This document shows positions 1-34,100 of a stretch of 34,100 nt of DNA, one piece after another. Each line of letters opens with the position of its first letter. The first letter of the stretch is position 1. A program made the translations under genes and the position numbers. The stretch is from Bdellovibrionales bacterium (GTDB lineage Bacteria; Bdellovibrionota; Bdellovibrionia; Bdellovibrionales; Bdellovibrionaceae): assembly GCA_018266295.1 (NCBI GenBank), contig JAFEAQ010000003.1, forward strand, positions 1 to 34,100, in the 5' to 3' direction. The notes under the pieces are model-generated. The model saw only the letters and a list, made by a program, of their open reading frames with translations. It did no database searches and had not been told where the DNA came from.

Positions 1-69
1 GAAGCGATCAGGCAACTAATCAGAATTGGACTCGAAAAACATGAGGACGAAAAAAAGCGACTGGATTAA
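1..69 (+). CDS. 3' end of the ribbon-helix-helix regulator (partial, duplicate of 33976-34044)
   Basis: These 22 codons plus a TAA stop are the C-terminal part of the RHH protein encoded in full at 33868-34044. It appears here only because the circular molecule was cut inside the gene. It should not be counted as a separate gene. Confidence 0.9.
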   Translation, partial: EAIRQLIRIGLEKHEDEKKRLD

Positions 70-86
70 ATTCCGGCCGCTTTTTC
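50..86. terminator. Bidirectional intrinsic terminator between convergent transcripts
   Basis: A stem with arms at 56-64 and 73-81 (nine positions, one A-C mismatch and one G-U pair) encloses an 8-nt loop. It is flanked by a run of A on the left and a run of T on the right, so it can act on both strands. On the plus strand it ends the RHH gene, whose TAA stop lies in the loop; on the minus strand it ends the late operon after the tail fibre gene. The same element is seen again at 34025-34061. Confidence 0.8.
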
Positions 87-139
87 TTTGCATTCATTTT
101 TTAAATCTATGGCTAAGTTTCATCCAACTCCGACATAGA

Positions 140-2440
140 TTAGGCTTCGATGAGTGTCTTGATGACGAAGTTTGCGATGTCTTGGTGTCCGACGTCGTTC
201 GGATGCACTGTGTCGGCCAAGTATCCCAACGTCCCGTTCGCGTACTCGAAGTTTCCGCCCCATCGGTTGAAGGTGTCTAATAATGCCACTTGGTTTTCTG
301 TCGCCAATGTTTTCAACACGTTGATATAGTCGGTCTGCTTGATGGTTTGGTTTTCTGTCCGGATGCCGTTGGCAATCAAAAGCACATCCCCGAACTGTTT
401 GGCTCTAGAGATGAGTGTTTGCATGGTATTCTTGTATGCGACCAAATCGACTTGACTCATATAGTCATTGGTGAAAAACTCGATGATTGTCAGTGTGGGA
501 TTCCAGTAGTCGATTTCCGCAATCAGTACGTTGTTGTTCCATGTTACGTTCGCCGTCGAGCCGCCCGACTTGGATACGTTGTTGACCCGGACGCCCTTCG
601 TCCCTTTCAACTCATACGCGCCAATCAACATGAGGTTCTTCCCTGCGTCATTCTGTGTGATGACCAAAGTGTGATCCCCTGCCGACAATCCTGTAATGGT
701 AAACTCTTTGCAAGGTTCGGCAGCCGCCACGTTCGAGTTGAATTCCACGGGTGTCCCGCCGTCAACGGACGCCAAGAACTTACCGCCCGACGAGTTGGCA
801 TACGTCAGAATCTTGATGCCCGTCCCATTGAACGAGAGTGTCGCGGTTGACCCGAGCGTGGTAGACAAGCGACAATCCCCCATGATGCCGAACAAGACCT
901 GTGTTGACCATGTACCAGTGAACGTCCATCGCAACGGCCCGACCGCGTTCGGGAAATGCGTAGAGACGACCCCACGACCAACGTCTCCGACTTTCTGAGT
1001 CAACTCTTTTCTAAGCAACGCCACCCAACTTTTCGTGGTGTAGTCGGTCGTGACGCCGCCCGTCGCGATACTTGTCCCGACGACGTTGAGGTTGACGATT
1101 TGGTCGGTCGCCTGCGCCTTGGCAAGCGCCGCCCGCCATCTTCGCAACCCTTTGTCCTTGTTGTAGATGGTCGTATCGACATGCTCGAACACGTCAGGAA
1201 CGGTCGGAACCGGGTCGAAAAACGCCTTTTGAATGAGCGCCATTTCCGTATCTTTGTTCTTTAGCGTACCGTCGAAATAGCCGTTGTAATAGCTCAACCA
1301 TTTATCGACTTGGCTTGCCGTCGGCTCTTTGCCTACACCAAAGATGTCCGTCAAGTCGAGGATGACCACCTTGTCCAAGAAGAAGTTTGTCCACCCGCTC
1401 GTTGCATTGTCATAAAAACGAACCTTGTGCGTGGTGTTGTTGGCCGTGAACAGGAGAGACAATCGTTCGCCGCCCGTCTTCGTGACGCTCGCCAACGGTT
1501 CCGCGAATCCGATCACGAACATCCGGGTCAACCCAATCAACCCATCGACAAGCGCCGATACATAATATTTGTGACCCGAAACGGTATTGAATGCGCTCGT
1601 GTCAGCTCCGCCATATTGAGCAGTCGCCAAGACTTGTAGGCGTCCGTTCACGACCGAAATCGAGGCATTATTCGTCAACCAACCAGTCGTGCCGTTGGCG
1701 AAGTCTCCGTTTGTAATGACGTTCTTCGGTTTCCCGTGGATGGCGTCCTCGATTTCTTCGAAACGGTTTCGTACCGTCGTGAAAGTTTTGTTTTTAGCCG
1801 TGGAGACGTGCGCGTCTGTGACCTCGGCATTGGCGTTCCCGCTACCGATGATTAATTCATCAATCCGCAGGTGAGCCGCGTCGGCCACTGCTTTGGGCGC
1901 TTTATCCGCCAACTGCGACGTTAATCTTTCATCAACTTCCGTTATTTCTGCTCTTGTTTCTGCGACTGCTGTATCTATAAACGCGTCCACCTCTACTTGT
2001 AATTCTTGTACGGCCAATTGCAATTCGTTCACGTCCTGATACCATGATGTTGATTCGATCGCGGTATCGGTCAAGACACCTTCCGCGACGTGATAAGCGA
2101 ACGCGCGAGTTACGACAATCTTCCCGTCTGCAAAGTAAATCATGACCTCTGCGATGTGCGTCCCCTTCAAGATATAGCTTTGGGTTTCGAGCACGAATTC
2201 GCATTCTCCCTCAATCGCTGCCGTTACCGTACCATCCTGGAATACGATAGTTTTATCGGGTTTTCGAATCGCGAGCTTCACCGTCGCGTCACTCAAATCG
2301 ACGCGTTCCTTGTCCTGTACGATGTCCGCGATAATCTTCACGGATTCATAATCGTTCGTGTTTACAAGGAAATTCTGGGCGTTAGTCTTCGTATTGTTCG
2401 TTCTTTCCGTGTCTAGTGTCAATTCCAGTGTCTTATACAC
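140..2440 (-). CDS. Tail fibre / baseplate protein with BppU-like N-terminus and SGNH hydrolase domain
   Basis: This 766-residue virion protein is probably a receptor-binding or cell-wall-modifying fibre. Residues 1-125 resemble the BppU N-terminal domain that joins fibres to a baseplate. Residues 130-235 look helical. Residues 240-395 form a beta module with the NGDF...GW and GVGKEPT...GYFDG signatures often seen in phage fibres. From about 445 onward there is an SGNH hydrolase: block I is GTS (Ser457) rather than the usual GDS, block III is TND (657-659), and block V is DTVHPND with Asp743 and His746. A beta-rich insert of about 100 residues (roughly 515-615) sits between blocks I and III. 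The likely activity is deacetylation or esterolysis of surface glycans. The start is GTG, six bases after GAGGTG. It lies downstream of the lysis genes and is the last late gene. Confidence 0.85.
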   Translation of the reverse strand: MYKTLELTLDTERTNNTKTNAQNFLVNTNDYESVKIIADIVQDKERVDLSDATVKLAIRKPDKTIVFQDGTVTAAIEGECEFVLETQSYILKGTHIAEVMIYFADGKIVVTRAFAYHVAEGVLTDTAIESTSWYQDVNELQLAVQELQVEVDAFIDTAVAETRAEITEVDERLTSQLADKAPKAVADAAHLRIDELIIGSGNANAEVTDAHVSTAKNKTFTTVRNRFEEIEDAIHGKPKNVITNGDFANGTTGWLTNNASISVVNGRLQVLATAQYGGADTSAFNTVSGHKYYVSALVDGLIGLTRMFVIGFAEPLASVTKTGGERLSLLFTANNTTHKVRFYDNATSGWTNFFLDKVVILDLTDIFGVGKEPTASQVDKWLSYYNGYFDGTLKNKDTEMALIQKAFFDPVPTVPDVFEHVDTTIYNKDKGLRRWRAALAKAQATDQIVNLNVVGTSIATGGVTTDYTTKSWVALLRKELTQKVGDVGRGVVSTHFPNAVGPLRWTFTGTWSTQVLFGIMGDCRLSTTLGSTATLSFNGTGIKILTYANSSGGKFLASVDGGTPVEFNSNVAAAEPCKEFTITGLSAGDHTLVITQNDAGKNLMLIGAYELKGTKGVRVNNVSKSGGSTANVTWNNNVLIAEIDYWNPTLTIIEFFTNDYMSQVDLVAYKNTMQTLISRAKQFGDVLLIANGIRTENQTIKQTDYINVLKTLATENQVALLDTFNRWGGNFEYANGTLGYLADTVHPNDVGHQDIANFVIKTLIEA

Positions 2441-2455
2441 GTCGTCACCTCTTTG

Positions 2456-2860
2456 TTAGTTTGTTCTTCGGTTGATGTAAAGCGCCCATAAGTTCGAGAA
2501 CGGTGTCGCGACCTGGGAATAGTCAGACGCACGATTAAGGTTCAACCGCTCGTTGTGTCGGTTGTAAAAATGAACCTTCGACGTGATCCCGCCGCCGCTG
2601 ACACCTACCCGAACCCCTAACTTCGTCAATGTTTCATCCGGCGTGACAGAAAGCGACACGACCGCGCCGCCGCTGAACCGTCTGATTTCCAAATCGCCGT
2701 TCTCGTCGATACATACCGATGAAATCCCGACGCTATGATGTGTTTCATTCGTATGAAGGTATACGCCCTCTGTCGGGTCTAGGCGGATTGCTCCGCCCCC
2801 GATCATCAATTCTGCGGTTAGCACTTCTTCGTTCGTAAACTGATACGGTTGTCTGCTCAT
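2456..2860 (-). CDS. Hypothetical late protein between holin and tail fibre
   Basis: This 134-residue protein has no clear family. It is rich in beta-prone stretches (for example SVCIDENGDLEIRRFSGG) and contains a pattern, HFYNRHNERLNL, that looks like a small fibre or virion accessory domain. The ATG overlaps the holin stop codon (ATGA), so the two genes are translationally coupled, and the fibre gene starts 15 bases downstream. From its place, a fibre accessory or chaperone is more likely than a lysis role, but this is inference. Confidence 0.75.
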   Translation of the reverse strand: MSRQPYQFTNEEVLTAELMIGGGAIRLDPTEGVYLHTNETHHSVGISSVCIDENGDLEIRRFSGGAVVSLSVTPDETLTKLGVRVGVSGGGITSKVHFYNRHNERLNLNRASDYSQVATPFSNLWALYINRRTN

Positions 2861-3144
2861 TCTTTGCTGTACCCCTCACGTTTTTTAAATACTTCATGTA
2901 CTCCTACGCCCGCCGACCCGCTCAACGCGCCCGCCCAAACAAGGATAGGCACTGATACCGATGGGAACAACGGAATGGCTAGGAAGCCCAATCCCGCGCC
3001 GATGAAGATAGATAATAGCGGGATGATGTTCTTTTTGATCGTAAACGCTTCTTTGACTGCTTGCATGACGCCCGCCGTAATGAACGCGAGCACACTAGAC
3101 AGACCGACCATCTGATAGAACAACTGCAACGTTTCTTCACTCAT
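2857..3144 (-). CDS. Holin, A118 (Hol118) type
   Basis: This 95-residue membrane protein would form the lesions in the cell membrane that release the endolysin. Two to three hydrophobic segments are visible (about 9-29, 39-57 and 63-83). The last contains VWAGALSGSAGVGVHEVF, which closely matches the conserved end of Listeria phage A118 holin, and the C-terminus is charged (KKREGYSKE) as usual for holins. AAAGGGTG stands six bases before the ATG. It follows the amidase gene directly, so the lysis order is endolysin then holin, the reverse of many Bacillota phages. Confidence 0.85.
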   Translation of the reverse strand: MSEETLQLFYQMVGLSSVLAFITAGVMQAVKEAFTIKKNIIPLLSIFIGAGLGFLAIPLFPSVSVPILVWAGALSGSAGVGVHEVFKKREGYSKE

Positions 3145-3147
3145 GAC

Positions 3148-4107
3148 TTACACCCTTTCGATTTCGATTTTCTCCGCGCCCGCTTTGGCTGCTTTCTCTG
3201 CCGCTGCTGCCATGTTGTCGTAATTACCGAAAGCGCCGATCTGTTTGCCATCCACTTTCACGGCCATCAAGTCCTTGGCCTTCGGTGGTTCTTTTTCCGG
3301 TTCTTCCGGCTTCTTCTCGCCGTCGGCTTTATACGTGAAGTTCTTGCCGTAATTCGATGGGATGAAATAGCCGGAATGGGTACGATACCATCCATCATGT
3401 ACCTCGTAAATATTCCGCTCCGTCCCTTTCTTATGCTTGCGCATGACCTTCGAATCGGTTGACGCTTCGGCGTACTCTGGAACGTCATCGACCTTCATTG
3501 TAGCGACCCCGTGACGTTCACCAGGTTCGAACGGTTTCGGTTTGTCTGCCGCTTCAAGACCCGCATAGGCCGCGATGCCGTCCGCTGTCGCTTTGGCGAG
3601 TTTTTGTAGGTTAGCATCCTGTTTCAAGCGGGCAGCGTCGTTCTTGTTGACGATGAACCCAAATTCCGGCAAGCATGAAGCTACAGGAAGCCCCTCGCGC
3701 ACCATGTGGAAATTCGCCGCCTTCATGCCGCGGTTTGTCGGGAACACTTTCGTTGCTGCTACGCGTGCGTGAATGGCTTTCTGTAGTCGGCCGCTTGGGC
3801 TCGTCACGCCTTGCGAGTTGTGACGATAGTCTTCATAACCGTTCGCGAGCGCGTTCGCTGCGCTGTTGATGTGTACTGACACGATGACGTTAGCCCCGAA
3901 CGCTTTAGCGGCGTTCGTGCGCTGAATCAATGACAGGGTACTATCACCACGTCGAGAAAGCGCGACGACCGCGCCTTTATAGTCTTCGAGTAGATACTTT
4001 TCGATTAACTTAGCAATCCGTAACGTCAATGCCTTTTCTTGCAACCCGTTACCGACTGCCCCGCTGTCCGTTCCGCCGTGTCCTGCGTCAATAAAGATAC
4101 GTGCCAT
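3148..4107 (-). CDS. Endolysin: N-acetylmuramoyl-L-alanine amidase (Amidase_3) with SH3-like wall-binding region
   Basis: This 319-residue zinc amidase cuts the bond between muramic acid and the stem peptide. The catalytic domain spans about 1-180: zinc ligands His10 (DAGHGG), Glu24 (LQEK) and His79 (SVHINS), and the catalytic Glu148 (PEFGF). Residues about 195-265 look like a bacterial SH3 domain (VPEYAEASTDSKVM...GWYRTHSGYFIP). A Lys/Glu/Pro-rich linker follows. The last 40 residues (VKVDGKQIGAFGNYDNM...) resemble one SPOR-like unit that may bind peptidoglycan. There is no signal peptide, consistent with holin-dependent release. The ATG at 4107 was chosen because AAGGAG lies eight bases upstream; a GTG three codons earlier overlaps that site. 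Confidence 0.92.
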   Translation of the reverse strand: MARIFIDAGHGGTDSGAVGNGLQEKALTLRIAKLIEKYLLEDYKGAVVALSRRGDSTLSLIQRTNAAKAFGANVIVSVHINSAANALANGYEDYRHNSQGVTSPSGRLQKAIHARVAATKVFPTNRGMKAANFHMVREGLPVASCLPEFGFIVNKNDAARLKQDANLQKLAKATADGIAAYAGLEAADKPKPFEPGERHGVATMKVDDVPEYAEASTDSKVMRKHKKGTERNIYEVHDGWYRTHSGYFIPSNYGKNFTYKADGEKKPEEPEKEPPKAKDLMAVKVDGKQIGAFGNYDNMAAAAEKAAKAGAEKIEIERV

Positions 4108-4122
4108 GTGTAACACTCCTTT

Positions 4123-4563
4123 TTATTTAAACATGCCAACTATGAATTCTTGATACGCGATGATACCGCCGACGATTGTACCGATCAACCCGAACAATCC
4201 TATCATGACGTCTTTAAACACTTGCAACCGCGTTCGTTTCGTTTCCTCATTCCGTTCGGCCGCTGCGGTTTCACTGTCGCGTTCGCGCTGTATCAACTGT
4301 TCTAAAAACTGCCTGCTTTCACGTTCTTGTTGCCGCGACTCGCGAAACTCTTTCAAGACCGTGTTTTCTAGATCGACGCTATCCCGCCGGATTTCTTCGA
4401 AAGCCATTTCATGCTTCTCAAGAAGTCGAGAAAGCGTATCGAACCGGCGTTCTGTTTCTAGTTTTTCGCTTTCGATTGCTCGTAACCTGTCCTCATGATC
4501 GTCTATCCGTTCCCGGTCGTTCCTCATGAGCTCATTCAAATGATTGTAGTAAATACTTTCCAC
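4123..4563 (-). CDS. Coiled-coil protein with C-terminal membrane anchor (XhlA-like lysis accessory)
   Basis: The protein has a long charged coiled coil (heptads from RERIDDHEDRLRAIE to about ESRQFLEQLIQRERD), then one hydrophobic segment near the end (VMIGLFGLIGTIVGGIIAYQEF) and a short tail. This topology matches XhlA/hemolysin-XhlA-like proteins placed before holin-endolysin genes, where they help lysis. It is longer (about 146 residues) than typical XhlA. The GTG at 4563 is preferred because GGGGAGG lies eight bases before it; an upstream GTG at 4617 would add 18 residues but has no ribosome site and would rely on overlap with the 41-codon gene. A short CGCC/GGCG hairpin just upstream of the ribosome site could tune translation. 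Confidence 0.7.
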   Translation of the reverse strand: MESIYYNHLNELMRNDRERIDDHEDRLRAIESEKLETERRFDTLSRLLEKHEMAFEEIRRDSVDLENTVLKEFRESRQQERESRQFLEQLIQRERDSETAAAERNEETKRTRLQVFKDVMIGLFGLIGTIVGGIIAYQEFIVGMFK

Positions 4564-4606
4564 CGTGACGACCTCCCCGCCTTTTAGAATCGGGGCGTTT
4601 GATTCA

Positions 4607-4732
4607 TTACTTTCCACAGTCGTTCAGTCCCGCCGATCGTAATCGTTTACGAACGCCTTCGCGATATTTTTCCGGGATGTCCGATACACAAATCGAAAAG
4701 TAACGTACACGCCCATACCAATATAGTTCCAT
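4607..4732 (-). CDS. Small 41-residue late protein (XkdX-like position)
   Basis: This small reading frame starts MELYWYGRVRYFSICV and ends GLNDCGK. AGAGGG lies nine bases before the ATG. It fills most of the gap between the Gp37-like tail gene and the coiled-coil gene, and its TAA overlaps the first possible GTG of the latter. Size, the aromatic N-terminus (YWYGRVRYF) and location recall the XkdX group of tiny proteins found between tail fibre and lysis genes, but the C-terminal half does not match what I know of that family. The function is unknown. Confidence 0.55.
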   Translation of the reverse strand: MELYWYGRVRYFSICVSDIPEKYREGVRKRLRSAGLNDCGK

Positions 4733-4804
4733 ATTTTAATACCCTCTTTCCCTATTGTATTTACCTTATTATTCTAACAAACATTTATAGGGAAAAATAT
4801 AAAA
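4733..4804 (-). other. AT-rich intergenic spacer upstream of the 41-codon gene
   Basis: This 72-bp gap is very AT-rich (TTATTATTCTAACAAAC, then AGGGAAAAATATAAAAC at its right end). It could hold a weak promoter for the lysis genes, but no convincing pair of -35 and -10 boxes was found, and no terminator stem is visible. Confidence 0.3.
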
Positions 4805-5938
4805 CTATCGGTATAATTCACCATCTAGGCGAGAAGTCCTAATTTCTAGCGCCTTCTTCACTCCGCGAATCGGCTCGCCTATTTCGACGTCGATTTTAAA
4901 TCCTTCGCCCGTGTAACTTTCGTGAACCATAGTTATCTGGGCGTCCGCTGTTAGCCCTACCTTCGTGTTTAAGGCCGTCACGACGTCTCCTAAGTCCCAA
5001 TCCTCTAGATAGCGGAACGCGCCGAATGTACCGCTAATTATGCCGTTCTCGAACGTCTGTATCGGGGCGACTTCCTCTAGCTTTTCACGGGCTCGAGCGC
5101 GCAACGTGCTTTCGAGCTCACCGCTCGGGACGTTCTCGCTTTGGATGTCGCGGGCGTCCACAAAATATTCACGTCGTTCCAACCCTGCGAACGTTCCTAA
5201 ATTTTCCTCATACACGACTCGATTCACGCCCGCACCCTCACCGGCGATCACGGCCACGTTCTTGTAACTCGAAAAGTCTTCGATATAATCCGTTTCCTCT
5301 AGGTTGTCGAATTGGTCGGAAAAGATAACGGACGGGTTGACGCTTTGGCTGCTCACGCGGTTGATACCCTTCACGTATTTAAAGCGTAGGTTTTTGCCGT
5401 CGCGATACAAGCGCCACCCGCTGCTGTCCGCCGTCGCGATTTCTTCGAGCTCGGTCGCCAGGTTCTTATATCGCGCCTGTCGTCGTAAGTTCGCGCCTTG
5501 CGTGACTTCATCGACAATCAAGAACGGGAAACGACGGGACACCGCCGCGTCGCTCCCTGCTGATTCTTTGACGTAGTTCTGCATGATCGTACTCGCTTGA
5601 CCAATTTCGACGTTATACGAATATCCTGCCGTCGGGAAAATGAGACGCCGTTCGAATATACCTTTGGCTTCCATGCCCTTAATCGTGAACATTCCATCGC
5701 CGTCACCATCTTCGGTGTATTGTTTGTACTCGACGATGCCGATCACGTCCGTCCGGTCATCGACTTCGATGAACATATCTTTTCGAATGATGTCTGCATA
5801 TGGCGCGCCGTAACTCATTTTTAACTCGAAATCACCAATCCCACGGTGTGAGCGCGTGAACGTCAATGACTCATAGGCCGATAGGTTGGCGACAAAGTTT
5901 AAATTCGAATCGAATAGCTTGATCGGCACTTTATTCAT
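4805..5938 (-). CDS. Tail-associated protein, ReqiPepy6 Gp37-like (Tal-type baseplate hub)
   Basis: This 377-residue protein matches the Siphovirus ReqiPepy6 Gp37-like family. The N-terminus has the typical opening (IKLFDSNLNFVANLSAYESLTFTRS, then GIGDFELKM), followed by VIGIVEYKQY and IKGMEAKGIFERR, which are the conserved strands of the gp27-like hub fold. The C-terminal part contains YLEDWDLGDVVT and ESYTGEGFKIDVEIG, again typical. These proteins form the tail-tip hub. No peptidase or lysozyme domain is attached, unlike longer Tal proteins. The ATG overlaps the preceding gene by eight bases and has AGAAGG upstream. Confidence 0.85.
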   Translation of the reverse strand: MNKVPIKLFDSNLNFVANLSAYESLTFTRSHRGIGDFELKMSYGAPYADIIRKDMFIEVDDRTDVIGIVEYKQYTEDGDGDGMFTIKGMEAKGIFERRLIFPTAGYSYNVEIGQASTIMQNYVKESAGSDAAVSRRFPFLIVDEVTQGANLRRQARYKNLATELEEIATADSSGWRLYRDGKNLRFKYVKGINRVSSQSVNPSVIFSDQFDNLEETDYIEDFSSYKNVAVIAGEGAGVNRVVYEENLGTFAGLERREYFVDARDIQSENVPSGELESTLRARAREKLEEVAPIQTFENGIISGTFGAFRYLEDWDLGDVVTALNTKVGLTADAQITMVHESYTGEGFKIDVEIGEPIRGVKKALEIRTSRLDGELYR

Positions 5939-6185
5939 GCGGTTCGCCTTCTAACAGTTTCGCTTCTTCCGCTTCCATCCGTTTGAGAAGTTTCGGGAAG
6001 TTCTCATGAAGGCGACGGCGTTCGGCGTCCTTCCATTCCCCATCAACAAACTGCGGTTTGAAACAAGGTTCTTCCCATCGCTTGAGCGTAGAGTTTACAG
6101 GCGCTTCGACACCTTCGATCACTTCGCTTGTTCCGATGAAAAACCCTTCATCGTCGTAAATCAGATATTCTTTAATGACTTCCAT
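5931..6185 (-). CDS. Small hypothetical tail-region protein
   Basis: This protein of about 84 residues has the start MEVIKEYLIYDDEGFFIG, a middle containing FKPQFVDGEWKDAE, and an acidic helical C-terminus rich in Glu (LLKRMEAEEAKLLEGEPHE). The composition resembles the small XkdW-like or fibre-chaperone proteins found beside baseplate genes, but there is no firm family match. The ATG at 6185 is chosen because AAGAGGTG stands six bases before it. It sits between the knob-containing protein and the Gp37-like hub gene, overlapping the latter. Confidence 0.7.
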   Translation of the reverse strand: MEVIKEYLIYDDEGFFIGTSEVIEGVEAPVNSTLKRWEEPCFKPQFVDGEWKDAERRRLHENFPKLLKRMEAEEAKLLEGEPHE

Positions 6186-6197
6186 TTTATTCACCTC

Positions 6198-7259
6198 TTA
6201 TCGAATCGGATTTAATAGGAATTCGTCATATACCGTAACGCTCATGTTTGCGCTGACGCTTGTGAGCACTTGTAACGCCCCGGTTGATGTGATCGCGAAT
6301 TGTACACGGTCATTCGTGTTTGAAATGATTGGGGCGATGTAGGTTAAACCGGATGGACGTGCAGGCGTTGCGAGCGTTGCGATTGTCGTCCCTGCGCTCA
6401 TTCCCGACGGTAACGCTATGACCGCTTCGATTCGTACTTTATCACCCTGTACCGCATAGCGGGCGTCACCGGATGCTGTAGCCCCGCCGACGAACGTAAA
6501 ATCATACACCAACCGCTTACCGCTGTACGTCGTTACCCACTCCGACCACACACCCGAAACCGATGACCGCTGAAAAACTGCGTTTCGCGCTGCTGAACCC
6601 GCGAAAATTTCTGTCACTCGCTGCAAAACACGACCGTTAGGCGTTCGGAACACTTCGAGAATCGCTGTTTCTGCGCTCGGGTTGTTTGTGAAGTTGCCAG
6701 GCACTTCTAAGAAGTGAAGTCCGGGCATGTTGATGTTGTTCAAATTCGAGCTCGGTACGTTTCCGTTGGCGAATCCGACTGATTGCGCGGCCATCGAATA
6801 TTGTCGTAAATCCGTGACCGTCACGCCGGCCATGCTTGAAGCGCCCGACGGGACATAGAATTGATACAGTGCAAGCTCAAAAACGTCGCCCGATGTTGAT
6901 AGGGTAGGCGCTACCGGGCTCGCCGCTGCCGTCCCTTGTTTGATTGCAAGCGAAACCTTTCGTTCTCCTGCCGTCTTATTGAGTCGCAACACAATCACGT
7001 CGATTCGGTTCTGACCACCGGACGCCGGTGAAAGGAAGAACGTTTCTGCCCCTACGTTGTTATGGAAATAGCCGTTAATCATGGCTGCGCCCGTTCCGAT
7101 TGTGAAAGAAAGGCCGGACGCTGCCCCGTAATCGTAATCATTCGCATCGAGCACCATAATTCCGGTAGGCGCTGCATAATTGTAGAATCGCGCGAGCTCG
7201 TCCGCCCCATATAGGCGATCACCGGCCACGCTGTTAAAGAATCCGCTGTACTGTGCCAC
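6198..7259 (-). CDS. Baseplate/fibre protein with pyocin-knob-like repeat
   Basis: This 353-residue virion protein probably belongs to the receptor-binding apparatus. The N-terminus (about 1-160) has the beta pattern of baseplate upper proteins that begin with a MAQYSGFFNS-like motif and include QNRIDVIVLRLN and VTVTDLRQY. Residues about 180-250 look like a pyocin-knob domain (NNINMPGLHFLEVPGNFTN ... VFQRSSVSGVWSEWVTTYS), a fold often used for surface polysaccharide binding. The C-terminal 100 residues are a separate beta module. The start is GTG, with AAAGGGAG eight bases upstream. Its place between distal tail protein and hub protein is unusual but consistent with a tail-tip component. Confidence 0.7.
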   Translation of the reverse strand: MAQYSGFFNSVAGDRLYGADELARFYNYAAPTGIMVLDANDYDYGAASGLSFTIGTGAAMINGYFHNNVGAETFFLSPASGGQNRIDVIVLRLNKTAGERKVSLAIKQGTAAASPVAPTLSTSGDVFELALYQFYVPSGASSMAGVTVTDLRQYSMAAQSVGFANGNVPSSNLNNINMPGLHFLEVPGNFTNNPSAETAILEVFRTPNGRVLQRVTEIFAGSAARNAVFQRSSVSGVWSEWVTTYSGKRLVYDFTFVGGATASGDARYAVQGDKVRIEAVIALPSGMSAGTTIATLATPARPSGLTYIAPIISNTNDRVQFAITSTGALQVLTSVSANMSVTVYDEFLLNPIR

Positions 7260-7274
7260 TTAAAACACTCCCTT

Positions 7275-8129
7275 TTAGAAACTGATGTACTGCCGCTTGT
7301 AATTAATATACACCGTCGTCGAGTCCTGCGCGTTCACTTTTATCTCATTCGCTCCTGTCGCTAACTGGAACAAACGGGATGCCGGGTCGAGAAAATGGAA
7401 TCCGTTCGATGTATTGTTCTCGTCGTCGATGAACGTCACCCGCTGCGCGCTTGGCATCGTGTCAATGAATAGCCGATCTGTCGGCGCTAACGCCTTCGTG
7501 ATAATGATGTCCTCACCTGTCGTTAGGTTCGATATCGTGAGCGGTGGGGCGAACCCGCCTGTCACTTCGATTCGTAACGGCGTATCGACGTCGCCGCCGT
7601 TCGTAATTGTCCCCGAATCCCCACGAATACCGATTTCATAAGGCATTTCTAGCGGTAATTCGTAGGTATCGACCCACGTTTGAAGTTCTTCGGTCGTAAT
7701 CGACTGATCTAGCCAGTACGGGTTGTTCGCCACCATCGACACCGTAGACCGTATATAACCTTTCGTGCGGTTATCATCCCCTGTTAGGTATACAGGCGAC
7801 TGCTCCACGATGACGTTAATTCCGCGAACCTTCCCGCCGTAATCGAATTCTAGTAACCCTTCACCTAACTTTGGCGACATGATGCGCGAAATGTCGGAAA
7901 AGTACCCGCTCACTTCCTCGTTCGTGTCTCCGAAAATCCCGAACGTCAATTCGATTTCACGCGGTTTAGCCACGGTTTCGATGAACGTTCTGCCATCTTG
8001 GAACGGGGAACGGGCTGTACGGCTCTCCCATTCTAAGCCGCCCAACCCTTCCACGTTTAGCAAGCGATAATTCCCGTCCGCATCGAACCGGATTCGCTCG
8101 CCGTTAAAGTTCTGATAAAACAAAGGCAT
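7275..8129 (-). CDS. Distal tail protein (Dit / siphovirus tail component)
   Basis: This 284-residue protein has the standard Dit features: FYQNFNGERIRFD at the start, GLGGLEWESRTARSPFQDGRT, then PREIELTFGIFGDT, which are typical of the siphovirus tail family that forms a hexameric ring at the tail tip. The second half (PTLRIEVTG-like segment PLRIEVTGGFAPPLTISNL and RVTFIDDENNTSNGFHFL) is the galectin-like C-terminal domain. It directly follows the tape measure gene, which is the conserved position, and starts two bases after that gene's stop codon. Confidence 0.88.
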   Translation of the reverse strand: MPLFYQNFNGERIRFDADGNYRLLNVEGLGGLEWESRTARSPFQDGRTFIETVAKPREIELTFGIFGDTNEEVSGYFSDISRIMSPKLGEGLLEFDYGGKVRGINVIVEQSPVYLTGDDNRTKGYIRSTVSMVANNPYWLDQSITTEELQTWVDTYELPLEMPYEIGIRGDSGTITNGGDVDTPLRIEVTGGFAPPLTISNLTTGEDIIITKALAPTDRLFIDTMPSAQRVTFIDDENNTSNGFHFLDPASRLFQLATGANEIKVNAQDSTTVYINYKRQYISF

Positions 8130-8130
8130 G

Positions 8131-11028
8131 TTAGATCAACCCCAATTCTAGCGCCATATTTCGGGACGCGCGCCGGTCTTGTTTCGCCACTTCACGGGCG
8201 TTAAGCTCGCGTGGCGAGTTGACTACCGTCGTATGGTTGTACGTCACGCCGCTTGTTTTTCGTCCCGTTGTGTCTATTGTACTGTACGCCGCGCCTTTTG
8301 CGTTCACGCCGGCGATATTTACCGTCTTGCCGACGGCCTTCGATGTTTCTTTGGCCAAATCGCGCGCCTTGATCCCTGCGGCTTTCCGTTCCGCTTGAAT
8401 CTGTTTGTTCAACTTCTCGCGCTGCGCCGCCATTTCTTTGGACGTCTGTTTCTTGGCGAGCTTGTCACGCTCATTGTAAAGCGACTTGTATACACGTAAC
8501 TGATAATCAGATAGCTGCGTAAGTGCCTGGATTTCGGACGCCGCCCCGACCCCTTTGGCTTGTAACTCGGCAAGCATGGCAGCGGACAGGCCACGGCGTT
8601 TCAAGTTCTCGAGCGACGATGTATAAATCTTAATCGCATCGTTCTGCGATCGTAACGCGTCGATAAACGTTTTCGGATTGAAATTCTTCTGCTCGACGAC
8701 ACTGAACAGATCGTTAGCGCCCGCGATTTCTTTCACCCGCTCCGAACGCGCTTTCGTGTATTCGCTCATGATTTTTTGTTCGTTCTTCTTCAACTGTTCG
8801 GCCATCGCCGTGGCTTTGGTCGCGTGGTTCTTGTATGCCTTCTCCATCGCTTTGTAGTTCGTGATGCTGTTACGGATTTCTTGTTGCTGCGCTTTGTTCT
8901 TCGTTGTGGTAAGTTTCGTCATCTGGGCTTTTACATTGTCGGCTACTTTCACGGCCATCTTAGCCGCTGCCGCTCCCGATTTCTGAATACCGTTTCTTAA
9001 ACCTTCCCCGATGTAAACCCCTAGCTTGGTCGTGACACGGGAAGGCGACTTGATGCCCATTCGCTTCTTGATACCGCCCGTGATGCTTGATGCCACTTCG
9101 GAAATCTTGTCAGATACGGCGGTCATCATCGACCCGATACCGTTGATTAAACCTTGAACGATGTTCTTACCAACCGACACAAGGTTGATCGACGTGAGGA
9201 ACGATCTCGCGTTGTTCCAACCCGAACGGATCGCGCTAGTTACTCCCGACATGCTCGACGACACGACCGAACGTAACGAATTGAATACCGACTGAACAAC
9301 TGAACGGATGCCATTGACGGCTGTACTGACGACGTTACGCGCCGAATTCCAAGCGGTCGTGATGATTGAACGAATCCCGTTCATGACGGCCGTTACCACG
9401 CTGCGAATCACGTTGAATCGACTCACGATAGCGGAATGAATACTTGTAACGGCGGCCTGTACCGCCCCGCGAATTGCGTTCCATCCGTAAACCATCATGT
9501 TACGAATCGAGCTGTTCACATTCCCGATCATCGAGCGTAATGAGTTGAAACCGTTCGTCACTCCGGTTCGTAAAGCGTTCACCGCGTTTACCGCTGATGT
9601 GCGAGCGGCGTTGAACCCTGCCGTAATTGAAGCGCGCATACCCAATACTGCGCCCTTGATACCGGCGAGCAGCTTCCCGACAAAGTAAAGCTGTACGGCG
9701 TTCCAAATGAATTGCACCGCTCCCGACACAATTTGTTTGACGCCTTCCCATGCCCCGCGCCAGTCTCCGGTAATGAGGGACGTCACTGTTTTGATAATTC
9801 CTAAGATGATGTTCATAGCGCCTTGGATGACGCCCTTAATATTGCCCCAAATCGACATGATGATAGGAAGTAATACCTTTAGTGCCGCTTGGATTACCGT
9901 TGAAATAAGACCCCATACAATGCGCGTGGCGGCAATTATCTGTTGTCCGTTCGCGTTCCAAAACGCCGTTAGTTGTGCGAGCAACGAACCGATGAACGAA
10001 ACGGCGTCCTGAACAATCGACTTGATGAACGGAAAAACCATCTGGAATACAGGCTGCAAGGCCGAAACGGCAATCTTTAACCCGTTGAACGCGTTACCGG
10101 CTGCGGACGCGCCCGAAAAAGATTGTAGGAACGTTTTGACTTGCGTTGCAATCGGTGTCAAGAAGTTCATAGCAGCGGCCGCAAAGGACGAGAACGCCGC
10201 CTGTACCGCTTGAATCACCGGCTTGACCCGATCCATGTTTACAATCAAGAATTCAATGCCCGACTTCATTCGGTCGAACATCGGTTTTGCGAGCTCGGCT
10301 GCAAGCATTGAAGCGTTATCGGCAAGCGTTGACATCAAACCGCTGAACGTCTTCGACTGTGCTTCCATCGAGCCCTTCATACCGCTCGCCATGTTGTCTA
10401 CTGCACCCTGTACCATTTCATAGGATAGTTTACCTTCTCCGGCCATCTTCTTGATTTCTGCGGTCGTCACGCCGTGCTCTTTGGCGAGTGCTTTCATAAT
10501 CGGTATACCGCGATCTTCGAATACGTTCAAATCTTCGGTATACGCGACGCCGGCGTTTTTCATCTGTCCGAATTGTCGAACCATCTCAACTATCGAATCC
10601 TCGGCCAAACCGAACGCCCCACCAATGTCACCGAATTTCGTGAGCGTTCCGAAAAGCTCGTCACCGCGTAAGTCGGCGTTATAGAGGTACTTCGCCATTG
10701 AGTCCAACCCTAGTTGCGAGAACGGCGTTTTGGCTGCGAATTTACCTAAGTCCTGAACCATTTTGCTCGCGCCTTCTGCTGAACCCGTGAGCGTCTTCCA
10801 TGCGACCGTTTGCGTCTCTAGCTGTGCGTTCATAGCTATACCGACTTGCGTCGCTTTGGCTGCACCTGCCGCGATTGCCGCGAACGCCGCGACTCCGGCC
10901 GCGCCTGCCACCGCTGCCGCTCCACCTATCGAACCCTTCAACATGTTCCCGCTACCTTGTACCTGGGAATCAAAATCCCCTTTCTGTAGCTTCAATGCCG
11001 CGTAGAGTGTTCCGACGTTTAACGCCAT
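8131..11028 (-). CDS. Tail tape measure protein
   Basis: This 965-residue protein sets tail length; at the usual 0.15 nm per residue it predicts a tail of about 145 nm. Residues about 65-250 contain the conserved tape-measure N-terminal domain (TVAWKTLTGSAEGASKMV, KTPFSQLGLDSMAKYL, EDLNVFEDRGIPIMKALA). A hydrophobic central region (about 365-450) may insert in the host membrane. Residues about 460-640 hold a run of helical repeats built on a W/F-N-x-x-R pattern with roughly 17-residue spacing (for example WNSARNVVSTAVNGIRS). A charged coiled coil follows. No lytic transglycosylase or peptidase motif was seen. AAGGATGG precedes the ATG. Confidence 0.93.
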   Translation of the reverse strand: MALNVGTLYAALKLQKGDFDSQVQGSGNMLKGSIGGAAAVAGAAGVAAFAAIAAGAAKATQVGIAMNAQLETQTVAWKTLTGSAEGASKMVQDLGKFAAKTPFSQLGLDSMAKYLYNADLRGDELFGTLTKFGDIGGAFGLAEDSIVEMVRQFGQMKNAGVAYTEDLNVFEDRGIPIMKALAKEHGVTTAEIKKMAGEGKLSYEMVQGAVDNMASGMKGSMEAQSKTFSGLMSTLADNASMLAAELAKPMFDRMKSGIEFLIVNMDRVKPVIQAVQAAFSSFAAAAMNFLTPIATQVKTFLQSFSGASAAGNAFNGLKIAVSALQPVFQMVFPFIKSIVQDAVSFIGSLLAQLTAFWNANGQQIIAATRIVWGLISTVIQAALKVLLPIIMSIWGNIKGVIQGAMNIILGIIKTVTSLITGDWRGAWEGVKQIVSGAVQFIWNAVQLYFVGKLLAGIKGAVLGMRASITAGFNAARTSAVNAVNALRTGVTNGFNSLRSMIGNVNSSIRNMMVYGWNAIRGAVQAAVTSIHSAIVSRFNVIRSVVTAVMNGIRSIITTAWNSARNVVSTAVNGIRSVVQSVFNSLRSVVSSSMSGVTSAIRSGWNNARSFLTSINLVSVGKNIVQGLINGIGSMMTAVSDKISEVASSITGGIKKRMGIKSPSRVTTKLGVYIGEGLRNGIQKSGAAAAKMAVKVADNVKAQMTKLTTTKNKAQQQEIRNSITNYKAMEKAYKNHATKATAMAEQLKKNEQKIMSEYTKARSERVKEIAGANDLFSVVEQKNFNPKTFIDALRSQNDAIKIYTSSLENLKRRGLSAAMLAELQAKGVGAASEIQALTQLSDYQLRVYKSLYNERDKLAKKQTSKEMAAQREKLNKQIQAERKAAGIKARDLAKETSKAVGKTVNIAGVNAKGAAYSTIDTTGRKTSGVTYNHTTVVNSPRELNAREVAKQDRRASRNMALELGLI

Positions 11029-11044
11029 ATTGTTACACCATCCT

Positions 11045-11305
11045 TTATGATCGAGCGAATATCTGTTCTGCTAGTTTCGCGTCGTTGATTACATTGACTT
11101 CACCGTGTCCGCTATGGACGCCGGCTACCTTCTTCTCGTCCTCGCTCTCGGCGCGAACGTAACGCTTGAATTCTGATTCTTGTGATAGGTTCATGACCAA
11201 CCGGACAAAGCGGCTGAACGAAAAATGACGGTCATCGAGCAAAGAAAAGAGGTCGAAACGGTACTCCCTTAAAAAGTCCGCTTCGACCGCCCCGAAATAG
11301 TCCAT
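11045..11305 (-). CDS. Tail assembly chaperone, second (T-like) component
   Basis: This 86-residue protein starts MDYFGAVEADFLREYRFDLF and contains LLDDRHFSFSRFVRLVMNL, the pattern of the short second tail-assembly protein of Bacillota phages (comparable to lambda gpT). In many phages this part is made by a -1 frameshift from the preceding gene. Here it begins with its own ATG, whose A is shared with the stop of the upstream gene (TAATG at 11303-11307), so stop-start reinitiation is the visible mechanism. No XXXYYYZ slippery heptamer was found near the junction. Confidence 0.75.
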   Translation of the reverse strand: MDYFGAVEADFLREYRFDLFSLLDDRHFSFSRFVRLVMNLSQESEFKRYVRAESEDEKKVAGVHSGHGEVNVINDAKLAEQIFARS

Positions 11306-11709
11306 TATAAGCGCAATTCCGTCACTGTCGCTGTTTGTGTCGTCGTCGTTTCGTCCGCCGCTTCCGGCTTTTTTGATTCTTGTTGCGTGACGCCCGTGAT
11401 GTCTTCCATATAAGCGGCCATGACACCTTCAAGAACGGCGTTGAGCTCGTTCACCGACACGTTCAAGTCGAGCAGGCGTTGAAAGTTATCTGCGCCGATC
11501 AAGTCCGTGTATAGCGTTACCGTCTGTTCGTAAGATACTTCGCTATCTGCCTTGACGCCGCTTTCTTCCATGCGTTGAATCTTCAACATGACTTTGGCAG
11601 GCATCTGCGCCGGGAATAGAAACTCTTTCCCCTTGATCTTCGCGAGAATCGGTTCGCGTTCCTTTTCTTTAAACATAGCGTCGAAATCAATGAATTTACG
11701 TTGACTCAT
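11305..11709 (-). CDS. Tail assembly chaperone, first (G-like) component
   Basis: This 134-residue protein would coat the tape measure protein before tube assembly. It carries the usual features: IDFDAMFKEKEREPILAKIKGKEF, then FPAQMPAKVMLKIQRMEES, and LLDLNVSVNELNAVLEGVMAAYMED. The C-terminus is Glu/Thr-rich and probably disordered. The ATG at 11709 is chosen because GGGGAG lies nine bases upstream; a TTG three codons earlier overlaps the ribosome site. Its stop overlaps the next gene by one base. It lies between tail tube and tape measure genes, the conserved position. Confidence 0.8.
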   Translation of the reverse strand: MSQRKFIDFDAMFKEKEREPILAKIKGKEFLFPAQMPAKVMLKIQRMEESGVKADSEVSYEQTVTLYTDLIGADNFQRLLDLNVSVNELNAVLEGVMAAYMEDITGVTQQESKKPEAADETTTTQTATVTELRL

Positions 11710-11737
11710 GTATAGCAACTCCCCGTTTATATTATGT

Positions 11738-11778
11738 CAACCGGCTTTAGGTATATCTTCCGCTCCCTCGGCCGGTTG
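11738..11778 (-). other. Intergenic inverted repeat between tail tube and chaperone genes
   Basis: Arms CAACCGGC (11738-11745) and GCCGGTTG (11771-11778) are perfect 8-bp inverted repeats around a 25-nt loop in a 92-bp gap. No U-run follows on the minus strand, so it is not a classical terminator. It may stabilise or pause the transcript and help give the high tail-tube to low chaperone ratio that tails need; that role is inferred. Confidence 0.5.
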
Positions 11779-11801
11779 TCCTTCTATTGATGCAATCTTA
11801 C

Positions 11802-12254
11802 TTATACTGTTGTATCAAGTTCCGGCTTGCCGTTAACCATCAATTCGAATCCCCATGAAGCCGCGTCTTCTTGACCGCCGCCGACGTCAGAAAGGGAAGG
11901 TGAACCCTCGTACACTTTTTTCGTGCCACCTGGTGAAGTGACGCGAACCAACATGAAGGCCGCCTGTCCGACTTCCTCGGCTTTGCCTTCTACGAATTCT
12001 TGCCCCGGATCACGGTCGCCCGTCGCTTCGTCTTCGAGAACGAAACCTTCGGCCGAAAAACCATAACCGCGTGTAACAGTGAGGTTTGATTTATAGCCGG
12101 CGTCCTCAAACGTCGATACATCCGTGTTCGAATCATCGCTCGAAATCGTGAATGTATTCAATCCTTTAAGCGGCGTCCATGTGGCTGTAGCCAAATCGGC
12201 CACGTCTGCCACGTCGAATGTAAAACCGGCCGCGCGAATCTTGTTAACTGCCAT
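11802..12254 (-). CDS. Major tail (tube) protein
   Basis: This 150-residue protein lies between the tail completion gene and the chaperones, as expected for the tube protein. The sequence has the tube-protein pattern: TWTPLKGLNTFTISSDDSNTDVSTFEDAGYKSNLTV near the start and WGFELMVNGKPELDTTV at the end. The length is typical. It has a strong ribosome site (AAAGGGAG) and is followed by an inverted repeat rather than a gene, which may help keep its expression high. Confidence 0.85.
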   Translation of the reverse strand: MAVNKIRAAGFTFDVADVADLATATWTPLKGLNTFTISSDDSNTDVSTFEDAGYKSNLTVTRGYGFSAEGFVLEDEATGDRDPGQEFVEGKAEEVGQAAFMLVRVTSPGGTKKVYEGSPSLSDVGGGQEDAASWGFELMVNGKPELDTTV

Positions 12255-12268
12255 CTAAAACACTCCCT

Positions 12269-12673
12269 TTAATTGTTTAGTTCTAACTGTAAATTGATTG
12301 AGTATTCCGCCCGCCCGTTCTGGTCTGTCCCTAACAAGGCAGGGTATTGCGCCACGCTGTCGAATATGCGGCCACCATCATACGGCAAGCCCAAACGACG
12401 AACCGCCTTATAAATACTTTTCGCTCGATTCTGCGCGTCCCTTATATCCATCTTATCACTTCGTACAATAATCTGAACACTCGGAAATGAAGAATCTAAC
12501 CCCCAATTCGGGGCGAGCTCGTCACCCGTACCGCCCGACGTTCGTAAGGCGATCACACTATCTGGCGACTCTGGCAGCACGTCGATAAAGATGTCGCCAC
12601 CTAGCCCGTTCGGTTCGAACACGCCCAACCCTTGCAAGGTCAAATGCTCCGCGATTGCTTCTAAATGTTTCAT
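12269..12673 (-). CDS. Tail terminator / minor capsid protein (Minor_capsid_3-like)
   Basis: This 134-residue protein is in the conserved fourth position of the connector set between the portal-capsid block and the tail tube. It has ALRTSGGTGDELAPNWGLDSSFPSVQIIVRS, typical of the proteins that close the tail tube end and join it to the head. The ATG overlaps the TGA stop of the previous gene (ATGA). Confidence 0.78.
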   Translation of the reverse strand: MKHLEAIAEHLTLQGLGVFEPNGLGGDIFIDVLPESPDSVIALRTSGGTGDELAPNWGLDSSFPSVQIIVRSDKMDIRDAQNRAKSIYKAVRRLGLPYDGGRIFDSVAQYPALLGTDQNGRAEYSINLQLELNN

Positions 12674-13011
12674 GATCCCGCCGCCCTTCTAATTTCTGCG
12701 GCCATGAGCGAGAACGCCTGCTGCTGCTTCTGTTGCAACGGCGTTTCTAAATACTTCCCTTGCCGTCCGTTCTGAAAATTAAACTGCGGGTTTTCGTGAA
12801 GGCGTCGCGCATACGGCGTGTTAAACGAAATGTTGACGGTATCGACACCGTTGTTCGTGACAACGCCGCTGCGCTGTAGATCACCCTCGTCGAGCGGTAC
12901 AATCTTGATTGACTCACCTAGAATGAATTCGCCCGCTGCCTGCAATCCGACGAATGAAGCCCGTTCAAACCGTTTCAAGTTCGCCCGATTCAATACGAAT
13001 TTCATCGACAT
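12670..13011 (-). CDS. Head-tail connector / minor capsid protein (Minor_capsid_2- or HK97 gp10-like)
   Basis: This 113-residue protein contains the signature IKIVPLDEGDLQRSGVV and a later TPYARRLHENPQFNF, which together mark the HK97 gp10-like and Minor_capsid_2 group (PLdeGdLr.S ... YA..qHe). It probably helps join the tail to the head. GAGG lies eight bases before the ATG. It sits between the head-closure gene and the tail terminator gene. Confidence 0.82.
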   Translation of the reverse strand: MSMKFVLNRANLKRFERASFVGLQAAGEFILGESIKIVPLDEGDLQRSGVVTNNGVDTVNISFNTPYARRLHENPQFNFQNGRQGKYLETPLQQKQQQAFSLMAAEIRRAAGS

Positions 13012-13013
13012 GA

Positions 13014-13322
13014 TTAAAACCTCAATTCAATATGAGATAGCGAGAATCCCCGCTGTTGCGCTGCCTGCTCCACGGTATACGTTACCCCGTGATAAGTCAC
13101 GCGCGACAATGGCGGCACGTCGTCGTCGTTAGATAGCGGGTTGAGAAACGCACGAAAACTTGTAACGACTTCATCGCCGCTCAACGTTCGTACCTGGGCG
13201 CGGTTGGGCTCGACTCGACACCGGTATGAAACCGGGTCATCGAATACATAGCCGTATGCGCTTTTCCCCTTGTACTTCTCGACTTCGACCGTTTCCGTGA
13301 GCAGGTATGACGGTATGCGCAT
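13014..13322 (-). CDS. Head closure / minor capsid protein (Minor_capsid_1-like)
   Basis: This protein of about 102 residues begins MRIPSYLLTETVEVEKYKGK and contains YRCRVEPNRAQVRTLSGDEVV, a pattern of the minor capsid protein 1 / head-tail joining family. It probably forms the stopper ring under the connector. The ATG at 13322 shares its A with the TGA of the preceding gene (TGATG), and GGGGTGG lies seven bases upstream, so this start is preferred over a TTG three codons earlier. Confidence 0.8.
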   Translation of the reverse strand: MRIPSYLLTETVEVEKYKGKSAYGYVFDDPVSYRCRVEPNRAQVRTLSGDEVVTSFRAFLNPLSNDDDVPPLSRVTYHGVTYTVEQAAQQRGFSLSHIELRF

Positions 13323-13675
13323 CAATACCACCCCACGCGGCTGTTCATGAGTCCGGCACGTCGTAAATAACGAACCGCTCGAACCGGCAAGGCCGTTCCT
13401 GCGCTCGCGTCCTTATCCATGCTGAACGAACCGATTGAAAAGCCGCCACCGGCTGCGCCCACAATCTCGTTGATTTCAGTACCGGCCGCATACGCTTCGA
13501 CGATTGCAAGCGTGGCGTTCTTCACGGCTTCGATATTCGTTTCCGTGATCGGTCGCTTAATCTCGTCGTCAATCCATTCACTCGCCCGCTCTAACAAGCG
13601 TTCTGTTTCTACCGGGTCACTTACGTCGATATTGCCGTTATAGCTTTGTAAGTCTGCAATTGTAGCGTAGGCCAT
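13322..13675 (-). CDS. Head-tail adaptor (connector protein, gp15/gp6-like)
   Basis: This 117-residue mostly helical protein, MAYATIADLQSYNG..., shows the adaptor pattern: LLERASEWIDDEIKRPI, then NATLAIVEAYAAGTE, and a C-terminal LPVRAVRYLRRAGL. Such proteins form a ring on the portal after DNA packaging. It is followed by the head-closure gene with a one-base overlap. Confidence 0.8.
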   Translation of the reverse strand: MAYATIADLQSYNGNIDVSDPVETERLLERASEWIDDEIKRPITETNIEAVKNATLAIVEAYAAGTEINEIVGAAGGGFSIGSFSMDKDASAGTALPVRAVRYLRRAGLMNSRVGWY

Positions 13676-13688
13676 TCAACCCACCGCC

Positions 13689-14033
13689 TTATCCTTTTTT
13701 AACGCGTTTGTCTGTTGTGAGCGGTACGTTTTTCGAAACGCCTTTCTTTTCTTCTTCGGCTTCTTTGATGTCCTCTGCTTCGGCGTTCGCTTTGGCAGCA
13801 TCTTGACGGATCACGTCTTCTACTTCTACTTCAACCTTTTCGGCTTCTTCGAGTTTGTCGCCCAACTGCTCGCGCTCTGAACCGGCTGACTCTGCTTTAC
13901 CTTTGCCCTTAGGCGCTGCGATTGATTTAAAGTCCGGGTCTAGATCAAGACGTGCCTTTGTCTTCTCGTCGAAAATTCGCATCTTCACGCCGTCTTTACG
14001 CTCATACCATTTAGCCGTTTGCTTTTCTGCCAT
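13689..14033 (-). CDS. Acidic/lysine-rich hypothetical protein after the capsid gene
   Basis: This protein of about 114 residues has no clear family. The first third (AKWYERKDGVKMRIFDEKTKARLDLD) looks folded; the rest is highly charged, rich in Lys, Glu and Ala, and probably helical or disordered. Proteins of this kind between capsid and connector genes are common in SPP1/A118-like phages and may be head decoration or capsid accessory factors; I cannot assign a function. AAAGGGAG is nine bases before the ATG at 14033. A terminator-like stem-loop separates it from the capsid gene, so it may be expressed less. Confidence 0.7.
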   Translation of the reverse strand: MAEKQTAKWYERKDGVKMRIFDEKTKARLDLDPDFKSIAAPKGKGKAESAGSEREQLGDKLEEAEKVEVEVEDVIRQDAAKANAEAEDIKEAEEEKKGVSKNVPLTTDKRVKKG

Positions 14034-14071
14034 GTGAAACAACTCCCTTTTATGATTTTGGAAAGATTAAG

Positions 14072-14099
14072 AAAAGGACGAGCGGAAAACCGCCCGCCC
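14072..14099 (-). terminator. Stem-loop after the capsid gene (partial terminator)
   Basis: A 10-bp stem (14076-14085 with 14090-14099, two G-U pairs) with a UUUU loop is followed by four U. The U-run is short, so it probably attenuates rather than stops transcription. Placed just after the capsid stop, it would favour capsid mRNA over the downstream genes. Confidence 0.65.
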
Positions 14100-14106
14100 C
14101 GTTAGC

Positions 14107-14946
14107 TTATGCCACTGTAGCTGTGATGACGCCCAATGATTCAGGACGAACGACCTTAGCGCCGTAAACGTGAAGGCCTTTAACGGCGTCCGCGAAACGT
14201 TTCTCTGGTCGGTATGCTTCCATCTGCATGATCTGTGATGCGAACGTGATTGCTCCACGTTGTCCGAACATTACTTTGTATTCGCCTGTCGCTTCGACGA
14301 CGTTGTTTGATTCGTAGATCGTGAAACCTGCGATTGTACCAACGCGACCGTTAGCCATCACTTCGTCACCCGCTGACGTCGCTTGTACAAAGCGCTTGTC
14401 AAGAAGCAACAAAGAATATACTTCCGGCGGAACGACCATCCAACGGCCATCGGTCGGCGCGTTTGCACGCGAAAGCGCTGCGCGAGCTTGAACGATAGTC
14501 TGATACGCGTTATCGGCTGTGAGCGCGATTGGTGTCGTATCGTTACCGATCAAGTTCTCTGCTGCCGCTCCCGTGTGAAGCGATGCGATGTACTGATCTG
14601 CTACGTCGCGTAAGCGGTACGCCGCGTTTTCCATAGCCGCTGACATGAGTTTCGGCGTTTGTTGCGTCTTGTCGATGTCGTCGATCTGGAAATTGAAGTA
14701 ATCGGCCTGGTCGATGACGAGCGACTGGTCAACGCCCGTGAGCGTTTCCGGGTCTGCGATGTTCGTGTTCTTGACGTAATCCCCGATAGTGATGTCATCG
14801 AGTCCGTTGAGTTTCACCGACGAACCGACGTTCGAGATGACGCCTTCATAATCCTTGTTCGCGACTTCCCCGAAAACAAGGTTCTTTTGAAGCGCGCTGA
14901 TAAGAACGCCACTCCAAATGGTAGGGTTAAAGTTATCAATTGCCAT
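14107..14946 (-). CDS. Major capsid protein (HK97 fold, P22-coat-like group)
   Basis: This 279-residue protein begins MAIDNFNPTIWSGVLISALQKNLVFG and continues with a long beta-rich region (SSVKLNGLDDITIGDY), an E-loop-like segment with ADYFNFQIDDIDKTQ, a central helix with ARAALSRANAPTDGRWMVVPPEVYSLLL, and a C-terminal strand with LHVYGAKVVRPESLGVI. This layout matches the shorter coat proteins of many Bacillota siphophages. It directly follows a scaffold gene and has AGAGGAG upstream. No N-terminal protease delta domain is seen, so the separate scaffold gene probably provides assembly. Confidence 0.92.
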   Translation of the reverse strand: MAIDNFNPTIWSGVLISALQKNLVFGEVANKDYEGVISNVGSSVKLNGLDDITIGDYVKNTNIADPETLTGVDQSLVIDQADYFNFQIDDIDKTQQTPKLMSAAMENAAYRLRDVADQYIASLHTGAAAENLIGNDTTPIALTADNAYQTIVQARAALSRANAPTDGRWMVVPPEVYSLLLLDKRFVQATSAGDEVMANGRVGTIAGFTIYESNNVVEATGEYKVMFGQRGAITFASQIMQMEAYRPEKRFADAVKGLHVYGAKVVRPESLGVITATVA

Positions 14947-14965
14947 TGGTTAAACACTCCTCTGA

Positions 14966-15721
14966 TTATAGTAAATGAGTTAGTTCGCCGTTCTTAAGCG
15001 CTGCCGCGATCTGTGCCGGCGTCATGTTCTCGACGTCATTCTGTGTGAGTTTCTTCGGCGCGCCGCCCGTCCCTTGTCCGCCCTTCGGCGGTTTCGTGTC
15101 CGCTACTTGCTTGACTAAGTAAGGTTTAGCTTCCGCAATCGCTTTCACCTGTTCTTCGAGCCCCACATAATGACCGTTTTCGAATTTCAACGCGGTTGTA
15201 TCGACGAGCTTCGCTAAAATGTCCGCATCCACAATACTATGTTGAGCGGCCACCCGTTCCAATTCGGCGTTCAGAACGGTTTGACGTGATGAATTGATAA
15301 TACCGTCGAGCCCGTCAAGTAATGACTTACTTTCAGTATTCTCAAGCTGCACACCATTCTTTTCTAGGAACGTTTTTAAATCGTTCGCGAACGTTTCAAA
15401 CTTTGTTTGTTCCTCTTTGGCGCGTGTCCGGTACTTTGCGTTTTCTTTGCGTAACGATTCAACGTAAGGTTTATCAAAAACCTCGGCGTCATCATTATCG
15501 CCCGGTTTGTCGCCATCGTTCGGGTTTTGGTTAGGTTTATCCCCTTCCGACCCGTTCGATTGTTCGGGATTGTCAGATACATCCCCGGTGTTTTTGCCTT
15601 CTTGGTCTGTCGATTGTTCGTTTCCACTCTCTCCCGTTCCGCTATCGGCCTGCGATTCTGCGAAAAATTGTAAGAATGGGTAATTGCCTAGCGTGTATTT
15701 CGGTTTAATGTTCGTTTCCAT
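14966..15721 (-). CDS. Scaffold protein (DUF4355 / GP20-like)
   Basis: This 251-residue protein has a low-complexity, acidic N-terminal third (Asp, Asn, Gly, Ser-rich), a coiled-coil core (YVESLRKENAKYRTRAKEEQ, a typical scaffold motif), and a C-terminal segment ending in LTQNDVENMTPAQIAAALKNG, which is usual for DUF4355-type scaffolds. It would guide capsid assembly and then leave. AAAGGTGG lies nine bases before the ATG, and the capsid gene is 19 bases downstream. Confidence 0.87.
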   Translation of the reverse strand: METNIKPKYTLGNYPFLQFFAESQADSGTGESGNEQSTDQEGKNTGDVSDNPEQSNGSEGDKPNQNPNDGDKPGDNDDAEVFDKPYVESLRKENAKYRTRAKEEQTKFETFANDLKTFLEKNGVQLENTESKSLLDGLDGIINSSRQTVLNAELERVAAQHSIVDADILAKLVDTTALKFENGHYVGLEEQVKAIAEAKPYLVKQVADTKPPKGGQGTGGAPKKLTQNDVENMTPAQIAAALKNGELTHLL

Positions 15722-15782
15722 CTAGGAAAACCACCTTTCATACTTCTAATATACCTCTTTCGTTCGGAAATTGTACATTATT

Positions 15783-16889
15783 TTATCGAACGCCTTTCAA
15801 TTGTTCACGTCGGCGGGCTCTGGTTCGTCCGCTCGCTTCGATAAACTCCCTCATGACCCCTTGCCATTCTCGAGTTTTCGCCTGTGCTTTCTGCCGTTCC
15901 TGTGGCGTGATCGCGACGGCCGCACGTTTTTTCCACTTGCGTATGTTCCGCTCAATCTGCCGTTGTTGCTGTCGTTCCTCGTATTGCTCTTTAATCTGTG
16001 AAGCGGGCGGCGTTTCTTTCACTAGCTCGCTATACCCTTCGAAATACGTCGATATTGTATGTCTACAGTTCGGATGCTGAAACCCACCCTGTAACGCACG
16101 CTGATACGGCGGGAAGCGGTCGGACGTACCTGATAGGGAATACACCTTGTTTTGGTATGGACGGCACGTATCGGACGAATCTGAATGGAATGACGTCTGC
16201 ACCAAATCGAAACCGTATTCTAGTTGTCGAGCAGCATGGCCGTACATCTTCGCGCGTCCTGTCGCGGTTCGGGTCGCCATCTCGACATAACTTTCTAATT
16301 CCCAACGCCTTCCCGCCTGGTCACGAAACGCCGTGATTCCTTTCTCTGCGAAATCGTTTAACGCTCGCTGTGCGGCCTGTCGTCGCGTTTCTGTCCCGAC
16401 TAGGTTATCATCTATCACCTTGCTCACAATCGCCCGATAGTCGTCGCTTACCGTCCTTAGAATGGACTCTTTCACGTCTTCGATTTCCGTATTCATCTGC
16501 GTCACTAGTGCGATCAGTCCATATTGTGAAGCCCCGATGACGGGCGTACCGACTAACTCGGCGCTGCTCGCCCGCTCGATTGCCTGCCGAACGCCACGCG
16601 CACCGTTTGAAGCGGCTTCATTCGCGTCGGCGTCGGCACTGTCGATGCCCAACTGATACGCCTGTTCGAGCACGTCCCGAATCGCATCCGGCGTCAACGT
16701 CCCTAACTCTGCGGCGATCTGTCGTAGCAGCTGATTAATCTTTCGGGATTGAATCACGCGCCAGTTGTCCGAATCTATTTCATCCTCGATGTTGGCCGCG
16801 ATTATCGTCAAGATACGGCTTTGTACGACGCCCACCCGATCAATGAGCTGTTGCGTTAACTTCTCGTCATCAAACGGAAAGATGGGCAT
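15783..16889 (-). CDS. Minor head protein (phage minor capsid protein 2 / SPP1 gp7-like)
   Basis: This 368-residue protein is attached to the portal and is thought to help DNA exit in SPP1-like phages. Conserved parts are ARTATGRAKMYGHAARQLEYG, VQTSFHSDSSDTCRPYQNKVYSLSG and GFQHPNCRHTISTYFEG, the hallmark of the Mu F-like / minor capsid 2 domain. Its start lies four bases after the portal stop codon, with GGGGTG as ribosome site. Confidence 0.9.
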   Translation of the reverse strand: MPIFPFDDEKLTQQLIDRVGVVQSRILTIIAANIEDEIDSDNWRVIQSRKINQLLRQIAAELGTLTPDAIRDVLEQAYQLGIDSADADANEAASNGARGVRQAIERASSAELVGTPVIGASQYGLIALVTQMNTEIEDVKESILRTVSDDYRAIVSKVIDDNLVGTETRRQAAQRALNDFAEKGITAFRDQAGRRWELESYVEMATRTATGRAKMYGHAARQLEYGFDLVQTSFHSDSSDTCRPYQNKVYSLSGTSDRFPPYQRALQGGFQHPNCRHTISTYFEGYSELVKETPPASQIKEQYEERQQQRQIERNIRKWKKRAAVAITPQERQKAQAKTREWQGVMREFIEASGRTRARRREQLKGVR

Positions 16890-16892
16890 GTA

Positions 16893-18386
16893 TTACACCC
16901 CGCTTTGGTCAATCACGCTGCTGAAAGAACCGGCGTTCAAACCGTTCTCGTCACGAATCCGTTCAACTTCCTGTTGCACTTCCTCGTCCGTCCATGATGG
17001 ATTGAAGTAACGAACCCGCGTTTCGATACTGGCCGATTGAGCACGGAACAACATATCAATGACCGTAGCCAGTTGCGACACGTCCGATTCTACCGCGTCC
17101 CCGAAATCAACCGTTACAGGAAGCGACATATCAAACCCTGCCCCGAAATGTTCGTTCGATACCGCGCGCATGATGTCAATGAGCTGTTTCAACCCGCGTT
17201 CGAAATGCCGACGCTTCTTGCTCGTCGTGAGGTATGACTTGCGTTCCCGGTTGTTCGACTCCGTGGCCGTCTGTGACGTTTCCGACGTGATGCCGAACGA
17301 TTGTGTCGAATATCCGATAGTCGTGATGATCTGCTGCACGATAAAAATACACGCCTTATAGAAATCGTCCGAACGGATTGCGAATTGCGTGATCGCGAAT
17401 TTATCGGCGCTACCGTCACCCATCGCGGCCGCTCCCGACAACTTGCGATAGATGTCGTTATCCATGTCAAACGCGCTGTTTCCCTCGTCGTCATAGTCAA
17501 TAAACGTTTCCGGGATATGAAGCCGCCCCTTAGCCAACCGAATGTCATTGATCCACGATGTATAGGTTTCATCGAGTGAGTCGAACATTTGCCGGACGCC
17601 TTGATAGTCCGATGCGCCGAACCCGCTCGCGAGAAACTTCCGGTTCGGTCGTCGGTTCGGGATGTACACCGCTGCCACGCCGTCGTAACCGGTACGGAAC
17701 ACTGGTTCAATTTCATAGCGCTCGAGCAATTCCGGCCGCTCTTTCGTCATGTTGCCGTCTGCTGCCCCTTCGTGAATGGTCGATACGATTTCCCCGCGGC
17801 CGTTGTAATCCTCAATCAACCAAATATAGCGGTCATCATTCATCTTATCGAGCTTATGAACGAAACGAATGTTCGTGACAATCCCGTGTTTGAACGTAAC
17901 GATTGCGTCATCCGGTTTGACGAGCACGATGATCGGACGGTTCGATAGTTCCCCGTCTACGATGACCTTGAACACGACTCCACCCGCCGCGCTCGCAATC
18001 TCCCCGCTCTCCGTCAATAACGAATCCATGTTGGCATTGTCGAGCATGACGTTTAACGCGATCTGTTGCGCCTGTGCGATTTGGTCGCCGTCACCCTTGA
18101 TTAGAAACTTCGTTTCCTCACCGAATAGGTAATCGCTCGCCAACTGACTAATGGCAGCGGGCAACGGTAAATGATAGGCCGGCATTGGTTTGTTCGCCAC
18201 GCGTGACCAAAAATAATGTTTCCCTTCGCCTTTGTACCGATGCTTCAACGCTTCCTGATCGCCTGCGAACCACGCTAGGTTGTATTGCATATCATCGAAT
18301 ACCTGTTGCATGGCTTTCGGCACGACGTTGTTATCCCGCTCAATAAAATCAATCTTCTTAACCGTTCCAGTTGTGAACGCGTCCAT
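16893..18386 (-). CDS. Portal protein (SPP1 gp6 family)
   Basis: This 497-residue protein forms the dodecameric DNA gate at one capsid vertex. Features of the SPP1 Gp6-like family are HYFWSRVANKPMPAYHLPLPAAISQLASDYLFG near the N-terminus, the RPNRKFLASGFGASDYQGV segment, and the helical region with YSTQSFGITSETSQTATESNNRERKS. The C-terminus has FNPSWTDEEVQQEVERI. Its ATG follows the terminase stop directly, and the ribosome site lies inside the end of the terminase gene. Confidence 0.93.
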   Translation of the reverse strand: MDAFTTGTVKKIDFIERDNNVVPKAMQQVFDDMQYNLAWFAGDQEALKHRYKGEGKHYFWSRVANKPMPAYHLPLPAAISQLASDYLFGEETKFLIKGDGDQIAQAQQIALNVMLDNANMDSLLTESGEIASAAGGVVFKVIVDGELSNRPIIVLVKPDDAIVTFKHGIVTNIRFVHKLDKMNDDRYIWLIEDYNGRGEIVSTIHEGAADGNMTKERPELLERYEIEPVFRTGYDGVAAVYIPNRRPNRKFLASGFGASDYQGVRQMFDSLDETYTSWINDIRLAKGRLHIPETFIDYDDEGNSAFDMDNDIYRKLSGAAAMGDGSADKFAITQFAIRSDDFYKACIFIVQQIITTIGYSTQSFGITSETSQTATESNNRERKSYLTTSKKRRHFERGLKQLIDIMRAVSNEHFGAGFDMSLPVTVDFGDAVESDVSQLATVIDMLFRAQSASIETRVRYFNPSWTDEEVQQEVERIRDENGLNAGSFSSVIDQSGV

Positions 18387-19688
18387 TTAACCCACCCTTT
18401 TCAAATTAAATTCATGCTTCATCGTAAATATAACATAGCGTATTCCGTCGAGCGTGTGGTCAAATTGTTTAATCGGTACATCTTCGCCACGATCTGCGGC
18501 CTTCGAGTCCCACGCGTAAGACTCCAATTCCTTCAAAACGTTCTCGCATGATGCCATCACATAGAAACGATTGTCTTCCATGAGGGATGACACGGCTTCA
18601 ATGCCGGGAATAACGTCGTTCTTTGCCGCGACAATCATCTTATGATAGTAACGTGGCAGCACCTTAAACACTTCTAGCTTGAATCCCTGCGCGCTCGGGT
18701 CGATGAAAATATACTTTAGCTTGGTCTGATACTCGGAATGTACTTCTTCGAGAAACTTTAGGAAATCCCTCGCATATTCCGACGGGGCTTTCTTCGTCGA
18801 TTCGCGGCCGCTGTGGTAATACTCTTTCAATACGACCGCTTCCCGCTTGATGGTCTGCCCGACTAACGTGAACGTCGTTGCGTTACTGTTACCATAGTCA
18901 ACGCCGATATATAGTGCTGTGAGGTTCGTCGGCTTCTCATGTATCTTGTGCTTTTCCTCGTCGAACATCGAGTAAATGACGCCCTCTGCCGTGACCCACA
19001 ACCCTAATATGTTCCGTTTGTAGAACACGCCTTTGAATTGACGCCGGAAACGTTCTTTCATGCGCTCCGACAATGAAAGGTTATCATCCATCGTGAAGTG
19101 AAGCACCAGTAACCGGCGTTCTTTGGCACGATCAATATAATCGACCTTGAACCAATGCCGCGGGCTTTTCGGGTTACAGTTGAACCACACTTTCGCACCT
19201 TCCACCGATAGACGCGCCATGACCTGCGAAACGAATGACTCGGGCATGAGTGCGGTTTCGTCGAGAAACGCGCCCGCTGCCGTCATCCCCTGAACGCTGT
19301 CCTGCGACTTCTCATTGTTTGCCCCGAACAGATAGTATTTATTCGTCCCTATTCGAATGTGCATATCCTCTGACCGTTTGAAATCGAAATCAACACCTTC
19401 GTACATCCCCATCCCGGCCAGTATCTTGAACATGGGCTCGATGACGTTCCGTTTGAGTGCTGAAATCGAGCGGCCGCCGATAATGAAATCTTCTCCGTCG
19501 AACGTTTCTTGCGACCATAATACGAACCCTTGAATGAACGACACGGTTTTACCCGAACGAACCGCCCCTTCGGCTACAATGCCGTCGAATTGACTGTACG
19601 GGCTCGAGTCGTGCCACCACATAAGCGCCTTCTTTTGCTTCTTGCTGAACGGTTTAAACTCGAACGGCTTGATTCTATGCTTCGCCAT
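18387..19688 (-). CDS. terL: Terminase large subunit
   Basis: This 433-residue packaging motor has an N-terminal ATPase and a C-terminal nuclease. Walker A is GAVRSGKT (41-48) and Walker B with catalytic Glu is FLDET (141-145). The RNase H-like nuclease has Asp264 (IGVDYG), Asp330 (FIDPSA) and a late Asp near 410-414 (FDHTLDG). It belongs to the Terminase_3/PBSX-like group. With no HNH gene nearby and an SPP1-type portal, headful (pac) packaging is likely. The ATG at 19688 is chosen for its GAGGGTG site, and it overlaps the small subunit gene by 14 bases. Confidence 0.95.
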   Translation of the reverse strand: MAKHRIKPFEFKPFSKKQKKALMWWHDSSPYSQFDGIVAEGAVRSGKTVSFIQGFVLWSQETFDGEDFIIGGRSISALKRNVIEPMFKILAGMGMYEGVDFDFKRSEDMHIRIGTNKYYLFGANNEKSQDSVQGMTAAGAFLDETALMPESFVSQVMARLSVEGAKVWFNCNPKSPRHWFKVDYIDRAKERRLLVLHFTMDDNLSLSERMKERFRRQFKGVFYKRNILGLWVTAEGVIYSMFDEEKHKIHEKPTNLTALYIGVDYGNSNATTFTLVGQTIKREAVVLKEYYHSGRESTKKAPSEYARDFLKFLEEVHSEYQTKLKYIFIDPSAQGFKLEVFKVLPRYYHKMIVAAKNDVIPGIEAVSSLMEDNRFYVMASCENVLKELESYAWDSKAADRGEDVPIKQFDHTLDGIRYVIFTMKHEFNLKRVG

Positions 19689-20163
19689 TCGGGACACCCT
19701 CTAGCGCTTCGAACGCTGCCTTGTCGTCTTCTTCATCAAACAAGTCGTTACGCTGCGCCGTCAATGCCGAAATTAATTGATCGAATTCGTGTTTCGTCGG
19801 CGGCTTTTGGCCTTTCTCGAATTCTTTTTCTTTCAGGACTACTTCACGTTCACGTAGATCGGTCTCCCTCGGCGTGTCGCTGAATTCTAGATACTGCTTC
19901 GATAACCAAATGAGCATCCCTGTATTGCGGTCGCCTAGCGCTTTTTGAATCATGGCACGTCGTAAACTCGTCTTCATGTACTCGAAATTCGTTTTATATA
20001 GTTCTCGAAATTCCGTGTTCTTCAATAACGTCGATTGAGCCACCCCAATCATCATCGCGATTTCTTGCATCGTACATCCAACTTTAGCGTAATCCGCCAC
20101 CTTTTCCCGTTGCTCGTCGGTCAACTCAAACGCGGGTCTGCCACGTTTCTTTTCCTCTGCCAT
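19675..20163 (-). CDS. terS: Terminase small subunit
   Basis: This 162-residue protein recognises the packaging site. It has an N-terminal HTH (FELTDEQREKVADYAKVGCTMQEIAMMIGVAQSTLLKN), a central oligomerisation segment with RRAMIQKALGDRNTGMLIWLSKQYLEF (the typical small terminase motif), and an acidic C-terminus. AAAGGAG lies eight bases before the ATG at 20163; a longer frame upstream has no support. It is the first gene after a terminator and a promoter-like box, so it probably opens the late operon. Confidence 0.88.
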   Translation of the reverse strand: MAEEKKRGRPAFELTDEQREKVADYAKVGCTMQEIAMMIGVAQSTLLKNTEFRELYKTNFEYMKTSLRRAMIQKALGDRNTGMLIWLSKQYLEFSDTPRETDLREREVVLKEKEFEKGQKPPTKHEFDQLISALTAQRNDLFDEEDDKAAFEALEGVPNGEA

Positions 20164-20204
20164 TTCAAAAACTCCTTTCGCCCGAATCCGTCGGTACGAA
20201 TGTA

Positions 20205-20228
20205 TTAAAAAAACCGCCAAACGGCGGC
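20205..20228 (-). terminator. Intrinsic terminator before the terminase genes
   Basis: Stem GCCGCC/GGCGGT with a 4-nt loop (20214-20228) is followed by seven U on the minus strand. It would stop early transcripts after the small membrane protein gene. It also lies directly after the possible late promoter at 20243-20251, so it could serve as an antitermination point. Confidence 0.85.
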
Positions 20229-20242
20229 TTTCCGTTTATTTA

Positions 20243-20251
20243 ATTATACCA
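20243..20251 (-). promoter_or_regulatory. Possible extended -10 late promoter (TGGTATAAT)
   Basis: The minus strand reads TGGTATAAT, a perfect extended -10 element, but no good -35 is found 17 bases upstream (TAATCC at best). Transcription would start near 20236, only a few bases before the terminator stem. It could drive the terminase operon if antitermination or an activator is present. It might also be a chance AT-rich match. Confidence 0.45.
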
Positions 20252-20268
20252 CGCTTCGAATGTTCGGA

Positions 20269-20463
20269 TTATGATTCATCTTCGGCTAGTCGCAACGTGT
20301 AATTCAAGCACATTAAGAAGATCAATAACGTGATTGTAAACACTACTTCCCACTTGAATCCGATGGTTATATAAATCCAAATCGCTAACAGGTTCGGTAT
20401 CACCAGTACCGCTGTTATCAATGCCGCTACAATGATCGCTGATGCTATTCCGGTTTTGCTCAT
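20269..20463 (-). CDS. Small membrane protein, two transmembrane segments
   Basis: This protein of about 64 residues has two clear hydrophobic segments (IASAIIVAALITAVLVIPNL and the region IYITIGF...VVFTITLLIFLMCL), with a short charged C-terminus (RLAEDES). Its ATG at 20463 has GAGGTGG seven bases upstream. It lies inside, in another frame, the 3' part of the neighbouring 126-codon gene. The function is unknown; small membrane proteins late in early operons often affect host physiology or superinfection. Confidence 0.65.
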   Translation of the reverse strand: MSKTGIASAIIVAALITAVLVIPNLLAIWIYITIGFKWEVVFTITLLIFLMCLNYTLRLAEDES

Positions 20464-20656
20464 CGTCTTCCACCTCACAATAGGTACACACCATACGGCG
20501 CGCGTTTTTGTCTTTCCTTGCTGCTAATCGTCTTTCATAGGCCGGGCTCGTATAGAAACGGATTGTATCGGGTTTGACGTTCGTCTTTGCCGCGATTTCA
20601 TGTATCGTACCGACCGCGATCACATCTTCACCTTTATACAACGCGTATTCTTTCAT
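20276..20656 (-). CDS. Hypothetical HTH-like protein with an overlapping 3' end
   Basis: The first 60-65 residues (MKEYALYKGEDVIAVG...HEIAAKTNVKPDTIRFYTSPAYERR) match a common phage family in which KG.E..A.GT..E.A...VK..TI.F..SPAY.. forms a small HTH-like domain. Residues beyond CEVEDDEQ look unlike a protein core and overlap the membrane protein gene by 188 bases. The most likely explanation is loss of the original stop codon. The ribosome site is GGAGGTG, five bases from the ATG, and lies in a 21-bp sequence also present at 21068-21088. Confidence 0.65.
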   Translation of the reverse strand: MKEYALYKGEDVIAVGTIHEIAAKTNVKPDTIRFYTSPAYERRLAARKDKNARRMVCTYCEVEDDEQNRNSISDHCSGIDNSGTGDTEPVSDLDLYNHRIQVGSSVYNHVIDLLNVLELHVATSRR

Positions 20657-20677
20657 CGCTCCACCTCCACGAATCTA
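20657..20677. repeat. 21-bp direct repeat, copy 1
   Basis: This 21-bp sequence, containing a ribosome binding site, is identical to 21068-21088. In the other copy it encodes the last residues of the 104-codon gene (RFVEVER). Here it is non-coding, which suggests that it is a relic left by recombination or gene loss. Confidence 0.85.
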
Positions 20678-20686
20678 ACTTGTTTT

Positions 20687-21061
20687 TCATAATTCTGATT
20701 CTGTAATTCGTTTCAATTCTTCAAAAACCGTGTTCAATTGAAACCCTTTCACCATCATTTCAACTGCTTTACTCATGATTACAAGCGCGTTTCCTTTCGG
20801 GTCTTTGTCCGTCAATTTTTTAATTTTGATTTCTAAATCTTGAATTTCAGTCGCTAGTTTTTTTGCTTTTTCGGATTGTTCTTGGGCGTAATTAATCAAG
20901 TCTTCTGACTCTCCTGCATCAAAAATGAACACTCTAACCCTTTCGCCTTCATATGTCGCGAGCATATCGGCCAAATCCTTTCCGCTATCCATCACAACGT
21001 CATGAACATGATTGCCCATGATTTCGAACTTCTCTATCGTTCCAGTCCCTTTAATCAACAT
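20687..21061 (-). CDS. Hypothetical coiled-coil protein
   Basis: This 124-residue protein has an N-terminal compact part (GTIEKFEIMGNHVHDVVMDSG, then RVRVFIFDAGE) and a coiled coil with clear heptads (INYAQEQSEKAKKLATEIQD, IKIKKLTDK). The C-terminus (MVKGFQLNTVFEELKRIT) is helical. No family was recognised. It follows the 104-codon gene directly, and its ribosome site lies at the end of that gene. Confidence 0.65.
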   Translation of the reverse strand: MLIKGTGTIEKFEIMGNHVHDVVMDSGKDLADMLATYEGERVRVFIFDAGESEDLINYAQEQSEKAKKLATEIQDLEIKIKKLTDKDPKGNALVIMSKAVEMMVKGFQLNTVFEELKRITESEL

Positions 21062-21063
21062 AG

Positions 21064-21378
21064 TTACCGCTCCACCTCCACGAATCTAGCCCATGTATCA
21101 TAATCCTGCCCGTATAACGACGGCTTGCCTTCTCGCGTGTTCTTGTCGTCGTCGTAGTCCGCTATCCATTCTTTCACCGTGGCGCACGTCTTAAACCCGT
21201 CGCTCGATTGTAAGATTGCCACCTTATCGACGTGGATCGTCACGCCCTCGGCCAATTTATCCTCTATCAATCGTTCGGCCGCTTCTTCTGCGGCTTCCGC
21301 GCCTTCGTAGTCCCGACAAAAATATTCGTTATCGACAACGCGATATTTCACCTTAATGAACCCGATGCCGCGAATCAT
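21064..21378 (-). CDS. Hypothetical early protein (104 residues)
   Basis: No family was recognised. The protein has IKVKYRVVDNEYFCRDYEG, an Ala/Glu-rich helix (EAAEEAAERLIEDKL) and a beta segment (VTIHVDKVAIL). Its ATG overlaps the stop of the upstream gene (TAATG). The C-terminal codons form the first known copy of the 21-bp repeat at 21068-21088. Confidence 0.7.
   Translation of the reverse strand: MIRGIGFIKVKYRVVDNEYFCRDYEGAEAAEEAAERLIEDKLAEGVTIHVDKVAILQSSDGFKTCATVKEWIADYDDDKNTREGKPSLYGQDYDTWARFVEVER
21068..21088. repeat. 21-bp direct repeat, copy 2 (coding)
   Basis: This copy is identical to 20657-20677. It encodes the C-terminal RFVEVER of the 104-codon gene and carries a GGAGGTGGAG ribosome site for the next gene. 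Confidence 0.85.
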
Positions 21379-21845
21379 TAAATTCCCTCTCTTTCGAATT
21401 GCTTTAGCGCTTTGGCGAACGCGTCAATTCCGTAGACGTCCACCAAACGCCGCAACTCGTTTCGAATGATTGCGTTCGGTTGTTGCTGCGCTTTGGTCAA
21501 TTTCAATTCTGTTTGAATCCGTTCGTTCATGCCATCATGCAACATTCTGATTGTTCCGTTTATCGCTTCTTCAACTTGTATAGTCGGGTTTTCAACGTTC
21601 AGGAAAGCGGTCAAGTCAATAGCGGCGTTCAACTGCTCGGGAATCATGTCGTTACGGACGATCAACCGTAGTAAATTCAATCCTTGTCTTCCACCTAGAA
21701 TATAACTTTCAATCGCGACTAATACACCGCGTTCCGAAACCTCTTCAATCGTAGCGTTATTTAAAACCATTGAAGCATATAGCGTCCGTGAATCTGCGTC
21801 TTTTTTATCTTCCAAACTGAAATTGATATAAGTTAACCCGTTCAT
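21378..21845 (-). CDS. Hypothetical early protein (155 residues)
   Basis: This mostly helical protein has no known family. It shows LTYINFSLEDKKDADSRTLY at the start and RNELRRLVDVYGIDAFAKAL near the end. It is coupled by ATGA overlap to the upstream gene and by TAATG to the downstream gene, inside a run of small early genes. A GAAGGGAG site precedes the ATG. Confidence 0.7.
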   Translation of the reverse strand: MNGLTYINFSLEDKKDADSRTLYASMVLNNATIEEVSERGVLVAIESYILGGRQGLNLLRLIVRNDMIPEQLNAAIDLTAFLNVENPTIQVEEAINGTIRMLHDGMNERIQTELKLTKAQQQPNAIIRNELRRLVDVYGIDAFAKALKQFEREGI

Positions 21846-22168
21846 TTTTCTAAAACTCCCTTCTTCGCCATTTCTCTAGCGTCATAGATGCGATAGTTAA
21901 GTTCCTTCTCTGCCGATTCTTCTCTGAAAGGCAAATCAAATGTATATTGTACCGACATCTGATTTCGCTTGCTATAGAACGTAATTCCTTTCACATCGCT
22001 CAACCGATCTCCTTCAACCGACAAACGATTTTTAAGCAGGCGAATGATTTCCGCATCAATTTTCATGTACGCGTTCAATTGAATTATCCTCATGGCTTTA
22101 CGCCCTTGTATCTGGATATGAAACTCAATCATTTCTGGCGTCTGCATCGTGTCGTAGAATAGTCTCAT
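21842..22168 (-). CDS. Hypothetical early protein (108 residues)
   Basis: The family is unknown. Segments such as KAMRIIQLNAYMKIDAEIIR and GITFYSKRNQMSVQYTFDLP suggest a mixed alpha/beta fold. It overlaps both neighbours by four bases (ATGA), so it is expressed as part of a coupled operon. Confidence 0.7.
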   Translation of the reverse strand: MRLFYDTMQTPEMIEFHIQIQGRKAMRIIQLNAYMKIDAEIIRLLKNRLSVEGDRLSDVKGITFYSKRNQMSVQYTFDLPFREESAEKELNYRIYDAREMAKKGVLEK

Positions 22169-22317
22169 TTCTCCACCACCTGCTGCACACCCGTTTCACG
22201 GTGTACGATGATTAAACGATCATGCAAGTTCTTCACGACTAGGTAAGCGAGCGGGGAAAACCCCGCCGCGAACATGATTGCCTTCTGCTGTCGATTCGGC
22301 CGTTTACCGTTTTTCAT
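22165..22317 (-). CDS. DUF6906-like small protein
   Basis: This 50-residue protein, MKNGKRPNRQQKAIMFAAGF..., matches the small phage family whose members start M.nGKRPtr.QK and contain WLV.K or similar and an IVHR.TG..R motif near the end (here IIVHRETGVQQV). Such proteins are frequent in Bacillota phages and their function is not known. The start at 22317 shares its A with the preceding stop (TAATG), which decides against a longer frame. Confidence 0.75.
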   Translation of the reverse strand: MKNGKRPNRQQKAIMFAAGFSPLAYLVVKNLHDRLIIVHRETGVQQVVEK

Positions 22318-22760
22318 TAGATGATGTCCCCTTTGTCCGAAAGCATTTCCACTTCGCCCGTTTGCAAGTGAATATTCGTCATCAAGCGACGGCCTAGCCA
22401 TTTCGTGTGACCTTCTTCCTTGAACCCGAACCGCTCGTGATCGTGTTCGGAAATGAAAATTGTTTTGATGTTGTGGTTGAATTCGACTTCCTGCAATCGA
22501 GCGGACACCTTCTTGAAGAACGTTTCAAACGTTTCTTCGTCCTTCCCGAATACCGCACGATAGAAATAAATCTCCGACGTCTTGAACACTTGCCGGATGC
22601 TTTGGCCGTCGTCCTCTAGATCGACCGCAAAACTAGGCACGTTGCTTTCTAGCGATTTAAACATGTGATCCAAATTCTCAACAGTGAAACCGTTGCGGCC
22701 TGCTTCGAAACTCATTTCGATACCGCCGGTCATGAACATATTCAACTTGACCACTCTCAT
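22317..22760 (-). CDS. Hypothetical early protein (147 residues)
   Basis: No family was recognised. The protein has an internal NGFTVENLDHMFKSLE, then FKTSEIYFYRAVFGKDEETF and a C-terminus with HTKWLGRRLMTNIHLQTGEV. It lies in the coupled early operon, with AAGGGGG upstream of the ATG and a TAATG overlap to the DUF6906-like gene. Confidence 0.7.
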   Translation of the reverse strand: MRVVKLNMFMTGGIEMSFEAGRNGFTVENLDHMFKSLESNVPSFAVDLEDDGQSIRQVFKTSEIYFYRAVFGKDEETFETFFKKVSARLQEVEFNHNIKTIFISEHDHERFGFKEEGHTKWLGRRLMTNIHLQTGEVEMLSDKGDII

Positions 22761-22761
22761 G

Positions 22762-22998
22762 TTATTCGTCCCCCTTCAAATCAATCCAAATTGGCGTGAC
22801 CCACATATCATTAAAATCTTCGTGCTTCATCGAATAGTCATATAGTTCATCTCCAGTGCCGATAACGATACAAGACCACGCACCGCCCGATGATGACGAG
22901 CGCTTAACCGCGATTTTATCACCACTCACGAATGGCATACCCGGCTTTAGGTTCTTAATCTGAACCATCCCACGCCCTACGCTTACCCACGGTTTCAT
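22762..22998 (-). CDS. Hypothetical early protein (78 residues)
   Basis: The likely start is the ATG at 22998, which overlaps the TGA of the upstream gene (ATGA) and has GAGGGGG nearby; a longer frame upstream is not supported. The protein is beta-rich (VQIKNLKPGMPFVSGDKIAVKR, a barrel-like pattern) with an acidic C-terminus. The function is unknown. Confidence 0.65.
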   Translation of the reverse strand: MKPWVSVGRGMVQIKNLKPGMPFVSGDKIAVKRSSSSGGAWSCIVIGTGDELYDYSMKHEDFNDMWVTPIWIDLKGDE

Positions 22999-23270
22999 TC
23001 CGCTTCCCCCTCTTCCCATGTGTCTACCAACTCGATTAGGTTCGTCTGACTGATAATATCGTCCGCTAACGCCTTCGAATCCGTTCCCCATGCCTGGGAT
23101 ACGTCCGCACCGCTCACGGTCATATAGCCCTTCACGGCGGCCGTATGGTCGCGAAATTGAATGTCGGTTATGTACCCGTCCACCGTTCGGAACGCGTACC
23201 GTTTCAGAATCTTGTACGACGTCTTACCTTTAACGTTTACTTGCACTTTCTCGTTAACTCGTTTATCCAA
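22995..23270 (-). CDS. Hypothetical early protein (91 residues)
   Basis: The family is unknown. The sequence (VQVNVKGKTSYKILKRYAF..., TDIQFRDHTAAVKGYMTVSG) suggests a small beta barrel. The TTG at 23270 is preferred because AAAGGAG lies eight bases upstream, while the GTG at 23279 overlaps that site. It is coupled by ATGA to the next gene. Confidence 0.6.
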   Translation of the reverse strand: MDKRVNEKVQVNVKGKTSYKILKRYAFRTVDGYITDIQFRDHTAAVKGYMTVSGADVSQAWGTDSKALADDIISQTNLIELVDTWEEGEAE

Positions 23271-23321
23271 TTTCCCCACTCCTTTTATCGGTCGATCATG
23301 CTAAATTCATAATTTTATTGG

Positions 23322-23555
23322 TTAGAACACATGACCCCGAACAATACGTCCCTTGCTGTCCTTTTCTGCTTCGTACTCTCTATGACAATTCATACATCTC
23401 AATCGATCGTCTACCCCACCGTGTTCGTAATAGCTATCAAATGTTTTCTTAGAAAGCTTCCCCCGATTGGTTACTTTGGTGATGTTTCCATATACAGTTT
23501 GTGTGTATAGCACCAATTCGCTCCCACACTCACATTTCGGTTTTTCGTAAGCCAA
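23322..23555 (-). CDS. Small zinc-ribbon-like protein
   Basis: This protein of about 77 residues has two cysteine pairs: CEC near the N-terminus and CMNC later (RLRCMNCHREYEAE), consistent with a zinc ribbon. No enzyme motif was found. TTG at 23555 follows AGGTGG by eight bases; a GTG at 23567 is the alternative. It might be a small nucleic-acid-binding protein or an HNH remnant; this is not certain. Confidence 0.55.
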   Translation of the reverse strand: MAYEKPKCECGSELVLYTQTVYGNITKVTNRGKLSKKTFDSYYEHGGVDDRLRCMNCHREYEAEKDSKGRIVRGHVF

Positions 23556-23584
23556 TATTTTCACCACCTAATAAAATTTATCTT

Positions 23585-24190
23585 TTAGTACCCTTGTTCA
23601 TTCCGCGCGTGAACAATCTCGTTCTTATCCATGTACGCGGCCAGTAGTTCATTCGCTGTGACGTCGAACGTCGTGACGATCTTTAACCCTACGGCCATAC
23701 AATGCGCCGGGCTCTTATGAAACACGTTGAACGCTGAATCAACTAAGTGACGTCGTAACACGTCCGTTTCGGCGTATGAGTATAGGCCGCTTTCTTCGAG
23801 TGACGAGAAGTTGTACAGTTGCTCCCACGTTTCATAGGCGCGTGCCGTGTCGCGTTCAAAACGCTCATGTTCGAAATGCCGCTCTTTAATCATTTCTTCT
23901 ACGACCATCCCACAATAGAAATGCAGCGCGTCGATAAATTCCGTTACGACCTTTCGGCGGTCGTCCTGTTTGTTCTTCGCCCACCACTTCGCGGAAAACT
24001 TTAGTTCGTTCGTCATTTCCGCGATTTCTTGACGTACCTGGTTATAGCGATCCACGTAGCGCGGTGGAAAGCGTGGGTCATTGTCTAGAATAGCCGTGTC
24101 GGTTAAATACTGACGCTCACAATAAAAGCGGAAATCCGTTAATGAAATTAAGTCCTTGAACAATGGTTTCGTGCGTTTCTTCTCGATCAT
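23585..24190 (-). CDS. Dimeric dUTPase-like (all-alpha NTP pyrophosphatase)
   Basis: This 201-residue all-alpha protein would hydrolyse dUTP to dUMP and keep uracil out of phage DNA. The metal-binding pattern is present: EMTNELKFSAKWWAKNK (E..E with the FK.W core), then VTEFIDALHFYCGM (E..D). A C-terminal YMDKNEIVHARNEQGY corresponds to the conserved K-N-x-x-N-H-R-x-x-GY type motif. Length is near the family's usual 160-200. The ATG overlaps the stop of the upstream gene (ATGA). Confidence 0.78.
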   Translation of the reverse strand: MIEKKRTKPLFKDLISLTDFRFYCERQYLTDTAILDNDPRFPPRYVDRYNQVRQEIAEMTNELKFSAKWWAKNKQDDRRKVVTEFIDALHFYCGMVVEEMIKERHFEHERFERDTARAYETWEQLYNFSSLEESGLYSYAETDVLRRHLVDSAFNVFHKSPAHCMAVGLKIVTTFDVTANELLAAYMDKNEIVHARNEQGY

Positions 24191-24444
24191 TCGATTACAT
24201 CCCCTGTCATCAATTTTAGTTCCCAGTTGTCTTTAAACTGCTTTTCTGGGTATAGCAGCACCTTCATACCTAGCAAGGTATATTCGTCTTTCTCAATCTT
24301 TTTCATGACCGACTCGTTCGCGACAATCAACTGGTCGAACACGCCGTAACCCATGACGATCAGGTTAGGCATCCGATAATGTTTGAGCAGGAATTCTCGC
24401 CGCTGCTTCTCAATCTTGCGTAACGTGAATTCTAGCGAGCTCAT
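24187..24444 (-). CDS. Hypothetical early protein (85 residues)
   Basis: No family was recognised. The protein starts MSSLEFTLRKIEKQRREFLLKHYRMP, likely a helix, followed by a small alpha/beta part with LLGMKVLLYPEKQF. It overlaps both neighbours by four bases and precedes the dUTPase-like gene. Confidence 0.65.
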   Translation of the reverse strand: MSSLEFTLRKIEKQRREFLLKHYRMPNLIVMGYGVFDQLIVANESVMKKIEKDEYTLLGMKVLLYPEKQFKDNWELKLMTGDVIE

Positions 24445-24587
24445 GCGACTTCTTTCCCGTCCGTCATCGTGAACATGACCAACAATAAAGCCGCTCCGAA
24501 CGCTATTGTATATTGTGCCGTCAATAGCGCTACGAGCAGCACGCCCAACCCGATACTTAAAACACCCATGCCGAATACCGTTTTCAT
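24441..24587 (-). CDS. Small membrane protein (one to two hydrophobic segments)
   Basis: This 48-residue protein is almost wholly hydrophobic (FGMGVLSIGLGVLLVALL and YTIAFGAALLLVMF), with a short charged end (TDGKEVA). It probably spans the membrane twice. The ATG at 24587 is preferred because AAAAGGGAA lies next to it; a longer frame runs into the HTH gene upstream. The function is unknown. Confidence 0.65.
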   Translation of the reverse strand: MKTVFGMGVLSIGLGVLLVALLTAQYTIAFGAALLLVMFTMTDGKEVA

Positions 24588-24601
24588 TTCCCTTTTCCCC
24601 T

Positions 24602-24790
24602 TTACTGTTTTCTGCGGTTGTCGCGCCAATTTTCCATGTAATCTGCTGTTACCGCCCACTGATTACCGACGCGCATCGAGCCGTGTAAGTTGCGCCCGTG
24701 TTTCTCGTCGTGTAACAAGCGTCTAAGCAGCGTGATTTTTTTGATCCCGTATTGTTCCGCTGCTTTCTTAGCGCTCATAAATTCTTGCAT
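24602..24790 (-). CDS. Excisionase-like small HTH protein
   Basis: This 62-residue protein has MSAKKAAEQYGIKKITLLRRLLHDEKHG, then MRVGNQWAVTADYMENWRDN. This follows the MerR/excisionase-type layout: helix-turn-helix, a short wing, and a tryptophan-containing C-terminus that names the target (W....A...ENW). It might be the Xis for the integrase or a small regulator. Distance from the integrase is large, so the link is inference. Confidence 0.6.
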   Translation of the reverse strand: MQEFMSAKKAAEQYGIKKITLLRRLLHDEKHGRNLHGSMRVGNQWAVTADYMENWRDNRRKQ

Positions 24791-24802
24791 GTCCTCACCG
24801 CC

Positions 24803-25039
24803 TTACGAATCCTCGTATTGTGTAATATCCAATTCGTCGGCCTTTTGCATACCCATCTTGATCCACCGCTCGATTGAAATGCCGCCGATCAAGTCCGAAA
24901 CGATTGCGTTCAGAATATCCACGCCGTAACCCTTCACTTCGTCGTGTTCATATCCCGCTTCGAGCAGCGCCGTTTCAAGCACGCTACCCGCTGCACCTAG
25001 TTCCGACTCGACCGGTGTCGAATATTTGTATTGAACCAT
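24803..25039 (-). CDS. Acidic hypothetical protein, first gene of the second early operon
   Basis: This 78-residue protein has strong acidic character (ESELGAAGSVLETALLEAGYEHDEV) and no known family. It is the first gene after the promoter-like repeat at 25067-25100, about 27 bases downstream of the predicted start of transcription. Small acidic proteins at this place can be anti-defence or DNA-mimic proteins, but there is no direct evidence for that here. Confidence 0.65.
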   Translation of the reverse strand: MVQYKYSTPVESELGAAGSVLETALLEAGYEHDEVKGYGVDILNAIVSDLIGGISIERWIKMGMQKADELDITQYEDS

Positions 25040-25066
25040 TTAACCAATCCTTCCTATGTGGTATGT

Positions 25067-25100
25067 CTTTATATTATATCCAATCGTGCATAATGTAAAG
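25067..25100 (-). promoter_or_regulatory. Repeated palindromic early promoter, copy B
   Basis: This 34-bp element matches 31 of 34 bases of 32278-32311. On the minus strand it has TTTACA (25094-25099) and TATAAT (25073-25078) with a 15-bp spacer, or TTTACA with TAATAT at 17 bp. The two halves are inverted repeats (CTTTA-C/T-ATTAT). It stands between the RecU terminator and the first gene of the second early operon, so it probably starts that operon. Confidence 0.75.
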
Positions 25101-25124
25101 CCGTAATTTCACTTTTAGGAAATA

Positions 25125-25150
25125 AAAAGAAAAGCCGGTTATACACCGGC
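25125..25150 (-). terminator. Intrinsic terminator overlapping the RecU stop
   Basis: The stem GCCGGT/ACCGGC (25134-25150) includes the last codons and the TAA of the RecU-like gene and is followed by TTTTCTTTTT on the minus strand. It ends the replication operon just before the next promoter. Confidence 0.85.
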
Positions 25151-25726
25151 CATTCTCGCTTGAATCATTTTCTTGTAAGCAGGCAACCAATCGACCGACC
25201 CGATCAATGACGGCAGTACAACGAACGCGTTATCATTAAGATTCGTCACATTGAGCGATGCCCCGCCTTCATAGCGCGTGTTTTTCCCTGTCGCCTTGTT
25301 TAGTTCCTGGTGTGCTTCCCACTCCTCATATAGCGGCACTAGGTAGGCAGCAGGGACAAGATACACGGCGTTCGCGCTGCGAATGTAGGTAAGTATGAAC
25401 GCGTCACCGCCCATGCGCTCGATGTTTTTCATCAACCGGACTTGATGGGGCGCGATTGCACTAAAGGCCAGTCGATCCGCTGCGCTCTTTGCATCGAATG
25501 ACACGTAACGACCGTTCACGACGCCCGCATAGTCCAGCCCGCCCTTGCCTTTGTGATAGGCCGACGTGATGACCTTTTGTTTCGTGTCTTTGTCGCGGTA
25601 TCCTTTCGTCTTCACTTCTTCATGTTGCCGTACCATGAGCGCAATCCCTTTTAGTAAATAGTTCGCGTTCGTCGAATCAATCATGTTCTCAAGTTGTTGC
25701 CCGACCCGTTGCGATTTCTTAGCCAT
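25139..25726 (-). CDS. RecU-like Holliday junction resolvase
   Basis: This 195-residue protein has the RecU signature: GQQLENMIDSTNANYLLKGIA near the N-terminus, then GLDYAGVVNGRYVSFDAKSA, which supplies the catalytic acidic residues and Lys (D..., FDAK), and PHQVRLMKN corresponding to the conserved H.HQ segment. It would cut recombination junctions and fits with the ERF annealing protein. Start overlaps the poly-HTH gene; GGGGGAG precedes the ATG. Confidence 0.85.
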   Translation of the reverse strand: MAKKSQRVGQQLENMIDSTNANYLLKGIALMVRQHEEVKTKGYRDKDTKQKVITSAYHKGKGGLDYAGVVNGRYVSFDAKSAADRLAFSAIAPHQVRLMKNIERMGGDAFILTYIRSANAVYLVPAAYLVPLYEEWEAHQELNKATGKNTRYEGGASLNVTNLNDNAFVVLPSLIGSVDWLPAYKKMIQARMAGV

Positions 25727-26426
25727 TCTTTCTCCCCCTCGGTTTCCGTAGTCCTAACGCGCTCGCCTTCTTCGTCACGCTCGAATAGCTGCGGTTCATC
25801 TTCTTAGCGATCACTTTGTATTCTAGTTTTTCTTCTGACCGTAGCCGAATCAGTTCCGCTTCTTCTTCATGCGTCCAAAACTTTAGTTCTTTGCCATCGG
25901 TTGTGTAAAAGGTTTCACCGCGTAAATCTTCATTCAGTTTACGGGCGAGCCCCAATTCATAAACTTTATGTTGGACGTCGTGAGGGAAACGGTCTTGCAG
26001 CGTCGCGGCGATCTGCCGGCACGTCAACCCGTCTTCACGACCCTTTCGCAATATTTCGACTTCTTGTTTCGTCCATGCCTTATATCGTTTCTGGTCAATC
26101 CGTCCGTAACGTGGTTCGATTCCATGAAAGTCCGCCATCCTGTGCATGGTTTCGACCGTCAAACCCAAATACTCGGCCGCTTCATAGGCGGACAACTCTA
26201 AATCACGATAGTAACGTTCGAACGTCGTCTTGCTGATATGCTTGCGCGGCCGGTACGCCTTCGTCGAGAAGCCGTAGTCTTTCAGTACCGCCCGTATCGT
26301 CACCTCTGCATAACCTTCCATGACGGCGATCTGCTTCACGCTCAACTTATTGTCGCGGTACAACTTCACGATTCTCAACTTGTCGTCAAGACGTAGCCGT
26401 TTTGTCTTTTTGCGTTCTTTGTTCAC
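25719..26426 (-). CDS. Poly-HTH protein 2 (four helix-turn-helix units)
   Basis: This 235-residue basic protein is composed of four HTH units at about 12-54, 63-106, 117-162 and 183-226. Units 3 and 4 are of the Myb/SANT-like type (AWTKQEVEILRKGREDG, FWTHEEEAELIRLRSEE); unit 1 ends in ADV/VTIRAVLKDYGF-type recognition helix. Such arrays read long DNA targets and are suited to act as a transcription regulator or genome-binding factor. The neighbour upstream has the same design, so the two are probably related. The start is GTG with a weak ribosome site; the gene overlaps the upstream one by 41 bases. Confidence 0.75.
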   Translation of the reverse strand: MNKERKKTKRLRLDDKLRIVKLYRDNKLSVKQIAVMEGYAEVTIRAVLKDYGFSTKAYRPRKHISKTTFERYYRDLELSAYEAAEYLGLTVETMHRMADFHGIEPRYGRIDQKRYKAWTKQEVEILRKGREDGLTCRQIAATLQDRFPHDVQHKVYELGLARKLNEDLRGETFYTTDGKELKFWTHEEEAELIRLRSEEKLEYKVIAKKMNRSYSSVTKKASALGLRKPRGRKNG

Positions 26427-27108
26427 GCTTTTTCATTCCCTTCGCTTTTCTACGTTGTGCGACGGTCGTCATTTCAATGCCATAATGTCTTAGTGACGAC
26501 TGAACCCGATGACGTTTACACCCGAACCGCTCGGCTATCTGTTCTTGCGTTAAGCATAGATCAACGTAATAACGGACGAGCCGACCGAATGGCAGCAGTA
26601 CCTTGTCTTTCCGCGTGGCTTTTTCGCCCGTTTCGCTTCGCATCTTTAGACCACGCTTTTTCATATGTTTTTTGACGATAGGCGGCGAACAACCGAATTC
26701 TTTCGCTATTTCCTCAATCGTTACGTCTGTCTTGAACATTTCCGCCATGTCGTCGAGCTCGTTAGCGGTGAACGTGATACGATCCCGCCGGCCTTTCTTC
26801 TTTCTGCCTGGTCGCCGTTTCTTGATCTGCGTCATCTTTGCGAAACAACCGCCAACGGAATACCCCAACCGATCCGATATGGCTTTCATATCAATACCTA
26901 GATCGTGCAGCCGGACGAGCTCGCGTTCGTCCTCTTTCGTCCATACATACGGATTTTTAAAACGAACCTTCTCGGTCGTGGCCTTACGTTCAATTGATTT
27001 CTTGCTGCGCCCCAACTTCGCGGCTACCTCTAACTGCGAGCGTCCCGCCGCGGCCATGTCGCGCATGATCTGTAGTTCTTCATCCGTCCAACGTTTCGCC
27101 GTTGCCAT
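26386..27108 (-). CDS. Poly-HTH protein 1 (four helix-turn-helix units)
   Basis: This 240-residue, strongly basic protein has four HTH units at about 6-48, 55-95, 112-157 and 172-214, separated by lysine/arginine-rich linkers (KKRRPGRKKKGRRDR). Units 1 and 2 start RWTDEELQIMRDM and VWTKEDERELVRL, the Myb/SANT-like style, and units 3 and 4 have IEEIAKEFGCSPPIVKKH and QEQIAERFGCKRHRV recognition helices. It may be the late gene activator in place of ArpU, which was not found. GAGGGTGG precedes the ATG. The promoter of a plus-strand RNA overlaps its start codon. Confidence 0.75.
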   Translation of the reverse strand: MATAKRWTDEELQIMRDMAAAGRSQLEVAAKLGRSKKSIERKATTEKVRFKNPYVWTKEDERELVRLHDLGIDMKAISDRLGYSVGGCFAKMTQIKKRRPGRKKKGRRDRITFTANELDDMAEMFKTDVTIEEIAKEFGCSPPIVKKHMKKRGLKMRSETGEKATRKDKVLLPFGRLVRYYVDLCLTQEQIAERFGCKRHRVQSSLRHYGIEMTTVAQRRKAKGMKKREQRTQKDKTATS

Positions 27109-27131
27109 TGTTCCACCCTCTCTGATACAAT
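27102..27131 (+). promoter_or_regulatory. Plus-strand promoter for a candidate small RNA
   Basis: TTGCCA (27102-27107) and TGATACAAT (extended -10, hexamer at 27126-27131) are separated by 18 bp. It runs against the surrounding minus-strand genes and overlaps the start codon of poly-HTH protein 1. Transcription would begin near 27138. Confidence 0.55.
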
Positions 27132-27154
27132 GCCCGTATAAAGGTATAACGGGC
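27132..27154. promoter_or_regulatory. Palindrome between the divergent starts (possible operator)
   Basis: GCCCGT and ACGGGC form perfect 6-bp arms at 27132-27137 and 27149-27154, with additional ATA/TATA pairing. The site lies directly after the plus-strand -10 and upstream of the poly-HTH gene, which is where a regulator could control both. It could also be a 5' hairpin of the RNA. Confidence 0.5.
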
Positions 27155-27266
27155 GGTTGTTCGATATACTCTTTTTATCACCAAACAAGTTAATCGCCTG
27201 TCATGTCACGGGAAGCGGCGCGGAAACGCCGCCGACCGAACGAGCGCCGTAAAAGGCGCTTTTTTT
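27138..27266 (+). ncRNA. Candidate antisense-direction small RNA, about 129 nt
   Basis: This is the only stretch on the plus strand with a promoter at one end and an intrinsic terminator at the other and with no protein frame. It contains hairpin GCGGCG/CGCCGC with a CGGAAA loop (27215-27232) and the terminator hairpin (27243-27260) followed by seven U. It lies in a 157-bp gap between poly-HTH protein 1 and the 60-codon gene. The target is unknown; its 3' end reaches the stop of the 60-codon gene on the opposite strand. Confidence 0.5.
27243..27266 (+). terminator. Plus-strand intrinsic terminator
   Basis: Perfect 6-bp stem AGCGCC/GGCGCT with a GTAAAA loop and a run of seven T on the plus strand. 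No plus-strand protein gene lies upstream, which is the main reason to suspect a small RNA. In the minus-strand direction no U-run follows. Confidence 0.75.
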
Positions 27267-27447
27267 ATGCGCTCGCTAGTGCTTTTTGCCGCTGCTCAAT
27301 GACGTCATTCGGTTCATTCGTTTCTAAGGCGTCTAGAAGCGCGTCAAACGCTTCCGAACGTTTCGCCTTATCCACGTATGTAATACCTTCGACGTGGGGA
27401 ATATACGCGTAAATTTCGCCTGCTGCGTTTAATCTGAATTCGCTCAT
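27265..27447 (-). CDS. Hypothetical protein (60 residues) after the helicase loader
   Basis: A small protein starting MSEFRLNAAGEIYAYIPHV, with an Ala/Glu-rich C-terminal helix (RSEAFDALLDALETNEP). No family was recognised. Its ATG overlaps the stop of the helicase loader gene (ATGA), so it is co-translated with it. Confidence 0.65.
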   Translation of the reverse strand: MSEFRLNAAGEIYAYIPHVEGITYVDKAKRSEAFDALLDALETNEPNDVIEQRQKALASA

Positions 27448-28484
27448 TCGCTTTTATCTCCCATTCCTAAAATTTTAAAGACTTCGCTTGTGTCCTTTCG
27501 GTTTTCCGCCGGCGTTACATTTTCTTCCGGGAAGTCGAGTTGATTCGTCATTTCTTGAATCCTGCGACCAATTCGGCCGTCATCCCCGATATATGCGCTC
27601 TCCAACTGGTCTACACGTAAGTTCGATGTAAAGACCGTCATCTTTCGATGATTCTTGCGGTAATCAATGAGCTCGTACAACGTCCGTGTCACGAACCGCG
27701 ACTCTGAACCTATTCCGATTTCGTCCAATACAAGCAAGTCCACGCGTTTGAGCTCGTCCATGATCTGCGCCCGTGTCCGCTCGTTATTGTTGTTATACGT
27801 CGAACGAATATCTTCCAGTAGTTCCTCGACGACGTGAAAGCGTGTTTCTAGTCCGGCCGCTGCAATCAGATGATTCGCTAAGGCGCACGCCGTGAACGTC
27901 TTGCCGCTGCCCTTCTCGTCGCTGTACAGGTATAACCCGATTGAATCGACGCCGCTGTTCATCAAGTCTTCGAACCTTCTGACGACCTTTGTCGCGAATT
28001 CCTTGACGACGGCAGCACGTTCGCGGCTGTCTGGACGCTTATAAATATCCGTCCGAAACTCTTTTAGGTTGGCAAGCTCATATTTCGGCGGGATGCCGGA
28101 ACGTTCTCGCCGTTCTCGCCGTAACTTCGATTCTAAGCACTTGCAAGGCGTCTGATATTCGTAAGGTTCATATACGAGCGGCTTCAATCCCTCGGCCTTT
28201 CGGCTGCGCGTATCTTCGATGACCATGTGTTTCAGTTCCGCGTCATGTACGAATAGATAACCCGACCCGTCACATAAGTTTTCCGGGCAAGGGATTGCGT
28301 ACCGTTCGTTATGCTTACCATTCAAGATCGTCAAGTTCCTGTTCCCAATCGTTATTGACCGGTTGCCCGCTTGCTGCTCGTTTTCGTGCGAGCTCTGCGA
28401 TGACGCCGCCGCCATTTCCTGCGCTTTCTGTTGCGCCCGCTGTATGAGCGCCTTCATTTCCTCTGTATCTCCCATCCGTCGCAT
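27444..28484 (-). CDS. Helicase loader, DnaC/DnaI-like AAA+ ATPase
   Basis: This 346-residue protein loads the replicative helicase at the phage origin. It has a possible zinc-binding part (Cys66, Cys71, Cys114, Cys116), Walker A GSGKT (192-196) and Walker B LVLDE (251-255), then the sensor region (FTSNL) of the DnaC/IstB AAA+ family. No helicase gene was seen, so it probably recruits the host DnaC-type helicase. The ATG at 28484 has GGGTGG ten bases upstream; 28475 and 28457 are alternatives. All these starts lie inside the initiator gene, giving an out-of-frame overlap of up to 170 bp. Confidence 0.85.
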   Translation of the reverse strand: MRRMGDTEEMKALIQRAQQKAQEMAAASSQSSHENEQQAGNRSITIGNRNLTILNGKHNERYAIPCPENLCDGSGYLFVHDAELKHMVIEDTRSRKAEGLKPLVYEPYEYQTPCKCLESKLRRERRERSGIPPKYELANLKEFRTDIYKRPDSRERAAVVKEFATKVVRRFEDLMNSGVDSIGLYLYSDEKGSGKTFTACALANHLIAAAGLETRFHVVEELLEDIRSTYNNNNERTRAQIMDELKRVDLLVLDEIGIGSESRFVTRTLYELIDYRKNHRKMTVFTSNLRVDQLESAYIGDDGRIGRRIQEMTNQLDFPEENVTPAENRKDTSEVFKILGMGDKSE

Positions 28485-29205
28485 ACTCGTCGTTCCACCC
28501 TTCGTTAAAGAACCATGTTCCGGCCTGTTTGATGTATTGTGCTGCGGTACGGTTCACTTCGAGCATGAAGCAATACCGTTTGATGCCGTTTGTGATTGTG
28601 TCGTCGGTTACGCCGGCCTTGATTGCTTTCTTGTAAGCGGCGAACGCTCGTTTCTTTCCTTGCTTCTTCGGATAAAGTTTGTAGATAGATTCAAAACGCT
28701 CGTTCAAATCGTCTTTAGGCGATTGAACATTATTGTTTTTAATTGAATCTATGTCATTGGTGTTTTTAAGTGAATCTTTATAGAGTGTCACACTGACACT
28801 GGGGGGGTGTCCCTGTGACACTGGGGTAGTTTCACTGTGATACTGCCCCCCGTGTCCCTCTGACACTAGGGTACGACTTCTAACGTATTCGTGAAAGTCC
28901 TCAATCGTGTACAGATTACTTGTTACTCCACCCTTGTCATTAAATCGCGTTTGCTTCGAAATCAAACCTTTTTCGATTAACGTTTCAATCCGTCTAATCG
29001 CGGTCGAACGTGAGCAGCGCGATTTCTTTGCGATCTTCTCGAATGACGGGAACGCGTTCTCGCCGTTCTCATTCGCATATCGACGTAGGACGATGTAAAC
29101 CATCTTTTCAGTCGAGTCCGCGAAAACCGTTTCGTCGTCCACCACTTCGTTTTGAAGCATCACAAACGGGATTCGATTTCTGTCTATTACTTTGTCGTGA
29201 TTCAC
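28315..29205 (-). CDS. Replication initiator, winged-helix N-terminus (lambda O-like organisation)
   Basis: This 296-residue protein would bind the origin. Residues about 1-110 form a winged helix of the HTH_36 type (TEKMVYIVLRRYANENGENAFPSFEKIAKKSRCSRSTAIRRIETL). A flexible linker (about 113-165) is encoded by the iteron DNA. Residues 165-240 match the C-terminal part of phage replisome proteins (LYPKKQGKKRAFAAYKKAIKAG ... AQYIKQAGTWFFNEGWNDEY). The start is GTG, with AAAGGGG seven bases upstream. Placing the origin inside the initiator gene and the helicase loader next to it is the lambda O-P arrangement. Confidence 0.82.
   Translation of the reverse strand: MNHDKVIDRNRIPFVMLQNEVVDDETVFADSTEKMVYIVLRRYANENGENAFPSFEKIAKKSRCSRSTAIRRIETLIEKGLISKQTRFNDKGGVTSNLYTIEDFHEYVRSRTLVSEGHGGQYHSETTPVSQGHPPSVSVTLYKDSLKNTNDIDSIKNNNVQSPKDDLNERFESIYKLYPKKQGKKRAFAAYKKAIKAGVTDDTITNGIKRYCFMLEVNRTAAQYIKQAGTWFFNEGWNDEYATDGRYRGNEGAHTAGATESAGNGGGVIAELARKRAASGQPVNNDWEQELDDLEW
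28785..28867. other. Putative origin of replication with four iterons
   Basis: Four 16-bp units close to GTGTCCCTGTGACACT start at 28785, 28807, 28829 and 28852, that is with a spacing of 22, 22 and 23 bp (two helical turns). Each unit is itself an imperfect inverted repeat (GTGTC/GACAC). Blocks of seven G and six C lie between units. An AT-rich stretch (about 28725-28784) borders the array and could be the DNA unwinding element. It lies inside the initiator gene, in the linker between its two domains, as in lambda O. Confidence 0.8.
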
Positions 29206-29220
29206 GATTAAACCCCTTTC

Positions 29221-29409
29221 TTATTTACGCTCGTCCAATATATCGGCAATAGCTCGTTTCAACGCGTCGTAACGTTGCGGCGTCATATCCTTCAACCAAT
29301 TGTAAACCGTGAAGCGACTGCGCCCGATTTTCTTCGCGACGTGAGTGATAAAAATATGGTTGTAATGTAATTCACTTTCGATTTCCCGTTTCATTTCCTG
29401 CGGTGTCAT
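29221..29409 (-). CDS. Small HTH protein (62 residues), possible Cro-like regulator
   Basis: The protein has a compact HTH (HIFITHVAKKIGRSRFTVYNWLKDMTPQ) followed by one helix. Its size and strong promoter (29436-29464) fit a small regulator that controls the replication operon. It lies directly upstream of the initiator gene. AAAGGGG stands eight bases before the ATG. The name Cro-like is only an analogy of position. Confidence 0.68.
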   Translation of the reverse strand: MTPQEMKREIESELHYNHIFITHVAKKIGRSRFTVYNWLKDMTPQRYDALKRAIADILDERK

Positions 29410-29435
29410 TTTCGTTCACCCCTTTCGATGACTTA

Positions 29436-29464
29436 ATAATACAACAAAGATAAACATAATTCAA
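29436..29464 (-). promoter_or_regulatory. Promoter of the HTH-initiator-helicase loader operon
   Basis: TTGAAT (29459-29464) and TATTAT (29436-29441) are separated by exactly 17 bp on the minus strand. It is located 27 bases before the ATG of the small HTH gene and after the terminator of the previous gene, so it should start a new transcript for replication genes. Confidence 0.7.
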
Positions 29465-29551
29465 CATGATATTGTGTGACATTCTGTAACATAACCTTAC
29501 AATTCCTTACGCTAGGGAAAGGATAGGAAAATAAAGTTTTTCTATATCAGT

Positions 29552-29576
29552 AAAAAAAGCAGGCATTTAGCCCGCT
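29552..29576 (-). terminator. Intrinsic terminator after the 158-codon HTH gene
   Basis: AGCGGGC pairs with GCCTGCT (one G-U) around a TAAAT loop, and the minus strand continues with seven U. It starts right at the stop codon of the upstream gene. Confidence 0.85.
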
Positions 29577-29577
29577 C

Positions 29578-30054
29578 TCAAATTCCATATTCGACGCCGT
29601 TCCCTTCGGACGGCTTTCGTCTGAACAACATGCCTTTTTCAACCAATCGGGCGATACACTTGAATAACGTTGAGCGTGGTACGCCCGTACCGTCGATCAG
29701 TTGCCGTTCCGTGAACACGCGATCACCGTCGATGCACTCGAACGCGAAAAATAGCATCACTGTTCGTTCCTGGGGCGAGTCGTAACCGGTGTACATGTGG
29801 TACGCCTGTTTAATTGACTCGAAACGGTTGCGGTCTTCCTGCTGCTGCTTGACCACTCCGACGGCTACGCCCGCCTTGATCTGCTTCACCGCTTCGACCA
29901 GTAGACCGTATTCGTATATACCGCCCTTGCCAACCCAATTCGTAACGGTTCGATACGACACCCCGTAAAAATTCGCAATTGCCATTTTAGCAGCGCTGCG
30001 CTTTGCTCCTAAGTGAGCGGCGAGCTCGGCCACGACTTCGATATTGTTATCCAT
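29578..30054 (-). CDS. Two-HTH regulator (158 residues)
   Basis: The protein has an N-terminal HTH with a resolvase- or phage-regulator-like motif (AKMAIANFYGVSYRTVTNWVGKGG), a middle helical part, and a C-terminal winged helix (FTERQLIDGTGVPRSTLFKCIARLVEKGMLFRRKP). Two DNA-binding domains suggest a transcription regulator; it could be the main lysogeny or early regulator, since no CI-type protein was found. ATG at 30054 has GGAAGGGTG upstream; a GTG three codons earlier is less likely. It lies just before a terminator, so it ends the first early transcript. Confidence 0.7.
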   Translation of the reverse strand: MDNNIEVVAELAAHLGAKRSAAKMAIANFYGVSYRTVTNWVGKGGIYEYGLLVEAVKQIKAGVAVGVVKQQQEDRNRFESIKQAYHMYTGYDSPQERTVMLFFAFECIDGDRVFTERQLIDGTGVPRSTLFKCIARLVEKGMLFRRKPSEGNGVEYGI

Positions 30055-30069
30055 TCGTTTCACCCTTCC

Positions 30070-30342
30070 TTATTCCATGTAACCGTCATAAATCATCAAC
30101 GTCGGATATTTATTTTCCCGATGCCGGTCGTTTTCCAAAACGATTCCGTGATACGCCGAATCGGAAAACTCATAAAGCTCTTTCAACTGATCGTTGAGTG
30201 TTACGAATCCTTCTATCGTGTCGATCTTTATGACGCGAGTTAGCGTAAATCCACGTACTTCTAAATGTGCATCAAATTTTTCATCTAACATTTTATTGAT
30301 TAAGTCCCATTCCCCGTGTACTGCTTCGATATAGAAATTCAT
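30070..30342 (-). CDS. Hypothetical early protein (90 residues)
   Basis: No family was recognised. Sequence starts MNFYIEAVHGEWDLINKMLDEKFDA and contains TRVIKIDTIEGFVTLNDQLKELYEF, suggesting a small alpha/beta protein. Its start codon follows AGGGGG by eight bases. Confidence 0.65.
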   Translation of the reverse strand: MNFYIEAVHGEWDLINKMLDEKFDAHLEVRGFTLTRVIKIDTIEGFVTLNDQLKELYEFSDSAYHGIVLENDRHRENKYPTLMIYDGYME

Positions 30343-30344
30343 GT

Positions 30345-30608
30345 TTAATTCCCCCTATGTCCCGAATCGCCCCATAATCTAAACAAGTGTTTTCTAAATG
30401 GTTCGCTCTCTTTTGGCGTAGGCCGATTTAAGATGTCGGCGTAGTCGTTACAGTTCAAACAAGAAATCATGACATCTTTCGGATATCCGAATATGTCTTC
30501 TTCAATTTCGAAACGATTGAGAATTAACTTACGTTCGCCGTCTTCCTCAATGTGGAACGCCGCGATTTCACGATTTCCGCACTTCTCGCACTCGATTATC
30601 ATTTTCAT
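30345..30608 (-). CDS. Zinc-ribbon-like small protein (87 residues)
   Basis: Two CxxC pairs are present: CEKCG near residue 7 and CLNCND about 40 residues later (MISCLNCND), which form a zinc ribbon. The rest is acidic (FHIEEDGERKLILNRFEIEED). Proteins like this are common in phage early operons without a known task. It directly follows a terminator stem, so the ribosome site and the terminator lie side by side. Confidence 0.65.
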   Translation of the reverse strand: MKMIIECEKCGNREIAAFHIEEDGERKLILNRFEIEEDIFGYPKDVMISCLNCNDYADILNRPTPKESEPFRKHLFRLWGDSGHRGN

Positions 30609-30626
30609 GTTTGCCCATCCTTTCCT

Positions 30627-30650
30627 AAAAGAAAAGGCGGTCGCCCGCCC
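30627..30650 (-). terminator. Intrinsic terminator after the TM2 gene
   Basis: GGCGG and CCGCC are separated by a GCGA tetraloop, and TTTTCTTTT follows on the minus strand. It would reduce transcription into the zinc-ribbon gene. Confidence 0.75.
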
Positions 30651-30655
30651 TTCCC

Positions 30656-30931
30656 TTACCGAATCCCGTATTTGCGATAGATGTCTGATTTCAAATCATT
30701 GTTGCGGCGATCAATCGCGCCACCGACTAAGAACACGTCGATCAAGTTCCAAATGCCTAGCGTGAACCAACCCAATAGCAGCATGGCAATCGCGTAACCG
30801 GTTTGACCGCTGTAGAACCGATGTGCCGCGAACATGCCTAACAATAACCAAAGGACGTAAGCGAGCGGTTTCGATTTCTTGCGATCCTCGTATTCTTGAT
30901 TCGCCAGTAAGATGTTTGCCGTGTTATCCAT
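30656..30931 (-). CDS. TM2-domain membrane protein
   Basis: This 91-residue protein has the TM2 domain: KPLAYVLWLLLGMFAAHRFYSGQTGYAIAMLLLGWFTLGIWNLIDVFLVGGAID, with two transmembrane helices joined by a short turn containing the conserved G.HRFY.G motif and the D before VFL. TM2 proteins occur in bacteria and phages and their role is not settled. Position between ERF and zinc-ribbon genes, isolated by terminators on both sides, suggests that it can be expressed separately, possibly during lysogeny. Confidence 0.85.
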   Translation of the reverse strand: MDNTANILLANQEYEDRKKSKPLAYVLWLLLGMFAAHRFYSGQTGYAIAMLLLGWFTLGIWNLIDVFLVGGAIDRRNNDLKSDIYRKYGIR

Positions 30932-30992
30932 GTTTATACCTTCTCTCTCGCCGCCTGTGCGACGCTGTGGTTTTTTGAATACCTAGACTAGC

Positions 30993-31028
30993 CAAAACGT
31001 TAGCGGCGCGTATAACGCCGCCTGTACG
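30993..31028 (-). terminator. Stem-loop after the ERF gene
   Basis: GCGGCG/CGCCGC (31003-31008 with 31016-31021), extended by ACGT/ACGT, is followed by TTTT on the minus strand. The U-run is short, so termination may be partial. Confidence 0.55.
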
Positions 31029-31029
31029 T

Positions 31030-31719
31030 TTATTTCTTCATGTTTGCGGCTTCCATGAGTGAAGTGATGATTTCACTTGCCCGCTGACTTGTGATTTTAG
31101 GAAGGTTGTTATAATCGGTTTCGAAACGTGCTAATACTTCGTCTTCGGTCATGCGGTGTTTTTCACCAACAATTTTTGTTTGACGAATGATTGTATTTAT
31201 TTGTTTCTCGCTCGCTAGTTTGTGCGGGCTCGCCTTCGGCTGTCCGCCGTCGCCGCTCGTCCCGTTCGCGTCGCCCTGTACGCTGTTATTATCGGCCGCG
31301 TTGCCGTCGTCGTCTTCCTCGCTCGCAATCCCTAGCGCTGCGGCAAGTGCGTACCGTTTTAGATACGTGATCGTGCCGCCGTTTGCTTGAATCTGACCAT
31401 CGGCCGGAAACTCAAGCGGGGCGTACATGATGTATTGACCGCTCGCATGAATGAGCATGGTATTGACGACGATGTAAGGCGCGCCGGTGTCAATTCGTTT
31501 AATGCTCGCGTTTTGAGTGACCGCAATCCCGTTCTTTGCAAGGATCGGGCGCGCCATGTCGAGAATGGCCGTCAAGTCCGCGTATTCGAACGTATATGAA
31601 CCGCCCGATTTCGTTTGTACCTTTACCGTTCGATTCTTTTTAACGGCCGTGAATTCTAGCTGACTTTTCGCGAAAGCCGCTGCGACCTCATTAAATGATT
31701 CTGAAAATGTGAATGACAT
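31030..31719 (-). CDS. erf: ERF-family single-strand annealing recombinase
   Basis: This 229-residue protein of the ERF superfamily promotes strand annealing, for example for circularisation of the genome. The core (about 1-140) has VQTKSGGSYTFEYADLTAILDMARPILAKNGIA and GTITYLKRYALAAALGIA-SEEDDDGN, which are the typical conserved segments. The C-terminal part has low complexity (Asn/Gly/Asp) then a helical domain (SEKQINTIIRQTKIVGE) that could contact SSB or DNA. It comes directly after the Gp157-like gene, as in many phages. Confidence 0.9.
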   Translation of the reverse strand: MSFTFSESFNEVAAAFAKSQLEFTAVKKNRTVKVQTKSGGSYTFEYADLTAILDMARPILAKNGIAVTQNASIKRIDTGAPYIVVNTMLIHASGQYIMYAPLEFPADGQIQANGGTITYLKRYALAAALGIASEEDDDGNAADNNSVQGDANGTSGDGGQPKASPHKLASEKQINTIIRQTKIVGEKHRMTEDEVLARFETDYNNLPKITSQRASEIITSLMEAANMKK

Positions 31720-31740
31720 GCCCCGTTTACCCTCTTTCGT

Positions 31741-32226
31741 TTATCGAATTTGTAAAGCCGTTGCTTTTTGGATTTCCGCCCCGTCGATCTGCTCGCCGTC
31801 TTTCAACCGTTCTTTAACGGCGTCCTTGTTGATTGTTTCGACTAGCTTACGTTCGCGGAATTCATCTGGCAGTAATGACTCGTCTGTAATGACGTAGTTT
31901 GTACGAACCGTTTTTGAAATCGTGTACTTGTTCGTTTTGATCCGCTTCATGTCGAGCGCTTCAAGCGACCCTAGCACGTTCTCGCGTAGTCGCTTACGCT
32001 CGTTAGCAATCGCCTGCTTACGTGCTGTTAATCGTTTGATTTCTGCTGCTAGTGCTTCCTCGTCCGCTTTTAACGAAAAGTCGATACCGGCGTAACCGTC
32101 GTACTTGTCCTCTAACGCTTCGTCAATCGCTTCGAGCGTGTCGAACGCTTGATCTGCCGTTAACGTCCCATCTTCGAGTTGTGCCAACACTTCGAGTTTT
32201 GCTGCTGACAGGTTAAAAATGTTCAT
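31741..32226 (-). CDS. Siphovirus Gp157-like protein
   Basis: This 161-residue protein matches the Gp157 family of early phage proteins: NIFNLSAAKLEVLAQLEDG, then DALEDKYDGYAGIDFSLKADEEALAAEIKRL and a C-terminal VITDESLLPDEFRE, a known signature. It has a long coiled coil and is usually beside recombination genes; in some phages it is linked to resistance to phage infection. ATG at 32226 follows AAGGGG by eight bases; a longer frame up to 32277 crosses the promoter. It is the first gene after the main early promoter. Confidence 0.85.
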   Translation of the reverse strand: MNIFNLSAAKLEVLAQLEDGTLTADQAFDTLEAIDEALEDKYDGYAGIDFSLKADEEALAAEIKRLTARKQAIANERKRLRENVLGSLEALDMKRIKTNKYTISKTVRTNYVITDESLLPDEFRERKLVETINKDAVKERLKDGEQIDGAEIQKATALQIR

Positions 32227-32277
32227 GTGCGTTTCCCCTTTTTCCCATGTGATTATCAAGCCCTGTTGACTTGACAC

Positions 32278-32311
32278 CTTTATATTATATCCGGTTGTGC
32301 ATAATGTAAAG
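32278..32311 (-). promoter_or_regulatory. Repeated palindromic early promoter, copy A
   Basis: TTTACA (32305-32310) and TATAAT (32284-32289) with a 15-bp spacer lie in a 34-bp element found again at 25067-25100 (31 of 34 bases). Its halves are inverted repeats. The start of transcription would be near 32277, giving a 50-nt leader to the Gp157-like gene. The short spacer suggests a need for a regulator or that the real -10 is TAATAT at 17 bp. Confidence 0.75.
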
Positions 32312-32341
32312 ACCTTTTTGAGAAAAAATAGGAAATAGGGT

Positions 32342-32374
32342 AAAAAATAAACCGCCCAACCGAAACGGCGGGCG
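32342..32374 (-). terminator. Intrinsic terminator ending candidate RNA 1
   Basis: CGCCC/GGGCG with inner CCG/CGG around an AAA loop (32353-32374) is followed by TTTATTTTTT on the minus strand. It precedes the early promoter copy A. Confidence 0.8.
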
Positions 32375-32427
32375 ATCTACCACATAAGAAGGTTTGCATG
32401 AAAGAAGGGGAAAACAGTAAACGGGTT
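32342..32427 (-). ncRNA. Candidate small RNA 1, about 86 nt
   Basis: This stretch has its own promoter (32434-32462), a palindrome over the start site and a terminator, but no reading frame with a ribosome site. It lies on the same strand as, and just upstream of, the early operon. An RNA of this kind could act as immunity or regulatory RNA, as CI RNA does in phage P4; that is speculation. Confidence 0.5.
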
Positions 32428-32436
32428 ACGTTTACT
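32416..32436. promoter_or_regulatory. Perfect palindrome over the start of candidate RNA 1 (probable operator)
   Basis: AGTAAACG (32416-32423) and CGTTTACT (32429-32436) are perfect 8-bp arms around a 5-bp centre. It overlaps the -10 box and the expected start of transcription, the classic place for a repressor to bind. No second copy was seen. Confidence 0.65.
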
Positions 32437-32462
32437 ATAGCACGCCGCCCTATGCCGCACAA
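32434..32462 (-). promoter_or_regulatory. Promoter of candidate RNA 1 (extended -10)
   Basis: TTGTGC (32457-32462) and TATAGT (32434-32439) are 17 bp apart, and TGC precedes the -10 hexamer to make an extended -10. The -35 box directly adjoins the terminator of RNA 2. Confidence 0.65.
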
Positions 32463-32464
32463 CG

Positions 32465-32484
32465 AAAAAAAGCGCTCTCGCGCT
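32465..32484 (-). terminator. Intrinsic terminator downstream of the integrase
   Basis: AGCGC/GCGCT with a GAGA tetraloop (32471-32484) is followed by seven U on the minus strand. It ends either the integrase transcript or candidate RNA 2. Confidence 0.85.
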
Positions 32485-32557
32485 CTTTCCGGTTCGGGCT
32501 ATGCCCGACACCCTGCCCCCGTTGCCCTTCAATCAAAAACAACGCGGGAAGGTTCGT

Positions 32558-32567
32558 CTAACGGCTT
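32558..32567. repeat. 10-bp direct repeat CTAACGGCTT, copy 1
   Basis: Identical to 32718-32727, exactly 160 bp apart. Repeats like this beside an integrase gene could be arm-type integrase sites. Confidence 0.5.
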
Positions 32568-32717
32568 TGTCTGTTGGTCGATTGACAAGTTTGTTTTGGT
32601 GTGAGTAAAACATTGTTTGCCAAACGTGCTAACTTCAAGCGTGTCGCGTGACCGGTTATCCCACGGCCACGCCATTATGTTGTTGTATTCCGTCGGCTGA
32701 TGCCCATAAAGGACGAC

Positions 32718-32727
32718 CTAACGGCTT
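32718..32727. repeat. 10-bp direct repeat CTAACGGCTT, copy 2
   Basis: Second copy of CTAACGGCTT, 160 bp from the first. It coincides with the predicted 5' end of candidate RNA 2. Confidence 0.5.
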
Positions 32728-32733
32728 GTTATT

Positions 32734-32762
32734 ATCGTAGCAAAGTGGGCGAACGGACGCAA
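32734..32762 (-). promoter_or_regulatory. Promoter-like pair after the integrase gene
   Basis: TTGCGT (32757-32762) and TACGAT (32734-32739) are 17 bp apart on the minus strand, and TGC lies before the -10 hexamer. It is only a few bases from the integrase stop codon. The hexamers differ from consensus, so strength is uncertain. Confidence 0.45.
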
Positions 32763-32767
32763 TAGGA

Positions 32768-33757
32768 TTATTGGACGAGAAACTTTTTGTGTTGCTCGCG
32801 CTTCTTTTCTTGTGTGAGCTGCGCATAGATTTGCGTTGTGGCAGGGTTGGAATGTCCTAGCAACGCTTGTACTGCCGTGATGTCCGCCCCATTATTCAAT
32901 GTTAACGTAGCGAACGTGTGACGCAACGTATGCGGCGTGACGCGTTTTTCTAGTCCGGCCTGCTGTGCGAGCAGCGTGATTTCACGTTGAATCGAACGTT
33001 TCGAAAGTCTGCCATGAGGTTTCCGCTCCGAAACCATCAACGCGTCATTGTCATCCGTCCGACTTCTTAAATATTTCTCCAAATGGTACATGGCTTTATA
33101 ACTGAAATACACTTCCCGTTCTTTGTCACCCTTCCCGATCACCTTACAACTTTTAGCGTGATAGTCGATGTCGTTCCGGTTCAACTGCTGAATTTCCGCC
33201 AAACGGCAGCCAGTAGCGTACAGGATTTCTAAGAAGGCGCGCTGTCGATTCGTCTTACACGACTCGCGTAGCAGTTCCAATTCTTCAATGCTCAACGATT
33301 TCGGTAATCTTTTTTCTTTTTTAGGCGTCTTTAGTTTCTTGGCCGGGTCGCGCATCAAATAGTCTTCCGCCGTCAACCATCCAAAAAACGACTTAAATAC
33401 GGTTAGCTTTCTGCCTAGCGAGCTCATTTTCAAATGCGGAAACGTTCCCATGTGGTTGCGAATGTCTGCGGTCGTAATGTCGTCTGTCCGCTTCTTGATA
33501 TGTTGGGCGAACACGTTTAAGTCGCGTTGATAACCCTCTAACGTGGCAGCAGCCAAACCCTCTAACTTCTTGGCCGATAGGAACAAGGTTATTTTATCGT
33601 CTAAATCTGGGTGCACTTCATCTTCTTGAACAGACGTCACGTTGTACCGTGTCACAATCTTAGATAGTTCGGATTTTGCTTCATCCGTTTTTACATCGGT
33701 CAACGTAGAAATGTACGCTACGATTTCCGAAATGATTTGTTCATTTGCTGTTTGCAA
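32768..33757 (-). CDS. int: Tyrosine integrase (XerC/D-like)
   Basis: This 329-residue recombinase has a SAM-like core-binding domain (about 50-135) and a catalytic domain with all active residues: Arg185 (ATGCRLAEI), Lys209 (GKGDKE), His276 and Arg279 (HTLRH), His302 (LGHS) and the nucleophile Tyr311 (TQIYAQL). The N-terminal 45 residues are an extra helical part. It would insert the phage into the host chromosome. The start is TTG, six bases after GAGGGG. It is transcribed toward the early genes and is divergent from the RHH gene, with operator-like boxes between them. Confidence 0.93.
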   Translation of the reverse strand: MQTANEQIISEIVAYISTLTDVKTDEAKSELSKIVTRYNVTSVQEDEVHPDLDDKITLFLSAKKLEGLAAATLEGYQRDLNVFAQHIKKRTDDITTADIRNHMGTFPHLKMSSLGRKLTVFKSFFGWLTAEDYLMRDPAKKLKTPKKEKRLPKSLSIEELELLRESCKTNRQRAFLEILYATGCRLAEIQQLNRNDIDYHAKSCKVIGKGDKEREVYFSYKAMYHLEKYLRSRTDDNDALMVSERKPHGRLSKRSIQREITLLAQQAGLEKRVTPHTLRHTFATLTLNNGADITAVQALLGHSNPATTQIYAQLTQEKKREQHKKFLVQ

Positions 33758-33783
33758 TCCATTCCCCTCACTTTCAAAAGTTA

Positions 33784-33843
33784 TATAACTTAGCTATAAC
33801 TTAGCAGGGAAAATAGTTATTGTCAATATAACTTGTATAACTT
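33784..33843. promoter_or_regulatory. Four TATAACTT operator-like boxes
   Basis: TATAACTT occurs at 33784, 33795, 33827 and 33836, that is as two pairs spaced 11 and 9 bp. They lie between the divergent integrase and RHH genes and cover the RHH promoter. RHH proteins usually bind tandem short boxes in this way, so autoregulation and integrase control are likely. Confidence 0.75.
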
Positions 33844-33848
33844 ATGAT
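33820..33848 (+). promoter_or_regulatory. Strong promoter of the RHH gene
   Basis: TTGTCA (33820-33825) and TATGAT (33843-33848) have a 17-bp spacer. The expected start is near 33855, where the AGGAGGG ribosome site begins, so the leader is only about 13 nt. Two of the TATAACTT boxes lie in the spacer, so bound protein would block RNA polymerase. Confidence 0.8.
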
Positions 33849-33867
33849 GTTTTTAGGAGGGATGTAT

Positions 33868-34044
33868 ATGGCCGTCGATAAAACAAAAAACGAGCAGTTG
33901 TTAATCACGATTCCGAACGAGCTGCTTCATCAGATCGAATCATACTGGTACGACGAAAGAGTGAAGAATAGGAGTGAAGCGATCAGGCAACTAATCAGAA
34001 TTGGACTCGAAAAACATGAGGACGAAAAAAAGCGACTGGATTAA
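33868..34044 (+). CDS. Ribbon-helix-helix (CopG/Arc-like) regulator
   Basis: This 58-residue protein has the RHH layout: a strand (QLLITIPNELLHQI) followed by two helices (RSEAIRQLIRIGLEKH), with NRSEAIRQLI being the typical turn and second helix. It would bind DNA as a dimer through the beta ribbon. It is the only gene on the plus strand, convergent with the late operon and divergent from the integrase. The ATG at 33868 is chosen for AGGAGGG six bases upstream; an ATG at 33844 overlaps the -10 box. It may be the lysogeny regulator. Confidence 0.85.
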   Translation: MAVDKTKNEQLLITIPNELLHQIESYWYDERVKNRSEAIRQLIRIGLEKHEDEKKRLD

Positions 34045-34100
34045 ATTCCGGCCGCTTTTTCTTTGCATTCATTTTTTAAATCTATGGCTAAGTTTCATCC
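33976..34100. repeat. Terminal direct repeat, right copy (circularity overlap)
   Basis: This is the second copy of bases 1-125, offset by 33,975. It begins inside the ribbon-helix-helix gene, which is complete only at this end of the window, and continues past its stop codon and terminator. Confidence 0.95.
34025..34061. terminator. Bidirectional terminator, second copy
   Basis: Same element as 50-86, offset by 33,975. It closes the RHH gene. Confidence 0.8.

Follow-up and report, generated by a model that had tools for sequence, protein, structure and literature searches.

In phage lambda, four annotated iterons are spaced 20/24/23 bp apart at 0.39-0.48 of the O gene, with an AT-rich stretch on the C-terminal-coding side and the helicase-loading gene next in line (PMC7466680). 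In the RepA_N plasmid pSK41 the winged-helix N-terminal domain (NTD) of Rep binds four Rep boxes in the middle of the rep gene, and the origin-encoded linker region is dispensable (PMC5703833). The NTD of the chimaeric Rep of pPR9 is of the pfam13730 (HTH_36) type and related to a phage replication protein, and since the pPR9 rep region supports autonomous replication (PMC5703833), it provides a precedent for initiators of the HTH_36 type driving replication. ORF49 of the Lactococcus phage BK5-T and its P335/phi31.1 relatives represent a further type, in which an HTH_36 initiator gene holds four repeats of 22/23 bp with GGGTA/ATACCCC spacers and an AT-rich stretch after the repeats; in BK5-T the array is annotated as a repeat_region. 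The window, by which we mean the whole stretch of 34,100 nucleotides analysed, is compared here with these systems. Positions 28725-28867 are very probably the origin at which the phage starts its replication, lying inside the gene of its own initiator.

The initiator gene (28315-29205, minus strand) encodes 296 aa and matches both HTH_36 (E 2.5e-16, 59.6 bits against a cut-off of 25) and phrog_270 (E 2.3e-49). It is followed by the gene of a DnaC/DnaI-like AAA+ helicase loader (27444-28484, minus strand; phrog_50, E 8e-43). When read from its first ATG the loader ORF overlaps the initiator by 170 bp (28315-28484) in another frame; the two genes may indeed share this long stretch, or translation of the loader may begin at a later codon. 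The AlphaFold model of the initiator, built with 33 sequences, has a confident winged helix at residues about 14-110, in which the recognition helix spans residues 66-79 and includes R71, a low-confidence, disordered linker at about 111-163 and a confident helical C-terminal domain at 164-240. Both parts of the proposed origin fall in linker codons, the iteron array covering residues 113-141 and the AT-rich segment 141-161, in agreement with the claim of the sequence-only reading that this DNA encodes the interdomain linker. In-gene origins of the HTH_36/phrog_270 group are marked by tandem iterons about two turns apart in these codons, and the window has this arrangement. Among aligned relatives no close homologue of the protein was found, overall identity being at most 38%, and a PDB sequence search returned no useful match. 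The best Foldseek row in the PDB was 5kbj, a Rep-DNA complex, and 4pql and 4pt7 were also listed, yet many unrelated winged helices score alike.

The array consists of four iterons on the minus strand. The one adjoining the AT-rich segment lies at 28784-28800 (core 28785-28799, GTGTCACACTGACAC), and is followed by those at 28806-28822 (core 28807-28821, GTGTCCCTGTGACAC), 28828-28844 (core 28829-28843, GTTTCACTGTGATAC) and, farthest from the AT-rich segment, 28851-28867 (core 28852-28866, GTGTCCCTCTGACAC). The starts of these 15-bp cores are exactly those first read from the letters, and so is the spacing of about two helical turns (22/22/23 bp); TRF independently recovers the array with a period of 22 and 2.9 copies as the top-scoring tandem repeat in the whole 34.1 kb. 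All four units are imperfect palindromes of 15-17 bp, as had been proposed, with 6/7 complementary pairs in the first three cores and 5/7 in the core at 28852, and the first and third reach 7/8 pairs when extended to 17 bp. The third copy is degenerate. The spacers GGGGGG, GGGGTA and GCCCCCC match the description of units parted by G and C runs, and Lactococcus-type origins (L013:2752-2835, L207 and relatives) alternate GGGGGTA and ATACCCC spacers.

At up to three mismatches the iteron motif has seven matches in the 34.1-kb window, every one inside the array, where 0.12 would be expected by chance; none of 100 shuffles attained this number. The four-copy score of 79 compares with a mean of 51.4 and a maximum of 58 for synonymous-codon shuffles (n = 100; z = 11.5). 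Furthermore, the copies occupy coding frames 2, 1, 2 and 0 and encode differing peptides. Copies in all three frames together with a score above that of synonymous-codon shuffles indicate that selection acts on the DNA. A repeat of the protein is ruled out by the three frames, and a chance repeat by the shuffles.

The AT-rich segment, a presumed unwinding element, flanks the array at 28725-28783 with 76% AT, so that the AT-rich border described at the outset is confirmed. Of all 50-bp stretches in the initiator gene, 28731-28781 has the lowest stability, and across the 34.1-kb window it ranks in the bottom 0.2%. The segment carries a 23-bp direct repeat (28728-28750 and 28755-28777; 87% identity, 27-bp spacing), and at the matching position the Lactococcus relatives have 12-bp AT-rich repeats.

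The contig equals the window and ends in an exact 125-bp terminal repeat (1-125 and 33976-34100), and the simplest reading is therefore a closed circle of 33,975 bp. With host DNA on neither side, the element represents a plasmid-like prophage or else free phage DNA. The right-hand 1.1 kb, at the integrase end, has no second copy elsewhere in the genome, no DNA similarity to known phages was detected, and no close relatives were found in 66 genomes of the family. GC skew has its detrended minimum at 28503 (block permutation p 0.004), which moves to 27816 at four-fold sites, and the two-state fit is ambiguous; the skew agrees weakly with an origin at the array, and for these reasons was set aside as a means of placing it. 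The tyrosine recombinase encoded at 32768-33757 exceeds the score that NCBIfam sets as cut-off for the XerA equivalog, and may have a role in dimer resolution as well as in integration. Between this XerA/XerD-like recombinase gene and a ribbon-helix-helix repressor-like gene, TATAACTTAGC occurs twice in tandem (33784-33805), a possible recombination or operator site. The product of 20276-20656 matches the phage family phrog_803, 'host nuclease inhibitor' (E 2e-14).

Distant relatives of the initiator are present in 143 phage records. Most of those examined have an array with a 21-24 bp period at the corresponding gene position, usually with AT-rich DNA after it, and these include BK5-T, P335, phi31.1, D6890, SfV, AsXd-1, mEp010, BcepMigl, MR13 and Lactobacillus huangpiensis. 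By the measure applied to the phage relatives, no array stood out in VanLee, fHoEfm07 and Leona. The circular plasmids pDSM4216, pPC01 and pRA1 and a Brevibacillus element encode related initiators with in-gene arrays as well (z 5.3 to 9.9). The comparison of the repeat in relatives, which the sequence-only reading had named as a check, is favourable, with arrays at the same position in most phages examined and in-gene arrays in plasmids.

The association of array and initiator was also recovered without reference to any protein. A scan of 2.9 million viral contigs, based on DNA only, for GTGTCNCNNNGACAC repeated after 5-9 bases (double iteron) yielded 63 stretches, compared with one for a palindromic scrambled control of equal form; many of the 63 are mutually related, and about 31 distinct arrays are left. 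In 54 of the 63 stretches the whole match lies within an ORF of 80 aa or more; of these 54 ORFs, 49 match HTH_36 and 49 phrog_270. Among the misses, L162 and L187 appear to be wrong-strand ORFs, and L100 and L146 end before the winged helix. Nine stretches have no spanning ORF, and in five of them a winged-helix ORF stops just before the array. The array follows just after a short winged-helix ORF at L161:4722-4759 and also in L168, L173, L174 and L177, which represent split or truncated initiator variants. At L179:5467-5548 and L191:1390-1427, GTGTC-type arrays adjoin AT-rich DNA, and no ORF in their surroundings was recognised as an initiator. Spacings between copies cluster at 20-24, 31-34 and 42-45 bp, values close to whole numbers of helical turns; it must be noted that the scan pattern itself imposes one 20-24 spacing per locus, but not the other spacings. 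In viral contigs, DNA alone is hence sufficient to find in-gene origins of the HTH_36 type.

Differences between the iterons are mirrored in the recognition helix. Lactococcus-type initiators, collected via the C-terminal domain and comprising 41 distinct proteins, fall into four main recognition-helix types, SKKTISVTL, TTWTVSTTL, TKGTVSANL and TKVTISNTL, with TACACAGATGTAAA, TTGTGAAAAATCTAA, TACCGAAGAATC and TTAAAGAAAACTTTAA as their respective iterons. Helix distance correlates with iteron distance over the 41 proteins (partial r = 0.76 given C-terminal and N-terminal distance; reached by 0 of 2000 permutations), a correlation to which iteron extraction added noise by misplacing some rows (e.g. 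AAAAAAAAGATACATCC). Where C-terminal domains are >94% identical but helices different, all 140 of 140 pairs differ in the iteron (mean distance 0.50, minimum 0.35), and the mean iteron distance of same-helix pairs is 0.03. This covariation, the DNA-only scan and the arrays of the circular plasmids each favour a picture in which the initiator binds iterons within its own gene. In the class with GTGTC/GACAC iterons R71 is at least 90% conserved, with an arginine at this position in nearly all readable helices (L203 and L204 were misread). The plasmid pPC01 was retrieved through the similarity of its protein, independently of the iteron, and combines the arginine with a GTGTC/GACAC iteron. L012 is an exception, having the arginine at the R71 position yet a CACATGTG-type iteron, and the mechanical GAC/GTC count employed for the helix code is noisy outside the GTGTC class. 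The apparent link between R71 and GTGTC/GACAC is a lead, with exceptions, drawn from sequence comparison. One may speculate further that a single, very large family of exchangeable cassettes unites the HTH_36 initiators with in-gene origins from phages and plasmids of several phyla, and that it follows a readable specificity code in which an arginine at the R71 residue predicts GTGTC/GACAC half-sites and other residues other iterons; we give this proposal slightly less than an even chance. If it is true, origin compatibility would be readable from sequence. The link between helix and iteron offers a route to predicting common origins among phage and plasmid replicons, and hence which of these interfere or can exchange modules.

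The origin would be expected to work as follows. Dimers of the winged helix, through the recognition helix at 66-79, would bind the four palindromic iterons, which would lie on roughly one face of the DNA since their spacing is about two helical turns. The bound dimers would build a nucleoprotein complex, this complex would melt the adjoining AT-rich segment, and the C-terminal domain together with the DnaC-like loader would load the host replicative helicase, whereupon theta replication would start. Dimer binding, melting of the AT-rich DNA and helicase delivery by the loader are steps that we infer. An initiator whose binding sites sit in its own linker codons would carry specificity and origin together, as one cassette.

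It could be argued that the array is instead an operator, through which the initiator or another HTH protein of the phage regulates the early operon by roadblock or autoregulation while replication starts elsewhere. Palindromes would suit a dimeric winged-helix regulator, and other HTH genes are close by (29221-29409 and 29578-30063). However, the array lies in mid-gene and not at a promoter, a destabilised segment adjoins it, and such arrays are strongly associated with initiator genes across phages and plasmids, so that we find a purely regulatory role improbable. A dual role of the array, as origin and in autoregulation, is conceivable. Even less credible is that the repeats act as RNA hairpins in the initiator/loader mRNA and control its translation or termination. 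Coding-strand RNA of the region does fold better than shuffles (z = -2.76), as palindromes tend to, but copies that recur near multiples of the DNA helical repeat and an iteron sequence that tracks the protein recognition helix in relatives are unexpected for hairpins. Similarly implausible is that the array serves a plasmid-like prophage in partition, as a centromere, or as a copy-number sink. The circular contig and the TubR centromere-binding proteins among the winged-helix fold matches suggest such a role, but neither TubZ nor ParA turned up among the scanned ORFs, and the gene belongs to initiator families and lies beside a helicase loader.

Replication initiation at the array is thus the preferred reading. 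For a circular phage genome not characterised in other respects, this predicts, with strong comparative support, where replication starts and which protein starts it. The sequence-only reading had called the origin lambda-like, and this holds for the layout but not for the protein. The iterons lie at about 0.38-0.47 of the initiator gene, with a spacing, an AT-rich side and a neighbouring helicase-loading gene as in lambda. In contrast, the initiator has no detectable homology to lambda O (BLASTP E 0.43; hhalign probability 0.5%; no PF04492 match), and such homology was rejected on the BLASTP and hhalign results. Lambda O belongs to Pfam Phage_rep_O (PF04492) and the window protein to HTH_36, the iteron sequences differ, and the place of lambda P is taken by a DnaC-like loader. 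RepA_N (PF06970) is absent from the Pfam matches of the initiator at E up to 0.1, and the C-terminal domain differs from those of the pSK41 and pPR9 Rep proteins.

The BK5-T ORF49 type is 26-32% identical to the window protein over the aligned part and has its repeats at the same location, followed likewise by AT-rich DNA, but differs in recognition helix and iteron sequence and has no DnaC-like loader annotated alongside. Escherichia phage mEp010 has an HTH_36 initiator and in-gene iterons nearly identical to those of the window (AGTGTCACAGTGACAC) at a spacing of 23/22/23, although the C-terminal half aligns poorly and the host is of another phylum. The initiator of the Paenibacillus crassostreae plasmid pPC01 is 38% identical over residues 33-180, has the helix SRSSAIR and carries in-gene GTGTC-N5-GACAC iterons at 23/22 bp; it differs in its C-terminal domain, and no phage structural genes are present in the stretch shown. 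As judged from its sequence, the element belongs with the HTH_36/phrog_270 initiators that have in-gene origins of the BK5-T type. An origin within the initiator gene is a known design, established in phage lambda and staphylococcal plasmids, and the addition of the window to it as a new member is well supported.
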